Assembly: GCA_029260575.1 (NCBI GenBank)
Contig: JAJDDB010000027.1
Location: forward strand, 2,501 to 66,500
Direction: 5' to 3'
Source: Phycisphaerales bacterium
GTDB taxonomy: Bacteria > Planctomycetota > Phycisphaerae > Phycisphaerales > SM1A02
Length of the DNA: 64,000 bases
The notes beneath the pieces are model-generated. The model did no database searches. It had not been told where the DNA came from and worked only from the letters and a program-made list of their open reading frames with translations. Positions within the stretch are counted from its first letter, which is position 1, and the number at the start of each line of letters is the position of its first letter. Positions 1 through 64,000 of this stretch are shown piece after piece. Position numbers and translations under genes: made by a program.

Positions 1-260
1 CCCGGCGTTGCCACGGGCTTTCCCTGAGGCGAGCCGAGGATTGTAACCCCCCTTCCATCCCTGTCAACCTGGGGCAAAGATTTGTGCAGAAAACATTCAG
101 AGGCTGTCCAAACGCCACAATTCGGCCTGATAGTCAGGGCGCGAAATTCAGCAATTCTATTCGAGTAAGGATCGGAGCAGGTTATATTGCACTTGCTCAG
201 CTTTCCAGTGGGGCTTCCGTGGGATCGAAAACCAAACAGCGCTGCAGGAGAGAGAGACCC
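1..260. other. Left edge, no gene recognised
   Basis: No reading frame here looks like protein. The last bases hold the ribosome binding site (GGAG at 247-250) of the PEP-CTERM-like gene that starts at 261. The open frame extends upstream of that ATG, but the upstream translation has no signal peptide or domain character and no Shine-Dalgarno sequence. Confidence 0.5.
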
Positions 261-920
261 ATGCAACGTGTAATAACGCGCAACGCCGTTCACCGCTATA
301 TCGCCGTTCATTTCGGCGCGATTGCATTGCTGTCGCTGACAAGCTTTGCCGGTGTGCAGGAGTATTTCGATGACGATCGCGATGCGTGGTTCGAGGACGC
401 TGCTGCGATCGGCTCGATCACGACAATCGGCTTCAACGAACTCGGTCCCGATATTCTTGTGACGCATCAATACTCGTCACTCGGTGTGGAGTTCATCGGC
501 AACCCGAATTTCACGCGCGGTGAAGATTTTATCGGATTCCCTGAGGATGGCTGGGGCCTTGATGGAAATCAAGTGATCAATCTGGTGTTTGATAGCTTAC
601 AGGGTGGTATTGCTACTGATCATCCCGGCAACACACAATTCGACCTATTTTTTGACGGAGGATTAGTGTACAGCAGTTCGCGCTTCGGAGGCGGCGGCGC
701 GGGAAGATTCGGAGGCGTTCTTGGAATTGAGTTCGATGAGGTATTGATCGTCGACCCAGTCGACAGCAGTGTTTTCTTGGATGACCTGCACTTTGTCTCC
801 ATCCCTGCGCCCGCAACTGCACTTGTCTACTTACTTCAATATTCACATTTCGTTCGCGGCGTCGGACGCTGCGCTAACTCCTCCTGCCAGGACGGCACAA
901 TCCATTTTCCTGGGAGGTGA
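261..920 (+). CDS. PEP-CTERM-like secreted protein with frameshifted C-terminus
   Basis: The ATG at 261 follows GGAG (247-250) and gives a signal-like N-terminus ending near TSFAG, then a mature region with the repeat GVQEYFDDDRDAWFED. Acidic, Gly-rich domains of this type are exported and often tethered by PEP-CTERM/exosortase sorting. The frame reaches the sorting motif IPAPATAL at 801-824 and then reads into an implausible tail (VYLLQYSHFVRGVG) with stop at 918-920. In another frame from 824 the sequence reads CLLTSIFTFRSRRRTLR with a stop at 875-877, exactly the hydrophobic helix plus Arg cluster expected. One indel near 820-827 therefore separates motif and anchor. It may be a real mutation or an assembly error. 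The function of the mature domain is unknown. Confidence 0.7.
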   Translation: MQRVITRNAVHRYIAVHFGAIALLSLTSFAGVQEYFDDDRDAWFEDAAAIGSITTIGFNELGPDILVTHQYSSLGVEFIGNPNFTRGEDFIGFPEDGWGLDGNQVINLVFDSLQGGIATDHPGNTQFDLFFDGGLVYSSSRFGGGGAGRFGGVLGIEFDEVLIVDPVDSSVFLDDLHFVSIPAPATALVYLLQYSHFVRGVGRCANSSCQDGTIHFPGR

Positions 921-923
921 ACC

Positions 924-1124
924 ATGTGTTCATCACGCTTACAACTGATCTTGATCGGTGCGGTGTGGATCATCGCGGTGAGTGGTGCCGAACGCATTGC
1001 CTCCGCCGGTGTGCAGGAGTATTTCGATGACGATCGCGATGCGTGGTTCGAGGACTCTGCTGTGATCGGCCCGATTACGACAATCGGCTTCTTGGTCATT
1101 TCCCTGTGCGCAACTGCTCATTGA
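924..1124 (+). pseudogene. Truncated copy of the upstream PEP-CTERM-like gene
   Basis: A good Shine-Dalgarno (GGGAGGTGA, 911-919) precedes the ATG at 924. The 66-residue product has a signal-like N-terminus, then GVQEYFDDDRDAWFED followed by a near-identical AVIGPITTIGF, which is almost the same protein and DNA as 349-436 of the preceding gene. The frame then ends in LVISLCATAH. The DNA there (tccctgtgcgcaactgctca) resembles the part of the first gene that encodes the IPAPATAL sorting motif. This suggests a tandem duplicate with an internal deletion that removed most of the mature domain. It may still be translated as a short secreted peptide, but no intact sorting anchor remains. Confidence 0.65.
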
Positions 1125-1711
1125 TTCAAGCAAAGAGCCTGTTCCTGCATGCACAAAGTCTATTCCTGCAACGAAATTGCATATTCACGCGGGCAATACG
1201 CATACTGCCGCGAGCAATGTGATGCGCCGCGCTGGGAACTGGTCAATTGACGCTGGCAATAGATAATCTGCCGCATCCAATCAGCAGTTGCGCACAAGCA
1301 ATCTGTCAGGAAGCGCTCGGCGAGTGTTTGGGAATATGCCGCTCAATGCACGAGAACAAGGAATGCGTGCAACCAAAGCGCAACATTCTGCATGCATCAC
1401 GCAATTGGTGGTGCGAACAGGATTGGGCGTTGTCATTCCACGACGATCCAGTAGTAACGCTCCGCTGCCAATCGGCGGAATGCGCCGATGGTGACCTCGC
1501 CGTCGTCGATCATGGCGTCGATCCTGATCATCACTGCGTTGCCGGGATCGGTGCCATCGTTGAAGCGCACGCTGATGGCAGAGGTGATGCCCTTCCCCAT
1601 ATCCGACGATATTGAAGACCGACGAATTGGCTTTCGAACAGTCGCACTGCATGATTCGTTCGAAATCGAGTGACAGCTTTGTAAGCAATCAAGACCGTGT
1701 TTGGTCAAATC
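1125..1711. other. Gene-poor stretch with possible decayed coding remnant
   Basis: About 590 bases hold no convincing gene. On the minus strand, 1433-1610 reads SDMGKGITSAISVRF and later DGEVTIGAFRRLAAERYYW before stopping at 1433. The neighbouring frame upstream (about 1612-1688) reads LSLDFERIMQCDCSKANSS. The two pieces look protein-like and may be one gene broken by a frameshift near 1610. I do not recognise the family. The rest shows no promoter, repeat or RNA that I can support. Confidence 0.35.
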
Positions 1712-2578
1712 TTATTTCGCAGCAATATCAATGATGCGAGATTTCGCTGTAACGGTTGGTGACGCGGCCCGCCGTGTACGGCGAACAATCAGCCAGATTC
1801 CGCACAACCAAGTCACGATCCAGAACGTCCATGCCAACGGGAAGACCCAATCCGGGCGGCTCTGCCTTGTCACCGCGTTGATTGATACGTTGTTGAACTG
1901 CTCTCCCATGACCATCGGTTGCAAGGCCGCAGCGGTTGCTGTGTATGCGAGCAATGCCTGGGCTTGTGCTTGGTAGTCATCTTGTTCGCGCTGATCGAGT
2001 GCTTCATGCATCCAGCCCGCAACATCAACTGCAGTCACCGATTCAGCATTGAACGGCTGGGCATCGTCAAAGCCCACACGCCATTGCCTGTTTGCGAGAT
2101 TCATGACGAACGGATCGCCCGCGGAGCCTTCAGCATCATTCAACTGAAACGATGCCCATTCATACACATTGGCATCCGGCGCGTCATGGAACCATATCTC
2201 GACGCTGACGGACACATATGTCTCATCATCCGCAGGGTGCAGCGTGATGTACCGAGTGTTATTCCAACTCACCGGCAGGCTGACCCAGATCAACCGGCTG
2301 ATGAATACTGCAGGAAACGGCAGGATCAACGACCACAGAATGATCCACAGCAGCGGACCGCTGGTCACGTTACGGCGGGGTGTGATGATCCCGACCTGTC
2401 GAAGATCACCGCCACACTCCGGGCAGGTCATGCCCGTGAGACCTTCAATCGGATACTGACAGCTGCCGCAGCTTGCCTGTTTCACGGAGGCGCGGCCGCG
2501 GCGCAGGAGCACCGTGATGACCATCACAGCAGCTCCCGCAACAAACAAAACGAAGAGGCCGATGAATGCGACGAGCAT
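1712..2578 (-). CDS. Membrane protein with CPECGGDL zinc ribbon
   Basis: About 288 residues. I place the start at the ATG at 2578, which follows GGGAGGT with a 9-base spacer; a TTG at 2611 opens the frame but has no such site. The order is an N-terminal membrane segment, a short CSSC-type zinc ribbon (CGSCQYPIEGLTGMTCPECGGDL, two CxxC pairs), a second membrane segment (WIILWSLILPFPAVF), a large presumably extracytoplasmic domain, and a C-terminal membrane segment near WVFPLAWTFWIVTW. Ribbons of this exact type recur in many planctomycete membrane proteins of unknown role. No catalytic motif is visible. It is divergent from the homogentisate dioxygenase gene. Confidence 0.7.
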   Translation of the reverse strand: MLVAFIGLFVLFVAGAAVMVITVLLRRGRASVKQASCGSCQYPIEGLTGMTCPECGGDLRQVGIITPRRNVTSGPLLWIILWSLILPFPAVFISRLIWVSLPVSWNNTRYITLHPADDETYVSVSVEIWFHDAPDANVYEWASFQLNDAEGSAGDPFVMNLANRQWRVGFDDAQPFNAESVTAVDVAGWMHEALDQREQDDYQAQAQALLAYTATAAALQPMVMGEQFNNVSINAVTRQSRPDWVFPLAWTFWIVTWLCGIWLIVRRTRRAASPTVTAKSRIIDIAAK

Positions 2579-2794
2579 GTAAGACGTACCTCCCAAGGCG
2601 AGTATCTCCAATGAGTTGTTGTGACTTGCAGACTTTCTGTTTCAACGCATTTTCAAGGCAGCACAATCGCATGCGACGTGTATTCCCGCAAGCCGCTTGT
2701 GATAGGCCGCCCGAAAGCCGGCTGTGCATCGCTATACCGCTATAATGCATTGACCCTTTTGGAATTAGAATTCGAAAACGTCGGAGTGAGACGG

Positions 2795-4075
2795 ATGTCG
2801 TACTACGCCAAACTTGGACAGCTCCCCCCCAAACGACACATTCAATTCCGCCGGCCTGACGGCGGGTTGTACAGCGAAGAAGTGTTCGGCACGGAGGGAT
2901 TCGTCGGCCCGACCAGCACGCTGTATCACATTCACCCACCGACGCAAGTGACCGGTTGGGATACGAAATACTCCACCAGGCCTGAATATGTGGAAACCGA
3001 TGTCATGCGGATGCGGCATCTGAAGACGCAACCGATGCCTGCCAACGGCGATCCGATCACCGGCCGAGTCATTCTCTTTGGGAATGCAGATTGCGAGATG
3101 AGCGTCTGCGTGCCTGCCGAACCGATGGACTACCACTACAAGAATGGCCAGGGTGATGAATGCATCTTTATTCACTTTGGTTCAGGAACCGTCTATTCAA
3201 GCTTTGGAACGTTGAAATTCAAGCCGAAGGATTACATCATCATCCCCAAGGGCATCATCTACAAGATGGTGTTTGATGAAACCCCCGACGATGAACCGAA
3301 CCCGCGATTTCTCGTCATTGAAACGGTCAACAGTTCGCATATTCTGCCGCCGCCCCGCTACCTATCGAAAAAGACCAGCCAGTTTCTCGAACATGCACCG
3401 TATTGCGAACGTGATCTGCGCGTGCCCGAATTGCCGTTGACGTACGATGAAGCTGGTGAATTTGAAGTGCGCATCAAGGCGCTGCACAACGTACACAGTT
3501 ACATCTACAATTATCACCCGCTGGACATTGTCGGTTGGGACGGGTGCTACTACCCCTACCTGTTCAGCATCGACGACTTCGCGCCGATCACGGGAACGTT
3601 GCACATGCCGCCGCCGACGCATCAGACGTTCGAAGCACACAACTTTGTGATCTGTTCATTTTGCCCGCGAGCTCTGGATTTTCATCCGGATGCGATTCCG
3701 GTGCCGTACAACCACAGCAACCTCGACAGCGATGAAGTGCTGTACTACGTCGAGGGCAACTACGCGGCGCGCAAGGGGATCGAAGTGGGTTCGATCACGG
3801 CCCACCCGCAGGGCATTCCACACGGTCCGCATCCGGGCACGGTCGAAAAGTCGCTGGGCAAGAAATGGACCAACGAATTAGCGGTCATGTGTGACACGTT
3901 CCGTCCTTTGTTCCCGACGAAAGCAGCGCTTGATCTTGATGATGCTGCGTATCCCAAGAGTTGGAAGGACGTTCCCCCGCCGGGCAGCGTACCAACGACA
4001 AACGGCCAGTCGCAGCACAACGCGGACGGCTCACCACGGGCCGAGTCAAAGGATGCGGTCGATACGTGGACGTAA
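2795..4075 (+). CDS. hmgA: Homogentisate 1,2-dioxygenase-like protein
   Basis: Homogentisate dioxygenase opens the ring of homogentisate to maleylacetoacetate in tyrosine and phenylalanine breakdown. The 426-residue product begins MSYYAKLGQLPPKRHIQFRR at an ATG preceded by GGAG (2783-2786); the longer open frame from 2621 lacks a good site. The two-domain cupin pattern is visible: HIHPPTQVTGWD near the N-terminus and, in the C-terminal half, HSNLDSDE followed by PQGIPHGPHPG, which fit the His, Glu and His iron ligands of the family. No maleylacetoacetate isomerase or fumarylacetoacetase lies nearby, so the pathway must be completed elsewhere, or the substrate may differ. The gene overlaps the DUF192 gene at its end. 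Confidence 0.8.
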   Translation: MSYYAKLGQLPPKRHIQFRRPDGGLYSEEVFGTEGFVGPTSTLYHIHPPTQVTGWDTKYSTRPEYVETDVMRMRHLKTQPMPANGDPITGRVILFGNADCEMSVCVPAEPMDYHYKNGQGDECIFIHFGSGTVYSSFGTLKFKPKDYIIIPKGIIYKMVFDETPDDEPNPRFLVIETVNSSHILPPPRYLSKKTSQFLEHAPYCERDLRVPELPLTYDEAGEFEVRIKALHNVHSYIYNYHPLDIVGWDGCYYPYLFSIDDFAPITGTLHMPPPTHQTFEAHNFVICSFCPRALDFHPDAIPVPYNHSNLDSDEVLYYVEGNYAARKGIEVGSITAHPQGIPHGPHPGTVEKSLGKKWTNELAVMCDTFRPLFPTKAALDLDDAAYPKSWKDVPPPGSVPTTNGQSQHNADGSPRAESKDAVDTWT

Positions 4076-4662
4076 ACAGACACGTGAAAGTGCAAGCAAG
4101 CCTGCAGGGCATCAGACTGTTGTATGCCGTGCTTGTGATACTGCTTAGCATTGTTGTACCCGCCCCGGCAGCGAGCGCGATGGCACCGCTCGGCATGTAT
4201 CGCGCGGTGCAGATGGCGCACGTTCTAAATACGGTTGATGCGGGTCTTGAGCCGGTGCTCATCAATGGCAGACTGTTTCGACTTGAACGCGCTGTCATGG
4301 CGGTGCAGTGGGAACAGGGCCTTATGGACCGAACCCACATCGATGTCGATGGCGGAATGCTGTTTGCGTATCCCTTTCCGCAGCACCAAAGCTTCTGGAT
4401 GGCAAACTGCCTGATCGATATGGACATTCTCTTTCTCGATGCACGAGGAAGAATAGTTGCGATGCATGAGATGAAAGCGCAGCCGCTGCGCGGGCTCAAC
4501 GAAACTGAGGTTGCATATCACGCGCGTCTGCCTCGGTATACGTCCGGCAAAGTGGCTCAGTATGCACTTGAAATACAATCAGGTATGGCAGGCAAGATCG
4601 ATGTCGAGTTGGGCGATCAGGTTCTCTTTGACCGGGCCCGGATTGCGCAATTGACACGCTAA
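4066..4662 (+). CDS. DUF192 family exported protein
   Basis: DUF192 (UPF0127) proteins are small, usually exported beta proteins of unclear function. Here the core starts after an N-terminal hydrophobic segment (LLYAVLVILLSIVVPAPAASA, a likely signal peptide) and shows the family pattern: MAVQWEQGLMDR, GGMLFAYPF, FWMANCLIDMDILFLD and a C-terminal GDQVLF. The start is uncertain: GTG codons at 4066, 4084 and 4090 are all possible, and the frame is open further upstream. I chose 4066, which has AAAGGA 12 bases upstream and overlaps the end of the dioxygenase gene, suggesting co-transcription. It converges with the RND pump gene. Confidence 0.75.
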   Translation: MDVNRHVKVQASLQGIRLLYAVLVILLSIVVPAPAASAMAPLGMYRAVQMAHVLNTVDAGLEPVLINGRLFRLERAVMAVQWEQGLMDRTHIDVDGGMLFAYPFPQHQSFWMANCLIDMDILFLDARGRIVAMHEMKAQPLRGLNETEVAYHARLPRYTSGKVAQYALEIQSGMAGKIDVELGDQVLFDRARIAQLTR

Positions 4663-4690
4663 AACCGTAGGCGACAAGTGGGGAATGCGC

Positions 4691-7600
4691 TTACAAAAAT
4701 CCGTTTGTCTTGGGATCGCGCGTCGCCAGTGCCGGGGTGCCGCCGCCGCCGGTTGATTCGCGTTGTCGCGCAGCTTGCATCTCCGGAATGTGGCCGAGTG
4801 CCGCTTGAAGATCAGTCACCAGACTAAACAGCATCGGCACCAGCAAGATGGTGAAGATCGTTGACACAAGAAGCCCGCCGACCACGACGCTTCCAAGCCC
4901 GCGGTACAGTTCACTGCCTGAGCCCGGCATAAGCACCAGCGGGAGCATGCCGCCAACTGATGTCATCGTGCTCATGAAGATCGGCCGAACGCGGCTTTTT
5001 ACAGCCTCGGCAATTGCGCGCCGCGGTTCCATTGGTCTGGATTCACCTGCGTCAACATCGCCATCGCCGCGCATGAAGTTCAGCGATTGATGCACGATCA
5101 GGATTGCATTGTTGACAACGATGCCAATCAGAATCACAAACCCAAGCATTGTCAGCACATCAAGCTGCTGCATCGGCATGTACCGATTTGTCGAAGACCA
5201 AATGAAAACTGCATATAGCGCCAAGAATCCGCCGAGCGTGGCCAGCGGCACACTGAACATGATGACCAACGGCCGAACGAAACTTTGAAACAACACACAC
5301 ATCAGCAGATACACAGAAAGCAGCGCAAGAATAAGCGAGCTGTTCAACGTACCGAGAATTGTGCCATCACCGAGCAGCACGGTCTTGACTGCATCCAGTT
5401 TGCTGGCCGAACCTGCGAAACCTGTTTCAACATCCGGCGGCACAGCTCCGATCGCACGCTGCTGATCGAGAATACTCTGTATCTGCGTCTGTGCTGCTTC
5501 CAGCGCCATGCCTTGCGGCGGCGTGAATTGCAGCGTGACAGCGCGCCTGCGTCCGACATGATTGATCTGCGGGGCTGCTGTGACCTGGTTGAACGCCGCC
5601 AATGCACTCAGCGGCACGACGGCGCCGCTCGGTGTCGCCACCGGCGTATCTTCAAGGTTGGTAATAACCTTTCGATCAACCGATTCCTGCGAAATGAGTT
5701 TCAGGTCAATGTTGTCGCCGCCGAGTCGATACTCGCCGATGATCGCGCCGTCACCGCTTGCCTGTGCTGAAAGTCCGAGATCCGCAGGTGTTAAGCCAAC
5801 ATCAGCCAGAGCGCGCTTGTCAGGCACGACCTGCAATTCAGGGCCGAAGATATTGAAATTACTGGGACTTGGCTGAACGGTGTATCGACCGAACTGTTCG
5901 GCAAGTTCTCGGTAGACGCTGCTCGCAGCATCCGTGACTGTGTTGAGATTGTCGCCAGATAAATCGATCTTGATTGCAGCGCCGGTGCTGCCACCGAGAC
6001 GAAACAGCGGCAACTGGAACGCAAAGGCAAGCACTCCGGGCGCTATCTCCGCACGGGTTGCATGATTAAAGAGATCAATCAGGTCAACAACATGTTCCGG
6101 TTCAGATGAGATAGCGCCATGAAACATCGTGCCTTCAAAGGCGACATGAAAATAGTTTTCAATTGGCGGCGGAACGATGGGATCACCGGGGGCGCCTGCC
6201 TTCCAGTCAAACGTTGGAATTGATGGAAGTTGTGCCTTGGCCTGTTCACGCTCAGTCGTACCCTCTTCGGTCATAGCAGCTTCCCAGAACGGCGCGATCG
6301 TCTGTTCGATGCGCTTGGCCAATTCCGCCTGCTGATCGAGGTTATAACCGGGCGGCGGAATGAGTAGACCGAACACGAGATTGCGGTTTCCGGTCGGCAG
6401 ATAGTCCGCAGGTGGGAGCAGCAGATAGCTGCCGACAAGTGAGACAAGAGTGAGAACGGCGACGACGGCCAGTCGTATAAACACACTGCCACAGGACCAG
6501 TAGATGAACCGCCCGATGACATCCGGCGCGTTGTGCAGCCAACTGCCGGCTTTGTGAATTGCGCGCAGGGGGAATGTCAGTATGCGCTGCACTCGATTCT
6601 GCCGGCGCGGTGTCCTGGGCTGCGTCTTTGTTATTGGCTTCAACACGCGAGCTGCCGCTGTCGGGATCACGCTTATCGAAACCAGCAGGCTCAACAACAC
6701 CGCGGCGCAGATCGCCAGGGCAATGTCTCGAAACAATTGGCCTGCTTCTTCCTGTACGAGCAGGATCGGAATGAAGACAAACACCGTGGTGAGTGTTGAA
6801 GCAAGCACCGCGCCCCACACTTCGCGCGTGCCGTCATACGCAGCTGCACGCGGGGATTTACCCATTTCAAGATGACGGAAAATATTCTCCAGCACAACGA
6901 TCGCGTTATCCACAACGAGTCCGATGGCAAAAGCCATTCCTGCAAGTGAGACAACGTTGATCGTGCGCCCCATTGCCACCATTGCGACTACAGCACCGAT
7001 GACCGAAATCGGAATCGCAAGCGCGATGATCCCAACCGAACGAACGGAGCGCAGAAAGAGAATCAGGACCAGTACAGCCAGACCACCGCCGAGCCAGATA
7101 TTCTGCTGTACGAGCGCAATCGCATCGTCAATGTAGATTGTCTGGTCATAGACTTGATTGAGCGTCAATGTGCCGGTGAGACCAAGCTGCACGGCTTTCG
7201 TGTCGAGTGTTCCGCCTTCGGCACTGAGCCGATCCACGACTTCGCGCAACCCTTCCATCACATGAACAACATTTGCGCCAACTTCCTTCTGTGCGTTGAT
7301 TGCCAATACAGGTTTGCCGCGTGAACGCACGAACCGAACCGGCTCTTTGTACGTCTCAACAGCTTCAGCGATATCGCCGACTCGAACCGGACCACCTTCG
7401 TTGTAGCGAATGATTGTCTGTTCGACTTGTTCGACGCTTGTGTACTGCGCGACCATGCGCAAACGTACATTGTTCTTGGCATCCGCCAATTCGCCGCCGG
7501 AGATGTTCTGATTCGTCTGCCGAATTGCCGTGACCAGTTCCGTGGGCGTGATCCCGAAATTTGCAAGCGCGATCGGATCAAAGCGAATCTGTACCTCGCG

Positions 7601-8149
7601 CTCACGTCCGCCGAGAACGTTGACTTCGGACATACCGTTGACACGTTCGAGTCTGGGCTTGATGTTGTCTTCTGCAAAGTCTTGAAGAATGCGCACATCA
7701 AAGTCAGGATCGGTTGTTCCCAGAATGATCCACGCGATGTAGTCACGATTCTCAGGATCGGATGCTTCGACAATGGGTTCGTCAACATTTGCCGGATAGT
7801 CGGGCACTTCGCGGAGTTTGTCACTGACCTCGCGCAGGGCTACGTCTTTGTCAGTCCCGACCGTAAACTCGAGCCGGATCACACCCTGGCCTTGCTGACT
7901 GACGCTCGTCATCGCACGTAGATTGCTAAGCCCCTGGAGTTTTTCTTCCTGCTCGTCAACAATCTCGCGTTCTATTTCTTGCGGGCTCGCGCCTTCCCAG
8001 CTGGTCGTGACCGCAATGATCGTGTCGTCGACATTCGGCGTAAGCTGGATCGGAATGCGCTGCAGCGCAATGAGGCCGGCCATGATGATCAGCACAACGC
8101 CGACCGCCACGGTCACCCACTGCCGAATGACGAGATCAAGAAAACTCAT
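4691..8149 (-). CDS. RND family efflux transporter (inner membrane pump)
   Basis: RND pumps use the proton gradient to expel drugs or other compounds through a tripartite complex. This 1152-residue protein has the usual layout: N-terminal helix, large periplasmic loop starting IQLTPNVDDTIIAVTT, a block of membrane helices with GMAFAIGLVVDNAIVVLEN, a second periplasmic loop, and a second helix block with MLGFVILIGIVVNNAILI. The second Asp of the common VVDDAIVV motif is Asn, as in many HAE1-type pumps. The length is within the family range, slightly above the classic 1030-1050. The start overlaps the stop of the adaptor gene by 4 bases. No TolC-like outer membrane gene is nearby. Confidence 0.93.
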   Translation of the reverse strand: MSFLDLVIRQWVTVAVGVVLIIMAGLIALQRIPIQLTPNVDDTIIAVTTSWEGASPQEIEREIVDEQEEKLQGLSNLRAMTSVSQQGQGVIRLEFTVGTDKDVALREVSDKLREVPDYPANVDEPIVEASDPENRDYIAWIILGTTDPDFDVRILQDFAEDNIKPRLERVNGMSEVNVLGGREREVQIRFDPIALANFGITPTELVTAIRQTNQNISGGELADAKNNVRLRMVAQYTSVEQVEQTIIRYNEGGPVRVGDIAEAVETYKEPVRFVRSRGKPVLAINAQKEVGANVVHVMEGLREVVDRLSAEGGTLDTKAVQLGLTGTLTLNQVYDQTIYIDDAIALVQQNIWLGGGLAVLVLILFLRSVRSVGIIALAIPISVIGAVVAMVAMGRTINVVSLAGMAFAIGLVVDNAIVVLENIFRHLEMGKSPRAAAYDGTREVWGAVLASTLTTVFVFIPILLVQEEAGQLFRDIALAICAAVLLSLLVSISVIPTAAARVLKPITKTQPRTPRRQNRVQRILTFPLRAIHKAGSWLHNAPDVIGRFIYWSCGSVFIRLAVVAVLTLVSLVGSYLLLPPADYLPTGNRNLVFGLLIPPPGYNLDQQAELAKRIEQTIAPFWEAAMTEEGTTEREQAKAQLPSIPTFDWKAGAPGDPIVPPPIENYFHVAFEGTMFHGAISSEPEHVVDLIDLFNHATRAEIAPGVLAFAFQLPLFRLGGSTGAAIKIDLSGDNLNTVTDAASSVYRELAEQFGRYTVQPSPSNFNIFGPELQVVPDKRALADVGLTPADLGLSAQASGDGAIIGEYRLGGDNIDLKLISQESVDRKVITNLEDTPVATPSGAVVPLSALAAFNQVTAAPQINHVGRRRAVTLQFTPPQGMALEAAQTQIQSILDQQRAIGAVPPDVETGFAGSASKLDAVKTVLLGDGTILGTLNSSLILALLSVYLLMCVLFQSFVRPLVIMFSVPLATLGGFLALYAVFIWSSTNRYMPMQQLDVLTMLGFVILIGIVVNNAILIVHQSLNFMRGDGDVDAGESRPMEPRRAIAEAVKSRVRPIFMSTMTSVGGMLPLVLMPGSGSELYRGLGSVVVGGLLVSTIFTILLVPMLFSLVTDLQAALGHIPEMQAARQRESTGGGGTPALATRDPKTNGFL

Positions 8150-9321
8150 TCGGTATCGCTTTGTCCTACAGGTGATTTGAGCAGCGATTCGCGAACCGGT
8201 TGTACCGCTGAATACGGGAAGAGCCGCTCGTTGCCTTCAACGATTACTTCATCACCATCGGAGAGTGCGCCTGCTTCAACGATGTACCGTTCGCCCTGCG
8301 GATACATCAGTCGTACCTGTACGGGTACAGCCTGCATGGACGCCCCATCGCCTCCGGCTCGAACCGCATACACGAACGGACCTGCATCATTGCGAAGAAC
8401 AGCGTTCTTGTGAACGGTCAACTGTAAGGATTTCGCACCGGTCGGAACCCAGCCGGTGATCGACATTCCAGGCGCCATCGCTGCGTCCGTATTCGGAACA
8501 CGCACAATCAGCCGAAACGATCGGGCGCTTGGATGCATTTCCGGGATAAGACGATCAAAAGTAGCCTGCACCTGTGTGCTGCCGGCGTCAATCACGACTG
8601 GAAGACTTGAATGTTCCAACTGTCTGATTTGTGCAAACAGTCGTTGAGGCACGTTCAGCCAAGCCTCGACCATGCCTTCGGAAATGAGTTCAACAACGGC
8701 GTCACCTTCGCTGACCCATTGGCCCAGCTCGGTGAATTTCGTAACAACGATGCCGTCAAACGGCGCTGTAATTTTCATATCATCAATGCGCCGGCGAAGC
8801 AGATCCGCTCGAGCGACCTGGACTGCCACCTCCTGCCTGACCTCAGCCAGATTTGCGTCGGCTGTGAGAATCTCAGTTTCGGCGTCCAACATCTCCTTGG
8901 GATTGGCCGCACCGCGCTCAAACGAATCACGAATCAGTTTGGCATCACGCTTTGCCTGATCGAGCAATGCAACCCGTTGCGCAATGCGAGCTTCCTCAAC
9001 GCGCTGCTGCGACTGGACTTCTTCCAGCAGGATCCGAAGCTTCGAATCATCGAGTTTGGCCAATACATCACCGGCTTTGAGAGCGTCTCCAACATCAACT
9101 GCAATAGACATGACAACACCGGGCTCGCGCGTTGCGACCTGCGATCGCAATACAGCGACAACGTCACCAGTGACGAGTCGGCGCTCGACGGTCGATTCAG
9201 TTCGGACTGCATCGACACGCACCGGTGCAGCCCGCGCGAACGCTGCCGAATGCACCGTTCCCAGCACGATCGCCAACACGGTGCGTGCAAGAATTCGGCA
9301 GATGGATCTTTTCAAACACAT
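8146..9321 (-). CDS. RND periplasmic adaptor (membrane fusion protein)
   Basis: This protein links the pump to an outer membrane channel. About 391 residues from an ATG at 9321 preceded by GGAG and a 9-base spacer; the frame opens 39 bases earlier without a site. An N-terminal signal (ILARTVLAIVLGTVHSAAFA) is followed by a biotinyl-lipoyl half (VVMSIAVDVGDALKAGDVLA), a long helical hairpin (LLEEVQSQQRVEEARIAQR...), the second lipoyl half (ITAPFDGIVVTKFTELGQWV) and beta-barrel domains. It is the first gene of a two-gene operon with the pump and overlaps it by 4 bases. Confidence 0.9.
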   Translation of the reverse strand: MCLKRSICRILARTVLAIVLGTVHSAAFARAAPVRVDAVRTESTVERRLVTGDVVAVLRSQVATREPGVVMSIAVDVGDALKAGDVLAKLDDSKLRILLEEVQSQQRVEEARIAQRVALLDQAKRDAKLIRDSFERGAANPKEMLDAETEILTADANLAEVRQEVAVQVARADLLRRRIDDMKITAPFDGIVVTKFTELGQWVSEGDAVVELISEGMVEAWLNVPQRLFAQIRQLEHSSLPVVIDAGSTQVQATFDRLIPEMHPSARSFRLIVRVPNTDAAMAPGMSITGWVPTGAKSLQLTVHKNAVLRNDAGPFVYAVRAGGDGASMQAVPVQVRLMYPQGERYIVEAGALSDGDEVIVEGNERLFPYSAVQPVRESLLKSPVGQSDTE

Positions 9322-9542
9322 TTGACAAATCTCCGTACCTGGAATCTGCCGAACATACAAACTGCATTCTGCGGCAACAATGAGCCTGATCGTAGGCAGC
9401 CGGTCGAACCAAGCCTTGTTTCAGGGTGTTCAAGATTCACGAACAGCCGGATCACAATGCATAACGATACAAACCAACCCATGCAGGCTATTCATCAGAT
9501 CGACTGAAATCTTCGGCTGTCTCTGCCTCTCTCAGAACAACA

Positions 9543-10403
9543 TCAAATTTCGGTGCCATCGTTCAGAGATCCGTGCAGTGCATCGCGAAGCAGCCCGGCA
9601 GTATCCTCTGCGATCCATCCGGTCTTGCCATCGGGCAACTCGATATGCAGCCAGCCGGTTCGTCGGTCCAGGAGCGCAAATTCGACGCCTTCGGACAGTG
9701 ATTCCAGAAACTGCGGCTCGAATCCGATCCCGTTGCCTTTTCGAACAATGACATCATCGCGCAGGACGACTCCGTAGCATGCAGCTTCATCCACGAGAAG
9801 ATCACGTGCGTTGGAGATGCCGAGGATTAAAGCGCCGAGACTCAGCCCCCCAGCTGCCCACTTCCATACTGCAGCCGGTCGAAACATTTGAATAAACATA
9901 CAGGTCCAGAAAAGGCAGTACAGCGCGCTAAACCAATATGCGCGTGTTCGTAGCGACACGCCGGTGTGCCAACTCAGCAGCGCGTCTGCGAGTGCGCGCT
10001 CGCCGGACCGATCGATCTTGCTTCGTCGCAGCGAGCGTGCGTAGTCCAGATTGTGTTGCAGGGCAGCATCGCCAGGTATCAGTGTTTCCCCGGCGCGATA
10101 GTGCAGAATCGCCTGGCCGAGGGCACCCGTCTGCAAGTAGGCGTTGGCAAGGTTGTACTGAAGCGAGCCGTTTACAACGCCATCGTCGACGAGTTGTTCG
10201 AAACGCGATATTGCATTTTGGAACATTCGGCGGGCCAGCGCAGGATCATCGCGGCGCGCAGCAACTCCACGATCATAGGAGTGCTGCGCCTCGGATAAGA
10301 GTGTCGCGCGCTGTTCGGGTGACAGCGTCTGCGCGGACGCATCCGGAACGACCACGAACAGTATTGCGATGAATATCAGGATTGCTGTCTGGTGCATCCT
10401 CAC
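9543..10403 (-). CDS. batE: BatE-like TPR and SH3 protein
   Basis: Last gene of the Bat operon. Bat proteins are linked to aerotolerance and envelope stress in Bacteroides and Leptospira, though the mechanism is not established. The 286-residue product has a signal peptide (AILIFIAILFVVVPDASA), TPR-like helices (YNLANAYLQTGALGQAILHY, ALQHNLDYARSL), two membrane segments (YWFSALYCLFWTCMF and GGLSLGALILGI) and a bacterial SH3 domain at the end (VIVRKGNGIGFEPQF, DRRTGWLHIEL, GKTGWIAED). The GTG start at 10403 overlaps the batD stop as GTGA; an ATG two codons later is also possible. Confidence 0.8.
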   Translation of the reverse strand: MRMHQTAILIFIAILFVVVPDASAQTLSPEQRATLLSEAQHSYDRGVAARRDDPALARRMFQNAISRFEQLVDDGVVNGSLQYNLANAYLQTGALGQAILHYRAGETLIPGDAALQHNLDYARSLRRSKIDRSGERALADALLSWHTGVSLRTRAYWFSALYCLFWTCMFIQMFRPAAVWKWAAGGLSLGALILGISNARDLLVDEAACYGVVLRDDVIVRKGNGIGFEPQFLESLSEGVEFALLDRRTGWLHIELPDGKTGWIAEDTAGLLRDALHGSLNDGTEI

Positions 10404-12250
10404 CCATTCTGCCTTTCCAGAGCTTCGATACAGTTCTGAGCGCGGTCCACAAGCGCAGCTGTGTCACCATTGGCGCTGGAGCCGTAGCGAAGTGCATCAC
10501 ACTCCAGCAACAGTTTCTCTACGTCACGAATGACCGCATCGGGTATGTCCCAGTCATGCAGCCGGGCGATAACATCTGTGCGGACCATTGCCCGCGCCTG
10601 CGCATCAATGCGATCTGCGACGTATCCCTGCAACGCGGCAGTTACAAGATCTGCCTGCTCAGCCGAAGGCGCGCGGAATGCCTTGTGCAGGCGCTGCATT
10701 GCATTGCGCTTGGCGAGTCTGGCTCGACGTCCGGCTGTATCGGATCGCAGCTTCTGTGCACGAATGCGCGATACGCCGACGACGCAATAGAGCGCCGGCG
10801 GCAGCAGAAGAATCAGCCAGTGATGCCAACGAAAACGGAAGCGTTGATCGCGCAACAGCGCATCTGTTCCAGTTGTGTTGGCGAGAATGCCCCCCTCCAA
10901 TTGCGTAAGTTGGGTCGATTCAGCTTCCGGCGTCAATTCAGCTCCTTCGACATCGCCGACACCGACGGAGCGTGTCGATTGGACATTGATCGGAATTGAA
11001 TCACTTCGCAGCACGATGTAACGCTTTTGCTGCGGATCGAAATACGCAAACGGAATCGGCGGAATATCAGTAATGTCTGAAGACGTCGCGCGAATCGTCT
11101 GTCGGAATGTCTTGACATTGCCGCGTACGACGCCGGTGAGCGGTTCGGCAGGCATGCGAAAACTGCTGGTAAGTTCTGCAACCCGATTCAGCGGCGACGG
11201 TTGCAGAAGTTCGAGTTGCACATCACCGTGTGTGTTGTCGGTTATGTTCATCGTAAGCGTAATCGGATCACCGACCGCAACATTCTGTGGTTCAGCGCGA
11301 ACGCTGAAACCGAATTCGCCGACTGCACCGGCGAAGACATCCGGCTGAGCTTGTGATGGTGGCGCAAGCACGTCGACGCGCGGTCCATTCAGGCTGCGCA
11401 GCATCGGCTGCCACTCTGCGATTGTTATGTCGTCGCGGCGGAACATATCGCGGCGACGCTCCAGGCGCGTTGGATATGCCACCAGAATCTGCACCGGGTC
11501 AAAGGCAAGCATGCCCGCAGAACTCGGCCACTGTGTCGCGTTCAGTTCGTACAGGTAATACGACTGCAGACTGCCATCGTCGGTCGTTTCGGTGACCTCG
11601 CGCACGGGTGGTAAACGCCGGCGCGGGTCCCGGCTGTTGTATTGTGCAGCAACAGTTTCGAACGGCCCCCAGTCACTGTCGGCTGTCTGGATGAGCGCCC
11701 ACATATCGGTACTGCTGGTGCGCACTCCGAACTCTTCGCTGGCAAACGGCTTGATCCAGATGCGCAGCGTGAGGTGAATCGGCTGGCCGACATAGATCGA
11801 ATCGGGCGCAAGAATCTCTGCGCGAAGTTCCTCACCAGCAGCCGGGGAGGTCGCAACAACGGTGATTGGAGCTGATTCGAATCGTTGTTTGTCGGCAGTG
11901 ACACCGATCGGCGGAATTGTGTATTTGCCCTCATCGCGTACCAGCAACTGATAGCGAAGCGACACGTCGCGCCGCTGGGTCATCTGGCCGTTGATCGTTG
12001 TTATTCGTGTCGATTCGCTTGAAACTGGATCGCCGACGACGTCGATACCATTCATTGCAGGAAGTACCGGCATTTCAAACGTATTGGCGTTCGTGATCTG
12101 AATGATCAGTGAGAATTCAATGTTTGCATACACGTTGCGCGAGGACACATCAATGCTGACCTGCGCTGCGTGAACTGTGTGTACGATCAGCAACGCGCAC
12201 AACACTGCGGCGCTTCGCAACCAGACGGATTGCCTGTTGGGCGAGACCAT
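10400..12250 (-). CDS. batD: BatD-like oxygen-tolerance protein
   Basis: BatD proteins are large periplasmic proteins anchored by a C-terminal membrane helix. This one has a signal peptide (SAAVLCALLIVHTVHAAQ), an Ig-like first domain (VSIDVSSRNVYANIEFSLIIQ), repeats with the family phrase VYVGQPIHLTLRIW-type at about residue 165, and a C-terminal helix (HHWLILLLPPALYCVVGVSRI) followed by a cytoplasmic helical domain. Length, about 616 residues, is typical. The start codon is most likely the ATG at 12250, sharing a base with the batC stop (TGATG); a GTG at 12253 is the alternative. Confidence 0.8.
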   Translation of the reverse strand: MVSPNRQSVWLRSAAVLCALLIVHTVHAAQVSIDVSSRNVYANIEFSLIIQITNANTFEMPVLPAMNGIDVVGDPVSSESTRITTINGQMTQRRDVSLRYQLLVRDEGKYTIPPIGVTADKQRFESAPITVVATSPAAGEELRAEILAPDSIYVGQPIHLTLRIWIKPFASEEFGVRTSSTDMWALIQTADSDWGPFETVAAQYNSRDPRRRLPPVREVTETTDDGSLQSYYLYELNATQWPSSAGMLAFDPVQILVAYPTRLERRRDMFRRDDITIAEWQPMLRSLNGPRVDVLAPPSQAQPDVFAGAVGEFGFSVRAEPQNVAVGDPITLTMNITDNTHGDVQLELLQPSPLNRVAELTSSFRMPAEPLTGVVRGNVKTFRQTIRATSSDITDIPPIPFAYFDPQQKRYIVLRSDSIPINVQSTRSVGVGDVEGAELTPEAESTQLTQLEGGILANTTGTDALLRDQRFRFRWHHWLILLLPPALYCVVGVSRIRAQKLRSDTAGRRARLAKRNAMQRLHKAFRAPSAEQADLVTAALQGYVADRIDAQARAMVRTDVIARLHDWDIPDAVIRDVEKLLLECDALRYGSSANGDTAALVDRAQNCIEALERQNG

Positions 12251-13275
12251 CACCAATCCTTGTCCACGGGCGGCAAGCGTGAAGCTCGCTCGCGCTTTTT
12301 CTGTTCCTGTCTTCTGCGCTGTTTGTCGCGAACCATCTGCAACAAACGCTCAGCCTCATCACGCGTCATGCCATCGAGTTCAGGTTGGCTCGGCGGTTGT
12401 TGCTGTGGCTGAGGCTCGGCTGATTGATCTTCCTGATCCTGCTGATCGCCGCCCGATGGCGTTTCGGAATCTTCATCAGGCGGCTGTTCGTTAGGTGATT
12501 CCTGCGGCTGCTGTTGTTGATCAGCTGGTGACTGGGACGTCGGCTGATCTGACTGGTTTTCCTGTTGTTGCTGCTCGTTGGGATTCTGCTGGGGGTTGTC
12601 CTGCTGCTGCTGCGATTGGTCGTTTTGCTGGTCCTGATTCTGCTGCTGATCGTTCTCGTTCTGATCCTCTTGCTGTTGCTGGTCTTGGTCTTGTTGTTGC
12701 TGCGGACTGGTCTGCTGCAACTGTTTCTTCATCGCTTCGAGATTCTGCAGCCGGCGGTAGGCAAGCTCAGCATTCACCCGGGCATCAACATCTTCAGGCG
12801 AAATATCAAGCGTCTGGCGATAGTGCTCAAGGGCGCGCTGCAACTCGGTGGAGGCTTGGTCAAGTTGTTCGTTTGCGCCCGGGTTCACCATCGGGATGTC
12901 ATTGGCAAGGCTTTGGGCGTACGCACTTGTGCCGAGGTTGTACGCGCTGTCGCTTCGCAGCTTCTGATCGCCCGTCATCGACAGCGCCTGCGCGAACAAC
13001 TCAGCAGCCCGTTCGAAATCGTCGTTCCGATACGCCGCAACGCCCATGTTGTACGGAACCTGTGGCGACTGGGGCATGCGATCGCGCAGCGCTTCCCACA
13101 ATTCGAGTGCGCGCTCAAATTCGCCATCCGCCATTGCCTGTTCTGCTTCACGGGCAAGCTGCGTCGCATTGGTCGGATCAATCGGTTCGTCATTCTGCGC
13201 AGCGGCAATGCCTGGCATTGCTGCCAGCGCCAGCGCTGCGAATATCCAAAATGTCAATACGTGATGTCGCATCAT
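12250..13275 (-). CDS. batC: BatC-like TPR protein with Gln-rich tail
   Basis: 341 residues: signal peptide (LTFWIFAALALAAMPGIAAA), then TPR repeats (LWEALRDRMPQSPQVPYNMG, AAELFAQALSMTG) and from about residue 185 to 315 a long low-complexity tail rich in Gln, Asn, Asp, Glu and Pro, ending in a basic helix (RDKQRRRQEQKKRERA). The tail is encoded by CAG/CAA runs. BatC-type TPR proteins sit between BatB and BatD and probably bridge partners in the periplasm. Gln-rich tails are seen in other Bat/VWA operon TPR proteins. The ATG at 13275 overlaps the batB stop as ATGA. Confidence 0.8.
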   Translation of the reverse strand: MMRHHVLTFWIFAALALAAMPGIAAAQNDEPIDPTNATQLAREAEQAMADGEFERALELWEALRDRMPQSPQVPYNMGVAAYRNDDFERAAELFAQALSMTGDQKLRSDSAYNLGTSAYAQSLANDIPMVNPGANEQLDQASTELQRALEHYRQTLDISPEDVDARVNAELAYRRLQNLEAMKKQLQQTSPQQQQDQDQQQQEDQNENDQQQNQDQQNDQSQQQQDNPQQNPNEQQQQENQSDQPTSQSPADQQQQPQESPNEQPPDEDSETPSGGDQQDQEDQSAEPQPQQQPPSQPELDGMTRDEAERLLQMVRDKQRRRQEQKKRERASRLPPVDKDW

Positions 13276-14306
13276 GTTGGTTCAATTCTTGAGACGCGTT
13301 TCCCGGGACGTCTATTGCCCAGTGCTGTTTCAATGATCAGCAGCACAAGCGCCGCTGCTGCAAACCATTGATACTGCGGGTGATGATACGTGGCTGAGAT
13401 CGTATCAAGCTCCCTGCGGGCCAGGCCCTCAATCCGCTGTTCGTAAATCTCCTGCATGTCGGCATTGCCAGTCCCAGCGGGGACGAATATGCCGTTGGTC
13501 GCAAGGGCAAGTTCACGAAGCAATCCGGGGTCCATTTTCGACCAGACCTCCTGCCCCTGATAGGTCAGATAGGTCCGCTGCCCGTTGGTTTGCACCGGAA
13601 TCCGCGCGCCCTCGTTGCTGTCGCCGATGCCGACAGTAATGATCGGCACATTCAGATCATCGTGCAGCCTTTGGGCTGCCTCCATTGGATAGCTCCCGTG
13701 ATCCTCACCATCGGACAGAATGACAACCGCCTTGTAATCGGGCGCCTCATCAGTGAACGAATCACCAGCCAGACGCAGCGCATCACCCAGCAACGACCCT
13801 TCGCGCGGAGCGTCCTGCGTATCCACGAGATCGAGTGCGAGAAGAAACGCGCCGTAGTCGATCGTCAGTGGGCAGCGCACACTCGGCGCGCCGGCAAACG
13901 TGATCAAACCAATACGATCGCCGCCGAGCTGGTCCACCAGATCGCGCACGTATTGCTTTGCTCGGGCCAACCGATTGGGGCGAACATCCTCTGCAAGCAT
14001 GGACTTGGAAACATCAAGCAGGATAAGAATATCGGTGCTGCGTTGCTGCACGGGACGATATGTCACGCCCCAGCGCGGATCGAGCATCGAGGCAACGAGC
14101 AGGATCATGGATGCGATCAGAAGTATTGCCTTGAACCATCGACGGCCGGAGCTCGCACTGGCAGTGAGTTGCATCAGGAGGCCTGCAGTTGCAAATCGAG
14201 CAAGCGCCCGTCTGCGCCGGAGAGCGCTGGCAATCAGCAACCCCACGACCACAGGGACCAGCCAGAGCCAGTGCAGCGATTCGAGTTGAAGAATGCGAAA
14301 GTCCAT
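13272..14306 (-). CDS. batB: BatB-like VWA domain membrane protein
   Basis: VWA-domain protein of the aerotolerance operon. The start is taken as the ATG at 14306 (MDFRILQLESLHWLWLVPV), which matches the usual BatB opening; a TTG at 14324 is also open, and neither has a clear Shine-Dalgarno site. Two N-terminal membrane helices precede the VWA domain with MIDAS-type residues: ILLDVSKSMLAEDV (DxSxS), TFAGAPSVRCPLT and ILSDGEDHG. A C-terminal helix (WFAAAALVLLIIETALG) completes the standard topology. It lies directly after batA. Confidence 0.85.
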   Translation of the reverse strand: MDFRILQLESLHWLWLVPVVVGLLIASALRRRRALARFATAGLLMQLTASASSGRRWFKAILLIASMILLVASMLDPRWGVTYRPVQQRSTDILILLDVSKSMLAEDVRPNRLARAKQYVRDLVDQLGGDRIGLITFAGAPSVRCPLTIDYGAFLLALDLVDTQDAPREGSLLGDALRLAGDSFTDEAPDYKAVVILSDGEDHGSYPMEAAQRLHDDLNVPIITVGIGDSNEGARIPVQTNGQRTYLTYQGQEVWSKMDPGLLRELALATNGIFVPAGTGNADMQEIYEQRIEGLARRELDTISATYHHPQYQWFAAAALVLLIIETALGNRRPGKRVSRIEPT

Positions 14307-14327
14307 AGTCAAGCTGGAAGGCAAAAG

Positions 14328-15416
14328 TTAGGGAATCGTCTGAAGTCGAGTACTGCGGAGTGCGGTCTCTGCTGCAAGTAGAACGACAACCATTGCCAGC
14401 AGAGAAGGCAGGTTGAATCCATTGACAGGAATCGAGCGCACCGCCAGTTCGCGGTAGTCGAAGTATCGAAGTTGCTGGATCTCCGTTCGTTCCAGGTCAT
14501 CGATCATGGCGTAAATTTCGCGTAGTGATTCGCTGTCTGTCGCGCGGAAGTACCTGCCGCCGGTCGTCTTGGCGATTTCCCGGAGCATGTCTTCATCAAT
14601 ACTCACGCGCATGTTGCGAAGCACGGTTCGGCCGGTAAATGGATCCTGTGTCGGTACGGGGGCAACTGATCGATCCGAGCCCGCGCCGATCGTATAGATA
14701 CGAATGTCGAATGCTTCTGCCATCTGCGCTGCGAGAATCGGGTCAATATCACCAGCTGTGTTCTCGCCGTCCGTAAGCAGAATCATCACGCGGCTGGTAA
14801 TGCGCTGGTCCTGGCCGAGGTCTGTGCGACGTTGAAGCCCCTGAATGCGCTCAACGCCAAGGGCAATAGCGTCCCCGATCGCTGTAGCGCGTTCGCTTTC
14901 CAATGCGGGAACTTCGACCTGCTTCACGGTTTCGATCAGATGTGCATGGTCCAGTGTCAACGGGCAACTGCTGTCTGCGTAGGTCGCAAAGGAGATCACG
15001 CCGATCAGATCATTGTGCCGTCCGGGCAGATCCTCTCCACCAACGACAAACTCTTCGACAACGTTCTTCACCGCAGCCAGGCGATCGACACGTTCACCAT
15101 CAAGTTCAAAGTCCATCGCCTTCATGCTTCCGGACTTGTCGATGATCAACTCAATTGCGATGCCTTCACTGATAATCGGTGCGCGTTCATTGGTCTTCTG
15201 CGGTCGCGCCAGGGCAACAATGAGCAGCCCGAGCGCAGCGATTCGAATAATCGGAATGATCCAGCGCAGATGCACCGCGATGCCCGGCTGAATCTTCTGT
15301 AGTGGCGCGATGCTTGAATACGACATTGCCGGCTGAGATCGCGTCATACGCCACCACAGCAACGGCAATAGAAGAAGGCCCAGCAGGAACCAGATGGACG
15401 GGTGGTGAAATGTCAT
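14328..15416 (-). CDS. batA: BatA-like VWA domain membrane protein
   Basis: 362 residues, paired with batB. Opens MTFHHPSIWFLLGLLLLPLL (membrane helix), second helix IIRIAALGLLIVALARP, then VWA domain with LIIDKSGSMKAMD (DxSGS), SFATYADSSCPLTLD and LLTDGENTAGDID, and a C-terminal helix (LPSLLAMVVVLLAAETAL). The metal-binding MIDAS is therefore intact. The ATG overlaps the stop of the upstream gene (ATGA at 15413-15416). Confidence 0.88.
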   Translation of the reverse strand: MTFHHPSIWFLLGLLLLPLLWWRMTRSQPAMSYSSIAPLQKIQPGIAVHLRWIIPIIRIAALGLLIVALARPQKTNERAPIISEGIAIELIIDKSGSMKAMDFELDGERVDRLAAVKNVVEEFVVGGEDLPGRHNDLIGVISFATYADSSCPLTLDHAHLIETVKQVEVPALESERATAIGDAIALGVERIQGLQRRTDLGQDQRITSRVMILLTDGENTAGDIDPILAAQMAEAFDIRIYTIGAGSDRSVAPVPTQDPFTGRTVLRNMRVSIDEDMLREIAKTTGGRYFRATDSESLREIYAMIDDLERTEIQQLRYFDYRELAVRSIPVNGFNLPSLLAMVVVLLAAETALRSTRLQTIP

Positions 15417-16534
15417 GTCACCGCCTCCACCGGCTGGGCTGGGGCTTCGGCGTTGTCGCTGCTGTGAACTGCGGTGTCGGTAATGAATCCGCGCGCCTGG
15501 CTGAGTGCTGCTGCTGCGTCTTCATCTGCCGGGGTCAAACGGGCGAATTTCACCATATCAGCGGTGCGCAGGAACTGTCCGAGCAATTCTCGATGGGCCG
15601 GGTGCAAACGTGGGTCGCGGCCTGCTTCGCGAAGAAATTCGTCAGTCGTGCGCTCCGGCGCCATCATGCCGAAACGCCGTTCGATGTATTGGCGAACAAT
15701 GTCGCTGAGACGGTAATAGAATTCATGCTGCCGGCCGGATTCGATGAGCCGATCTGCTTCAAGCTGCTGCAACTCGGCCAATGCAATGACATGTGCCGGC
15801 CTGGGCGGAGCCTGCTTTTGATCAGCACCAGCGCGACGTCGCAACAGCAGTATCAGCAACAACACGACAACAGCACTTGTTCCCGCAGCAACGACAGCGC
15901 CGATCAGGATTCCGAGCCATGTCCTCTCACTATCGATCGGTACGTCGACAGCGCCGCGAATGTCACGAAAATCTTCATCAGTCTCGTCGCCGCTGAGTAC
16001 GCTGCTGACTTCTATCGTGATCGGATCAGTCACAACAATCGCAGTGACAGGCTCGCCGTGCTCTGCGACTGTCTCATCACGCGCATCTGTGAACTGCACT
16101 TCAAGCGATGGAATCTCGACAGGTCCCGTGGCAAAAGTATCGAGTACATACACATGATCCCACCGGCGAATCGAGCCGTCGGGTACATCAGGCGGGGTGC
16201 GCCGCTGGCGGACAGTGAACGCGCCGAGTTCCTGTTCGACGACGGGCATGTCCACCTGCACACCCTGCTCGGCTGCTACAGCGAGTTGCAGTTCCAGCTT
16301 CTCGCCGACCGTCACCCCTGCCTTGCTCGCGGTAAGCGTGACCGAAACCGGACCGCGTTTCATTGTGCTGGTCAGCGCATCAGCGGTGTCGCCGGCTGTC
16401 GTCGCTGATGCGTTTTCCTGTTGGTCATCAGATGCGCAGCCGTAAAGTGCTGCCGGCGCGACGAGAAGCGCTATGGCTGCGAGCCATTTCAATGCGATGC
16501 TGCGTCGATCATGTCTTCGCCGTGGCCGCCTCAT
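15413..16534 (-). CDS. Bat-operon lipoprotein/membrane protein (DUF4381-like)
   Basis: 373 residues between the DUF58 and batA genes. Starts with basic residues and a hydrophobic segment ending APAALYGC, a possible lipobox. A beta-rich extracytoplasmic domain (VSVTLTASKAGVTVGEKLEL, typical BatD-like Ig fold) is followed by one strong membrane helix (WLGILIGAVVAAGTSAVVV) and a cytoplasmic helical domain (LIESGRQHEFYYRLSDIVRQ, YIERRFGMMAPERTTDEFL). Proteins in this position of MoxR/VWA operons often belong to DUF4381 or related families; I infer the relation from position and layout only. It overlaps both neighbours by 4 bases. Confidence 0.65.
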   Translation of the reverse strand: MRRPRRRHDRRSIALKWLAAIALLVAPAALYGCASDDQQENASATTAGDTADALTSTMKRGPVSVTLTASKAGVTVGEKLELQLAVAAEQGVQVDMPVVEQELGAFTVRQRRTPPDVPDGSIRRWDHVYVLDTFATGPVEIPSLEVQFTDARDETVAEHGEPVTAIVVTDPITIEVSSVLSGDETDEDFRDIRGAVDVPIDSERTWLGILIGAVVAAGTSAVVVLLLILLLRRRAGADQKQAPPRPAHVIALAELQQLEADRLIESGRQHEFYYRLSDIVRQYIERRFGMMAPERTTDEFLREAGRDPRLHPAHRELLGQFLRTADMVKFARLTPADEDAAAALSQARGFITDTAVHSSDNAEAPAQPVEAVT

Positions 16535-17409
16535 CGTCGCAATTCGCGCCCCCGAAACAGACGAATGAGATCTTCGACAAACGGTTCGCCGGTATAGACC
16601 GTTATGGAATCGATACGATCGCGCTGCAGTCGTTTCACCAACTGCTGCTCGTGCAGAGCCATGAATTGTTCAAATTGCTGGCGCCAGGAACGGCTGCTGG
16701 AATCCACGATGACCGTTCGCCCGGTTTCGTTGTCAACGAGTTCGATCAGCCCGGCCGGCGGTATGGTTTCTTCGCGACGATCGCGCAGATGCACGACGAT
16801 GAGGTCGTGGCGCTGCCGCGTCATGCGCAACGTTTTTTCATACTCGGTGTCCTGAAGGTCGCTGAGCAGAAACACGACCGCTCTGCGGCGCAGGATTCGG
16901 TTGACATGCTCCAGCGCAGCCTTGATGTTCGTCTTCGTGCCCACGGGTTCAAAGGCAAGCAACTCGCGGATGACGCGAAGCACATGCCCGCTGCCCTTGC
17001 GCGCCGGCACGAACTGCTCGATGCGATCTGTGAAGCAGACCAACCCGATTTTGTCGTTGTTCTTGATTGCGGAAAATGCCAGCGTGGCGCCGACTTCTGC
17101 GAGCAATTCGCGTTTGCGCTGTTGGTTGGTGCCGAACTGTTGGGATGCACTGAGATCAGCAACGAGCATGACGGTCAACTCGCGTTCTTCTCGAAAGAGT
17201 TTCACGAACGGCTCGCCGGTCCGCGCGCTGACATTCCAATCAATCGTGCGTACATCGTCGCCGATCTGGTACGGCCGAACTTCTTCAAACTCCATTCCGC
17301 GGCCGCGAAAGGCAGAGTGATACTGCCCCGCAAGCGCGTCGTTGACGACGTGCGCGGTTCGTATCTGTATTCGCCGGACTTTTCGCAGGATTTCCTTCGT
17401 GTCCATCAC
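16531..17409 (-). CDS. DUF58 domain protein
   Basis: DUF58 proteins accompany MoxR ATPases and carry a degenerate VWA-like fold. The 292-residue product has the typical opening (ILRKVRRIQIRTAHVVNDAL, GQYHSAFRGRGMEFEEVRPY), the DUF58 core DVRTIDWNVSARTGEPFVKL followed by REERELTVMLVADLSASQQFG, and a C-terminal VWA-like half (VFLLSDLQDTEYEKTLR). No membrane segment is visible, so it is likely cytoplasmic. It overlaps moxR at its start (17406-17409) and the next gene at its end. Confidence 0.9.
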   Translation of the reverse strand: MMDTKEILRKVRRIQIRTAHVVNDALAGQYHSAFRGRGMEFEEVRPYQIGDDVRTIDWNVSARTGEPFVKLFREERELTVMLVADLSASQQFGTNQQRKRELLAEVGATLAFSAIKNNDKIGLVCFTDRIEQFVPARKGSGHVLRVIRELLAFEPVGTKTNIKAALEHVNRILRRRAVVFLLSDLQDTEYEKTLRMTRQRHDLIVVHLRDRREETIPPAGLIELVDNETGRTVIVDSSSRSWRQQFEQFMALHEQQLVKRLQRDRIDSITVYTGEPFVEDLIRLFRGRELRR

Positions 17410-18404
17410 GGCACCGGAACGTGATCCAGAATGATCTGAATGATGTCCTCGGAAGTCTTTTCTTCAGCTTCCGCTTCGTAGGTCAACAGCACACGATGAC
17501 GGAGCACATCCATTGCGACATCCTTCACATCCTGCGGCGAGACGTAGCCGCGGCCGTCCAGAAACGCGTTGGCTTTGGAGGCAAGTGTGAGGTTGATCGT
17601 CGCCCGGGGTGAACCGCCGTACTGTATCAGTTCAGCAAGCGACAGGCCGTATTCATCTGGCTTGCGCGTCGCATGAACGAGGTTGACGATGTAATCCTTG
17701 ATTTTCTCATCAATATAAATCTCATCGACAGTTGCACGCGCGTGTTCAATCGCTGCCGGTTGCATCACCGGCTCAATCGTCTGCAATGAATGCGTTGAAC
17801 TCATGCGATCAAGGATTACACGTTCCTCGATCTTGCTGGGGTAATCCACGATGAGCTTCAACATGAAACGGTCAACCTGCGCTTCGGGAAGCGGATAGGT
17901 TCCTTCCTGCTCGACCGGATTCTGCGTGGCGAGTACAAGAAACGGCTTCGGCAGCGGGAACGTCTCCGCTCCGATTGTCACCTGCCGTTCCTGCATCGCT
18001 TCCAGCAGCGCGCTTTGCACCTTTGCTGGGGCGCGATTGATCTCATCAGCAAGAATGACGTTGGAGAAGATAGGCCCCTTCTTGACGACGAACCTGCCAT
18101 CGTTCGGTTGATAAATCAACGTGCCTATGAGATCAGCCGGGAGCAGGTCAGGCGTGAACTGCAATCGCTGAAAGCCGGTGTTGATACCTGCTGCGAGACA
18201 TGCAACTGCTGTCGTCTTCGCCAAGCCTGGTACGCCTTCGATGAGCATATGGCCGTTGCTGAGCAGACCGATCATCATGCCGTGCAGCAAGTCCTGCTGG
18301 CCGACGATGACTTTATGCATCTGCTCTTCAAGGTGTCGAAACGGCTCGCTGGCAGCCTGGACACGCTCACTAATCTGTTTCACATCTATCTGCGCGGTGG
18401 TCAT
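17406..18404 (-). CDS. moxR: MoxR family AAA+ ATPase
   Basis: MoxR ATPases act as chaperones, often for metal-dependent or VWA-containing partners encoded next to them. The start is placed at the ATG at 18404 (MTTAQIDVKQISERVQAASE), preceded by GGGAG 11 bases away; the frame opens 42 bases upstream. Walker A is GVPGLAKTT, Walker B LADEINRAPAKVQSALLEAM, sensor 1 VLATQNPVEQEGTYPLPEAQ and the C-terminal lid follows (GGSPRATINLTLASKANAF). First gene of an eight-gene run (moxR, DUF58, DUF4381-like, batA, batB, batC, batD, batE) that reads as one operon. No clear promoter is seen in the 190 bases upstream. Confidence 0.93.
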   Translation of the reverse strand: MTTAQIDVKQISERVQAASEPFRHLEEQMHKVIVGQQDLLHGMMIGLLSNGHMLIEGVPGLAKTTAVACLAAGINTGFQRLQFTPDLLPADLIGTLIYQPNDGRFVVKKGPIFSNVILADEINRAPAKVQSALLEAMQERQVTIGAETFPLPKPFLVLATQNPVEQEGTYPLPEAQVDRFMLKLIVDYPSKIEERVILDRMSSTHSLQTIEPVMQPAAIEHARATVDEIYIDEKIKDYIVNLVHATRKPDEYGLSLAELIQYGGSPRATINLTLASKANAFLDGRGYVSPQDVKDVAMDVLRHRVLLTYEAEAEEKTSEDIIQIILDHVPVP

Positions 18405-18594
18405 GGACGCACATACTCCCGGTGCATTAGAGGATGTCTGGGACAATGAGCCGCCGAAACCGGCTGAACGATCAGAATAACAGGCTATCGCAGTGCCAGC
18501 GGATCAGCGACAGGCGTTGTGATGCGCCTGTGCCCGAAATCGAACACGCTTGTTGTACGAATTCCCGCTATTTGGGTTCAAATGATTCTGTCAA

Positions 18595-20493
18595 TCATCG
18601 GCGACGGGCAAACCATCGCTTGCGCGAAGCCGACTCAGGGTGTACGGGCACGTGAGAATCGCCTTGCTCGTCTGTATTGCCGGGCATGGCTCGGTAGAGC
18701 CGTACAACTTCCGCGACAGCACTGCGGAGTTCCGCCGTGGCGCTATCACCGGCTGCGTGGGCTTGCTCCAACTTCGCTGCTATGGCGTCGCGCTCGCCGA
18801 GAGCCTTGGCGGCTTCATCAGGCCGGGTCTGCTCCAGTTGATTGAAGCGGGAATCGCACTGAACCCATTTCTGCTCGAGATCAGCAACCGCTTTGTGTGC
18901 GGCTGCAAGTCTGGTGGACGCAACCACCATCAGTTCGGTCGGCTCGTGCAGGTTTCGCAAGACGGAATCAATCTGATCTGCCCGCCGGTCGGTGAGACTG
19001 TGGGCTCGCTCGATTTGGCCCACCCGCTGCTGCAACTCAGATACAAGTTGCTGTGAATCATCGAGTTGCGATGATCGTTGGTCCAGCTCAGCGGTAATGG
19101 TGTTGATGTGCTGGCGCAGGGATTCCTTGTCTGACTCTGCCGTCTGCTGTTGTTCGCGCAGCTCGTACAGTTCAGTTTCGAGGGCATTGATCTGCTGCTC
19201 GAACTGCTGCAGCTGACCTTTGAGAATTTCGACCTCGTCGTGGCTTGCCTGATCGTGCTCGGTCGTTTCAGCTCGGGCGTTCTCAAGTTGTTCAGACTGG
19301 GCCTGATTCTGCTGCTGCAAATCCTGAATCTGCGATTCGAATTGCTGGGCCTGCTGCTGCTGTTCGGTGCGTTCTGCATCAAGTTGTTCCCACAGCCGGC
19401 TGACCTCATCCTGCTGCAGATTCAACTCGCTTTCGCGCTGCTCGATCGCTTCGGTCTTGCGGTCCAGATCTTCGCGCAATGCTTCCAACTGCTCCCGGGC
19501 TGGCTGGGCGGCGTCGATTTGCTGCTGCAGAGCAGCCTTGTGTTGTTCAAACTCCTTCGTCTGCTCATCTAAGGCGGAAGCTCGCTGATCGAGTTCAGCG
19601 GCACGTTCTTCAGTTCGCGTGCGCAATGGCTCGACATCCGCAAGCTGCTCTTGCAGCGACTGTTTGCGCCGTTCAAGTTCTTTCTCGAGTTGCTCGGCAT
19701 TGCGCTCGCGAGCAGCGAGTTCCTCTTCCTGGCGGCGCAACTTGTTGACAGATTCCTGCTTCTTGTTGAGGTCTGCCTGCAACTGTTCGAGTTCGGCCCG
19801 CTGTGCATCGAGGTCCGCTGCCTCATCGGGGCTTGATACGGAACCTGTCTTCTTGCGGGCGCGTTTTTTCTTTGTGGATGTTTTCGTCGCTTCTGGCGCG
19901 GATTTGCTGGTGGATTTCTTCAGCCGATTGATCTCCGCGCGAGCGGCGTCGAGATCGGCTTCGAGCTGCGCAACATCTTCGGCGGCACCGGGATCCCCAT
20001 CAGTATCGCCGGATGCCAGTTCTTCGCGCTGCAGCAGCGCAGCCTCGCGGTCGTCGAGTTCAGCGGCTTTGCGATCGAGTTCTTCTCGACGGCGGGTCAG
20101 AGTTCGTTGTTTCTTGCCGGACATTTCGGTGTCTTCATCAGCCTCCTGACTCTCGATCGGCGCAACTGACGTTTCAAGTGAACCAGCATCCGAGAATGTC
20201 AGAACGAAAGGACCGATACCTACACGATCACCATCTGAAAGTTCGGACTGTTTGACAGCTTTGCCATTGACTGTGATGCCGAACGTGGAGTCCAGATCTC
20301 GAATGCTGATGGTGTCGGCAGCACGTTCGATGACGCAATGGTGGCGGCTGATTTTGCGATCTGACAGTACGACCGCATTGTCATGGGCCCGTCCGATGGT
20401 AAGCGGTACGTCGCCGAGATTGAGGGTCTCGACGTCACCAACCCTATGGACTTCAAATCGTGCCACGTACCACCCTGTTGGGCCATCAGACAT
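18595..20493 (-). CDS. FHA domain protein with long coiled coil
   Basis: 632 residues. The N-terminal FHA domain, which binds phosphothreonine peptides, shows the expected residues: LTIGRAHDNAVVLSDRKISR with HHCVIE (GR, SRxH) and DSTFGITVNGK. After it comes a Lys-rich linker (STKKKRARKKTG) and some 350 residues of heptad-like, Gln/Glu-rich coiled coil (LEQLQADLNKKQESVNKLRR and on), then a helical end. There is no membrane segment. A scaffold that reads Ser/Thr kinase signals is plausible, as in other planctomycetes, but no kinase is nearby. It is upstream of the moxR operon with 190 bases between. Confidence 0.85.
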   Translation of the reverse strand: MSDGPTGWYVARFEVHRVGDVETLNLGDVPLTIGRAHDNAVVLSDRKISRHHCVIERAADTISIRDLDSTFGITVNGKAVKQSELSDGDRVGIGPFVLTFSDAGSLETSVAPIESQEADEDTEMSGKKQRTLTRRREELDRKAAELDDREAALLQREELASGDTDGDPGAAEDVAQLEADLDAARAEINRLKKSTSKSAPEATKTSTKKKRARKKTGSVSSPDEAADLDAQRAELEQLQADLNKKQESVNKLRRQEEELAARERNAEQLEKELERRKQSLQEQLADVEPLRTRTEERAAELDQRASALDEQTKEFEQHKAALQQQIDAAQPAREQLEALREDLDRKTEAIEQRESELNLQQDEVSRLWEQLDAERTEQQQQAQQFESQIQDLQQQNQAQSEQLENARAETTEHDQASHDEVEILKGQLQQFEQQINALETELYELREQQQTAESDKESLRQHINTITAELDQRSSQLDDSQQLVSELQQRVGQIERAHSLTDRRADQIDSVLRNLHEPTELMVVASTRLAAAHKAVADLEQKWVQCDSRFNQLEQTRPDEAAKALGERDAIAAKLEQAHAAGDSATAELRSAVAEVVRLYRAMPGNTDEQGDSHVPVHPESASRKRWFARRR

Positions 20494-20642
20494 TCGGGGC
20501 GTTTTCGCGCTGACAGACGGGTATCAGCCGCAGTCTATTGCAGCACCGCTGAGAGTTACGGTCAACCATAAAACGCAGCAACTGCAGCATGTTGTGCAAA
20601 TCTGCGGTTCGCGCAGCTCTTCGACGACTCGGATATCGGACT

Positions 20643-22193
20643 TCAGTTGTCTGGTTTGGCAAGATGATGAAAACCAGTCGCGTGATTGCCAATCTCGTGA
20701 ATCGCCAGGCGATTCGTCACGCCATGCGTACCAATTGGCTCGCCCGCAACGAGTACGCACTGATCACCCGCTTTTGCCCAGCCGGTATCGAGCAGGACGA
20801 GATCCACCATCTGTGTAAAGTGGTCCAGGTCATCGGGCTCGTTCATTCGAATCGGCGTGACCGCGCGCAGCAACTGCATCTGACGAAGCGCCCGGTCGTC
20901 TGTCGACACTGCCAGAATCGGAATGCAGAAATCAAATTGACTGAGATGCCGAGCCCCACCGCCCTGTTGGGACCACACAACGATAAACTTGGAATGCATG
21001 TCGCGGGCAATCGTCCACACGCCGTGCGCGAGGATTGCTGTTCGATACCGCGCATCCATCGGCTTGCTGGGAGCGGTCAGCATCGACGGCTGCTGGGCGA
21101 TGTGTCGTTCGGTTCGAGCAGCAATGCGATGCATGTGCTCGACCGCAAGAACCGGATACCGCCCGACCGCTGTTTCGCCCGACAGCATAATGGCATCAGC
21201 GCCGTCAAAGATCGCCCCCGCCACATCTGACACTTCAGCGCGTGTCGGCGTCTGCGCATCAATCATCGATTCGAGCATCTGCGTGGCGACGATGCACGGC
21301 TTGGCATGCAAACGTGCCTTGGCAATCAGTTCTTTTTGAATGACGGGCACTTCAGCGAGATCCATCTCCACGCCAAGATCACCACGGGCCACCATGATGC
21401 CGTCTGCTTCTTCAACGATTGAATCAATATGCTTCAGCGCGCTTGGCAACTCGATTTTTGCGATAAGCGGCATGCGCCATGTCAGTTGATGCTGCATCGC
21501 TTCACGATGCACAAGATCGCGCAGTGCAATCAGATCATCAGCACCGCGTACAAAACTCAACGCGAGAAAGTCGACTTCGTGCTGTACCGCCCACTTCACA
21601 TAATGACGATCTCGTTCGGTCAATATGGCAAGCGAAAGGTTTGAATCAGGAAGGTTGATGCCCTTGCCTGCTGCAATCAGTCCGCCCTGCAGGACAGTAC
21701 ACGCTATCGAATCGGTGTTCTTCTCCACGACGAGCATGCGTACCGCGCCATCTGCAATCAGCACCCGATTGCCGAGCTCAATATCACGAAGTACGCCCGG
21801 CTCGGTTGGCGTAAAGTGATATACGCCACCAGCGTCGAGCGCCGCATCAGGCGCTTGCATATGCAGGATAACTGTCGCGCCCTGTTCGACGGTTGCGCCG
21901 GCGCCAGCCGACTGGGCAATGCGAATCTTTGGCCCGGGCAGATCGCCGAGTACCGCCACGGGACGGCCGAGTTCCACTGCAAGCGAACGAATGGAGTTCA
22001 ACCGCTGCAGTTGGTCGTCCTCATTGCCGTGGCTGAAATTCAAACGGAAGATTGAAACGCCTGCCTCGATGAGGCGGCGCACTGTCGCCGGCTCGGATGA
22101 TGCTGGACCGAGCGTGGCGATGATCTTCGTCAGCACAGGCATGCGCTGCTCGTTCGAGTGGGAGTCCATTGAATCGTGAGCGTCGATTGTCAT
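20643..22193 (-). CDS. pyk: Pyruvate kinase
   Basis: Catalyses the last step of glycolysis, PEP plus ADP to pyruvate plus ATP. The family core starts MPVLTKIIATLGPASSEPAT, with GVSIFRLNFSHG, the catalytic Lys region LIAKIELPSAL, MVARGDLGVEMDLAEVPVIQ and the substrate loop VATQMLESMIDAQTPTRAEV with DAIMLSGETAVGRYP. The C-terminal domain is present. Start codon unclear: ATG at 22238, 22193, 22166 or 22142 are in frame and none has a good Shine-Dalgarno site; I use 22193. Residues before the core are low complexity (basic, Thr/Ala). It lies 76 bases after the solute-binding protein gene and may share its transcript. Confidence 0.93.
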   Translation of the reverse strand: MTIDAHDSMDSHSNEQRMPVLTKIIATLGPASSEPATVRRLIEAGVSIFRLNFSHGNEDDQLQRLNSIRSLAVELGRPVAVLGDLPGPKIRIAQSAGAGATVEQGATVILHMQAPDAALDAGGVYHFTPTEPGVLRDIELGNRVLIADGAVRMLVVEKNTDSIACTVLQGGLIAAGKGINLPDSNLSLAILTERDRHYVKWAVQHEVDFLALSFVRGADDLIALRDLVHREAMQHQLTWRMPLIAKIELPSALKHIDSIVEEADGIMVARGDLGVEMDLAEVPVIQKELIAKARLHAKPCIVATQMLESMIDAQTPTRAEVSDVAGAIFDGADAIMLSGETAVGRYPVLAVEHMHRIAARTERHIAQQPSMLTAPSKPMDARYRTAILAHGVWTIARDMHSKFIVVWSQQGGGARHLSQFDFCIPILAVSTDDRALRQMQLLRAVTPIRMNEPDDLDHFTQMVDLVLLDTGWAKAGDQCVLVAGEPIGTHGVTNRLAIHEIGNHATGFHHLAKPDN

Positions 22194-22269
22194 AGGCGCG
22201 GCGCTGGTTCGTTTCGGTCTGGCGGTCCGTGGTGTCATGGGTTTGGGTGTTATCGACTTGATTGCCCGG

Positions 22270-23859
22270 CTACTCGCGGCCAACTGCCAACGGCGTTGGT
22301 GCTGGTGTTTCATTCGTTATTTCTACGATCTGCCGATAGTGTTCTCGAAACTGCCCGCCGAAGCGCCGCCGCAACACATCCGCCGGCTTTGCCGCTTTGG
22401 GCCAAAGTTCGGCATCCGCCCAGCCGCCGCGCAGCCACCCCGCTTTGACGAGCCCCAGCACTGCAGGATCTGCGAGATCAAATATCGCGCCGTCCGGACC
22501 TTCGATCGTCGGCATGGCGTCAAATATTTCGAGCATCCTGCGAAGCTGCAGGTCAGAAACCATATCCGCAGTCACAATCGCACCTGAAGACCCATGCGGG
22601 TACGCAGGGTGCTGCACAATTGCCTTCCACGCAGCAGCCAGTTCATGATGACTGTCCATCGCCATTGCGGTAAACAGCACTGCAACGAACGAACGGTAAT
22701 TCCGATCGAGATTCGCAATCGGCGTCCCCAGCGCAAATGGATCAACATCGTCAATCATGCGCTGGCGATACTTTTCGTACATCGATCGGCGAATCGGCAA
22801 GCGCCGCAATTCGAAACGCGTCGGGCCAAGATCGTCATCTACGTCATCTTCAATTGGAAACTGCCACAACGCCTGGGCCCGTTCACTCAGGGAGTACTCG
22901 ATAAACCGCCGGGCAAGCTCGGGATCGCGAGCGCCGTTGAGCATTGCGATCGGGTCCGGGTCAATCGTGGTCAGTCCCGGCGGATCGACGTACCCCAGTC
23001 GATCGCCACCGCCAGCTTCCTTCACAGATTGCGCTTGATACCTGCCGTAGAAATCAATGCAGATTCCCGCTGCAGCATCACCCTGGCTGACATCGAGCGG
23101 CGGTTTGATTGACGAGGCAGAAAAGTATCGTGCGTTGGCGCCGCAGCGGCGCAGAACCCGCCAACCATCTGTCCACCCCATGCGCAGCAGAATCGTTTCG
23201 AGTGCTGTCGTGATGGAGCCGGACTGTGCAGGATTAACCAGAGCAACCCATCCGCGAAGCTTGGGATGAGACAGATCAGCCCAGACAGTCGGAACCGGCA
23301 GTTCAAGTTCATCGAGCACATCACGGTTGTACACAATGCCAAACCCGGACAGCGCAGTTCCAAACCAGAAGCCGTCTGGATCATAAAGGACGCTGTTGGT
23401 TATGCGGTTCTCGCCGTACACATCGTCGAGCCATTGCTGATCAAACACGAGCTTTGCCGTGATTGTTGTGGTGCGCGTTTCGCCGTTGATGTCAATCGTT
23501 ATCGGTTCGCTGAGACGTGTGAATTCGTATGACCCGCCGCCCATCATAAGATCAGCAGCGCCACCCACTGGCCTGCCATCGCGCAGCGCAGCGGTGTATT
23601 GAGCAATGAGCATGCGGCGAATCTCGCTCGTGCCGCCGGGGCGGTTCCAGATGACCCGAACCGGCTCGCCGAACTCCTGTTCATGCCACCGTTCGAAGCC
23701 GCGGCCGAATTCCCAGCGAATCTGTTCATTGTGCGGGCTGATAATGATCAATGTGCGCGCAGCATCGCTGACTTCATCGCCGGCCCGGCCGGGCACAAGC
23801 AAGGGCACACCGAGCAATGCGGCGAAACACAAAACGACAATGATGCGGGTGACGTTCAT
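22270..23859 (-). CDS. Extracellular solute-binding protein (ABC type)
   Basis: 529 residues with an N-terminal signal (IIVVLCFAALLGVPLLVPGRA) and a periplasmic-binding-protein body of the iron/spermidine type (LIIISPHNEQIRWEFGRGFE, ADLMMGGGSYEFTR, GFGIVYNRDVLDELELPVP, GDAAAGICIDFYGRYQA). The length exceeds the usual 330-380 residues because of a C-terminal helical extension. No permease or ATPase gene adjoins it, so the transporter partners are elsewhere or it acts as a sensor. It sits between pyrF and pyk, transcribed in the same direction. The ligand cannot be read from the sequence. Confidence 0.8.
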   Translation of the reverse strand: MNVTRIIVVLCFAALLGVPLLVPGRAGDEVSDAARTLIIISPHNEQIRWEFGRGFERWHEQEFGEPVRVIWNRPGGTSEIRRMLIAQYTAALRDGRPVGGAADLMMGGGSYEFTRLSEPITIDINGETRTTTITAKLVFDQQWLDDVYGENRITNSVLYDPDGFWFGTALSGFGIVYNRDVLDELELPVPTVWADLSHPKLRGWVALVNPAQSGSITTALETILLRMGWTDGWRVLRRCGANARYFSASSIKPPLDVSQGDAAAGICIDFYGRYQAQSVKEAGGGDRLGYVDPPGLTTIDPDPIAMLNGARDPELARRFIEYSLSERAQALWQFPIEDDVDDDLGPTRFELRRLPIRRSMYEKYRQRMIDDVDPFALGTPIANLDRNYRSFVAVLFTAMAMDSHHELAAAWKAIVQHPAYPHGSSGAIVTADMVSDLQLRRMLEIFDAMPTIEGPDGAIFDLADPAVLGLVKAGWLRGGWADAELWPKAAKPADVLRRRFGGQFREHYRQIVEITNETPAPTPLAVGRE

Positions 23860-23883
23860 TCAACAGATTCCGTTGCCTACATC

Positions 23884-24783
23884 CTATCGCCAGCCGGTGG
23901 CCCGGCCGACATCGTCAGCAAACAGTCGGACAGCATCCTGTATCGCTGACTTCCAGTCGCCTGCGTGGTCACTTTGCTCGTACGCGTAGATGATGGATCG
24001 GCTGGCGGTGACGATTGCATTGCGCCCGTCGGTTTCAAAGCACGGCAGTACTTCACCGATCCCGCCGCCTTGCGCGCCGTAGCCGGGCACAAGCAGCATC
24101 TGCCCGGTGAGTCTTTCTCGAAGCTGGGCCGCGGAATTGTGGTCGGTCGCGCCGACAACAGCGCCCAATGCGCTTGTTCCGCTTGTGCTTGTGTACGACA
24201 TTGCAAGCTCGTGAATCTGTTCGGCGATCATTTCCGCAACGGTTCGACCGTCTGCAAGTTGCTGATTCTGAATCACCGCTGCCGACGGATTGCTCGTCCG
24301 AACTAAGGCAAAGACGCCGAGCCCTGCATCAAGCATCGGCTTGAGCCCATCAACGCCGAGATACGAATTCGCCGTGACCCAGTCAGCGAGTCCCTGACAT
24401 GATGCGGCATAGTGTTCAGCACTAATGCCGATATCACCGCGCTTGTTGTCGAGAATGACGATCAGGCCGCGCTCGCGTGCTCGCGCCATGCCTTCATGAA
24501 GCGCGGCGATACCTGCAGCGTGGTAGCGTTCAAAACACGCCGATTGAAATTTGACAGCCGGCACGTGCTCCTGAACTGCGTTGATGACAACATGACAGAA
24601 CGTTGCCAGGCACGCAGCGGCGTCCGCCTCAGTCGTGATCTCGCGATTACCCCGAACATCAACTGGCAGCCGATCAAGCACCGGATCAAGTCCGACGCAG
24701 ACCGGCGTTCGGCGCGCACTTATCATCGCAGACAAAGCGTCGCCGGGGTGTCTGGTGGTATGAACCTGGGTACTGCTGGGCAT
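23884..24783 (-). CDS. pyrF: Orotidine 5'-phosphate decarboxylase, type 2
   Basis: Catalyses the last step of UMP synthesis. The long form (299 residues) with PVCVGLDPVLDRLP near the N-terminus, the catalytic Lys-Asp-Asp-Lys region as VILDNKRGDIGISAEHYA, and the phosphate-loop GLMLVPGYGAQGGGIGEV-like motif (LLVPGYGAQGGGIGEVLPCF) fits the type 2 subfamily found in many planctomycetes, actinobacteria and others. The start is given as the first ATG; MISARRTP at residue 20 is a possible alternative. Divergent from the DUF971 gene. Confidence 0.93.
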   Translation of the reverse strand: MPSSTQVHTTRHPGDALSAMISARRTPVCVGLDPVLDRLPVDVRGNREITTEADAAACLATFCHVVINAVQEHVPAVKFQSACFERYHAAGIAALHEGMARARERGLIVILDNKRGDIGISAEHYAASCQGLADWVTANSYLGVDGLKPMLDAGLGVFALVRTSNPSAAVIQNQQLADGRTVAEMIAEQIHELAMSYTSTSGTSALGAVVGATDHNSAAQLRERLTGQMLLVPGYGAQGGGIGEVLPCFETDGRNAIVTASRSIIYAYEQSDHAGDWKSAIQDAVRLFADDVGRATGWR

Positions 24784-24860
24784 TGAAATTCCTGACAGCG
24801 GTTCTGCGTGAACAGTGTTTGGTCAGCCATCTGACCGTACTGCGTGTAGAATACGGCATC

Positions 24861-25196
24861 ATGGATCGACCGGTAAATCTTGATCTTGATCGCCAGCGCG
24901 GGCTGACAGTTGAGTGGCCCGACGGCTCGACACAGTTCTTTCCGGTGGCGTTCCTGCGCCGCATGTCACCTTCTGCGGAAACGCGGGAGCTGCGCAAACA
25001 GATGGAGGCAAATCCGCTGACAGTGCTGCCCGCTTCGGCGCATTCCAGCGGACCGTTGACAGCCGAAGGTGCGGAGCTTGTCGGGAATTATGCCGTTCGA
25101 ATACGGTTTTCAGACGGCCACGATACCGGCATCTATTCGTGGCGGTATCTGCGTGAACTCGAACAGCAACTCCCCACCCAGTCATCGGAGAACTGA
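24861..25196 (+). CDS. DUF971 protein
   Basis: About 111 residues from the ATG at 24861 (MDRPVNLDLDRQRGLTVEWP); the frame opens earlier at 24783 but that part overlaps the pyrF start and lacks family character. DUF971 shares a fold with the N-terminus of gamma-butyrobetaine hydroxylase and is seen in Fe-S or ubiquinone contexts; its role is unsettled. Family features are DGSTQFFPVAFLRRMSPSAE, VGNYAVRIRFSDGHDTGIYS and WRYLREL. The stop overlaps the next ATG by one base (TGATG). Confidence 0.85.
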   Translation: MDRPVNLDLDRQRGLTVEWPDGSTQFFPVAFLRRMSPSAETRELRKQMEANPLTVLPASAHSSGPLTAEGAELVGNYAVRIRFSDGHDTGIYSWRYLRELEQQLPTQSSEN

Positions 25197-25732
25197 TGGC
25201 AGGTGCATCGGCCATCGAGTTGCATCCGATTGCAGGGAACGCCGCCCCCGACCTTGCGTTTGCAGCAATCCCGCACACTGATCCATTTTGTTGTGCAATA
25301 TCGATTGATGAAGGGCACTTGAGTGATGTTGTCGCGCACGTCAACAATATTGAGATCGTGCGTTGGCTTGATCGCGCTGCGGAGTTGCATGCTGACAGCG
25401 GCGGATTCACCCGCCCCAGGATGCTTGAAGCGAACATGATGTGGTTTGTCGCTCGTCATGAAGTGGACTATCTGGCTGAGGCATTTGCCGGCGATGTGCT
25501 CGTGCTTGCCACGTGGGTGCGCAACATTTCACGCGTAAAGTCATGGCGTGATTCTGTCATTGTTCGTCCAAGTACTGAGACGGTGATTTGCCGAGCCGCA
25601 ACACTATGGGTGCTTGTTGACCTGATTAGCCGCCGGCCTACGCGCATTTCGCAAGCAATGATGAGTCACTTTCAACCATTGCATCCGAGCGTATCGAAAT
25701 CTGCATCGGAGTCGTCATGCACATCGCGTTGA
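25196..25732 (+). CDS. Hotdog-fold acyl-CoA thioesterase
   Basis: 178 residues. The hotdog signature of the 4-hydroxybenzoyl-CoA thioesterase/YbgC type is visible: HLSDVVAHVNNIEIVRWLDR contains the DxxxHxNN-type motif, then FVARHEVDYLAEAFAGDVLV and CRAATLWVLVDLISRRPTRI. It probably hydrolyses a short-chain or aromatic acyl-CoA; the substrate is not apparent. It starts inside the DUF971 stop and its 3' end overlaps the glycosyltransferase start by 16 bases, so the three genes form one transcription unit. Confidence 0.85.
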   Translation: MAGASAIELHPIAGNAAPDLAFAAIPHTDPFCCAISIDEGHLSDVVAHVNNIEIVRWLDRAAELHADSGGFTRPRMLEANMMWFVARHEVDYLAEAFAGDVLVLATWVRNISRVKSWRDSVIVRPSTETVICRAATLWVLVDLISRRPTRISQAMMSHFQPLHPSVSKSASESSCTSR

Positions 25733-26814
25733 TCATTGACAGCGAACGGATGCTGCATGAGGGACCGATGTTGAGCCGATTGTGCGTCGGTCTTCTGGAC
25801 AGCGGCAACAACGTTACGCGAATCGTTCCTGCTGTTACCGAACGTGGTTCTGAACCGCGGCGCGATTCAGCTTCAGGCGTAGCCAATCAGATCAGTGTTC
25901 CGATGAAGGTTCTGCCGTGGCTGCGCCGTCCGCGTGTGGAGCAGGTCGCTCAGGCGATGCAGCGATCGGACCCGGATGTGGTGTATGGATGGGGACGCGA
26001 GACCTGGCCGCTTGCGCTCGATCTCAGCAAGCGATTCGAATGCCCGGCTGCGATTAATATCTGGTCTGTCGACCTGCTACGGGTGATGCCCAAAGGTCGT
26101 CTGTCAACATCAGTCGGCGCGTATATCGCGCCAAGTCGAGCACTGGCAACGGCAGCACGCGAAGTCGTCGATGCATCGCTCGTCAGCTACGTCCCACAAG
26201 GCGTCGCAATCCCAACAGAACCGAGCAGCATCTTCGAGGATCCACAGCGACCGATCTCCATAGCTGTTATCGGGAGCGGGCGGGATCTGCTTTCTTATAG
26301 AGCACTGCTCAATGGCATGAGCAAGCTGCTGAAGCAGAACTTCAACGTTCAAATTGCCTTGGAACTTCGCGGCCCGCAGCAGCACGAAATCTGGAAGCAG
26401 GCCCAACGCCTGGAGTTGCTCGGAAACATATCGGCCATTACCGATGCAGCCCGATTTCGGTCACTGCTCACTCATTGCGACATGCTGGTGCTTCCGGAAC
26501 GATTTGGGGAAGTGCGTTCCCTGATACTCGAAGCGATGGCATGTGGGCTGCCGATCATCGCGGCTGAAGACCCATATCTGGATTTTCTCATCGCTGACGA
26601 GACGGCACTTCTTGTTCCAGACGCGGAAGCGGACCTGTGGGCAGCACAGCTTCGTAAGCTCTTGTCCTCACCAGACTTTTCAAGACAGCTCGGCCGTGCC
26701 GGCCGACGCTATGTTCAGGAACATCACGCCTCTTCGAGCCAGGTCTCTGCTCTTCAGGCGACCCTGGAACGCGCTGTTCATGGCGAGTCGTTCGACTTTT
26801 CCAGCGGGTCCTGA
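25717..26814 (+). CDS. Glycosyltransferase, family 4 type
   Basis: 365 residues, GT-B fold. The N-terminal half opens MHIALIIDSERMLHEGPMLS with a ligand-loop-like region; the C-terminal half has the donor site LPERFGEVRSLILEAMACGL, containing the ExxxxxxxE motif, then PIIAAEDPYLDFLIADETAL. The acceptor is unknown. It overlaps the thioesterase gene and is followed by a strong terminator at 26921-26956. No other glycan gene adjoins it. Confidence 0.85.
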   Translation: MHIALIIDSERMLHEGPMLSRLCVGLLDSGNNVTRIVPAVTERGSEPRRDSASGVANQISVPMKVLPWLRRPRVEQVAQAMQRSDPDVVYGWGRETWPLALDLSKRFECPAAINIWSVDLLRVMPKGRLSTSVGAYIAPSRALATAAREVVDASLVSYVPQGVAIPTEPSSIFEDPQRPISIAVIGSGRDLLSYRALLNGMSKLLKQNFNVQIALELRGPQQHEIWKQAQRLELLGNISAITDAARFRSLLTHCDMLVLPERFGEVRSLILEAMACGLPIIAAEDPYLDFLIADETALLVPDAEADLWAAQLRKLLSSPDFSRQLGRAGRRYVQEHHASSSQVSALQATLERAVHGESFDFSSGS

Positions 26815-27120
26815 GCACGACTGAACTGGGGACCAATTGTGGAAAACCGAGCAAAAACTAGCGTTCTGCCCCCACTCCATCCGACTATGTTGCAACAACA
26901 AGACATCTTTCTCCCCTCCGCCCCGTTGTCGCGTCTGACGCTTCAACGGGGTTTTTCAGATTGCTGCCTCGACGTGTCGTCCTCCAGATGACTTGCATCG
27001 GCCATCGCCCTACGATAACAATGTGCAGTGGCTGGTTGTCTGACCAGCTTCGGCGCTCATTTCTCTTCGGGCCGCGCACCTCATTCGCCGGCCTCGGTCC
27101 CGTGAACAGGAACAGGCAAA
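26815..27120. other. Intergenic region between glycosyltransferase and small lipoprotein
   Basis: About 300 bases with no gene. It holds the terminator at 26921-26956 and, near its right end, the ribosome binding site (AGGAACAGG) of the small lipoprotein gene. A promoter for that gene should lie in 26957-27090, but I cannot identify the boxes with confidence. Confidence 0.5.
26921..26956 (+). terminator. Intrinsic terminator of the DUF971-glycosyltransferase unit
   Basis: Outer arms CCCCGTTG (26921-26928) and CAACGGGG (26944-26951), inner arms GCGT and ACGC around CTG, followed by TTTTT. A near-perfect two-tier hairpin with a U run in the + direction. Confidence 0.85.
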
Positions 27121-27324
27121 ATGATTCGGACATTGTGCACTCTCGCTGCAGCCGTGCTTCTGGTTGGTCTTATGGTTGGCTGTGAAGGTGGCGTCGATGC
27201 AAGTGACGCTCCCAAGGGCGGCAAACGACGACCTGCACCGGAACAAACCCGTAAGGCTCCCGGTCCTGGTGACGCAGGCGTCTCTGCCTCTGATACCACA
27301 GGCGAACAGCCGACTGACGAGTAA
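27121..27324 (+). CDS. Small lipoprotein
   Basis: 67 residues. The N-terminus LCTLAAAVLLVGLMVGC is a lipoprotein signal with lipobox LMVGC, so the mature part should be acylated at Cys. The mature chain is short, polar and rich in Lys, Pro, Gly and Asp (DAPKGGKRRPAPEQTRKAPG), with no fold visible. AGGAA lies upstream of the ATG. It has its own terminator right behind it (27359-27420), so it is a single-gene transcript. Too small for a homology-based guess at function. Confidence 0.65.
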   Translation: MIRTLCTLAAAVLLVGLMVGCEGGVDASDAPKGGKRRPAPEQTRKAPGPGDAGVSASDTTGEQPTDE

Positions 27325-27358
27325 TTCGGCTCGAGCGATTTCTCAGATCGTTGGCAAC

Positions 27359-27420
27359 GACGGCAATCACAGCTTCTGTCTGGCTCACAAAGCCTTCAGG
27401 AGTTGTGGTTGCCGTCTTTT
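27359..27420 (+). terminator. Terminator of the small lipoprotein gene
   Basis: Arms GACGGCAATCAC (27359-27370) and GTGGTTGCCGTC (27405-27416) pair over 12 positions with one G-U, with a small inner stem GGCT/AGCC; TTTT follows. Confidence 0.75.
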
Positions 27421-27450
27421 CATTCATAGTGCCGTACTCGCCGCACAATG

Positions 27451-27487
27451 AAAAAACCGCCGACTGGATCACGATCCGAATCGGCGG
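27451..27487 (-). terminator. Terminator reading leftward (aminotransferase transcript)
   Basis: On the minus strand CCGCCGA and TCGGCGG (27457-27463 with 27481-27487) enclose a second small stem and are followed by TTTTTT (27451-27456). It faces the transcript from the aminotransferase gene ending at 27702. Confidence 0.75.
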
Positions 27488-27701
27488 CGGGTGGATGGTC
27501 ATTTTGATGGCGACTGGCCGTTCATCGACCGAGTCCCGGTGCCAGCACTCACTATGAGCACTAGCCGGCTGGCGAGCAAGTGGAAACTGCTTGCCTACTA
27601 CTGTTTTCGGACGACCCAGACTGCGAGTTGCGTCGAAGCTGCGCGATCCGCACAGAATCACGCGCCGGCCCGCCGTTAGATGACTGTCACATGTTGTGGG
27701 A

Positions 27702-28868
27702 TCAGGCGGTCATTAACTGGCGAAGGATCGTCAGGCCTTGTACCAGCTTGTCCTCTGCCACCGCGTAGCTCAGGCGGACATGTGTGTCGCTTTGGCTGAA
27801 GACCGCACCGGGAATCGTCAGAACTGAATGCTCGATGGCGCGCTCGGCAAACTGGGTTGCGGTCAGACCAAGGTGCGCCGGCACTTTCACAAATCCATAA
27901 AACGCACCGCCAGGCTTTACCAGATCCGCCACCCCGTCGAATGCCTCCAGAACCGAGTCGCGGCGACGGCGATAGCGTTCCACGAGGTCACCCATGTCAA
28001 CGTCAAACGCCCCTGCCAGCCCGACTTGAGCCATCGAAGGCGCGCAGACGAAGCTGTATTGCTGGAGTTTCATCATCTGCTGAATGACCGGCGTCGGCCC
28101 GGCGACGTACCCCAACCGCCAGCCCGTGCAGCCATAGGTCTTGCCGAAACCGCGCACAAGCAAACACCGTTCCGTGAATCGCGCGGGGCTGGGACATGTT
28201 CCATTTTCCCGGGCGTCGACATATGTGAATTCATCGTAAATTTCATCGCTGATCAACAGTACACCGCGCCGCTCGCACAGTGCAGCAATATCGCGCACTT
28301 CCTGCTCGCTGAGCACTACTCCGCTTGGGTTGCCCGGCGAGTTGATCAAAACCAGCTTCGTCCGCTCAGTTATCAACGGTTCAATGCGCTCAGCAGTCAT
28401 CCGGAAATCCGGATACGTGTCGCAATACACCGCTGTCCCGCCGGCGATCTGGGCATGGGCAGGATAGATGACGAAGTACGGATCGCCGATGATCGCTTCG
28501 TCACCCGGGTTGAGCAGCGCGAGAAACGCAAGCAGCAGCGCGCCACTCGTACCCGCAGTGATCATGACACTGAGGTCGTCACTTTCGAAATCCCAACCGA
28601 CATCGCTGGTCATGCGATTCTGCACGGATCGCAAAAGCTGCGGCGCGCCCTGTGTGAGCGTGTAACCGTTGTGATTGGTCTGGATGGCTTTGATCGTGGC
28701 GTTCTTGATCGCATCAGGAACCGGAAAGTCGGGCTGGCCGATCGAAAGGTTGATCGGGTTGGCAAGCTTCGCCCCGAGTTCAAAGACCCGGCGAATACCA
28801 GAGACGTCGATCCCAAGTGCCCGGTCACTGATCATCGATTCAAAATTCGTCATCTGCGTGGTTGTCAT
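27702..28868 (-). CDS. Class I/II PLP-dependent aminotransferase
   Basis: About 388 residues from the ATG at 28868 (MTTTQMTNFESMISDRALGI); a second ATG at 28853 is possible and neither has a clear Shine-Dalgarno site. The open frame runs far upstream over the next gene, which is not coding. Motifs of aspartate/tyrosine-type aminotransferases: INLSIGQPDFPVPDAIKNAT, GNPSGVVLSEQEV, LLISDEIYDEFTY and the PLP lysine region LVRGFGKTYGCTGWRLGYVA. Substrate is most likely a common amino acid; aspartate aminotransferase is the usual annotation for this layout. Confidence 0.9.
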   Translation of the reverse strand: MTTTQMTNFESMISDRALGIDVSGIRRVFELGAKLANPINLSIGQPDFPVPDAIKNATIKAIQTNHNGYTLTQGAPQLLRSVQNRMTSDVGWDFESDDLSVMITAGTSGALLLAFLALLNPGDEAIIGDPYFVIYPAHAQIAGGTAVYCDTYPDFRMTAERIEPLITERTKLVLINSPGNPSGVVLSEQEVRDIAALCERRGVLLISDEIYDEFTYVDARENGTCPSPARFTERCLLVRGFGKTYGCTGWRLGYVAGPTPVIQQMMKLQQYSFVCAPSMAQVGLAGAFDVDMGDLVERYRRRRDSVLEAFDGVADLVKPGGAFYGFVKVPAHLGLTATQFAERAIEHSVLTIPGAVFSQSDTHVRLSYAVAEDKLVQGLTILRQLMTA

Positions 28869-28914
28869 GACTTGGGAAGTGTATCCGCCACTGTGCAGTA
28901 CGTGCAGTCGGGAT

Positions 28915-30708
28915 TCATTGCATCCCGATCGTTCGCCGAACCTGCGCTGCCTGTTGTGATTGTCCAGCTTTGGCGAGTCGATCTGCGTAGCTTTTGCCGA
29001 CGCGATACCAATTGCTCTGGCGCGCGAAGGCTGCTCCCATGTCGTTGGGCCGCTGAATACGGCTCCACGCCTGTTCGTAAAGCGCCACAATCCGCCGATG
29101 TTCGCCGTACTCGATGAGGATTTTCTCAGCTTCGCGCAGCGCGTTGACAATAAACGGCCCGGCATTGGCATACCGCGCGATGACATCTTCATAGCACCGG
29201 CCGGCCTTTTGCGGTTCGCCGGCTGCTCGCCACATCGCAGCCTGCGCCATCCGCACTTCAGCTGCCAGATCAACGCGGTTCGTCATTGAATTGAATGCGG
29301 CATTCCAGAGTGTGTTCTGCTCCTGCACGTCATCGACTGTCTTGATCATCGGTTCAAGGATCGCAAGTTCAAAATCCGGATAGCGCTCAGCACAAAGACG
29401 ATGCAGTACCTGCGCCCATTTCTTCTTGTGATCCAGCGTGAGTTCACCCGCTTGGGCAAGATCGCGCACAGCAAACCACGCAGGGGCATATCCGGGGCAT
29501 GCGCGAATTGCATCTTCCAGCAAACTGAGTTGCGCTTCGATGTCTGTTTGCCGTTGCAGACGCGTGGGTTCTGAATCCACAATCGGCGGCCACGGAATTC
29601 CGTCGGCACGAACCTGCCGCAGCCGCAGCGCCGCATCAGTTGCCGCTGCTGCAAAGTATCGATCAAGCTGCGGCGCGTTGATCAGATCCGCAAGCAGTGA
29701 AACCGAACTGTCGGGAATGTATTTCCGAGATTGCGGGTCTTGCACGACGCCACGAACGCCCTGATATTCAGCATACCGGCCGGCGTTGAAATTCCACCAC
29801 GCGCGCTTCTGATCACTTTGCAGAAAACCAACCCATGCGTGACTGACTGTGCTTGACCTGCCACGGGTATACGTCGTTGGAACGCCGATCGCTTTGCCGA
29901 CCGAGACTGCGAAGTACGCTTGATCTGCGCATACGCCGCCATGCGCGAGAATATTCGGCAGATTCCACCCTGCGAGTGTGACCTTCTTCGGTTCACCTTT
30001 GCGGAAGTGATCATAGTCATAGGCAATGTCAAAGAATCGAGCGCCGACAGCGCGATCGCCTGCATATCGATCTAGCGCCCAGGTCATTTCTTCAATGCTT
30101 GCGGTTGTGTCAACGACATACACCAGCAGTTCGACAGGAACATCTCTGATGCCGTAGAGCAAGCGCGATTCGTTGGCGATGAAATACTCGAAGATCGCCA
30201 GCGGATCAGGTGCGAATGCACGATTTTCATTAATGCGCCGCCATAATTTCTTGTCATGCACGATGCAGATCGCAGCGGTCAGATTCGGGTATTGCAGTAC
30301 GCGCTCCGGTCGTTCTGACTTGAACCGCCACAGCAATTCGTACACACCAAGCAGATCATCGCGCTGTGGTTGGACCGCAAATGCAAAAGCGTGCGCGAGT
30401 TCATTGTGATTCATGACATATTCGAGCAACTCCAGCCGATCGGACATTTCGAGACTTGTGAATTGCTGCACCAGCCGCCGAGCTGCGACGACATCGCGAA
30501 ATGCCTGTTTGTCAGTGGTCTGCGCGAATGCTGCTGTTTCGTCGAGCAACGCGTCCAGAGCAATGCGCGCAGCTTCGAAGTCGCCGGAATGTTGCAGTTC
30601 GTCGACGATGGATTCAGCGCGCTGTGACCAGCGATCATCTGCATTGGCGCGCGGCACCATTAGCAACAGCACGAACACACTCAGAATCCGAAACATACTC
30701 CAGGGCAT
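28915..30708 (-). CDS. Exported transglutaminase-like protein
   Basis: 597 residues with a signal peptide (ILSVFVLLLMVPRANA). A transglutaminase-like core carries the expected triad pieces: GGVCADQAYFAVSVGKAIGV (Cys) and STVSHAWVGFLQ (His), with a following Asn/Asp region (WWNFNAGRYAEYQG). Long helical repeats flank it on both sides, including a C-terminal TPR-like part (AMWRAAGEPQKAGRCYEDVI). Such proteins may be periplasmic proteases, crosslinkers or inactive scaffolds; the substrate cannot be told. It is upstream of the aminotransferase in the same direction with 46 bases between. Confidence 0.75.
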   Translation of the reverse strand: MPWSMFRILSVFVLLLMVPRANADDRWSQRAESIVDELQHSGDFEAARIALDALLDETAAFAQTTDKQAFRDVVAARRLVQQFTSLEMSDRLELLEYVMNHNELAHAFAFAVQPQRDDLLGVYELLWRFKSERPERVLQYPNLTAAICIVHDKKLWRRINENRAFAPDPLAIFEYFIANESRLLYGIRDVPVELLVYVVDTTASIEEMTWALDRYAGDRAVGARFFDIAYDYDHFRKGEPKKVTLAGWNLPNILAHGGVCADQAYFAVSVGKAIGVPTTYTRGRSSTVSHAWVGFLQSDQKRAWWNFNAGRYAEYQGVRGVVQDPQSRKYIPDSSVSLLADLINAPQLDRYFAAAATDAALRLRQVRADGIPWPPIVDSEPTRLQRQTDIEAQLSLLEDAIRACPGYAPAWFAVRDLAQAGELTLDHKKKWAQVLHRLCAERYPDFELAILEPMIKTVDDVQEQNTLWNAAFNSMTNRVDLAAEVRMAQAAMWRAAGEPQKAGRCYEDVIARYANAGPFIVNALREAEKILIEYGEHRRIVALYEQAWSRIQRPNDMGAAFARQSNWYRVGKSYADRLAKAGQSQQAAQVRRTIGMQ

Positions 30709-30824
30709 TGTTCATCCTCGGAACGCACTCTTGAAGTCTGCGACCATCTCCATCCAGAGATGTTCAAGCATAGCCGTGTCCGTGTTGATTCCGAAGTTTT
30801 CCGGCATTCTTTGCCCGCGCATAG

Positions 30825-30860
30825 AAAAACGGGCGTGAGATCCGATGTCTCGACGCCCGT
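30825..30860 (-). terminator. Terminator of the small basic protein gene
   Basis: On the minus strand ACGGGCGT (30860-30853) pairs with ACGCCCGT (30836-30829), with GAGA/TCTC inside, followed by a T run (30829-30825). It lies 20 bases after the stop of the small basic protein. Confidence 0.85.
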
Positions 30861-30880
30861 CGGAATCTCATGCTTTGTGT

Positions 30881-31105
30881 TTATGTTGCGTCTGCTGCCT
30901 CTGCTTCTTCATCCGTCTCTGCAGCCTTCTTCTTCTTCGCTACAGCTTTACGGCTGATAACCTTGGGCAGCCCCATCGGCGAATCTTCCGCAGGATCAAA
31001 CTCATCCTTCTCCTGGAGTTTGATGATGCGCTCAGAGCGTTTGAGCACATTGCGGTGCTGGTTGAGTGCGCTGGGCTGTGTCTTCAGGCTTCGATGGATG
31101 CTCAT
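30881..31105 (-). CDS. PVC-type small basic protein
   Basis: 74 residues from the ATG at 31105, preceded by GGGAA; a frame extends 39 bases upstream. The opening MSIHRSLKTQPSALNQHRNV and following LKRSERIIKLQEKDEF then GLPKVISRK match the small basic protein conserved in Chlamydiae, Verrucomicrobia and Planctomycetes, whose role is probably ribosome or RNA related but is not established. A Lys-rich then acidic tail (AVAKKKKAAETDEEAEAADA) is specific to this copy. It is followed by a strong terminator. Its presence supports placement in the PVC superphylum. Confidence 0.85.
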   Translation of the reverse strand: MSIHRSLKTQPSALNQHRNVLKRSERIIKLQEKDEFDPAEDSPMGLPKVISRKAVAKKKKAAETDEEAEAADAT

Positions 31106-31159
31106 GGCTGTCGGTTCCCGCCGTTGGTGGACTCTGTAATACATCGAGCAGCGGAAGCG

Positions 31160-31912
31160 TCATTTCTTGAGCTGCACATAGGCATCACTCAAATCGGTCG
31201 CGCCGGGCTCACTTCGCTCCCACTCTCGACCAATGCGACCAATCTGCTCGCGCATCGATCGAGTCAGGGGATCGCTTGAAGCCGTCGAATGTAAGGCTGG
31301 CAATACGATCACCTGGGAGAGCCGAGCATTATGACCACCCACGACGAAGGCTTCAAGTCCTCGGGCACGACAGAATTCAGCCAGGCGGATCGCTCCATCG
31401 CGCCGGGTCGTCGCCAGCACGAAGTAATTTTGCCCGGGCTGCCTGGGATCGTGGATAATCGGCATCGCACCGCTGGTGGATGGCGAACGCTCCGCTGAAG
31501 GTCTGGGCTGATTTCGAGTCTTGGCTTCGGGTTGGATATTCGAGCTTGGCGGCTGATATTCGCCGGTTCGAGATGCCAGAAGCGGGTCTGAAGTCTTTCG
31601 GGCCTGATCTTCAACCAGCCACGCGTCGCGAAGGCTCTCGTCGATTGACGCCTCAGCAATCTCTTCGCCGCGGGTATGTCCAAATACGTAAGCCAGAATC
31701 GCAACGGTCAGCGCGATGGCTACAGCTACAAAGACATATCCGACCGGGAAGGCGACCTTTCGGCCGGGGTTCACCCAGCCCAGCGACTCCGCTGCTTGTT
31801 CATCTTGCGTTTCACGTGGCTGTTCAGGCTTCTGAACCGGCGCAGGCTGCGAGCGTGAGTGCGTCGTAATCAGATCGTAAAGCGGCGGTCCGTTGTGTCT
31901 GCGTCTTGCCAT
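31160..31912 (-). CDS. Single-pass membrane protein with SPOR-like C-terminus
   Basis: 250 residues: cytoplasmic basic N-terminus (MARRRHNGPPLYDLI), a Pro/Gln-rich linker, one membrane helix (VGYVFVAVAIALTVAILAYV), a disordered Ser/Pro region, and a C-terminal domain (NYFVLATTRRDGAIRLAEFC, RARGLEAFVVGG) that resembles a SPOR or related small ferredoxin-like fold. SPOR domains bind denuded peptidoglycan; the relation here is inferred from layout. AGGAA precedes the ATG. It lies between the small basic protein and acpS, in the same direction. Confidence 0.6.
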   Translation of the reverse strand: MARRRHNGPPLYDLITTHSRSQPAPVQKPEQPRETQDEQAAESLGWVNPGRKVAFPVGYVFVAVAIALTVAILAYVFGHTRGEEIAEASIDESLRDAWLVEDQARKTSDPLLASRTGEYQPPSSNIQPEAKTRNQPRPSAERSPSTSGAMPIIHDPRQPGQNYFVLATTRRDGAIRLAEFCRARGLEAFVVGGHNARLSQVIVLPALHSTASSDPLTRSMREQIGRIGREWERSEPGATDLSDAYVQLKK

Positions 31913-32022
31913 GAGTTCCTGCCGTCCATTGGCTGGAGTGGTTGAGACGTCTGGAGCGTCCCTATGGGCACTTCGACGGCCAGCCCGAGTCTACTTCAAG
32001 ATTGGAGTGGTCCGGAGCCAAG

Positions 32023-32412
32023 CTACGACTTTCGACAACCTATCACGCTTGCCATGGCATATCCGCCGGCGTGGCTCAGGGACACCAGCCATTCGGTAAT
32101 GCCTAAGCCGGTTGCGACTTCCGCAGTCTTGCCGGTGACAACCAGCTTCGGCTGACCAGAGGGTTGGCGAACCACTTCGATGTCCGTCCAGGCAATGCCA
32201 TCCCGCCAGCCGGTTCCGATCGTTTTCATCGCCGCTTCCTTGGCTGCGAGTCTGGCTGCGTATCGTTCAGCATGGCGCACCGCTGCGGAACCGCAGTACG
32301 CCTGCTCGGCTGCGGTAAAGCATCGTTCACGAAATCGATCACCGTGGTCATCGAGCATGCGAATGACACGTTCGATGTCAACGAGATCAATGCCGTGCGA
32401 AACGATGTGCAT
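32023..32412 (-). CDS. acpS: Holo-[acyl-carrier-protein] synthase
   Basis: Transfers 4'-phosphopantetheine from CoA to acyl carrier protein. 129 residues with the family motifs HGIDLVDIERV (metal-binding Asp) and FTAAEQAYC, then RYAARLAAKEAAMKTIGTG (catalytic Glu/Lys) and the end VSLSHAGGYAMASVI. Length is normal. It is 110 bases upstream of the next gene on the same strand. Confidence 0.93.
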   Translation of the reverse strand: MHIVSHGIDLVDIERVIRMLDDHGDRFRERCFTAAEQAYCGSAAVRHAERYAARLAAKEAAMKTIGTGWRDGIAWTDIEVVRQPSGQPKLVVTGKTAEVATGLGITEWLVSLSHAGGYAMASVIGCRKS

Positions 32413-32545
32413 GGTCGTATGGTAACGCAGCGACGTTTGACGTGAAAATGCGAAAATGGGTGCAAAGTGTTGGCACCGTCATCACATAGCAGCGACCGCT
32501 GGTCGCGCTGATCATTCGGCTGCAAACGAATTCCCCAACCGGCGA

Positions 32546-33298
32546 CTATTTCTTCGCAAGCGCCCCGCGGGTTTCTTCTGCCATGATCAGAATGCGGTGG
32601 CAGGAAGCGCAGCAGATCAGAGCACCTGTGTCGTTCATCAACAGCGAAACCTGCTCGAACGGAATCTGCATCTGGCATGCGCCGCAGTTGTACTCTCGAT
32701 TGCGCCGGCTGATTTCCTCGACAACTGCCATCGCTTCACCATCGTGAATGTGCGTCAATTCATCGAAGGTCGCAAGTTCACTCGGCGGGATTGCTGCTGC
32801 TGCTGCATCGCGTTCGACTTCCAGCTCAGACAGCCGCTCACCAACATCAGCCTGACGTTGCTGCAACTGGGTGGACGCTACATCGCGCACTTTCGATCGC
32901 TCGACGATCTGCCCATCCAACGTTTCAAGGTCGGCGCCAACACTTTCGAGTTGTTCCATTTCCGCAAGGATCTGGTCCTCAACCAACGAGCGCTGTTCCT
33001 TGGCTGTGTTCAGTTCGCTGAGCACTGTCGTGTACTGCTTGTTGTTTTCAGCGCTGTTGAGTTCACCGCGAAGCTTCTCAAGCCGCTCATCAATGGCTTT
33101 GGTTTCGACTTCGTAATTGGCGATAGTCGCCTGAAGCTGACGCCGGCGTTGTTCGAGCTCCGCCTTGCGATCCGTCAGCGCGCCAAGTTCACGGGATTGG
33201 GCATCAAGATATCTCTGGGCCGAATCGACTCGGCTGCGCAGTGCCCGAACCTGACCATCGACCCTGTACAGGTTCTTCAACTCTTCCATCAACGACAT
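32546..33298 (-). CDS. Coiled-coil protein with C4 zinc ribbon (DUF164/CT398 type)
   Basis: About 250 residues; the start is the ATG at 33298 (MSLMEELKNLYRVDGQVRAL), preceded by GGAG and a 5-base spacer. Almost the whole chain is an antiparallel coiled coil (SAENNKQYTTVLSELNTAKE at the hairpin, a signature of the family) followed by a C-terminal ribbon, NCGACQMQIP and ICCASCHRIL, giving CxxC pairs. CT398-like proteins of Chlamydia are of this type and linked to sigma-54 and secretion, but a general role is not known. Confidence 0.88.
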   Translation of the reverse strand: MSLMEELKNLYRVDGQVRALRSRVDSAQRYLDAQSRELGALTDRKAELEQRRRQLQATIANYEVETKAIDERLEKLRGELNSAENNKQYTTVLSELNTAKEQRSLVEDQILAEMEQLESVGADLETLDGQIVERSKVRDVASTQLQQRQADVGERLSELEVERDAAAAAIPPSELATFDELTHIHDGEAMAVVEEISRRNREYNCGACQMQIPFEQVSLLMNDTGALICCASCHRILIMAEETRGALAKK

Positions 33299-33405
33299 AT
33301 GTACTCCGTCATGACTTGCATCCTGAACAAGTCTATCACGCAGCCCCATGCCATGCGAGCGATGAAGCCGAAACTGTGTGATTCAATGTCGCTTGCCCCA
33401 CGTTG

Positions 33406-34317
33406 TTATTGGAACGACGACATCAATTCCAACAGCCAGTACGCCACCGGCGCGACCATCAGGGGCGAATCGAGCACATCGAGCAGCCCTCCAAGGCCGG
33501 GCAGAATGCTGGAGGAATCCTTGATCCCTGCGCCGCGCTTGAACAGACTTACCGTCAGGTCGCCTGCCTGCCCGATGACGGCAAACACGACGCCGAGCCC
33601 TGCACCCCAAAGCAGCGGAACATGATCCTGCGCTTCCGGGAGCCACCGACTGGCAGCAGCCATCAGCACCCCGAAGACGATTGCCAAAGCGATACCGCCG
33701 AACAACCCCTCCCAGGTCTTGCCCGGACTCAGCCAAGGGATCATCTTGTGGCGACCGATTGCTCGGCCGGTGAAGTACGCTCCGGTATCACACATCTTGG
33801 TGATGAGAATGATCCCGACAATCCACCACGCTGAGTGACTTCGCCGCAGCGCCAGCAGGAATCCGAACATCAACCCGAGATACACCATGGCGAACATCAC
33901 AGCGCCAGCCGCAGCGACGACACCCTGCACATTGCGATGCTGGGAAAACGTCAGCAGTGACGCAACAAAGACCAGAATCATGCCGGTGGAGATGATGGCT
34001 ATGGACGTAATAGCGCCTGTCGTCATCGGAATGCTGTAACTCAGCACGACTCCCAGCGCCGCAGCAAATCCGGTCAGCCAATGACGGGTGCGAATACCCT
34101 GAGCTTCAAAGATTCTGCACAGTTCAATCGCAGCGAGTGGCGCGATGAAAAGCGCCACAATAAACAGCAACAGGCCCTTGGGCGGATGATCTTTGCCTCT
34201 GAACAGGTCTTTCCAGAAACCGCTGAGCTGCAGCAAATCCAACCGATCGTCAATCCATATGATCAGCAGCATCAAAGCAATGAGGATTGGACCCGTGATC
34301 AGCCGGTATTTCAGCAC
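33406..34317 (-). CDS. cdsA: Phosphatidate cytidylyltransferase
   Basis: Makes CDP-diacylglycerol from phosphatidate and CTP in the inner membrane. 303 residues with about eight membrane helices; the C-terminal family signature is present: MCDTGAYFTGRAIGRHKMIP and LSPGKTWEGLFGGIALA. A GTG at 34317 starts the frame (MLKYRLITGPILIALM); no strong Shine-Dalgarno site is evident. It is the upstream neighbour of the zinc-ribbon coiled-coil gene in the same direction. No undecaprenyl pyrophosphate synthase gene, its frequent partner, is adjacent. Confidence 0.92.
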   Translation of the reverse strand: MLKYRLITGPILIALMLLIIWIDDRLDLLQLSGFWKDLFRGKDHPPKGLLLFIVALFIAPLAAIELCRIFEAQGIRTRHWLTGFAAALGVVLSYSIPMTTGAITSIAIISTGMILVFVASLLTFSQHRNVQGVVAAAGAVMFAMVYLGLMFGFLLALRRSHSAWWIVGIILITKMCDTGAYFTGRAIGRHKMIPWLSPGKTWEGLFGGIALAIVFGVLMAAASRWLPEAQDHVPLLWGAGLGVVFAVIGQAGDLTVSLFKRGAGIKDSSSILPGLGGLLDVLDSPLMVAPVAYWLLELMSSFQ

Positions 34318-34431
34318 GATGGTCAGACCTGACGATTTGAGCGCGGTTGTTGCACGAGAGGACCGTTGCGGGCTGTGATCATCGACGTTCAGTAACGCCT
34401 TGGCAAGCCGGCTGTCTGCACACAGCGCCGA

Positions 34432-34995
34432 CTATTCATTCGCTGCGGCCACTTCCCCGGTGGTCGACTCCGGTTCAATGATCCAGCGCCACACGTACTC
34501 CGACTCAGGGTTGGGAATACGGTCGAATGACTCACGAGTGCGCGGTGAATGATCAGCAGCACTCAACCCGCTGCCATCAGTTGCCGAATCGATTGTTGCC
34601 GCAAGCCAACTGGCAGGCAGGGCGACCAGCTCCAGCGCAGCGCAACCGACCACCTGAGCCGATGGAGATTGCACCTGCAGCGCTGAAAGAGCGTTCGGAT
34701 ATGTTTTCGAACCAACTTCCGCATCAGGACACCAGTCGATGCTCGTACCGAACGCGATATTGTGCTGCACTTGGTGAAGCGGTACAGGAACTGTCAGTCC
34801 GGACCAGTGTCGGCGATCAAGACCGTTCGAAAGCGAAGGTTCATCGTTGATGCTCGAGCTCGTCCCGGTCGACAGTGCAGGTAGTGCATCGTCAATTCCA
34901 CTAAGCCCGACTTCTTCGTTCAATGTCCTCGCGCATCCGCCCAGGAGCAGCGCTGCAACGCAAAGTCCGATCGTGTTTCGCTGACAATTCGTCAT
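34432..34995 (-). CDS. Lipoprotein of unknown function
   Basis: About 187 residues. The N-terminus CQRNTIGLCVAALLLGGC carries the lipobox LLGGC. The mature chain is polar and Ser-rich with no family I recognise (WSGLTVPVPLHQVQHNIAFG, DGSGLSAADHSPRTRESFDR). I place the start at the ATG at 34995, which follows GGAG; an ATG at 35007 is four codons upstream. It lies directly behind recX, so both may be on one transcript. Confidence 0.7.
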   Translation of the reverse strand: MTNCQRNTIGLCVAALLLGGCARTLNEEVGLSGIDDALPALSTGTSSSINDEPSLSNGLDRRHWSGLTVPVPLHQVQHNIAFGTSIDWCPDAEVGSKTYPNALSALQVQSPSAQVVGCAALELVALPASWLAATIDSATDGSGLSAADHSPRTRESFDRIPNPESEYVWRWIIEPESTTGEVAAANE

Positions 34996-35010
34996 ATCTC
35001 GCTCCATCGG

Positions 35011-35712
35011 TCATTCAGACCCGGATTCATCGCCATCCAGAATACCAAGTGCATCAATGACATCTTCAATTGTGTCCTGATCGACGCCTCGCCGAGCGAG
35101 CAGGCCGGCAATGCGCCGCGCGACGGCGGGGCCGGTGCGGTCAGTTCCGCGCTCCAATCGTGATCTTGCAAATTCCAATGCTTCCTGCCTTGGATTCGTG
35201 TCAGCGAGTGCTTCTTCGATCACGCGCTGGGCGATGTCTTCGGGAATCTTCTTTGCTGCGAGCTTCAGAGCCAGCTTCGGCGCACCTGCCGGCTCTCTTG
35301 CCAGCATTTCATGGACAAGATCCCGGGCGAATTGTTCATCAACAACCCAGCCATCGTCAACTAGTTGCTGGACAACCGCAGCAGCAATCGTGGATTCATG
35401 TCCACGGCGTTCGAGGCGTTCGATCAGCGATGTGACGCTGTACGGCCGTTGCCCGATCAGACTCATAGCCGTTCGCCGTGCCTTGCCGTGCTTGACAACG
35501 TTCTGAATTGCCTCGCGCAATGCAGCATCGAGCCGCGTGCCCACGCCAAGGCCCAATGTCTGCACATCAGTGTCCCGAATCGTTGCGACAGTTCGTCCAT
35601 CCACACAGATTCGACGCATCACCGGATCGTTGGCAATGGGTTTAAGGGCGGAGACGACTGCGGCATCGTTCAATTCATCGAACAGTCGATTTGTGCTCAT
35701 TCGAACGGCCAT
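35011..35712 (-). CDS. recX: RecX family regulator
   Basis: RecX controls RecA filament extension. The core of about 230 residues starts at the ATG at 35712 or 35700; the frame upstream overlaps the divergent lipoprotein gene and is not coding. Three-helix RecX repeats are visible: ARRTAMSLIGQRPYSVTSLI, ERLERRGHESTIAAAVVQQL and DDGWVVDEQFARDLVHEML, with a second half PKLALKLAAKKIPEDIAQRV. The extra N-terminal segment (TVATIRDTDVQTLGLGVGTR) is common in planctomycete RecX. recA is not in the window. Confidence 0.85.
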   Translation of the reverse strand: MAVRMSTNRLFDELNDAAVVSALKPIANDPVMRRICVDGRTVATIRDTDVQTLGLGVGTRLDAALREAIQNVVKHGKARRTAMSLIGQRPYSVTSLIERLERRGHESTIAAAVVQQLVDDGWVVDEQFARDLVHEMLAREPAGAPKLALKLAAKKIPEDIAQRVIEEALADTNPRQEALEFARSRLERGTDRTGPAVARRIAGLLARRGVDQDTIEDVIDALGILDGDESGSE

Positions 35713-35737
35713 ATTCGGGGCATGGTACGCTGGGAAT

Positions 35738-37273
35738 ATGGGATCAATCCAACGACCGATTCTGTCTGTACTTCTAACGCTGTGGGTACTCACATCAACC
35801 GGATGTGAGACTGCTCCAAAGGACACGCGCACGCCAACACATTCAGTGATGCGTGTGACCAACCATGTCGGCGGTGCCCACTACAGAACGATGATTCTCG
35901 ACAGCCTCTGGTATCAGACGTTCTCGAACACGCTGCTCATTCTCGATCCACAGACGATCCAACCGGTTGCGACGCTTGAACTCGGCACGTTCGGGGAATG
36001 TGGCCCCGCGATCGATCTGGCATTTATGGGCGACGGGTTGTTTGTCCTACTCGAAGACGATCAGGTTGTGCAGGTGTCCATCGACGATCCGATGGATCCG
36101 CACATTGTCGATCGTCGATCAGCGGCGCAGCTGGGCATTCTTCCCCGCAGGTTGAATGTCGTTTCAGAAAATGGCGAGGATGTTCTGTTTGCTTGCGGAG
36201 AAGGCGGGGCTGTGCGCGTCGATGGCGGACCGGTTCTTCTTGCGGGAATGGGTGATGTGCAAAGCATTGCGGTTGGTTCGATGGGGCTGGTCGGCACAAT
36301 CGGCCGGCGCGTGTACAGCGCTGAAGATCAACGGTATGTCGGCGCCGCAAGCGAGTTGTACGCACTGCCAGATGATGATGCGGACGGATTATTGTTTGTG
36401 CAGCATGGCGATGCCGGCGGGCTGATCGGAATCATGGATTCCGACATTCGCGAGCGCCATGCACGGGATTTCACCACGGCTGTCGGCGGCACGGTGCATC
36501 GCGTTCGGTGCTTCGACGGCAGCATCTGGATCGTGACGGATGAACAGATTCTTGCCTATACGCCGGACGCTGATGAATTGAAGCTGCGTGATGTCTTTCG
36601 CGTGCGCGGCGCTCGAGATGTCGACATGATTCGTGAGAACTACCTTGCGGTTGCAGGCACGTTCGGCCGATCGATCTACCGGATTCGCGATGACTCAAAC
36701 GGCAAGGGTGATACGTTTGTCAGGGCCCATCGCGAGCCGGGGCAGCTTCGTTACGCAATCAGCGATCGTTTGCAAGTCCTTGCTGGTACACCTCAACAGG
36801 GTACCTGGCTGTACCAGATCGGCTCCGAAGCGTCTCTGATGGACAAAGTCCTGTCGCAGGAGCCTGCACTTTCGCGTGATGCTGTGACTGATGATGGAAC
36901 TGCAACCCTTAGCGCCGACGGCATGACTCTGTCTGTGAAGACGAAAGCGGCGGACTTGAGTTGGGAGCATCCAAAGCAACAGCGCCTTCATTGTGTCATT
37001 GCAGTAGAAAGTCGATTCTGGGTTGGCCACGACAGCGGCGTGACAATTCTCAAAGTCCGCCAACCGACGCCCGAGGAAATCGAAATCGCAGCCAAGAACG
37101 AACTGGATCCGCCCCAGCCAGAACTGCAAGTTGATGGAAATGTCTGGCTGCATGGTCCGGTCAGATACCTTTTTGCTTTGCTGACCAACCGCGGTGCAAC
37201 ATACGTTGCGACCTACAGCGGATTCGGAACAATCGAATTCATCGAAGAACCGATCCCTGCACCGGAACTCTGA
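35738..37273 (+). CDS. Lipoprotein with beta-propeller-like body
   Basis: 511 residues from the ATG at 35738; the frame is open upstream but the lipoprotein signal PILSVLLTLWVLTSTGC (lipobox TSTGC) fixes the start. The mature part is a series of short beta repeats with Gly-rich turns and Asp loops (LLILDPQTIQPVATLELGTF, DDPMDPHIVDRRSAAQLGIL, GSIWIVTDEQILAYTPDADE), which suggests a beta-propeller or LVIVD-like fold. No catalytic motif is seen. It is divergent from recX and convergent with nth. Confidence 0.7.
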   Translation: MGSIQRPILSVLLTLWVLTSTGCETAPKDTRTPTHSVMRVTNHVGGAHYRTMILDSLWYQTFSNTLLILDPQTIQPVATLELGTFGECGPAIDLAFMGDGLFVLLEDDQVVQVSIDDPMDPHIVDRRSAAQLGILPRRLNVVSENGEDVLFACGEGGAVRVDGGPVLLAGMGDVQSIAVGSMGLVGTIGRRVYSAEDQRYVGAASELYALPDDDADGLLFVQHGDAGGLIGIMDSDIRERHARDFTTAVGGTVHRVRCFDGSIWIVTDEQILAYTPDADELKLRDVFRVRGARDVDMIRENYLAVAGTFGRSIYRIRDDSNGKGDTFVRAHREPGQLRYAISDRLQVLAGTPQQGTWLYQIGSEASLMDKVLSQEPALSRDAVTDDGTATLSADGMTLSVKTKAADLSWEHPKQQRLHCVIAVESRFWVGHDSGVTILKVRQPTPEEIEIAAKNELDPPQPELQVDGNVWLHGPVRYLFALLTNRGATYVATYSGFGTIEFIEEPIPAPEL

Positions 37274-37283
37274 GCACGCAGAG

Positions 37284-38060
37284 CTACTTTGCCTTCTGCT
37301 TACTCGCACGCTTCTTCGCGGTCGTGCTCGGCTTTGCCGATGCGGTTTTATTCTGCTTCGCGTTGGAACAGAATTCCTCACACAACGGATGTTCAGTACA
37401 GTTCTCACCTCGGGCTTTGCATGAATAGCGCCCATGCCAGATCAACAGGTGGCTCAGCAAAGTCCATTGTTCGCGCGGAAACACAGCCATCAGATCGCGT
37501 TCGATCTTTACCGGTTCGGTTTGTTTGGTCAGACCGAAGCGCTGTGACACTCGGCTGACGTGCGTATCGACGACAACTCCCTCCGCCTTGCCGAACGCTT
37601 CGCCGAGCACGACGTTAGCAGTCTTTCGGGCCACACCGCGCAGCGTCAGCAGTTCTTCCATTGTGTCGGGGACGGTGCCATCGTATTCCTCAACGATGCG
37701 CGTCATTGCTGCATGAATCGCCTTGGCTTTGTTGCGGAACAGGCCGATGGTCTTGATATAAGTCTCGATTTCCTCGGGCGAAGAATCGGCAAATGCCTTT
37801 GGCGTCTTGAATTTCCTGAACAACGCAGGCGTCGCCTTGTTGACGCCGGCATCTGTCGATTGAGCTGACAGAATTACAGCTATAAGCAGCTCGTCTGGCG
37901 TGCGATAGTCCAATTCGCAGTGCGCATCGGGATAGTACCGCTGCAGCGCTTCAAAGATATGCTGGGCTCGTTGTTGCTGAGCCGACGTCTTTCGGGGAAG
38001 TGTTGATGCGGACGATTGCTTCGTTCGCTGTTTTTTTTTCGTGCTGGTTTTCTTTGCCAT
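37284..38060 (-). CDS. nth: Endonuclease III, with altered Fe-S loop
   Basis: DNA glycosylase/AP lyase for oxidised pyrimidines. About 258 residues with a Lys/Ser-rich head and tail. The helix-hairpin-helix LTLRGVARKTANVVLGEAF carries the catalytic Lys, and VVVDTHVSRVSQRFGL holds the catalytic Asp. The C-terminal cluster region reads CKARGENCTEHPLCEEFC, that is C-x6-C-x5-C-x3-C, while the classic enzyme has C-x6-C-x2-C-x5-C; the third classic Cys position is His here. A start at the GTG at 38072 is also possible. The stop is 10 bases from the convergent lipoprotein stop. Confidence 0.9.
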   Translation of the reverse strand: MAKKTSTKKKQRTKQSSASTLPRKTSAQQQRAQHIFEALQRYYPDAHCELDYRTPDELLIAVILSAQSTDAGVNKATPALFRKFKTPKAFADSSPEEIETYIKTIGLFRNKAKAIHAAMTRIVEEYDGTVPDTMEELLTLRGVARKTANVVLGEAFGKAEGVVVDTHVSRVSQRFGLTKQTEPVKIERDLMAVFPREQWTLLSHLLIWHGRYSCKARGENCTEHPLCEEFCSNAKQNKTASAKPSTTAKKRASKQKAK

Positions 38061-38099
38061 GGCTGTACGCACTTGTGTGTCCTTTTATTGTGTGCGCGG

Positions 38100-38672
38100 T
38101 CAAGTTTCATCGCTCGGTGTGAACGCAACCGCAGATGCGCTGATCGCAAACAGCACGATGAACATGTTCGCCTTCAGCAGGCTGTCGGCTTTCGTGTGAT
38201 AAATATTGAACGTTGCGCGAACGCGCTCGGCTTCTATGGTGTCGCCGGCTTCTGCCGCCTGCCACCAGCTGCGCAGCTGTCCGTTCATGACGGGCGCCAG
38301 CGCTGTCACGTGATAACCGAACAGGCACGCTGCGATTGCGATGCATATTGCACGGACAGCCGTCGCCGGCTTGCGCAGCTTCATACCGAAAACAAGTACC
38401 TGCAGAACAAGTGTCAGCAACACCAGCGCAATCGCAACAAACTGGATCAGATCAACGCTGGTGAACACCGGTTCCATGACGTGCGACGCTGCCAGGCGGG
38501 CATGTTCGGTTTGTGGAAAGTCGGCATACCGTTCAATCGTCATCGGCAGGTTGTCATTGCTGAGCACTGGGAAGACATTCATCGCAGCCACCGCCGCTGA
38601 AATGAGCGAGGCACCCCACAGCAGCAAGCCGAGCCAGTAGACGATGTTGTTCAGGCGGGCGTAACTTTGCAT
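38100..38672 (-). CDS. Four-helix membrane protein (DUF4149-like)
   Basis: 190 residues with four membrane helices: NIVYWLGLLLWGASLISAAV, LIQFVAIALVLLTLVLQVLV, ATAVRAICIAIAACLFGYHV and ANMFIVLFAISASAVAF. A soluble His-containing loop lies between helices 1 and 2 (TEHARLAASHVMEPVF). The layout is like the DUF4149/TMEM205 group, but I base this on topology and the conserved Trp/Gly opening only. One base separates it from the stop of moaE upstream, so they are co-transcribed. Confidence 0.6.
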   Translation of the reverse strand: MQSYARLNNIVYWLGLLLWGASLISAAVAAMNVFPVLSNDNLPMTIERYADFPQTEHARLAASHVMEPVFTSVDLIQFVAIALVLLTLVLQVLVFGMKLRKPATAVRAICIAIAACLFGYHVTALAPVMNGQLRSWWQAAEAGDTIEAERVRATFNIYHTKADSLLKANMFIVLFAISASAVAFTPSDET

Positions 38673-38673
38673 G

Positions 38674-39141
38674 TCATTGGCCGTCCTGGTCGTGCTGCAC
38701 GGGATGCCCCTGGGACCAGGTGCTGCCGTCTTCCCATTGTTCGCGCTTCCAGATCGGCACCGTCTTCTTCAAGGTGTCAATCAGGAATCTGCACGCCTCG
38801 AAGGATACGCCGCGATGGCCGCATACAACCTGCACCAGCACACTCGCAGCGCCCGGCGGCACGTCGCCGGTTGCGTGATGCACGCGCACAAAAAAGCATT
38901 CGTATTGATTCAACGCCTGTTGCGCCAGATCGTGCAGCGTCTTCACCGCAAGCGCTTCGTAACATTCGTAGCTCAATCGTTTCAGACGGCCGTGCGACGG
39001 ATGCTTTTCCTCGCGGGTACGGCCGAGAAACACGCATTCAGCGCCGGCAGATTGCGGGAACTGCTCCAGCGGCACGTACGTGACGGGTTCATCGAGCAGT
39101 TGTATATCGATTCGAAAGTCGTCGGACATCGGTATCTGCAT
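38674..39141 (-). CDS. moaE: Molybdopterin synthase catalytic subunit
   Basis: Adds sulphur to precursor Z, with MoaD, to make molybdopterin. 155 residues. Motifs: AECVFLGRTREEKH, LSYECYEALAVKTLHDLAQQ, VRVHHATGDVPPGAASVLVQ, and the active-site stretch DTLKKTVPIWKREQWEDGS with the conserved Lys residues. The stop is one base before the DUF4149-like gene. moaD is not adjacent; moaB lies 840 bases away on the same strand, with a + strand gene between. Confidence 0.93.
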   Translation of the reverse strand: MQIPMSDDFRIDIQLLDEPVTYVPLEQFPQSAGAECVFLGRTREEKHPSHGRLKRLSYECYEALAVKTLHDLAQQALNQYECFFVRVHHATGDVPPGAASVLVQVVCGHRGVSFEACRFLIDTLKKTVPIWKREQWEDGSTWSQGHPVQHDQDGQ

Positions 39142-39206
39142 CGTACCGCACTTGTGACTGTCTCAACGGTATAGCCGCCAAAGGTTCGATAGACTGATGT
39201 TCTTCT

Positions 39207-39956
39207 ATGGATTCACCGCACTTTGACAGCATGTTTGCGCTCACCATCGGCCCGCTTTCCATGCCGGCCCGCGCCGCTATGGATCAGTGCGACCGGCTGA
39301 ATATTCGATATGTGCAGTGGAGCGCCAATTACCCCGGTATGCGGCCTCGGGATCTGGACGGTTCTGCACGCCGTGATCTGCTGGCATCGCTCCGCAGGCG
39401 TACTCTGGCACCAGCCGGCATCGACCTCTGGATCCCACTGGACCACTTCACAGAAAACGAACATTCGGAGCGCGCAGCCGAGGCGCTGCTTGCGACAATC
39501 ATCCTTGCCGAAGACCTCGGCGGCATCCCCATCAGTACGGCTTTTCCAGCCAACGACAGTACCCAACACATTCTTGATGTGATTCAATCCGAAGCACACC
39601 GCCGCGGTGTTGTCATCGCAGATCACAACACCAAAGCAACGCCGCAGTCGTTGCCGGCCCTCAAGATCGGAATCGACCCCGCTGCAGTGATCGCGTGCGG
39701 TGACAATCCGAGCAGTGCCGTCGTCGACGCGGGTCGTAATTGTAAGTCAGCACGAATCAGCGATTTACTGACTTCCGGCACCCGCGGCCCGATCGGTCGC
39801 CCCGACGGGCAACTTGACGTACAGGCATATCGCGCAGCTCTGGCAGCGATCGAATACGACCAGCCTGTTGTCGTCGATTGCCGAGGATGGATTGATCACT
39901 GGAACGGAATTCGCCAGTCATTGCACACATGGGGCAATGCCGCGCCGGTGTTCTAA
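39207..39956 (+). CDS. Sugar phosphate isomerase/epimerase-like TIM barrel protein
   Basis: 249 residues. The repeating strand-helix layout and the phrase MRPRDLDGSARRDLLASLRR followed by ILAEDLGGIPISTAFPAND recall the xylose-isomerase-like TIM barrels (AP endonuclease 2 family) frequent in planctomycetes. The metal ligands typical of the family (Glu, Asp, His, Glu at strand ends) are not evident, so this may be a divergent or inactive member. It lies between moaE and moaB on the opposite strand. Its role is unknown. Confidence 0.55.
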   Translation: MDSPHFDSMFALTIGPLSMPARAAMDQCDRLNIRYVQWSANYPGMRPRDLDGSARRDLLASLRRRTLAPAGIDLWIPLDHFTENEHSERAAEALLATIILAEDLGGIPISTAFPANDSTQHILDVIQSEAHRRGVVIADHNTKATPQSLPALKIGIDPAAVIACGDNPSSAVVDAGRNCKSARISDLLTSGTRGPIGRPDGQLDVQAYRAALAAIEYDQPVVVDCRGWIDHWNGIRQSLHTWGNAAPVF

Positions 39957-39978
39957 GTCGATCAAGTCCGCCTGTTGA

Positions 39979-40551
39979 TCAGGCCCGGCGTGGCATGACA
40001 AGATGCGCCAATTCCGGCACGATTAGTTTTTCCATAGCAGTCCGGATTGCGTGTACCGAGCCCGGCAGCGCAAAGATAAACGTCCCTGTTGAATCAGTGT
40101 CCCCCCCTTTACCGCGCACCAGCCCTGCCATTGCCCGGCTGAGCATCGCAGCAGCACCGACCTGTTCGTAGCTGATCATTCGAAACAGTTCTCCAAACCC
40201 ATCAATCGGAACGTCGATCAACCGTGAAACGACATCGATCGTGCCGTCACGCTTGGCGAAACCGGTTCCGCCGGTGGTGAGAATCACGTCAATGTCCGGC
40301 TGGTTGATCCAGTCTTGAAGCTGCTGCTCGATTGCTGCTGCGTCATCACGAACAATTGTGTGTGCAGCCGATTGATGTCCACCGGCTTCGAGCATCGCTC
40401 GAATGAGCGGCCCGCCTTCATCTGTCTCAGGCGTTCGCGTGTCGCTGATTGTCAGGACTGCGCACCGGGCCGGCGCAGTCTTTGCGAGTGAGTCAGCACA
40501 GCGACGGTGCTGCGTATGTGACGGCGTTTGTGATGGATTGCGTCTGTTCAT
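39979..40551 (-). CDS. moaB: Molybdenum cofactor biosynthesis protein B
   Basis: 190 residues. The MoaB/MogA domain shows RCAVLTISDTRTPETDEGG, VILTTGGTGFAKRDGT and FALPGSVHAIRTAMEKLIVP, which are the molybdopterin-binding and nucleotide-binding loops. About 30 N-terminal residues are extra and disordered. It is 12 bases downstream of nrdR, an unusual pairing that suggests a shared transcript. It probably adenylylates molybdopterin or keeps the MoaB role; MogA and MoaB cannot be fully separated by eye. Confidence 0.9.
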   Translation of the reverse strand: MNRRNPSQTPSHTQHRRCADSLAKTAPARCAVLTISDTRTPETDEGGPLIRAMLEAGGHQSAAHTIVRDDAAAIEQQLQDWINQPDIDVILTTGGTGFAKRDGTIDVVSRLIDVPIDGFGELFRMISYEQVGAAAMLSRAMAGLVRGKGGDTDSTGTFIFALPGSVHAIRTAMEKLIVPELAHLVMPRRA

Positions 40552-40563
40552 TTGCAGAGCCGA

Positions 40564-41064
40564 TCAGACACCATCCGGAAACAGCTCACGCTCGTTGGGC
40601 AACGGGCGCGGCCGGGATTGCAACTCGTTGACCTCAGCGGCAAATTCATCAAGCGAACTGAAGTTGTAGTACTCACTTGCATACCGGATGTAGGCAATCT
40701 GGTCGATTGCGCGGAGGCGCTGGGCAACCCGCAGACCGATCTCGCGGCTGGGGACTTCGCGCTCAAACTCGCGATGCAGTGCATCTTCGACAACACGTGC
40801 AAGTTGCACCTTGACTTCTTCGGGCACCGGCCGCTTGCCGCAGGCGTTCTGCAGACCCGCAAGAAGTTTTTCCATATCGAACGGCTCACGCCGACCATCA
40901 CTCTTCACGACAACCAGGCGAGCCGTCTTCTCGACGCGTTCGTATGTCGTGAACCTGCGGTCACAGTCCAGGCACTGACGCCGGCGACGCACCGCAAGCC
41001 CACCGTCTGCGGCGCGGCTGTCAATCACCTTGTCACGATCTTCGTTGCAATACGGGCAGATCAC
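40564..41064 (-). CDS. nrdR: Transcriptional repressor NrdR
   Basis: NrdR represses ribonucleotide reductase genes when ATP/dATP binds. 166 residues: zinc ribbon MICPYCNEDRDKVIDSR and RRRRQCLDCDRRFTTYERVE (CxxC pairs with the Arg-rich stretch), then an ATP-cone (VVVKSDGRREPFDMEKLLAG, IAYIRYASEYYNFSSLDEF). Length and order are as usual. NrdR boxes were not found near it. nrdA/nrdJ genes are not in the window. Confidence 0.95.
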   Translation of the reverse strand: MICPYCNEDRDKVIDSRAADGGLAVRRRRQCLDCDRRFTTYERVEKTARLVVVKSDGRREPFDMEKLLAGLQNACGKRPVPEEVKVQLARVVEDALHREFEREVPSREIGLRVAQRLRAIDQIAYIRYASEYYNFSSLDEFAAEVNELQSRPRPLPNERELFPDGV

Positions 41065-41191
41065 AGGTCAACCTCTCGAATTGCCATGGCGATACAACAT
41101 CTGGGCCAGCGCCCAATCGCCTGCGACAACACGTGGTATGGTCCGGGCCTGCCTCCAACCTGTCAAACCGGGCATCCGAATTCGACGCGGA

Positions 41192-42892
41192 TTACTGCGT
41201 TTCCGTTGCGGGTACTTCTTGGTCAATGCCGCGAGATTTGAGCAGTTCCTGCAACGAAAGCAATTGCTCCTGTAGTGCGCGGTAGTCCCGCAGTACAAGT
41301 TCGCGCGTCTTGACCGCGACCTGTAACTCATACTGCAGATCTTGAGCCAATTGAAGGCTCTCATCTCGTTGGTCGTTGGATTCCTGCAGGGCGATGCTCA
41401 ACTGGTTCACATCTTGCTGCAGGTGTGAGTGCTGGATTTCCCGTTTCAATTCATCAAGACTCACACGGCGTTTTGGCAGCTTCGGTTGGACACCGTTGTT
41501 GGCCGGCTGATCAAGCAGTTGCATCAATCTGATCTTGTCGATCAACTCAAGATGCGAATCCGCAAAGAGAACAAGAAACGTTGACATCTGTTCGTACATG
41601 GCCCGATCGACGCCGACGATGCGCGCCGCCCAGTCGACCGTGGTGTCAACATTGGGGTTGAAGCTGTAGTCGATCCAATAGTCACTTCCATCGCGCATGG
41701 GGCCAAGCGGAGAACGAAGATCACCCGGCTGCAAGTATCCCACATCAACCAACTGCTGCAGGTTTGTCAGCGGTACATCTTGTTCAGCCGCCCACATGTT
41801 CCACCCTATGCTGATCTTGCGCATCGCGGCAAGCGCCTGCTGCCGCTTCATGTGAATGTCTTTTTCCAATGCGGTCGGCTGCGGCATGACGTTGGGATCA
41901 TCATCCATCGCCGCGCCTTCCGGCTGCACTGACAGCTCATCTAGAATCCACTTGACCTTTTCCTGCATGCGCATCGGAGCATGCACGAACAACTTGCCGC
42001 CGACAATCTGCATATGCGCGGTCGCGCCGCCGTTGACATCCCAGTACTCAGGTTCCACCATCTCGTAAATCAATCCGGACACCTGTTCAGTCGCGTCACC
42101 GTGATCGATGCCGTGTGTCTGAAACATATTCAGGAGCGTGGCGCTGATATCGAAACTCACAAGCCTTGATTCCTGACGATCAAAGACATCGCGCCGATCG
42201 AGAATCAGCATGCGACCCTTCAGTCGCCAGTCGATTGTGTCCCACGCGTCATCGAATCGCCGATTGAGTTCATCGAGCACTGTGAGCACGGAAATCTCTT
42301 GGGCGCTGAAACCCAGCGGTTGATCCGGATCCAGCCCGGCATCTCCGAGTGATCTCCAGTCGACGGAAACGCCGATCTCGTTCGTGTCAACGATTGCTTG
42401 AACGATCTCACGCGGAGACATGTCCATCTCGACATCAATATCAATCGTGTCAAGCGTGCTCGCATCGGCCTGTCGTTGTTCCTGATCCGCAGCAGCGTAC
42501 ATCGCCGGATCGCTTGAATGGGCCGACCCGAACTGACTGCCGTTCGTCATGACTGCAACTGATGCGACAACGGCAATTGTTCCTGCACCAACAAGAAGCG
42601 TATTCATGATCAATCTCCTTTTTGGATATCGATTCGCGTGCCGAAAACGTTCCGCAAGCTCCGCTGCTTCCCCAAGCTCTTCAATAGCCTGCCGCATCGC
42701 TGATTCGCCATCAAGACCGCGCAACATTAAATCCCGGGTTCGTTCGGTGAGATGTCCGCGCAATTCCTCGCGGATTGAATCGCGTTGCACTCCGGGCAGA
42801 CGCAACAGGCGATCAAGAACCTCAAGCCAGGCATCGATGCTTGACGGCTGCTGCACATCACGCTCATGGACATCAATGTCACGCAATCTCAT
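41192..42892 (-). CDS. Anchored membrane protein with HAAS-like N-terminus
   Basis: 566 residues, start overlapping the padR stop (ATGA). The N-terminal helical region (WLEVLDRLLRLPGVQRDSIR, GESAMRQAIEELGEAAELAE) is like the HAAS/permease-prefix domain that accompanies PadR regulators. One membrane helix (TLLVGAGTIAVVASVAVMT) precedes a large extracytoplasmic part with two STN/secretin-N0-like stretches (MSPREIVQAIVDTNEIGVSV, FVHAPMRMQEKVKWILDEL) and an end rich in Gln coiled coil. Function unknown; it resembles planctomycete proteins that sit in PadR-controlled pairs. Confidence 0.65.
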   Translation of the reverse strand: MRLRDIDVHERDVQQPSSIDAWLEVLDRLLRLPGVQRDSIREELRGHLTERTRDLMLRGLDGESAMRQAIEELGEAAELAERFRHANRYPKRRLIMNTLLVGAGTIAVVASVAVMTNGSQFGSAHSSDPAMYAAADQEQRQADASTLDTIDIDVEMDMSPREIVQAIVDTNEIGVSVDWRSLGDAGLDPDQPLGFSAQEISVLTVLDELNRRFDDAWDTIDWRLKGRMLILDRRDVFDRQESRLVSFDISATLLNMFQTHGIDHGDATEQVSGLIYEMVEPEYWDVNGGATAHMQIVGGKLFVHAPMRMQEKVKWILDELSVQPEGAAMDDDPNVMPQPTALEKDIHMKRQQALAAMRKISIGWNMWAAEQDVPLTNLQQLVDVGYLQPGDLRSPLGPMRDGSDYWIDYSFNPNVDTTVDWAARIVGVDRAMYEQMSTFLVLFADSHLELIDKIRLMQLLDQPANNGVQPKLPKRRVSLDELKREIQHSHLQQDVNQLSIALQESNDQRDESLQLAQDLQYELQVAVKTRELVLRDYRALQEQLLSLQELLKSRGIDQEVPATETQ

Positions 42893-43266
42893 GATGCCGG
42901 CTCACTTCTCTCGGCCAGCGCATCGGGAATGAACGACTCAATCAGCTTCTGACATGCGCGATGCGTTGCAATGCGCTGTTCGAGCTTGCGCTTGCCCTTG
43001 GCGGACAAGCGATACCACTTGCGTTTGCGACCGCCGGCTGTTTCGCTGTCATCCGCTCGGACTTCATCCCAACTCGACAGCAGGAGTTTCTGCTTTTCGA
43101 GTTTGTGTAGCAACGGATACAGCACGCCTGGCGTGAGGCGCAGCTGCCCCTCGGACCGGGCTGCGACTTCCTTGCTGATCGCGTAGCCGTACAACGCATC
43201 GTCCGCCAATACGGACAGAACGAGCAGATCAGCGTGCTGGCGAATGAGATCGGATTCGATCGACAT
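42889..43266 (-). CDS. PadR family transcriptional regulator
   Basis: 125 residues, winged-helix regulator that usually represses its own gene and a membrane-protein neighbour. The family core is visible: LLVLSVLADDALYGYAISKE, VAARSEGQLRLTPGVLYPLL and HKLEKQKLLLSSWDEV, then GGRKRKWYRLSAKGKRKL. It overlaps the HAAS-like gene by 4 bases, so one mRNA carries both. A candidate operator lies about 80 bases upstream (43347-43367). Confidence 0.92.
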   Translation of the reverse strand: MSIESDLIRQHADLLVLSVLADDALYGYAISKEVAARSEGQLRLTPGVLYPLLHKLEKQKLLLSSWDEVRADDSETAGGRKRKWYRLSAKGKRKLEQRIATHRACQKLIESFIPDALAERSEPAS

Positions 43267-43346
43267 GGCGGGAACTATCCTTTGTCAAAGGCAGCGGAGG
43301 CTCCGGGCCCGGTAGATTCTTGAAGACACGAATGCCTTCCACATGA

Positions 43347-43367
43347 ATATATCGCATCACGATACAT
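43347..43367. promoter_or_regulatory. Candidate PadR operator
   Basis: An inverted repeat ATATATCG-catca-CGATACAT with a perfect inner core TATCG/CGATA. It lies 80 bases upstream of the padR ATG and fits the AT-rich dyads bound by PadR proteins. Autoregulation is the expected role, but only the symmetry supports it. Confidence 0.4.
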
Positions 43368-43494
43368 CCGGTTCCAAGGGATTGTCAAGAAAGTTCGAAA
43401 AGTTGATCTGCCGATTGAAAACGCATGAGCCGTGAACCGATGAACGTCTCGGATCATTGACCCGCGACGAAACCGGGATACGCTTGTGGCAGTT

Positions 43495-43551
43495 ATGAAC
43501 AACCGCAGCATCACTATGACGACGACCACGACCACCCCCGAGGGGGGCTGA
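43495..43551 (+). CDS. Threonine-rich leader peptide of thrS
   Basis: 18 codons, MNNRSITMTTTTTTPEGG, ending TGA at 43549-43551. Seven of 18 residues are Thr, six in a row, encoded ACG ACG ACC ACG ACC ACC (43519-43536) after an earlier ACT. The ORF lies about 160 bases before the thrS start and directly ahead of a hairpin terminator. The pattern is that of a leader peptide whose translation reports Thr-tRNA charging. A second ATG at 43516 abuts the Thr run. There is no clear Shine-Dalgarno site. A weak promoter (TTGACC 43457-43462, TACGCT 43479-43484, 16 apart) would put the transcript start only a few bases before the ATG, so the leader may be nearly leaderless. Confidence 0.75.
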   Translation: MNNRSITMTTTTTTPEGG

Positions 43552-43552
43552 C

Positions 43553-43596
43553 GCCGTCGCTGTGGTAAGACTTTCTGATCCCCCACCAGGCACGGC
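43553..43596 (+). promoter_or_regulatory. Candidate antiterminator of the thrS attenuator
   Basis: GCCGT (43553-43557) can pair with ACGGC (43592-43596), and TGGT (43563-43566) with ACCA (43585-43588), with a small internal loop. This helix uses the left arm of the terminator, so the two cannot form together. Its 5' arm starts two bases after the leader stop, where a terminating ribosome would cover it. ACCAC in the Thr codons (43531-43535) can also pair with GTGGT (43562-43566), giving a possible 1:2 helix. Confidence 0.55.
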
Positions 43597-43620
43597 AAAC
43601 AGCCGTGCCTGTTTCGTTTT
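43588..43620 (+). terminator. Attenuator terminator before thrS
   Basis: Perfect 9-base arms AGGCACGGC (43588-43596) and GCCGTGCCT (43602-43610) with loop AAACA, followed by GTTTCGTTTT. It lies 90 bases before the thrS ATG with no gene ending upstream on this strand, so its only sensible target is the thrS leader transcript. Confidence 0.8.
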
Positions 43621-43709
43621 ACGATACGTGCGTACAACTCATTGTCGAGCATCATTCGGAGCGAGGACGCTTCGGCTCGCACAGCAATACACACTCAGGA
43701 CGTTCTTCA

Positions 43710-45794
43710 ATGCCTCGCATTACTCTGCCAGACGGAACCGTCAAGAACTTCGACCAGCCGATCTCGGCGTACGACGTCGCAGCCGACATCGGCCCGGGAT
43801 TGGCCAAAGCAGCAATCGGCGCCAAAGTCGATGGTGTACTCTGTGATCTCAGCACCATCATCAATGACGATGCAAGTCTTGAGTTGATCACTCCTGCAGA
43901 TCGCAAGACCGGCGAATCGACTGATGATGCGCTGTATCTCATCCGCCACAGTGCTGCACACGTCATGGCGGAAGCGATCCAGCGCATCATCCCCGACGCG
44001 CAGCTCGTGTACGGGCCGCCTGTGGAAAACGGGTTCTATTACGACATTGCTTTTCCTGATGATCAGCCGTTGTCCGCGGAGCAGTTCGATGCAATCGAAA
44101 AGGAGATGGACAAGATCATCAAGGAAGATCGGCCGTTCACTCGCTACGAACTGCCAGCGGCAGCGGGCATGGACAAGCTGAGATCCGAAGGCAGCAAGTA
44201 CAAACTCGACAATGCGGAACGCGCCCTCGATGCAGGTTCTGATGCGCTCAGTTGGTATGCAACCGGCAAACCCCGCGAGAGTTGGGAAGACCTCTGCCGT
44301 GGCCCGCACGTGCCATCCACAGGCCGCATCGGCGCGTTCAAGGTTATGTCGCTTGCCTCCAGCTACTGGCATGGCGATGCGAATAGTGACGCGCTGACCC
44401 GAGTGTATGGCACCGCATTCACAACCAGTGAGCAGCTTGAAAAGCATCTCGAAGTTCTTGATGAGGCGAAAAAGCGCGACCATCGTGTACTCGGCAAACA
44501 ACTGCAACTCTTTACTATTGATGAAACAGTCGGCCCGGGACTGATCCTGTGGAGCCCAAACGGCGCGGTCGTTCGGCAGGAACTGCAGACCTTCATCGGC
44601 AACGAATTGCGCAAGCAGGGATATCACCAGGTCTTCACACCGCACATCGGCCGGCTTGAGCTGTACCGTACCAGTGGACACTTTCCGTATTACCAGGACA
44701 GTCAGTATCCGCCTTTGATTGAAGGCGAATTCTTATCCGGGCTGGCGACAGAAGGTTGCACCTGTGGCGATCTCGCAAACCGCATGAGTTCTGGTGCGAT
44801 CGACGGCTATCTGCTCAAGCCGATGAACTGCCCGCATCACATCAAGATCTATGCCAGTCAGCCGCACAGCTATCGTGACCTTCCTGTGCGGTTGGCGGAA
44901 TTCGGAACTGTGTATCGCTATGAACAATCCGGCGAGATCGGCGGCATGACCCGCGTGCGCGGCTTTACACAGGATGATGCGCATATCTTCTGCACCGAAG
45001 AGCAACTCGCAGATGAATTGATCGGCTGCCTTGAGTTGGTGAAGGTCATCTTCAACACCCTGGGCATGGATGACTACCGAGTGCGCGTCGGCTTGCGTGA
45101 TGTGGACAGCGAGAAGTACGTCGGCCAAACCGACTTGTGGGACAAGGCGGAAGATGCCGTACGCAAAGCGACCAAGACTCTTGGCAAGCCGTTTCGTGAA
45201 GAACCGGGTGAAGCTGCATTCTACGGCCCGAAGATCGACTTTGTGGTCAAGGATGTGGTCGGCCGAGAGTGGCAACTCGGAACTGTGCAAGTGGATTACA
45301 ACCTGCCCGTGCGGTTTGATCTGAGTTACATCGGTGCGGACAACCAGCCGCATCGGCCGGTGATGGTCCACCGGGCACCGTTCGGCTCGTTTGAGCGATT
45401 TGTCGGTTGCTTGATCGAGCATTTTGCTGGGGCATTCCCGACCTGGCTTGCGCCTGAACAGGTTCGCGTTTTGCCGATTTCGGATAAGACTGCGGGTTAC
45501 GGCCGAGAAGTGCTTGCGACGCTCAAGGATGCAGGCATCCGTGCAACTACCGATGAATCCAGCGAACGCGTCCAGAACAAGATTCGCGTGGCCAGCGAGA
45601 TGAAAATCCCGTATCTGCTCATAGTCGGCCCGCGTGATGAAGAGGCTCGGAGTGTCAGCGTTCGGGCTCGGGGCATTCGCCACGATCTGGGCGCGTTGCC
45701 CCTGGAGACCTTCCTGGGCTCAGTGATCGAGGAAATACACAGCCGCAGCGCCACGACAGTGATCCAAAGGCACTTTGAGGCAATTGCGGTTTGA
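43710..45794 (+). CDS. thrS: Threonyl-tRNA synthetase
   Basis: Charges tRNA-Thr and edits mischarged Ser-tRNA-Thr. About 694 residues from the ATG at 43710, which has AGGA at 43697-43700; the frame is open from 43605 but that part is leader RNA. Domains in order: TGS (MPRITLPDGTVKNF), editing domain with RHSAAHVMAEA and CRGPHVPSTGRIGAFKV, class II catalytic core with MNCPHHIKIY (zinc Cys), RVRGFTQDDAHIFC (zinc His), GREWQLGTVQVDYNLPVR and MVHRAPFGSFERFVGCLIEH, then the anticodon-binding domain (RVLPISDKTAGYGREVL). Complete. Expression is likely attenuated through the Thr leader upstream. Confidence 0.97.
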   Translation: MPRITLPDGTVKNFDQPISAYDVAADIGPGLAKAAIGAKVDGVLCDLSTIINDDASLELITPADRKTGESTDDALYLIRHSAAHVMAEAIQRIIPDAQLVYGPPVENGFYYDIAFPDDQPLSAEQFDAIEKEMDKIIKEDRPFTRYELPAAAGMDKLRSEGSKYKLDNAERALDAGSDALSWYATGKPRESWEDLCRGPHVPSTGRIGAFKVMSLASSYWHGDANSDALTRVYGTAFTTSEQLEKHLEVLDEAKKRDHRVLGKQLQLFTIDETVGPGLILWSPNGAVVRQELQTFIGNELRKQGYHQVFTPHIGRLELYRTSGHFPYYQDSQYPPLIEGEFLSGLATEGCTCGDLANRMSSGAIDGYLLKPMNCPHHIKIYASQPHSYRDLPVRLAEFGTVYRYEQSGEIGGMTRVRGFTQDDAHIFCTEEQLADELIGCLELVKVIFNTLGMDDYRVRVGLRDVDSEKYVGQTDLWDKAEDAVRKATKTLGKPFREEPGEAAFYGPKIDFVVKDVVGREWQLGTVQVDYNLPVRFDLSYIGADNQPHRPVMVHRAPFGSFERFVGCLIEHFAGAFPTWLAPEQVRVLPISDKTAGYGREVLATLKDAGIRATTDESSERVQNKIRVASEMKIPYLLIVGPRDEEARSVSVRARGIRHDLGALPLETFLGSVIEEIHSRSATTVIQRHFEAIAV

Positions 45795-46127
45795 ATCGGC
45801 GTCTACAGCAAAACGAAACTGAATCTTCGGTTGCCTCGCGCCGATGTGGAAGTTAGGCTTATTCAGAACCAAAGCGCATTTCAGCGTTTGGATGCATCCG
45901 CCACCGGCGAGATGCCCGGAGATATGTGACCTGATTCGGTTGCCACGCCATTTCAATCGTCGGAGTATCTGGTAGCCCATGGCTGCCATCCGACCCACGA
46001 CTCGTGTTCTGCAACATTTGCGTTTTCAGCCGGCTTCGGCTGACGTTTATCTATTGGCTCATCGCCGGCGCTGAGTTGCGCTGACGCATGCCAATTCATG
46101 TTTGTTTTGAAGTAAAGGAATTCCACT
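45795..46127 (+). other. thrS-infC spacer with hairpin
   Basis: Over 330 bases with no gene. It has a hairpin TCAGCCG-GCTT-CGGCTGA (46026-46043), not followed by a clean U run, and ends with the infC ribosome binding site AAAGGA (46114-46119). The stretch could carry an infC promoter or leader regulation, as in other bacteria where thrS and infC adjoin. Nothing else is identifiable. Confidence 0.5.
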
Positions 46128-46847
46128 ATCGCACGCAGACGATTCTTTCGACCTGAAGACCGTGTCCGTCGTGGCCCGCGCATGAATGATCGCATTCGAG
46201 TCAGTCCGATTCGACTCATCGATGAGGACGGCGAGATGATTGGCGTTGTCGACATTGAAGATGCGCTGAACCGCGCTCGTGAAGCTGAACTCGATCTTGT
46301 CGAGATTTCACCCGAGGCAAGTCCGCCGGTCTGCCGGATTCTTGATTACGGCAAGTTTCGATATGAGCAGTCCAAGAAGGAAAAAGCTCAGAAGGCGAGG
46401 TCGAAGACGCTCGAAATGAAAGAAGTTCGTCTCGGGCGATCGATGAAGATTGACCCGCACGACATCGAGATTCGTCTGAACAAGGCTCGGCAGTTCCTGA
46501 CAGACGGCCACAAGGTGCAGATTGTTCAGAATTTCCGTGGTCGGGAAATGATGCACCGCGATCGTGGTTTCGATCGGATGAAAGACATCATCGAGAAGTT
46601 GTCTGACGTTTCGAAGATGGAAGTTCCGCCGCGCATGGCAGGGCGTCGCGTAACAATGATTCTTGCGCCGGACAAGGCAAAGATTGACAAGATCAAACGT
46701 CGCGCCGAGTCGGAACTGAAGAACAAACAAGAGGCTGAAAGCCAGGCATCTAAACCTGCGCCTGAAGGCGCATCCGAGCAGAAAGCGAACCCCGTGGCCG
46801 AGTCGAAGCCCCCGGCGACCGAACCCGTGGAGAGCGGTAAGTCTTGA
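46128..46847 (+). CDS. infC: Translation initiation factor IF-3, AUC start
   Basis: IF-3 keeps ribosomal subunits apart and checks start codons. The N-terminal family residues ARRRFFRPEDRVRRGPRMND lie upstream of the first ATG (46182), so the true start is ATC at 46128, with AAAGGA 8 bases before it; infC is known for non-AUG starts that IF-3 itself discriminates against. Domains: N-domain INDRIRV-like MNDRIRVSPIRLIDEDGEMI, linker RSKTLEMKEVRLGRSMKIDP, C-domain HDIEIRLNKARQFLTDGHKV and PPRMAGRRVTMILAP. A Glu/Ala/Pro/Lys-rich tail of about 45 residues (ESQASKPAPEGASEQKANPV) is extra. rpmI and rplT do not follow it. Confidence 0.93.
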   Translation: MARRRFFRPEDRVRRGPRMNDRIRVSPIRLIDEDGEMIGVVDIEDALNRAREAELDLVEISPEASPPVCRILDYGKFRYEQSKKEKAQKARSKTLEMKEVRLGRSMKIDPHDIEIRLNKARQFLTDGHKVQIVQNFRGREMMHRDRGFDRMKDIIEKLSDVSKMEVPPRMAGRRVTMILAPDKAKIDKIKRRAESELKNKQEAESQASKPAPEGASEQKANPVAESKPPATEPVESGKS

Positions 46848-46983
46848 AACTGGGTAACGTTCGCTGAGACGTGAAACGCTTGGTCCACCGCTGATTATCA
46901 GCCTATAAGGTCATGACTTTGCAAAAATTCGGATGCACGATGGAAGATTGGCAACTTTGGCTCGTCTAATCCGATAGAGATTG

Positions 46984-47083
46984 GTGGACGCAAACAGCGG
47001 GAGTCCAAGCACGCCCACGTAACAGGTACTGGGGGGCACTGAACAACGCCGAACTCCGAAACCGGCGATGGCTGTGCGTCCAC
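46984..47083 (+). ncRNA. Candidate structured 5' leader RNA of the phosphoesterase gene
   Basis: The ends GTGGACGC (46984-46991) and GCGTCCAC (47076-47083) are perfectly complementary, continued by CAGC (46995-46998) and GCTG (47071-47074), giving a 12-base helix around about 70 bases. Inside, GGAGT (47000-47004) pairs with ACTCC (47053-47057), and GCCC with GGGC form a third stem. The element ends just before the ribosome binding site GGAA and the ATG at 47095. It could be a riboswitch, a protein-binding leader or a small RNA. No known class was recognised. Confidence 0.4.
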
Positions 47084-47094
47084 GCATGGAAGCC

Positions 47095-47862
47095 ATGAGT
47101 AAGCGATACGCAGTCATCTCGGATATACACGGCAACTTGCACGCCTTTATGGCTGTGCTTGGGGAACTCGGCCAACATGACATCGACGAGATTATCTGTC
47201 TCGGCGATATTGTCGGCTACGGCCCAGCGCCGGATCGCTGCATAGATCTTGTCTGCAATTACAGCTCAATTACAATTCGAGGCAATCACGACGAAGCTGC
47301 TGTCGATCCTGTGAAAGCTGATCTTTTCAACGGCGCAGCACGGCAAGCCATCTACTGGACACGCGACTATCTGAGCGCGGTGCATATTGACGCGCTCAAT
47401 CGGCTCAAACCTGTGGAGCGGCTCAACGGCACCGTCATGTGCGTTCACGATTGCCCGGTTCCTGCCCCGTCGGATTATGTCCATGACAAACAAATGGCTG
47501 CTCTGGCCTTTCGCGGCGTCGATGCGCACATCTGCCTGCTCGGCCACACACATGTGCCGATCGTCTTTGAGGCGCCGTGTCAGAACATCGATGCGGATTA
47601 CGCAATTCCCGATGTAACCGGCTGGATTCCTCGTAACGGCGAAGCTGTGTTCCTTGAACCATCAAAGCGGTACATCTGCAATCCGGGTTCTGTCGGCCAA
47701 CCGCGGGATTGTGATCCGCGAGCGAGTTTTGGCGTGCTCGATTTGGACAGAAACACGTTTACGGTGCATCGAGTGGAATACGACGTTGCTGCCGCTCAGG
47801 TGGCAACACAGGAAGCAGGCCTGCCGTCAATTCTCGCCCAGCGGCTGGCAATCGGGGCTTGA
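47095..47862 (+). CDS. Metallophosphoesterase (YfcE/MJ0936-like)
   Basis: About 255 residues from the ATG at 47095 (MSKRYAVISDIHGNLHAFMA), with GGAA five bases ahead. Calcineurin-like motifs are complete: SDIHGN (DxH), CLGDIVGYGPAPD (GD), IRGNHDEAAV (GNHD) and CLLGHTHVPIVF (GHTH), then the ICNPGSVGQPRDCDPRASF ending of the YfcE group. Likely a phosphodiesterase acting on small phosphate esters. Followed by a terminator at 47944-47990. Confidence 0.92.
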   Translation: MSKRYAVISDIHGNLHAFMAVLGELGQHDIDEIICLGDIVGYGPAPDRCIDLVCNYSSITIRGNHDEAAVDPVKADLFNGAARQAIYWTRDYLSAVHIDALNRLKPVERLNGTVMCVHDCPVPAPSDYVHDKQMAALAFRGVDAHICLLGHTHVPIVFEAPCQNIDADYAIPDVTGWIPRNGEAVFLEPSKRYICNPGSVGQPRDCDPRASFGVLDLDRNTFTVHRVEYDVAAAQVATQEAGLPSILAQRLAIGA

Positions 47863-47943
47863 TTTTCCGAACTTCTGGTTCGCGCATTGGTCCAACCATG
47901 TGGACCGCTCAAACATAGTCAGCACAGTGACCTACGTCCCCAC

Positions 47944-47990
47944 ACGACGCATCCACACGTTGTTCCCCAGCAACCGGATGCGTCGTTCTT
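47944..47990 (+). terminator. Terminator after the phosphoesterase gene
   Basis: Eleven-base perfect arms ACGACGCATCC (47944-47954) and GGATGCGTCGT (47976-47986), with inner GTTG/CAAC, followed by TCTT. The stem is strong but the U run is short. Confidence 0.65.
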
Positions 47991-48053
47991 ATCCAAGAAT
48001 GTGTTTGTAGACTCAGCACAGCTCAGCATCTCCAGATGCTGGGAAACTGCTTC

Positions 48054-49568
48054 TCACACATCAAGCGATTTCCATCCGCCGTGCAGGAACCGCGCACTGA
48101 ACATCGCTGCCCGGGCGATGAATTCACCGCACAGACCGAACCAGACGCCTTTGAGGCCGAAGTCCAGCGATACACCAAGCACAAACACCAATGGAAGGCG
48201 CACGCCGTAACTCGAAAGCGTTGTGATGAGCAACGTCCACTTCGTATCTCCCACACCGCGCAGCCCCTGCCGCACGACCATCGTGATTGCGAAGAAGACC
48301 TGCGCTGCGCCGCAGATGAGCAGCAATGTTGGTGTGTAGTCCAAATGAATCTGCTCGGTGCTGACGAGTCCCGTGAGCTGCCTGCCGAACAACATCAGCA
48401 CAATACCGCACGACACCATCACCCCAATGCCAAGAGCCGTACACGTGAGAACAGCTTTCTGAGCCATGCGTGCGTTGCCAGCGCCGAGATACTGTCCCGC
48501 AAGCGCGCCCGCCGCTGTACCAATCGCAAACCCGGGCATAAAGCTGAATGCTTCCCATTGCACCGCAATGACGTGCGCGCCTTGCAGGCCTTCCTGCGCG
48601 GTTCGCACAGCAATCACGCCGATGATCATCAACACAAAAAGGTTGACGCCCCACATCGAGATGCCTTCGAAGAAGTTGGGGATGCCCACACGCACAATGC
48701 GCCGAATCATCGTCGAATGGAGCTTCATCTGGCCAATGTCAAGGCGCAGATCCTTTACGCCACGAAGCAACACCCAGGCGGTGAACACACCTCCCAGGAT
48801 GTAGCTGATCGCCGTACCCAGGCCGATGCCGATGACATTGAGATCAAATGTGAACGGATTAGAAATGACCGATTCGCCCCAGCGGATATTCGCACCCGAT
48901 AGCACCCACGACGCCACGATATTCACAATGTTGACGCCGATAGCGATTATCGAAGGCATGACGGTTTCGCCGGCTCCGTGCATGCAGTATGCGCCAACCT
49001 GCATGACACCGCACAACGGCAGCGAAATCGCAACTGCCCGCACATACTGATTGCAGAACATCGTCGCTTCAGGTGTCAGTTGACACATCCATCCGAACAC
49101 CGGCGCGACAAACCACAGAACCGCTGCCACAAGCGCGCCCCACGCAGCTGCAAGCGCCATCGCCTGGGCAAGTGCCAATTGGCTTTCCTGTAAGCGCCCT
49201 GCCCCGATAGCTCGGGCGATGATCGCCTGGCCGCCGATGCCCAGTCCCGCCATCGCAATCATGATAAACCAGCCAATGTAGCTGCCGATGCCCAGACCAT
49301 CCATTGCGGGCACGCGTATCGCTTCATCCGGCAGCGCGCCGGCAATCACTTTGTCGAATAGCCCTACGCATGCCTGCATTGTTTGCTGCAGGAACACCGG
49401 CATGGCCAGGATGATGATCGAAGACCACAACCCACGCCCAGCAAGTTTACCGCTGCGTATCTCACCAGTGGGCGCGCGCTCCACCGATGCGATCAACCCT
49501 TCGCTGCCAACGAACGACTGCTCACGCTCATTTTCGGAATCATGTTGGTTGTGCTGTGATGACGACAA
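48054..49568 (-). CDS. MATE family efflux transporter
   Basis: Cation-coupled multidrug exporter of the MATE/NorM family. 504 residues with about 12 membrane helices in two six-helix halves (SSIIILAMPVFLQQTMQACV, GFMPGFAIGTAAGALAGQYLG-type stretches at the start of each half, FSFMPGFAIGTAAGALAGQY visible). A polar head of some 50 residues precedes the first helix. Substrate and coupling ion cannot be read. No regulator is next to it; it faces the + strand phosphoesterase unit. Confidence 0.92.
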   Translation of the reverse strand: MSSSQHNQHDSENEREQSFVGSEGLIASVERAPTGEIRSGKLAGRGLWSSIIILAMPVFLQQTMQACVGLFDKVIAGALPDEAIRVPAMDGLGIGSYIGWFIMIAMAGLGIGGQAIIARAIGAGRLQESQLALAQAMALAAAWGALVAAVLWFVAPVFGWMCQLTPEATMFCNQYVRAVAISLPLCGVMQVGAYCMHGAGETVMPSIIAIGVNIVNIVASWVLSGANIRWGESVISNPFTFDLNVIGIGLGTAISYILGGVFTAWVLLRGVKDLRLDIGQMKLHSTMIRRIVRVGIPNFFEGISMWGVNLFVLMIIGVIAVRTAQEGLQGAHVIAVQWEAFSFMPGFAIGTAAGALAGQYLGAGNARMAQKAVLTCTALGIGVMVSCGIVLMLFGRQLTGLVSTEQIHLDYTPTLLLICGAAQVFFAITMVVRQGLRGVGDTKWTLLITTLSSYGVRLPLVFVLGVSLDFGLKGVWFGLCGEFIARAAMFSARFLHGGWKSLDV

Positions 49569-49638
49569 GACCGGCGATTGTACGGCAGGCTTTCATCCGC
49601 GTCCGTGTACCCCAGCGTCATTCTTGCCGATGCGCTTC

Positions 49639-50661
49639 CTACACATCCACGAGCACGGTGATTGTGTCCGGCCGGGCTGCAGCCTTGAGAATCGCTGCCC
49701 CCTCGTCCAATCGCATTCGCCGGCTGATCAGGCTCACAACATCAATGTTGCCACACTGCAATTCCGTGATCGCCTCGTTCAACGGACCACACCACGACCC
49801 GATCACCTGCAGTTCATTCAATACGATCGGCGAGAGATCTGCTGGCATAGTTGCGCTCGGACCCAACAGCGACTTCAGGACAACTGTCCCGCGCGGTCGA
49901 GCCAGCGCCATGGCGGTCGTGAAACCATCGGCACTGCCGCTGCAGTCGATAACAATGTCCTGATCTGCACGACGCCCGACCTCGTCGATGTGACGGTGCT
50001 TTATGCCCCACTTTTCACACTTGCTGAATTTGCTCTGATGCCTGCCCAACAGCCGAACGGATGCATTCATTCGAGCAGTGACTTGCGCCATAAGTAACCC
50101 AAGTGGGCCATCACCAAGCACGGTGATGTATGGCCGCCCCTGAATGGTCAACTGCCGCGCAGTCTGCAGCGCCGCAGCAAGATAATTTGCAAACACAGCG
50201 CAGTCATCATCAATTGAATTCGGCACGACATGCAAATTCACTGCGGGAAGTGTCAGGTGTTCGGCAAGACAACCATCGCGACCGTGAATGCCGAGCATCG
50301 TTCGATGTCGACAATGCATGCGGAAGCCGGCTGTACACATGTCACATCTGCCGCACCATGTCACCGCCGATCCTACGACACGTTTGCCGACAAGATCGTT
50401 TGATGCACAATTTTCAACCCGTTCGACGACGCCGACAAAGGACCGGCCGAGCACGCCGATGAAGCCATTGAGCCGATTCGCCACTCCCGCAGCCTGATCC
50501 ACACCTGCGATCAGCGCATCGAGCGCCGATGCAGCGACGCGCGTCGGGCGCACGACAGCATCACCGGGTTGCAATTCAGGCGTCGGCCGGGATGCATTGA
50601 GCCGAACCGTTGAACCATCGCTTTCGAGTGCGCGCATAACTGAAGTCATCGCACAGTTCAT
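49639..50661 (-). CDS. MDR family dehydrogenase-like protein without catalytic zinc site
   Basis: 340 residues of the medium-chain dehydrogenase type. The structural-zinc loop is intact (CGRCDMCTAGFRMHC) and the nucleotide fold is present (ITVLGDGPLGLLMAQVTARM). The catalytic zinc residues are not: where members have CGTDxH the sequence reads VAASALDALIAG, and the GHE motif is LGRSFVGVVE. It is therefore probably not a normal zinc alcohol dehydrogenase; it could act on another substrate or bind a ligand. The start is uncertain between 50661 and 50637. Confidence 0.8.
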   Translation of the reverse strand: MNCAMTSVMRALESDGSTVRLNASRPTPELQPGDAVVRPTRVAASALDALIAGVDQAAGVANRLNGFIGVLGRSFVGVVERVENCASNDLVGKRVVGSAVTWCGRCDMCTAGFRMHCRHRTMLGIHGRDGCLAEHLTLPAVNLHVVPNSIDDDCAVFANYLAAALQTARQLTIQGRPYITVLGDGPLGLLMAQVTARMNASVRLLGRHQSKFSKCEKWGIKHRHIDEVGRRADQDIVIDCSGSADGFTTAMALARPRGTVVLKSLLGPSATMPADLSPIVLNELQVIGSWCGPLNEAITELQCGNIDVVSLISRRMRLDEGAAILKAAARPDTITVLVDV

Positions 50662-50741
50662 CGGACCCGCTGCTGCACAGCTTCATCAACACAGGAAAAA
50701 GCCAGCCATCTCAGCCGGCAGCAGTCGCCACAAACCGCATG

Positions 50742-50763
50742 AAACCCCGAGCTTTCGGTGTTT
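50742..50763 (-). terminator. Weak terminator-like hairpin after the HEAT lipoprotein
   Basis: AAACCCCGA and TCGGTGTTT (50742-50750, 50755-50763) pair with one mismatch around GCTT and overlap the stop codon. The T run that follows on the minus strand is short, so this is tentative. Confidence 0.3.
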
Positions 50764-51601
50764 AGTTCGATCGATCGTCCGGATTATCGCCATATGTCGA
50801 TCGCCGAGTCTCCGAGACGAGCCCAGCTGGGGGTGCAGGCTGCTCGCGAACCGGCGGTGCAGACCAGAATGCAATCTGTTCCCACCAGGTTCGATTGCGC
50901 GTGTATGTCGGGAACATGTACGCTGCCCCGCCGGCAAATGCATCGGTGTCCAGCGGGAGATTGTTGTACCACGCCAGCCACACACGCGGGTCAAGACCGA
51001 GTGCTTCACCGGTCAACGTTTCAAGTGATTGTTCCGCAGCCACATTCACCGACAACTGCCGGGCGTTCAGCGCAGCAACCAGTCCCTGAAAGACGGGATC
51101 CTGCGGGTATTGTCCGAGCGCGATCGCTGCCGCACGCCGAACGTCTGATGATTCATCTTCATTCTGTAGCACCGGCAGGAGGAAACGCACCGTGTCCGAA
51201 TCGTGCAGACGCTGCAAACCCTTTGCGGCTTCCCAGCGCACCTGTTCGTTCTCGTGTTCGAGACGTGGCGCCAGGAGTCTGGCATCACTCGAATCGCCAT
51301 GTTTTGCAAGCGCACGGATGGCGACACCCAGAACCAATGGATCACGTTCGTTTTCAACCATATCCCGATAGGCGGTCACGTAGATTTCGGTTCCACCAAA
51401 CGGCGAATTTGAAATCAGCAGCGTGCCTTCACGGCGTTTGTCCGGATCGTATTGATCGAACATATCGATCGCCGCTTCGCGCGGCGACGTAGGAGTCAAC
51501 GACGCACCAAGCTCGTTGAAGTCCTGCGCGATCGTTTCGCACCCGCCCAAGCAGAGTCCGCATCCGAGACTCAATATTATCACTGCCAGAAAACGCATCA
51601 T
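50762..51601 (-). CDS. Lipoprotein with HEAT-like repeats
   Basis: About 279 residues from the ATG at 51601, which has GAGGG five bases ahead; the frame opens at a TTG 12 bases earlier. The signal ends LGCGLCLGGCE with lipobox LGGC. Two to three HEAT-like helical repeats follow (VLGVAIRALAKHGDSSDARL, EQVRWEAAKGLQRLHDSD, DVRRAAAIALGQYPQDPVF), then an Arg/Pro-rich end. Such proteins are scaffolds; partner unknown. It lies between the dehydrogenase and the coiled-coil membrane protein, all on the minus strand. Confidence 0.8.
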   Translation of the reverse strand: MMRFLAVIILSLGCGLCLGGCETIAQDFNELGASLTPTSPREAAIDMFDQYDPDKRREGTLLISNSPFGGTEIYVTAYRDMVENERDPLVLGVAIRALAKHGDSSDARLLAPRLEHENEQVRWEAAKGLQRLHDSDTVRFLLPVLQNEDESSDVRRAAAIALGQYPQDPVFQGLVAALNARQLSVNVAAEQSLETLTGEALGLDPRVWLAWYNNLPLDTDAFAGGAAYMFPTYTRNRTWWEQIAFWSAPPVREQPAPPAGLVSETRRSTYGDNPDDRSN

Positions 51602-51707
51602 AACTGCCCTCAACAGAGAATTGCTCCTGCACCGATATCCTCGTCCGCCACATTGGAATCGTCAATCGCCGGCGATTTCAGCCACAATACAGCATTTGAA
51701 TCAACGT

Positions 51708-52865
51708 CTACCCGCCCTGAGCGCTCACTGCCGCCTGTGTTGCCCTGGTGCGAATCAGATCGATCATCGAACGCACTTCATCTGCCATCTTGGTGTTAGG
51801 AAATTCCTGCACAATCGTCGTGCCGATCTGTGCAGCTTCAGACCAGCGGTGATCGTTGACCGCTAATTTGAACTGCACGCCAAGATTATCGCGGTGTTTG
51901 CTCACGACACCCTGTGCTACCTCCGTGTACTGCGCAGCTTCGTCCTGCGTCAGGTATCGATCCAGTTCGCGCAACAACGACATTGCTTTCTCTACATCCT
52001 CGTGCTGCGCGGCTTCGAGGAAGCGTGATTCCAGATCGGCTTTGTGTTCGCGACGGGCGACTTCAATTCTGTGATCAATCTCATGCAACACATGCGCATC
52101 GGGGAAGAGGCGGCGTATGCGCCCAGCCTCCTGATGAGATGCAGCCCAGTTGCGATCATCAAGGTGATGATCGAGCCGGCCTATGGCAGCATTGATTTCC
52201 GCCTCATAATGCTCGCGCCTGGCGTGCTCGATCTCCTGACGAAACTTTTCCGCGGTCTCGCGCTGACCGAACAGGTTGGCGATATCCTCGCACAATGTCA
52301 GTGCGGCTCCATATTGCCCCTGGGCAATGTCGTGTTCGATCGCTTCATGCAGCATTGCAATTTCGCGCTTGCGGAAAATGACGCGCTTGGCGCTGTCCGA
52401 AAGCATGCTGTTTTCATAGATCTGCGTCAGTATCTCCTCGGCATGCAGTGTTTCGGTGACAGCGGCATGAAGCTTCCGCTTCGGGATCGCAAGGACTTCA
52501 GCCCGATTCATCTGACTTACAATTGCTGCGGCACTTGTCGTGATAATCAAACCAAGTGCGCCGCTGGCCAGGAAAACGTCTGCTGCGTTTGGTTCCAATA
52601 TCGCCAGAACCACCAAACCAATGCTTAGTACAGTTGGCGTACCGAGCATCGCCACGACAGCACTGCGCCGCCAAAACGCAATGCCCGCAACTACGAGCGT
52701 CCCGACGCCGATGCCGATGCCGACCGCAGTTATTTCCTGCGTCTGGTTGACTAGCAATGTCAGCACGATTGCTGCAACGCCCCACACAGCGATGCACGCG
52801 ATAAGAACGGTGTCACCGATGGATCTCGGCCTTGAGGCGACGGAATCTTTACTTGGCGTAGCCAT
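51708..52865 (-). CDS. Membrane protein with long helical tail
   Basis: About 385 residues from the ATG at 52865, with AAGGAG ahead; a GTG precedes it by one codon. Four membrane helices lie in the first 130 residues (TVLIACIAVWGVAAIVLTLL, AVGIGIGVGTLVVAGIAFW, VLSIGLVVLAILEPNAADV, ALGLIITTSAAAIVSQM). The remaining 250 residues are a long charged helical region (LHEAIEHDIAQGQYGAALTL, EIEHARREHYEAEINAAIGR) like coiled coil or TPR. No family is recognised. Cupin and this gene are 18 bases apart on one strand and probably co-transcribed. Confidence 0.7.
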   Translation of the reverse strand: MATPSKDSVASRPRSIGDTVLIACIAVWGVAAIVLTLLVNQTQEITAVGIGIGVGTLVVAGIAFWRRSAVVAMLGTPTVLSIGLVVLAILEPNAADVFLASGALGLIITTSAAAIVSQMNRAEVLAIPKRKLHAAVTETLHAEEILTQIYENSMLSDSAKRVIFRKREIAMLHEAIEHDIAQGQYGAALTLCEDIANLFGQRETAEKFRQEIEHARREHYEAEINAAIGRLDHHLDDRNWAASHQEAGRIRRLFPDAHVLHEIDHRIEVARREHKADLESRFLEAAQHEDVEKAMSLLRELDRYLTQDEAAQYTEVAQGVVSKHRDNLGVQFKLAVNDHRWSEAAQIGTTIVQEFPNTKMADEVRSMIDLIRTRATQAAVSAQGG

Positions 52866-52883
52866 CACTCACTCCTTGGCTGA

Positions 52884-53264
52884 TCAACTCCCCGGCGTCG
52901 GTTGCATTCCATCACAGCCGCAATCGTGTTGTTTGGGAACCAGACATATGAACTTGAATTCATCATTGCTGGTATTGCGGAATTGATGCATCACATCCGG
53001 CTCAATGAACAGTACATCGCCCGCCTTCACAGGATGCACGGCTTCACCGTATTGAGCTTCTCCCGCCCCTTCGAGGATCATGATCTCATGTTCGTAATTG
53101 TGCTGATGATGCGGAGTGTGCCCGCCTGGAGCAACTGTAAAGTGGCGCATCGAAAAAGTCGGTGCTCCATCAGCTCGGCCGACAAGCATGCGCATTTCGA
53201 CGTCCTTGACCCCGTCCATAGTCATCGGATTTCCCGCCATCTCACTCGCCCGTCGAATCAACAT
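52884..53264 (-). CDS. Cupin domain protein
   Basis: About 126 residues. One small beta-barrel cupin with the metal-binding pattern: TPHHQHNYEHEIMILEGAGE (two His, Glu) and DVLFIEPDVMHQFRNTS (His), so an active metal site is likely. Substrate unknown; such single cupins include dioxygenases, isomerases and sensors. A GTG at 53267 precedes the ATG used here. It is divergent from the MBL-fold gene. Confidence 0.85.
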   Translation of the reverse strand: MLIRRASEMAGNPMTMDGVKDVEMRMLVGRADGAPTFSMRHFTVAPGGHTPHHQHNYEHEIMILEGAGEAQYGEAVHPVKAGDVLFIEPDVMHQFRNTSNDEFKFICLVPKQHDCGCDGMQPTPGS

Positions 53265-53308
53265 CACCTTCGCCTTTCCATTTTCAGCATCGCAGCTATT
53301 CTCATTTC

Positions 53309-53965
53309 ATGCCCACGCCAACGATAACAACCTTCACGCTCGGCGATTTTCAGACCAACTGTTTCGTCATCACCGTTCCTGAATCTGCCGACCCATCCCG
53401 ATGCTGGATCGTGGACTGCGGATACGAGCCCGAGCCGCTGCTTGATCATATCGAGCGAAGCGGTCTGCATCCTGTAGCGATCCTGCTGACGCACGCTCAC
53501 AGTGATCACATCGCTGGAGTGGACGCTACTCTGTCGCGATTTGGTGCCCTGCCCATATACCTCCATGAAGCTGAGCGGGATTTTTGCAGTACCCCGATGC
53601 TCAACCTCTCTGGGATGCTTGGCAGGCCGGTGACCTGCAAGGAACCTGATCACTATCTGCGTGGCGGCGAAACACTCGAGTTCAACGGCACAAGCTGGCG
53701 GACAGTTCACGCGCCGGGACACAGCCCAGGCTGCACACTTTTTATCCATGATGCATCCAAACAAGCCGTCGTTGGTGACACGCTCTTTGCCGATTCCATC
53801 GGCCGCATCGATTTTCCTACATCCAATCCCGAAGATATGCGGCACACGATTCACGAGGTGATGATGAGCCTGCCGGATGATCTTGTGATTCACCCCGGTC
53901 ACGGCCCGGCCACGACTATCGGCCGTGAGCGCGCCAGCAATCCGTTTGTCACAGGCGGGTTCTGA
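53309..53965 (+). CDS. MBL-fold hydrolase (glyoxalase II-like)
   Basis: 218 residues. All metal ligands of the class are visible: LLTHAHSDHIAGVD (HxHxDH), HAPGHSPGCTLFIHD (His), VVGDTLFADSIGRIDF (Asp) and VIHPGHGPATTIG (His). It resembles hydroxyacylglutathione hydrolase-like proteins, but lacks their C-terminal domain, so a general thioester or sulphur substrate is likely. Alone on its strand, divergent from the cupin. Confidence 0.92.
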   Translation: MPTPTITTFTLGDFQTNCFVITVPESADPSRCWIVDCGYEPEPLLDHIERSGLHPVAILLTHAHSDHIAGVDATLSRFGALPIYLHEAERDFCSTPMLNLSGMLGRPVTCKEPDHYLRGGETLEFNGTSWRTVHAPGHSPGCTLFIHDASKQAVVGDTLFADSIGRIDFPTSNPEDMRHTIHEVMMSLPDDLVIHPGHGPATTIGRERASNPFVTGGF

Positions 53966-54126
53966 AAGCGTCGGCTGCACCCGATAACAGTACGTGCTTC
54001 ACCACATAGATCAGATCATGCGATCGCATGTGCAGGGTGTATTCATCCAAAACTGTATGTCAATCACCGCCATCCGCAGGTCGATACGAATAGTGTCCAC
54101 AGACAATTGAAAGAGGGAGAAACACT

Positions 54127-54639
54127 ATGCAGTGTCCGCAGTGCGCCGGCATTCTTGGGGAAACGCAATACGAGAATATTCCGGTGCATACGTGCGCGCA
54201 CTGCGGTGGAGAGTTCATGACCGGCGTCGCGCTTGCATCGATCGTCACTGCACGCGAAACGACCCTGCCGGCTGATATGCAGAATGCTCTGGCTGATGCG
54301 AAACCATTTGCGGGCATTCCCGAATCGCAAAAGCAGCGCGCGCTGAACTGCCCGTCGTGCAACTGCCCTATGACGGTTCTCAACTACTGCGGAGATTCCG
54401 GCGTTTTCGTTGATCGATGCGATGCCTGCCACGGCCTCTGGCTCGATCAGGATGAGCTTGAGCAGATTCAAATTCTGATGGAGCGATGGTCGAGCGAAGC
54501 GCCATCGAAGCTGCGCAGTATTGCTGCACAACTCGAGGAATCGCGGAAGACCGCTGCACAGTCAACGCAGGCACACTTTCGCCAATCGCGATTTGCGTTC
54601 ATAAATGCGCTGATGAATCGATTCTTGGACGCAGCGTGA
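54127..54639 (+). CDS. Protein with two TFIIB-type zinc fingers
   Basis: 170 residues. Two CxxC-based ribbons: MQCPQCAGILGETQYENIPV then HTCAHCGGEFM, and LNCPSCNCPMTVLNYCGDSG then DRCDACHGLWLDQDELEQIQ. The second matches the zf-TFIIB family closely (CxxCxGxWLDxxEL). The C-terminal 45 residues are a charged helix. Family function is unknown; such proteins are common in planctomycetes. It has a good site (GGGAGAAACACT) before the ATG. Confidence 0.85.
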   Translation: MQCPQCAGILGETQYENIPVHTCAHCGGEFMTGVALASIVTARETTLPADMQNALADAKPFAGIPESQKQRALNCPSCNCPMTVLNYCGDSGVFVDRCDACHGLWLDQDELEQIQILMERWSSEAPSKLRSIAAQLEESRKTAAQSTQAHFRQSRFAFINALMNRFLDAA

Positions 54640-54649
54640 TTCATACAGT

Positions 54650-55825
54650 TTATTCCGGCTTCTCAGGAATCGGATTCCACTTTGACGGGAGCGCAATGTC
54701 CGGCATCTGTAGCGCCATCATAGTCATCGCTGTGCCGTAGTTCGCGCTGCGCTCGAAGACACGGTCGTTCCATGTTCCATCATCACGGCGAACGCCAATG
54801 AGCAGTTCGCGAACCCGCTGGCGATATTTCGCGCGTTCGTGCAAGGGCAGCAGTTCCACCGCCATCGCAGCATAGTAATGGGCAAAGTAGAAATAATACG
54901 GCGCGACGCCGTACGGACGTACGTGCGTGCCGTGTTTCGCCCGCCGCTGATCAAGCCATTTCCAATGCTCAATGAATGCATCCAGCGCAGCACGCAGGCG
55001 ATCAGCACTGGACCGATCTGCTCGCTGCAGAGCGATTTCACTGACAAGCATGCGACCGACCGCCCCCGGCACAGGCTCGCGGCTTGTCTTGCCGTCAGAG
55101 CCGCTGTACTGAAACGATCCCGTTGGAGTACGGCCTCGCTCAAGCGACTTCAAGCTCAACTCCACAACATCCGTATCAACATCAAAGCCCTGCGCTGACG
55201 CATCAAACAAAGCAAGCAGCGTCGGCGCGGTCATGAAACAGGCCGGCGGACTTGGTGCATCAAACCCCTTACCCCGAGAGTAATTCCAACCACCAACCTG
55301 CGGAATTTTTGTCGCTTCGATGCCTGCGATGAAGAATCGGATTGCGGTGTCCACGTTCTCGTGTTGATCATCAGGCACCCGCTGGAGTGCGCGAAGTTGC
55401 AGCAGATAATGCAGGCCGTACGCATAGCCCCAGCCTCGAACGTCATATCGCGCGCGGATGTCTTCGTACTGCATTTGCGGATGCGTACTCGCGCTCGTAA
55501 TAAACTTCGTTGCTCGGGCAATCGCGTGCTGGCGCTTTGCGTCATCCTCCCATCCCGGCGCATACAGCAGAGATGATGCAACAATTGCGGTACCGCCGAC
55601 ACGGTAGCCGATGGGGATCTCGCCGCCCTCCCGGTAGACACCTTCGTAGGGCCATTCCGCCGTGCCATCGCCTTCCTGCATCTCAAGCAGCAGCGGCACA
55701 CATTCGCTTACTACACAGTCAAATGACTCCGGAGGCGCATCAGCGCCCTGCCCACCGGCAGGCCTGGCAGCAACCATGATCAGAACCAACAAAAGTTGGA
55801 ACCACTTCCAGCAGCGCTGCATCAT
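54650..55825 (-). CDS. Prenyltransferase/squalene-cyclase-like toroid protein
   Basis: About 391 residues from the ATG at 55825, preceded by an excellent AAGGAGG. The signal peptide (FQLLLVLIMVAARPAGG) suggests export. The body is an alpha/alpha toroid with repeated helix pairs (VGGWNYSRGKGFDAPSPPAC, YALGLHYLLQLRALQR-like stretch GYAYGLHYLLQLRALQRVP, GTWNDRVFERSANYGTAMTM), a pattern of squalene cyclase-like planctomycete proteins. No acid motif (DxDD) for cyclase action is visible. Its stop lies 10 bases from the zinc-finger gene stop (convergent). Confidence 0.7.
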   Translation of the reverse strand: MMQRCWKWFQLLLVLIMVAARPAGGQGADAPPESFDCVVSECVPLLLEMQEGDGTAEWPYEGVYREGGEIPIGYRVGGTAIVASSLLYAPGWEDDAKRQHAIARATKFITSASTHPQMQYEDIRARYDVRGWGYAYGLHYLLQLRALQRVPDDQHENVDTAIRFFIAGIEATKIPQVGGWNYSRGKGFDAPSPPACFMTAPTLLALFDASAQGFDVDTDVVELSLKSLERGRTPTGSFQYSGSDGKTSREPVPGAVGRMLVSEIALQRADRSSADRLRAALDAFIEHWKWLDQRRAKHGTHVRPYGVAPYYFYFAHYYAAMAVELLPLHERAKYRQRVRELLIGVRRDDGTWNDRVFERSANYGTAMTMMALQMPDIALPSKWNPIPEKPE

Positions 55826-55835
55826 CCTGCCTCCT

Positions 55836-57671
55836 TCAATCTCGGACCTGCGCCTGCACATCCGCAATCCACGCGTTGACCTTGTCATCAAGCATCGGCA
55901 GTGTCATCGGGCCGTCTATCAGAATGACATCGTGAAATTCGCGGATGTCGAAGTGTTCGCCCAGTTCACTCTCCGCTTGAGTGCGCAGTTCGCGGATCTT
56001 CAGTTCGCCGAGCTTGTACGCGGTGGCCTGGCCCGGCCAGGCGATGTAGCGATCCACTTCTGTCTGAATATTCAGCATGCTCAGTGCGGTGTTCGCAGCC
56101 ATAAAATCTATTGCCTGCTGGCGTGACCAACCGAGCGCGTGCATTCCGGGATCAACGACCAACCGACATGCCCTCCACATTTCATAGAGCAACCGGCCGA
56201 AGTTGTCGTACGGCGTTTCGTATAAACCCATTTCCATGCCGAGTCGTTCGCTATACAGCGCCCAACCCTCGCCGTAGGCGGTGATCCAGGTGTTGCGCCG
56301 AAATTCCGGCACATCTTCCATTTCGGTCGCAATGGCAACCTGGTGATGATGCCCAGGCACAGCTTCGTGAATTGCCAGCGCGGTCATTTCATACTTCGGC
56401 CGCTGATCAAGCGCGTATGTGTTGGCATAGAAATAGCCGGGTTCTGCGTTGCGCATGTCGCCCCCGCTGTAGTATGCCGTCGTCTGATTGGGCGCCATAA
56501 ACGCAGGGATTTCCTTGACACCATATGGTTGCCGCGGCAACGTTTTGAACAGCCGCGCCATCCACGGATCAACCTTCTTGCAGATCACTCTGTATCCGTC
56601 GAGCAGATCTTCGGGTTTGTCGTAATAGAATCGTGGATCGGTTCGCAGGTATTCGACGAACGCAGCAAACAGATCATCGTCGCTGAGGCTTGAAGCTTCC
56701 GGTCGCAACTCCATGAAATCGCTGCTGCGAATGACGTCCATCATTTCGGCCCGAATACGTTTGACTTCAGACAAGCCGATTTCATGGACCTGTTGTGCGC
56801 TGATCTCCAGCGTAGTCATGACAAAAAGCTGGTGCTTATAATAGTTTTCACCGTCCGGATAGTCTGCTGCTGCAATCGACGTTCGACAGTGTGGCAGATA
56901 GTCATTGACGAAGAATTCCCGCATGGCTGCTATCGAACTGCGGACAGATGGCAACGACCATGTCTCGAAGCGGCTGCGTATCCCGTCTGCGACTTCTTCA
57001 TCAATCGTCTTGGGTATCCGTTCGAACGGCTCCGCCAGCAGCGTAAGGCCACCATCACTTTCCAGGAGCGCATCGAATTGTGCGGGCACGCCCTCAAGTG
57101 TGACTTTCGGCGGCGTGCGCCCTTCCTTCACGCCGACTTTCATGCGCTCGATCAAAGCTTGCACCATCTGCGGTACCTGCTCCAGTCGCGACAGGTAATT
57201 CTGATAATCTTCAAAGCTGTTGAACCGCACACGTTCAGCCATCTGCGGAATAGATTGCTGCGGGCCAAAACGCCCGCCAATCGGTGAAAGAAACGTCCGG
57301 AATTCATGACCGCGAATATCACGAGTCAGAATCAGATCAAAGAGATTGTGGTTGATCTGATCAGTCGGGCTTAATTGCGCAGGCGAAATAGCGTGCAGCA
57401 TCTCTCGATGCGCGATTGTGTCGCGATGGCGCTGCTCGATTGCCTCAAGACTCGTGTCCGCAAGGCGATCAGCATTGGAATAGTCTCCGCGCGACATAGC
57501 CCAACTGGGAAAGTGTTCGCGTTCCCATTGATCGCGCAATTCAAAAAGATCATGCAGTTTCCGGGCGGCGACATCATCCGGCGATGTCAACTGCGCCGTA
57601 ACATGATCCGAACACATGACAATTGACACGGCAACGGCACAAGCCAAACTGAACAACTGGAATCGATACAT
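55836..57671 (-). CDS. DUF885 family exported metallopeptidase-like protein
   Basis: About 611 residues from the ATG at 57671, with GGAG six bases ahead; a start at 57695 is open too. Signal peptide LFSLACAVAVSIVMC... ends near HVTAQ. The DUF885 metal site is present: ALAIHEAVPGHHHQVAIATE (HExxPGHH) followed by YGEGWALYSERLGMEMGLY. Members are thought to be zinc-dependent carboxypeptidases. Ten bases separate it from the next gene downstream, so the pair is one transcript. Confidence 0.9.
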   Translation of the reverse strand: MYRFQLFSLACAVAVSIVMCSDHVTAQLTSPDDVAARKLHDLFELRDQWEREHFPSWAMSRGDYSNADRLADTSLEAIEQRHRDTIAHREMLHAISPAQLSPTDQINHNLFDLILTRDIRGHEFRTFLSPIGGRFGPQQSIPQMAERVRFNSFEDYQNYLSRLEQVPQMVQALIERMKVGVKEGRTPPKVTLEGVPAQFDALLESDGGLTLLAEPFERIPKTIDEEVADGIRSRFETWSLPSVRSSIAAMREFFVNDYLPHCRTSIAAADYPDGENYYKHQLFVMTTLEISAQQVHEIGLSEVKRIRAEMMDVIRSSDFMELRPEASSLSDDDLFAAFVEYLRTDPRFYYDKPEDLLDGYRVICKKVDPWMARLFKTLPRQPYGVKEIPAFMAPNQTTAYYSGGDMRNAEPGYFYANTYALDQRPKYEMTALAIHEAVPGHHHQVAIATEMEDVPEFRRNTWITAYGEGWALYSERLGMEMGLYETPYDNFGRLLYEMWRACRLVVDPGMHALGWSRQQAIDFMAANTALSMLNIQTEVDRYIAWPGQATAYKLGELKIRELRTQAESELGEHFDIREFHDVILIDGPMTLPMLDDKVNAWIADVQAQVRD

Positions 57672-57750
57672 GCGAATCTCCAGAGTAAAGAGCAACAGGA
57701 TTCACCGTTGTTTATACCACGCGCAGGCGATCTGTTGCATGCCCGGCTAC

Positions 57751-59019
57751 TCAGATCACTGCATTTGCTGCGCTCACACCGGCAATGTATCCGCTTGACC
57801 AGGCCCATTGAAAGTTGAACCCGCCGATCCGGCCATCAACATCACATATCTCACCACAGATGTGCAGGCCGGGACAGAAACGCGACTGCATCGTCTTCAG
57901 ATCCAATTCGGACAGTGGTACACCGCCTGCTGTAACCTCTGCGTGCGTGAATCCTCGGTCGCCGACGACCGGCAGTTGCGTTTCAACCAGCGCGCCGGCG
58001 AGGGCGCGGCGTTGTTGTCGCGGCAGTTGGTGCGAGACCGTTGCCGAGTCGACTCCGACGGATTCGCAAATTGTCTTTGCCAGCCGTTCGGGCAAGCGCT
58101 GACTGAGTCGTCGCCCGATGCTTGACGTGTCTTGTGCGAGTAGCCATTCATCGATCGACTGCAGTGTTTCGCCTGGCAGCCAATTCACGACAATCTTCGA
58201 TCCCGGATCGTCAGCGTACGCATCCGTCCAGTAGCGACTGATGTCCAATACTGCCGGTCCGGAAACACCGAAGTGCGTCAACAGAATCGAATTGGTAAAC
58301 GCCTGCAATCGTTTACCCGATGCGCTGTGCAATTCAAGTCGCGCATGTAACGACACACCCTTGAGTGCCCGAATCCAATGTCCATCGGGCACTTTCAACG
58401 GCACAAGCGCAGGAAAGATCCTGGTGGTCACCGTGTGACCGAGCCGCCGGACAAGTTCGTACCCGAATCCGTCCGAGCCCGACTTGGGCAGCGCCATTCC
58501 ACCTGTTGCCAAAACAACCCGGCGGGCACGAAAAGAAACTTCTGTCCCTTTCTTCGGTGCCGCGCGTATGACGAACGCATCGTTGTCGCGGTCAATGGAC
58601 TGAACTCGCATCGAGTTGTGAATATCGATCTGCATTCGCTGGCATTCATGCAGCAGCGCATTGAGGACAGTGCGTGCCTTGTCGGTCGTGGGAAACAACT
58701 TGCCGGTGTATTCGCGTTTCAGCGTCACACCGAGCTCACGAAACAATGCAATGGTTTCCGGGACATCGAATCGTCGCAGTACCTTGCGAATGGCATGACG
58801 TGAAGCACCGGCAAACGCGGTTTCGTCGACTTCGAAATGTGTGACATTGCACCGACCGCCGCCGGCAATAAGAATCTTCGCGCCGAGTGATGTCGCGCCA
58901 TCCATCGCCACGATTCGCAATGATGAGTTTGCCGCTCGCGCGAGTCGGCCAGCCTGGATTGTGGCCATCAAACCCGCAGCACCCGCGCCAACGACCACAA
59001 TGTCTGCATCGACGATCAA
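57751..59019 (-). CDS. FAD-dependent oxidoreductase, HI0933/BaiN family
   Basis: 422 residues. N-terminal dinucleotide fold DADIVVVGAGAAGLMATIQA and the family signature LIAGGGRCNVTH; further VLATGGMALPKSGSDGFGYE. The C-terminal part TAGGVPLSELDLKTM, LHICGEICDVDGRIGGFN and FQWAWSSGYIAGVSAA is typical of the HI0933/BaiN group, flavoproteins of uncertain substrate. The length is normal. It begins 34 bases from the terminator at 59053-59088. Confidence 0.92.
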   Translation of the reverse strand: MIVDADIVVVGAGAAGLMATIQAGRLARAANSSLRIVAMDGATSLGAKILIAGGGRCNVTHFEVDETAFAGASRHAIRKVLRRFDVPETIALFRELGVTLKREYTGKLFPTTDKARTVLNALLHECQRMQIDIHNSMRVQSIDRDNDAFVIRAAPKKGTEVSFRARRVVLATGGMALPKSGSDGFGYELVRRLGHTVTTRIFPALVPLKVPDGHWIRALKGVSLHARLELHSASGKRLQAFTNSILLTHFGVSGPAVLDISRYWTDAYADDPGSKIVVNWLPGETLQSIDEWLLAQDTSSIGRRLSQRLPERLAKTICESVGVDSATVSHQLPRQQRRALAGALVETQLPVVGDRGFTHAEVTAGGVPLSELDLKTMQSRFCPGLHICGEICDVDGRIGGFNFQWAWSSGYIAGVSAANAVI

Positions 59020-59052
59020 GTTCGGCTCGTCTCATGCACCGAGAAGGCCGTC

Positions 59053-59088
59053 ATGAAAAAAGCACCGGTTCGAATTCGCCGGTGCTTT
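59053..59088 (-). terminator. Terminator of the EF-G-like gene
   Basis: AAAGCACCGG (59059-59068) and CCGGTGCTTT (59079-59088) are perfect arms; the T run on the minus strand reads TTTTTT. The hairpin is nearly symmetric and could work in both directions. Confidence 0.85.
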
Positions 59089-59121
59089 GAAATGGAACGT
59101 GATGTCAAGCGCATTGACCGT

Positions 59122-61185
59122 TTAGTCATCATCCTGCGGCTTGAATGCCTTGACCACTTCCGCCTGCACATTTGGCGGGGTCTTCTCGTCGTGGCTGTAT
59201 TCCATTGTGTACGAACCAGCGCCAGCAGTAATGGATTTCAATTGGTTCGAATACGCCATGACTTCGGACAACGGGGCTTCGGCCTGCACGATCGCCTGAT
59301 TGCCCGGCAACATGTCGGTGCCTTGAATTCGGCCGCGGCGACCTGAAATGTCACTGGAGATGTCGCCGATCATGTCGGCTGGGACGGTGATTTCCATCGC
59401 AACGAATGGTTCGAGCAACACAGGTTTGGCTTTCTGCACTGCAGCAATAAACGCCTTCTTGCCCGCAGAAATGAATGCGACTTCCTTGGAATCGACCGGG
59501 TGGTATTTACCGTCGTACACGCTGACCTTGATGTTGTGCATCGGATAGCCGGCAACAGCGCCGTCAATCATCACCTGTCGAATACCCTTTTCGATCGCAG
59601 GCAGGAACTGTTTCGGAATGGAACCACCGAACGTGTCATCGACGAAGAGCAGACCGTTGCGGATATCTTCGTTTTCCAGGTCTGACCCATTCAACGGCTC
59701 AACCCGTAAATACACCTCGCCAAATTGCCCCGCGCCGCCGGTCTGCTTCTTGTGGCGATGATGGCCTTCAGCTTTGGATGTAATCGTCTCTTTGTAGGCA
59801 ACCTTCGGCGGTTTGGTGTCGACTTCCACGCCGTAGCGATCTTTCAGGAGGCGCAATTTCGCGCGCAGATGCTGCTCACCAAGACCGCGAAGCACCGTTT
59901 CGTGCGTTGCCTGTACACGCTCAACCTCAAGCGTCGGATCTTCGGCAAGCATCTTTTGCAGGCCCTCGCCGAGTTTGGTTTCTGCGCCTTTGGTCGTGCC
60001 TTCAATGGCCAGCCCGAACATTGGCTTGGGCAGTGGAATCGCGCTGATGCGCACGTCATCGCCCGTCGTTGCATCGTGCAGGACTGAGTTGAAGTGGATT
60101 TCGTCGACCTTCGCGACCGCGCCGATGTCGCCGGCAATGATCGTATCGACTTCGCTGTGCTCCTTGCCCTGAAGCTTGAATAAATGCGAAATACGCAGCG
60201 CTTTCTTCTCACTGTCCACATGTGGCTGGACATCACCGCCGACCATTCCCTGATGTATGCGGAAGACGCACAATTTGCCGACGTATGGATCAGACGACAC
60301 TTTGAAGACATGCGCAAGAAGCGGCTTGGAAGGATCAGCTTCAGCGTTGAATTCCTCACGGGATTCGCCGGTCCCTTTCATGAACGTCCGGGGATTACCT
60401 TCCAACGGATTTGGACACAGCTTGGTGATGATGTCAGCGAATTCCTTGACGCCGACCCCATCGCGGGCCGAAGCAAAACAAATCGGCACAAGATGCCGTT
60501 CGCGCAGGGCTTTTTCAAACGGCGCGTGCAACTGTTCGGGAGAGATTTCACCCTTCTCGAGATACTGTTCCATCAGTTTCTCATCGACTTCGACGACCTG
60601 GTCGACGATACCGGTGTGATATGCGGAGATGTCACCGAAATCGCTGTCGCCTGAGGACTGCGAGAAACAATCGACGACTGCTTTGCCGCCGTTGGCCGGG
60701 AGGTTGATCGGCTGGCAGATGTTGCCGAATGTTTCCTGGATCGAGCCAAGCAGGTCCGCCAGATTCGGCGCGTTGTCGATCTTGTTTATCAAGATCAGTT
60801 GTGGCAGGCTGCGCTCGCGGGTAATGCGCATCAACCGTCGTGTTGCAGTTTCAATTCCTGCGGTTGCGTCGACAACAATGACGACTGTCTCCACTGCCGG
60901 GAGCACGCTGACTGTCGCGCCCATAAAGTCTGGCGCTCCGGGTGTGTCCAGCACGTTGATGTGCGCGCCGTCGTGATCGAAATGCACGACAGAACTGTTC
61001 AACGAGTGCTTGTATTCTCTTTCGAGGTCTTCGAAGTCGCTGACTGTATTTCCGTCTTCGATACGACCAACGCGCCCTAGCAATCCCGCATCGTGCAGCA
61101 ACTGCTCGACGAGCGTGGTCTTGCCTGATCCGGCTGCGCCGGTCAGTGCAATGTTACGGATGTCTTTCGTGGTGTATTTCGGCAT
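59122..61185 (-). CDS. EF-G-like GTPase
   Basis: About 687 residues from the ATG at 61185 with AGGAG six bases ahead; the frame opens 39 bases earlier. Motifs: G1 is LTGAAGSGKTTLVEQLLHD rather than the EF-G GxxDAGKT; G3 VLDTPGAPDFMG; G4 LINKIDNAPNL; SARDGVG. Switch I lacks the RGIT sequence. Domain II and the C-terminal EF-G folds follow (GGAGQFGEVYLRVEPLNGSD, FVAMEITVPADMIGDISSDI). This fits the second EF-G-like family, whose members may act in ribosome rescue or stress rather than elongation. Monocistronic, with its own terminator. Confidence 0.9.
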   Translation of the reverse strand: MPKYTTKDIRNIALTGAAGSGKTTLVEQLLHDAGLLGRVGRIEDGNTVSDFEDLEREYKHSLNSSVVHFDHDGAHINVLDTPGAPDFMGATVSVLPAVETVVIVVDATAGIETATRRLMRITRERSLPQLILINKIDNAPNLADLLGSIQETFGNICQPINLPANGGKAVVDCFSQSSGDSDFGDISAYHTGIVDQVVEVDEKLMEQYLEKGEISPEQLHAPFEKALRERHLVPICFASARDGVGVKEFADIITKLCPNPLEGNPRTFMKGTGESREEFNAEADPSKPLLAHVFKVSSDPYVGKLCVFRIHQGMVGGDVQPHVDSEKKALRISHLFKLQGKEHSEVDTIIAGDIGAVAKVDEIHFNSVLHDATTGDDVRISAIPLPKPMFGLAIEGTTKGAETKLGEGLQKMLAEDPTLEVERVQATHETVLRGLGEQHLRAKLRLLKDRYGVEVDTKPPKVAYKETITSKAEGHHRHKKQTGGAGQFGEVYLRVEPLNGSDLENEDIRNGLLFVDDTFGGSIPKQFLPAIEKGIRQVMIDGAVAGYPMHNIKVSVYDGKYHPVDSKEVAFISAGKKAFIAAVQKAKPVLLEPFVAMEITVPADMIGDISSDISGRRGRIQGTDMLPGNQAIVQAEAPLSEVMAYSNQLKSITAGAGSYTMEYSHDEKTPPNVQAEVVKAFKPQDDD

Positions 61186-61325
61186 GACTTGCTCCTGTGG
61201 AGTGCAGCTAACCGGTGGCCGCACCGTCCAAAACAGCCTCTAAAGCTGGGAACCTCGCACTATACAGCCGAGCTGACGCGCCTGCATAGCCGTCAGGGGC
61301 CGTTCCCGCAGTTAGACTGATTGTC

Positions 61326-61829
61326 ATGGGGCAACCGGCCTTTCACATCGTGCTGCTGAACCCGCTGATCCCGAACAACACCGGGAACATCGGCCGAACC
61401 GCCGCCGCTACAGGCTGCCGGCTGCACCTCATACACCCGCTCGGATTCGAGCTTACGGAGAAAGCCCGCCGTCGTGCCGGATTGGATTATTGGGATCTTG
61501 TCGATTGCCGGGAGCATGACAGTTGGGAACAATTCCTGGAGACCGAACAACCGCCATGCCTGTGGCTGTTCACCACGCGCGCTGCTCGTCCGTTCTGGAA
61601 AGCGAATTTTTCTGCCGGTGACTACTTTCTTTTCGGTAGTGAAACGACTGGTGTGCCGCCGTTTGTGCATGACTGGATTATTGGCCAGCAAGGCGAGAAT
61701 CATCGCCTGACGTTGCCGATGGTTGCTGATCCACGTGCACGCAGCCTCAACCTGGCGACAGTAGTGTGTACAGCCGTTTATGAAGGCCTGCGCCAGACGG
61801 TCGGATCGCAAAACATTGCAATTGAGTGA
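61326..61829 (+). CDS. trmL: tRNA (cytidine34/uridine34-2'-O)-methyltransferase
   Basis: 167 residues, SPOUT knotted fold. TrmL methylates the wobble base of tRNA-Leu. Motifs: VLLNPLIPNNTGNIGRTAAA at the start, YFLFGSETTGVPPFVH and LPMVADPRARSLNLATVVCT, which hold the SAM-binding knot. The length is normal and the protein ends GSQNIAIE. Divergent from the EF-G-like gene, with 140 bases between. Confidence 0.92.
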   Translation: MGQPAFHIVLLNPLIPNNTGNIGRTAAATGCRLHLIHPLGFELTEKARRRAGLDYWDLVDCREHDSWEQFLETEQPPCLWLFTTRAARPFWKANFSAGDYFLFGSETTGVPPFVHDWIIGQQGENHRLTLPMVADPRARSLNLATVVCTAVYEGLRQTVGSQNIAIE

Positions 61830-61943
61830 GTTCAATTCACGAGGGAGCAGAATTCAGAAATTGCGCAGGGGTCCGACTATCCTTACATCCGCTCGCGCAT
61901 CCAATGACTAACGTGCGGATAATTGCTGTCAGGAGGTTTCGTC

Positions 61944-63431
61944 GTGACAACCCCTGTTTCAACGCGTGGCGAAACCATTGAGCGATGCGAACGTAATGAT
62001 CCTTCAACTGCGATCAACGAAAGCGCCCTTGTGCCCTCCACTTCCCGTACCAGCGACATCGTTATTGTCTCCAACCGGCTGCCGGTACATCGCGTAAACA
62101 CCAGCACAGGTGATGCGTGGGAGACCAGCCCGGGTGGACTTGTCTCTGCGCTCACGCCGATTCTTCAAAAACGACCCAGTTCATGGATCGGATGGGCCGG
62201 CAATGCCGGGGATGCACCGACGCCATTCAAGCATGACCGCATTACGAATCTTCCCGTTGCTCTGTCGGCAGACGAAGTTGAAGATTTTTATGAAGGATTT
62301 TCCAACCGGACGTTGTGGCCGCTGTACCACGATGCCGTACGGACGCCGGAGTACCGCCGGCGCTGGTGGAAACCGTATGTGCAGGTCAATCGACGCTTTG
62401 CCCAAGCCGCCGCCAATGCAGCAGCCGAAGGTGGAATCGTGTGGGTGCATGATTACCATCTGCAACTTGTGCCTTCGATGTTGCGAGAACTGCGTCCGGA
62501 TCTTCGCCTTGGTTTCTTCCTGCACATTCCGTTCCCACCGCGTGAATTGTTCATGCAGTTGCCGTGGCGTGAATCGATTCTCGAGGGCCTGCTCGGCGCT
62601 GACGTCGTCGGATTTCAAACGAGCGAAGGCGCACAGAACTTCGTGCATCTGACGCGGCGGTATACGTCGCTCAGCGGTCGACGCGATGCGCTGCAATACC
62701 GTGGCCGGCATGTCCGGATCGACGCATTTCCCGTTTCGATAGACACACAGAAGTACGAATCACTCGCCACAACCGCCGAAACACAGCGGCGCGCTGAGCG
62801 ATATCGCAGCAGACTCGGTAAATCAAGACGGATCATTCTTGGCGTTGACCGTCTGGACTACACCAAAGGAATCGACATCCGTCTTCGCGCGTATCAGGAT
62901 CTGCTGCGCAGCGGCCGCGCCAGCCCGAATGAAGTCGCTCTTGTACAGGTCTGCGTCCCCAGCCGCGAACGGGTGCAGGAATACAAAGAACTCAAGTCCC
63001 ACATTGAACGGTTGGTCGGCGAGATCAACGGCGAATTCGGTGAACTCGGCAAGACACCGATCCACTACCTCCACCGTTCCCTGCCGATTGACGAACTTGT
63101 CGCGCTTTATCGGGCAGCCGATGTCATGCTGGTGACCCCGCTGCGTGATGGCATGAATCTTGTCGCCAAGGAGTACGTCGCGACGCGATTCGACAACACC
63201 GGCGTGCTCGTGCTCAGTGAGTTTACCGGTTCAGCCAAGGAATTGAAGTCGGCGTTACTTGTCAATCCACATGACATTGATCGGCTGGCTGATACCATCA
63301 GAAGCGCGCTTGACCAGCCTGCTGACGAACAGAGCACCCGCATGGCATCACTGCGCAGGCATATTCGCCGATTCGATGTATACCACTGGGCCGAAGCGTT
63401 TCTCTTGACATTAAACGATGACCTGTACTGA
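61944..63431 (+). CDS. otsA: Trehalose-6-phosphate synthase
   Basis: Joins UDP-glucose and glucose-6-phosphate to trehalose-6-phosphate. The start is GTG at 61944, which has AGGAGG (61931-61936) seven bases ahead; the frame is open from a TTG at 61923. The core of about 450 residues follows a 35-residue polar head: [76 protein letters not shown] and [19 protein letters not shown] all match GT20. The 3' end overlaps otsB by 14 bases. Confidence 0.96.
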
Positions 63432-64000
63432 ACGAACGCCTGAATTTGATTGCCGACTGGAAGAGATCGCGCGCGTGCCGGTGTTGCTTGTGGCAAGCGA
63501 TTACGATGGCACGATTTCGCCAATTGTGAACAATCCTGAAGCGGCTACGCCCTATCGCGAAGCTGTCGTGGCGCTACGGTCACTTGCTGCCCTTGGGCAG
63601 ACGCATGTGGCGGTCATCTCCGGCAGAGCGCTTCGAGACCTGGCCAGGCTGACCGGCCTTCCAGAAGATGTACACCTCGTCGGCAGTCACGGCAGCGAAT
63701 ACGACCTCGATTTTGCGACAAGCCTGCCGCCGGATGTCGCAGCATTGCGTGATCGCATTCGTGGTGAACTGGCGGATGTCGCTGCGGCTTCCGCCGGGTT
63801 GACAATTGAAGAAAAACCCGCAAGTGTCGCGCTGCATTACCGCATGGCAAGTGAAGACGACGCGCAGCGCGCACTCGACAATGTGCAGGCCGGGCCGGCA
63901 TCTGTCGAAGGTGTCGTGACCAAACATGGGAAGAAAGTTGTCGAACTCGGTGTCGTTTCGACGCATAAGGGCGATGCGCTGGAGAACGTTCGCAGGCGGG
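63418..64000 (+). CDS. otsB: Trehalose-6-phosphate phosphatase, cut by the window edge
   Basis: The second trehalose step. The ATG at 63418 lies inside the last codons of otsA. The HAD-type N-terminus is clear: [15 protein letters not shown] (DxDGT), [18 protein letters not shown] (SGR), [11 protein letters not shown] and [12 protein letters not shown], then ...[14 protein letters not shown] up to the last base, the KGDAL motif of the C-terminal part. The last third or so is missing because the window ends. otsA and otsB form one translationally coupled unit; trehalose is a typical osmoprotectant. Confidence 0.92.

Follow-up and report, generated by a model that had tools for sequence, protein, structure and literature searches.

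The threonine--tRNA ligase gene thrS of the Phycisphaerales bacterium studied here is, with a probability of about 0.88, controlled by a classical ribosome-mediated transcription attenuator responding to charged tRNA-Thr. In the 64,000-nucleotide stretch of DNA that was analysed (the window), thrS, the proposed regulated gene, occupies positions 43710-45794 on the forward strand (TIGR00418 equivalog, E 7.5e-185), and its start is consistent with those of relatives (MPRITLPDG). As read from the sequence, the DNA upstream of thrS carries a promoter match, a threonine-rich short ORF, an intrinsic terminator, and a helix alternative to the terminator, and these elements are conserved together. The same layout is present in dozens of relatives. 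Therefore, the ribosome itself is very probably the threonine gauge that switches thrS on.

The leader ORF (43495-43551, forward strand) encodes the peptide MNNRSITMTTTTTTPEGG, and a Thr-rich short ORF is kept 5' of thrS in relatives. Direct reading of its codons (ATG AAC AAC CGC AGC ATC ACT ATG ACG ACG ACC ACG ACC ACC CCC GAG GGG GGC TGA) confirms what a sequence-only reading of this DNA had described, namely 18 codons of which seven specify Thr, a run of six Thr codons (ACG ACG ACC ACG ACC ACC) at 43519-43536, and a stop codon at 43549-43551. The run, which also lies within segment 1 of the alternative helices described below, is the proposed site of sensing and stalling. It ends 15 nt before the end of the stop codon, in line with most orthologous leaders.

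The stop codon is followed by a putative intrinsic terminator (3:4) at 43587-43611 on the forward strand. The stem-loop, CAGGCACGGC-AAACA-GCCGTGCCTG, has a predicted free energy of -20.1 to -21.1 kcal/mol and is followed by the T-rich tail TTTCGTTTTA. It is the sole terminator-like site within 43260-43720, and the ATG of thrS (43710) lies 98 nt beyond its end. A terminator with a T-rich tail had been claimed at this place, and it is present, but its stem has 10 bp rather than the 9 bp of that claim. The antiterminator hairpin (2:3; 43553-43596, forward strand) begins 1 nt past the leader stop codon, with arms at 43553-43565 and about 43583-43596 and a predicted free energy of -15.5 kcal/mol; the coordinates proposed for it earlier were right within a base or two. 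It takes the 5' arm of the terminator, and the two helices are therefore mutually exclusive. In addition, codons of the leader ORF can pair with segment 2 in a protector hairpin (1:2; 43501-43567, forward strand, -26.7 kcal/mol), which is expected to form if the leader is not translated.

To represent the positions of the ribosome, the window RNA was folded without the part that the ribosome would cover. With the ribosome stalled at the last Thr codon, the antiterminator folds at -15.5 kcal/mol; with the ribosome at the stop codon and segment 4 not yet made, the fold reaches merely -1.3 kcal/mol. In the full-length RNA, thermodynamics favours the terminator whatever the state, so that the switching has to be kinetic, as it usually is in attenuators. 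Taken alone, the window antiterminator is modestly better than shuffled sequences (p 0.02-0.1). The strength of the antiterminator case rests in the comparative set, not in the window alone.

Translation of the leader ORF, ribosome stalling, switching, and the response to threonine are predicted from this anatomy and its conservation, as follows. Transcription would start about 0-5 nt before the short ORF with its seven Thr codons. A shortage of charged tRNA-Thr would make the ribosome stall in the Thr run, where it would cover segment 1 and leave the RNA past the stop codon uncovered. Segment 2 would then pair with segment 3, the 5' arm of the terminator would be sequestered, and RNA polymerase would continue into thrS. 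When charged tRNA-Thr is available, the ribosome would reach the stop codon and cover segment 2, the 3:4 terminator would form, and the transcript would end near 43620. An untranslated leader would adopt the 1:2 pairing, and termination would again be favoured. The extra ThrRS made on read-through would recharge tRNA-Thr, thereby closing a negative feedback loop.

For the comparative analysis, we used the thrS protein to gather the regions upstream of thrS from relatives, giving 155 loci, mostly from the same class as the window. Loci from different collections may belong to the same or near-identical genomes, and our figures are therefore counts of loci. A uniform detector searched for an ORF of up to 45 aa in which 5 or more of 8 residues are identical, with a hairpin and T-tract 10-60 nt behind it. 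It found a Thr-rich short ORF and then a terminator at 35 of the 155 loci; terminators at L042 and L043 were recognised by folding, with a slightly laxer terminator search, bringing the total to 37 leader loci. Examples of the leader peptides are MQQNTATTTTTTTTTATGGR, MIDALFSTTTTTTTTGSARG, MPRPTTTTTTTTETRPRG, and MNAKRFTTTTTTTTHCVGR, and the planctomycete leaders have mostly 5-13 Thr codons. Applied to the other 19 amino acids, the same detector gave four matches together (Arg, one; Ser, two; His, one; the remaining 16, none), and it gave one match on the antisense strand. Each of the six families sampled from the window's order contains carriers (f1, 8; f2, 12; f3, 1; f4, 5; f5, 1; f6, 5), which supports the Thr attenuation reading proposed from the window sequence. 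Further carriers are L058, a named Phycisphaerales MAG, and four loci of family f11 of the same class.

Runs of (ACN)6 are found at about seven distinct places in the 4.1-Mb genome, together with simple ACG arrays, and many relatives have no leader. Such observations would suit a reading in which low complexity or a high GC content has produced the Thr run by chance, beside an ordinary terminator and with no regulatory meaning. However, the run at thrS is the only one that forms a short leader ORF, and the arrangement recurs at 37 thrS loci with a specificity for Thr that neither the other 19 amino acids nor the antisense strand reproduces. The Thr codons of the orthologous leaders are mixed (ACG, ACC, ACA, and ACT), unlike a DNA repeat, and the terminator spacing and promoter placement are constant. 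Chance low complexity is ruled out as a general account by the Thr-specific recurrence in the detector survey, and we regard it as highly improbable.

The geometry of the orthologous leaders is that of an attenuator. The antiterminator starts within about 4 nt of the end of the stop codon in all 37 leaders. In 36 of them, 6-27 nt lie between the end of the Thr cluster and the end of the stop codon; the one outlier has 36 nt. A ribosome protects about 11-12 nt beyond its A site. With this footprint and spacing, a ribosome in the Thr run would leave segment 2 free, while a ribosome at the stop codon would cover it.

The folds were compared with dinucleotide shuffles of the RNA from the stop codon to the middle of the terminator. 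Antiterminator hairpins beat the shuffles with a combined p of 4e-16 over 22 leaders, and the result holds after dereplication (p 5e-11 for 29 clusters at 85% identity; p 6e-8 for 22 clusters at 70%). Pairing with region 3 is stronger for the native region 2 than for its shuffled versions (p 9e-10, before dereplication), and the 1:2 pairing is weakly above shuffles across the set (combined p 0.03). The alternative helices for which conservation had been anticipated are thus present in relatives, kept as folds while their sequences diverge; a MAFFT alignment of the post-stop regions is very gappy. When region 2 is swapped between loci, the 2:3 pairing becomes only slightly weaker (p 0.03-0.12), indicating that locus-specific covariation is modest. 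The predicted antiterminator fold, on these comparisons, shows strong conservation.

Antiterminators of the f2 type are no better than shuffles (p 0.4-0.5). Their weakness would fit a leader that acts by translational coupling, Rho-dependent polarity, or mRNA stability, with the hairpin being incidental or a constitutive terminator, and some actinobacterial leader peptides have no clear terminators and may use Rho (PMC1262725). However, a strong hairpin and T-tract lie at a narrow distance past the leader in every case examined; in all 22 leaders first examined, the hairpin is GC-rich and located 20-45 nt past the leader stop. Moreover, the terminator of the window stands within the 158 nt that separate the leader stop from the thrS start. 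We therefore consider such routes improbable, though the least so among the alternatives to the attenuator.

The predicted promoter lies immediately upstream of the leader. A -35 element (TTGACC, 43457-43462, forward strand) and a -10 element (TACGCT, 43479-43484, forward strand) are separated by a 16-nt spacer and score 8 of 12, and the leader ATG lies 10 nt beyond the -10 element. From this match, the transcript is predicted to start at about 43491, about 4 nt before the leader ATG. A TTGA(C/T)-N16-TAnnnT pattern precedes most orthologous leaders; at most of them, 8-13 nt separate the end of the -10 element from the ATG. Of the 37 leader loci, 22 have a promoter score of 8 of 12 or higher, compared with 3.8 +/- 1.9 in mononucleotide shuffles. 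Several f2 leaders have GCCGATATACT at the promoter position instead. At L028-L031, L224, L229, and L230 there is a recurrent GATATACT with no clear -35 element, separated from the leader ATG by about 6-8 nt (by slightly more in L224); this motif resembles the extended -10 promoter of a leaderless gene. The placement of the -10 element just before the leader ATG implies that the leader transcript is probably nearly leaderless. Several leader peptides of Streptomyces lividans are likewise reported to have leaderless transcripts (PMC8079986). A transcript starting downstream of 43620, which would have spoken against attenuation, is argued against by this promoter upstream of the leader; between the terminator and thrS of the window we found just one poor promoter match.

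The position of the predicted start also bears on the possibility that thrS is regulated by a T-box, a tRNA-binding riboswitch, as is the case in almost all Firmicutes examined (PMC2494555). Since the predicted start precedes the leader ATG by about 4 nt, the RNA ahead of the leader is not long enough for a T-box, and an Rfam scan of the window at gathering and relaxed thresholds gave nothing relevant, with no match to a T-box or to the Thr_leader family RF00506. T-box control is the least probable of the alternatives. In E. coli, ThrRS binds its own mRNA and thereby controls thrS (named in PMC2965389), and the leader RNA might likewise be bound by ThrRS. However, the E. coli control acts at the ribosome-binding site, whereas here the conserved features, a Thr ORF and a terminator, are located about 100 nt upstream; we saw no tRNA-like operator, and Rfam gave no match. 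Such autoregulation is very unlikely.

A scan of about 1.26 Mb of the same genome (about 30%), on both strands and around 369 terminator-like hairpins, gave no convincing amino-acid leader ahead of a gene other than that of thrS, and no second Thr ORF with a terminator and then a gene behind it. Candidate Trp and Cys leaders in the same scan look like noise. A phylum-wide search with a DNA pattern (Thr run plus GC arm) was uninformative, yielding mainly matches in coding sequence. Two contigs of assembly G000, C11 and C13 (loci L171 and L172), may be assembly contamination; C13 has long tandem ACG repeats at its ends, and C11 has a poly-Asn/Gln ORF.

The conservation in relatives that the sequence-only reading expected extends across the sampled families of the order, but it is patchy, and many close relatives lack the leader. 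Within the family of the window, 8 of about 41 genomes have it. No Thr leader was seen in the phylum sample outside the class or among the loci sampled from Verrucomicrobiota and elsewhere, although the 5' end of thrS is incomplete for some of these. Relatives that lack the leader have no convincing distant Thr ORF up to about 1-1.5 kb upstream. Part of the pattern follows gene order. nrdR lies directly upstream of thrS on the same strand at 20 of 118 leader-less loci (among them L006, L010, L012, L018, L033, L060, L062, and L065) and at none of the 37 leader loci (Fisher p 0.004, with kinship ignored). The nrdR gene of the window lies on the opposite strand at a distance of 2.6 kb. Because the nrdR-thrS arrangement is confined to leader-less loci, the leader is plausibly a feature of stand-alone thrS transcription units. 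The arrangement accounts for part of the leader absences only.

A gene for a PadR-family regulator (42889-43266, reverse strand) is divergent to the leader-thrS unit. The next gene downstream of thrS is infC, encoding IF-3 (46182-46847, forward strand; TIGR00168, E 2.2e-56), and it is possibly also influenced by the attenuator. The order thrS then infC (43710-46847 in the window) is the same gene neighbourhood as in E. coli.

Taken more broadly, it seems rather likely that a Phycisphaerae-wide, lineage-specific class of threonine attenuators governs thrS, with nearly leaderless mRNAs and a dedicated promoter, and that it has been lost or replaced once thrS joined an nrdR-thrS operon. Attenuation works only if the ribosome closely follows RNA polymerase. 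The conservation of the attenuator would therefore imply that transcription and translation are tightly coupled in Phycisphaerae, and would be genomic evidence of this coupling. This makes the host group notable, as coupling has been questioned for another planctomycete lineage. Gemmata is a planctomycete of a different class from Phycisphaerae. A spatial separation of transcription and translation has been proposed for it (cited in PMC5394234). The attenuator offers a simple reporter test of coupling in Phycisphaerae.

The attenuator logic itself is already known from thrL, trpL, and pheM, and the planctomycete thrS case adds to that kind. E. coli thrL (RF00506) has a Thr-rich leader peptide, an overlapping antiterminator and intrinsic terminator, and the same stall logic; it controls thrABC biosynthesis, not the synthetase, and senses Ile besides Thr. 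In contrast, the planctomycete leader has Thr only, is predicted to be nearly leaderless, and gives no RF00506 match in the window. Our literature search found no description of leader-peptide attenuation in Planctomycetota; the survey by Lopatovskaya et al. 2010 (Mol Biol 44:128; cited in PMC4833913), reportedly covering attenuation of amino-acid and aminoacyl-tRNA operons, lay outside its scope. Most documented leader-peptide attenuation is from Proteobacteria and Actinobacteria; a Firmicute case followed in 2010 (PMC2965389, PMC1262725). Closest in kind are E. coli pheM-pheST and Streptomyces leuS and trpS, where leader peptides attenuate aminoacyl-tRNA synthetase genes (PMC1262725) as proposed here, for another amino acid and in another phylum. 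In Firmicutes, His leader peptides replace another sensor at the synthetase family genes hisS and hisZ (Naville and Gautheret 2010, PMC2965389), a case that is also outside Proteobacteria and Actinobacteria and differs in amino acid, gene, and phylum.

The sequence-only reading had known of no Thr leader at a planctomycete thrS, and the literature searched held none; a threonine leader peptide 5' of thrS had nevertheless been proposed earlier, in S. lividans. This thrL, as presented in the accessible text of PMC8079986, belongs to a leaderless transcript and has two Thr codons only (MKRVRPFLETTPGFVPAR) and one hairpin without a U-tract, and comparative support is not described there. The planctomycete leaders differ from thrL as so described in their more numerous Thr codons, their terminator, and their broad conservation. 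At the same gene, the E. coli thrS operator relies on protein binding and the Firmicute T-box on direct tRNA binding, sensors of which neither was found here. To the T-box and the E. coli operator, a leader peptide read by the ribosome would add a third known way to sense tRNA-Thr status at thrS.
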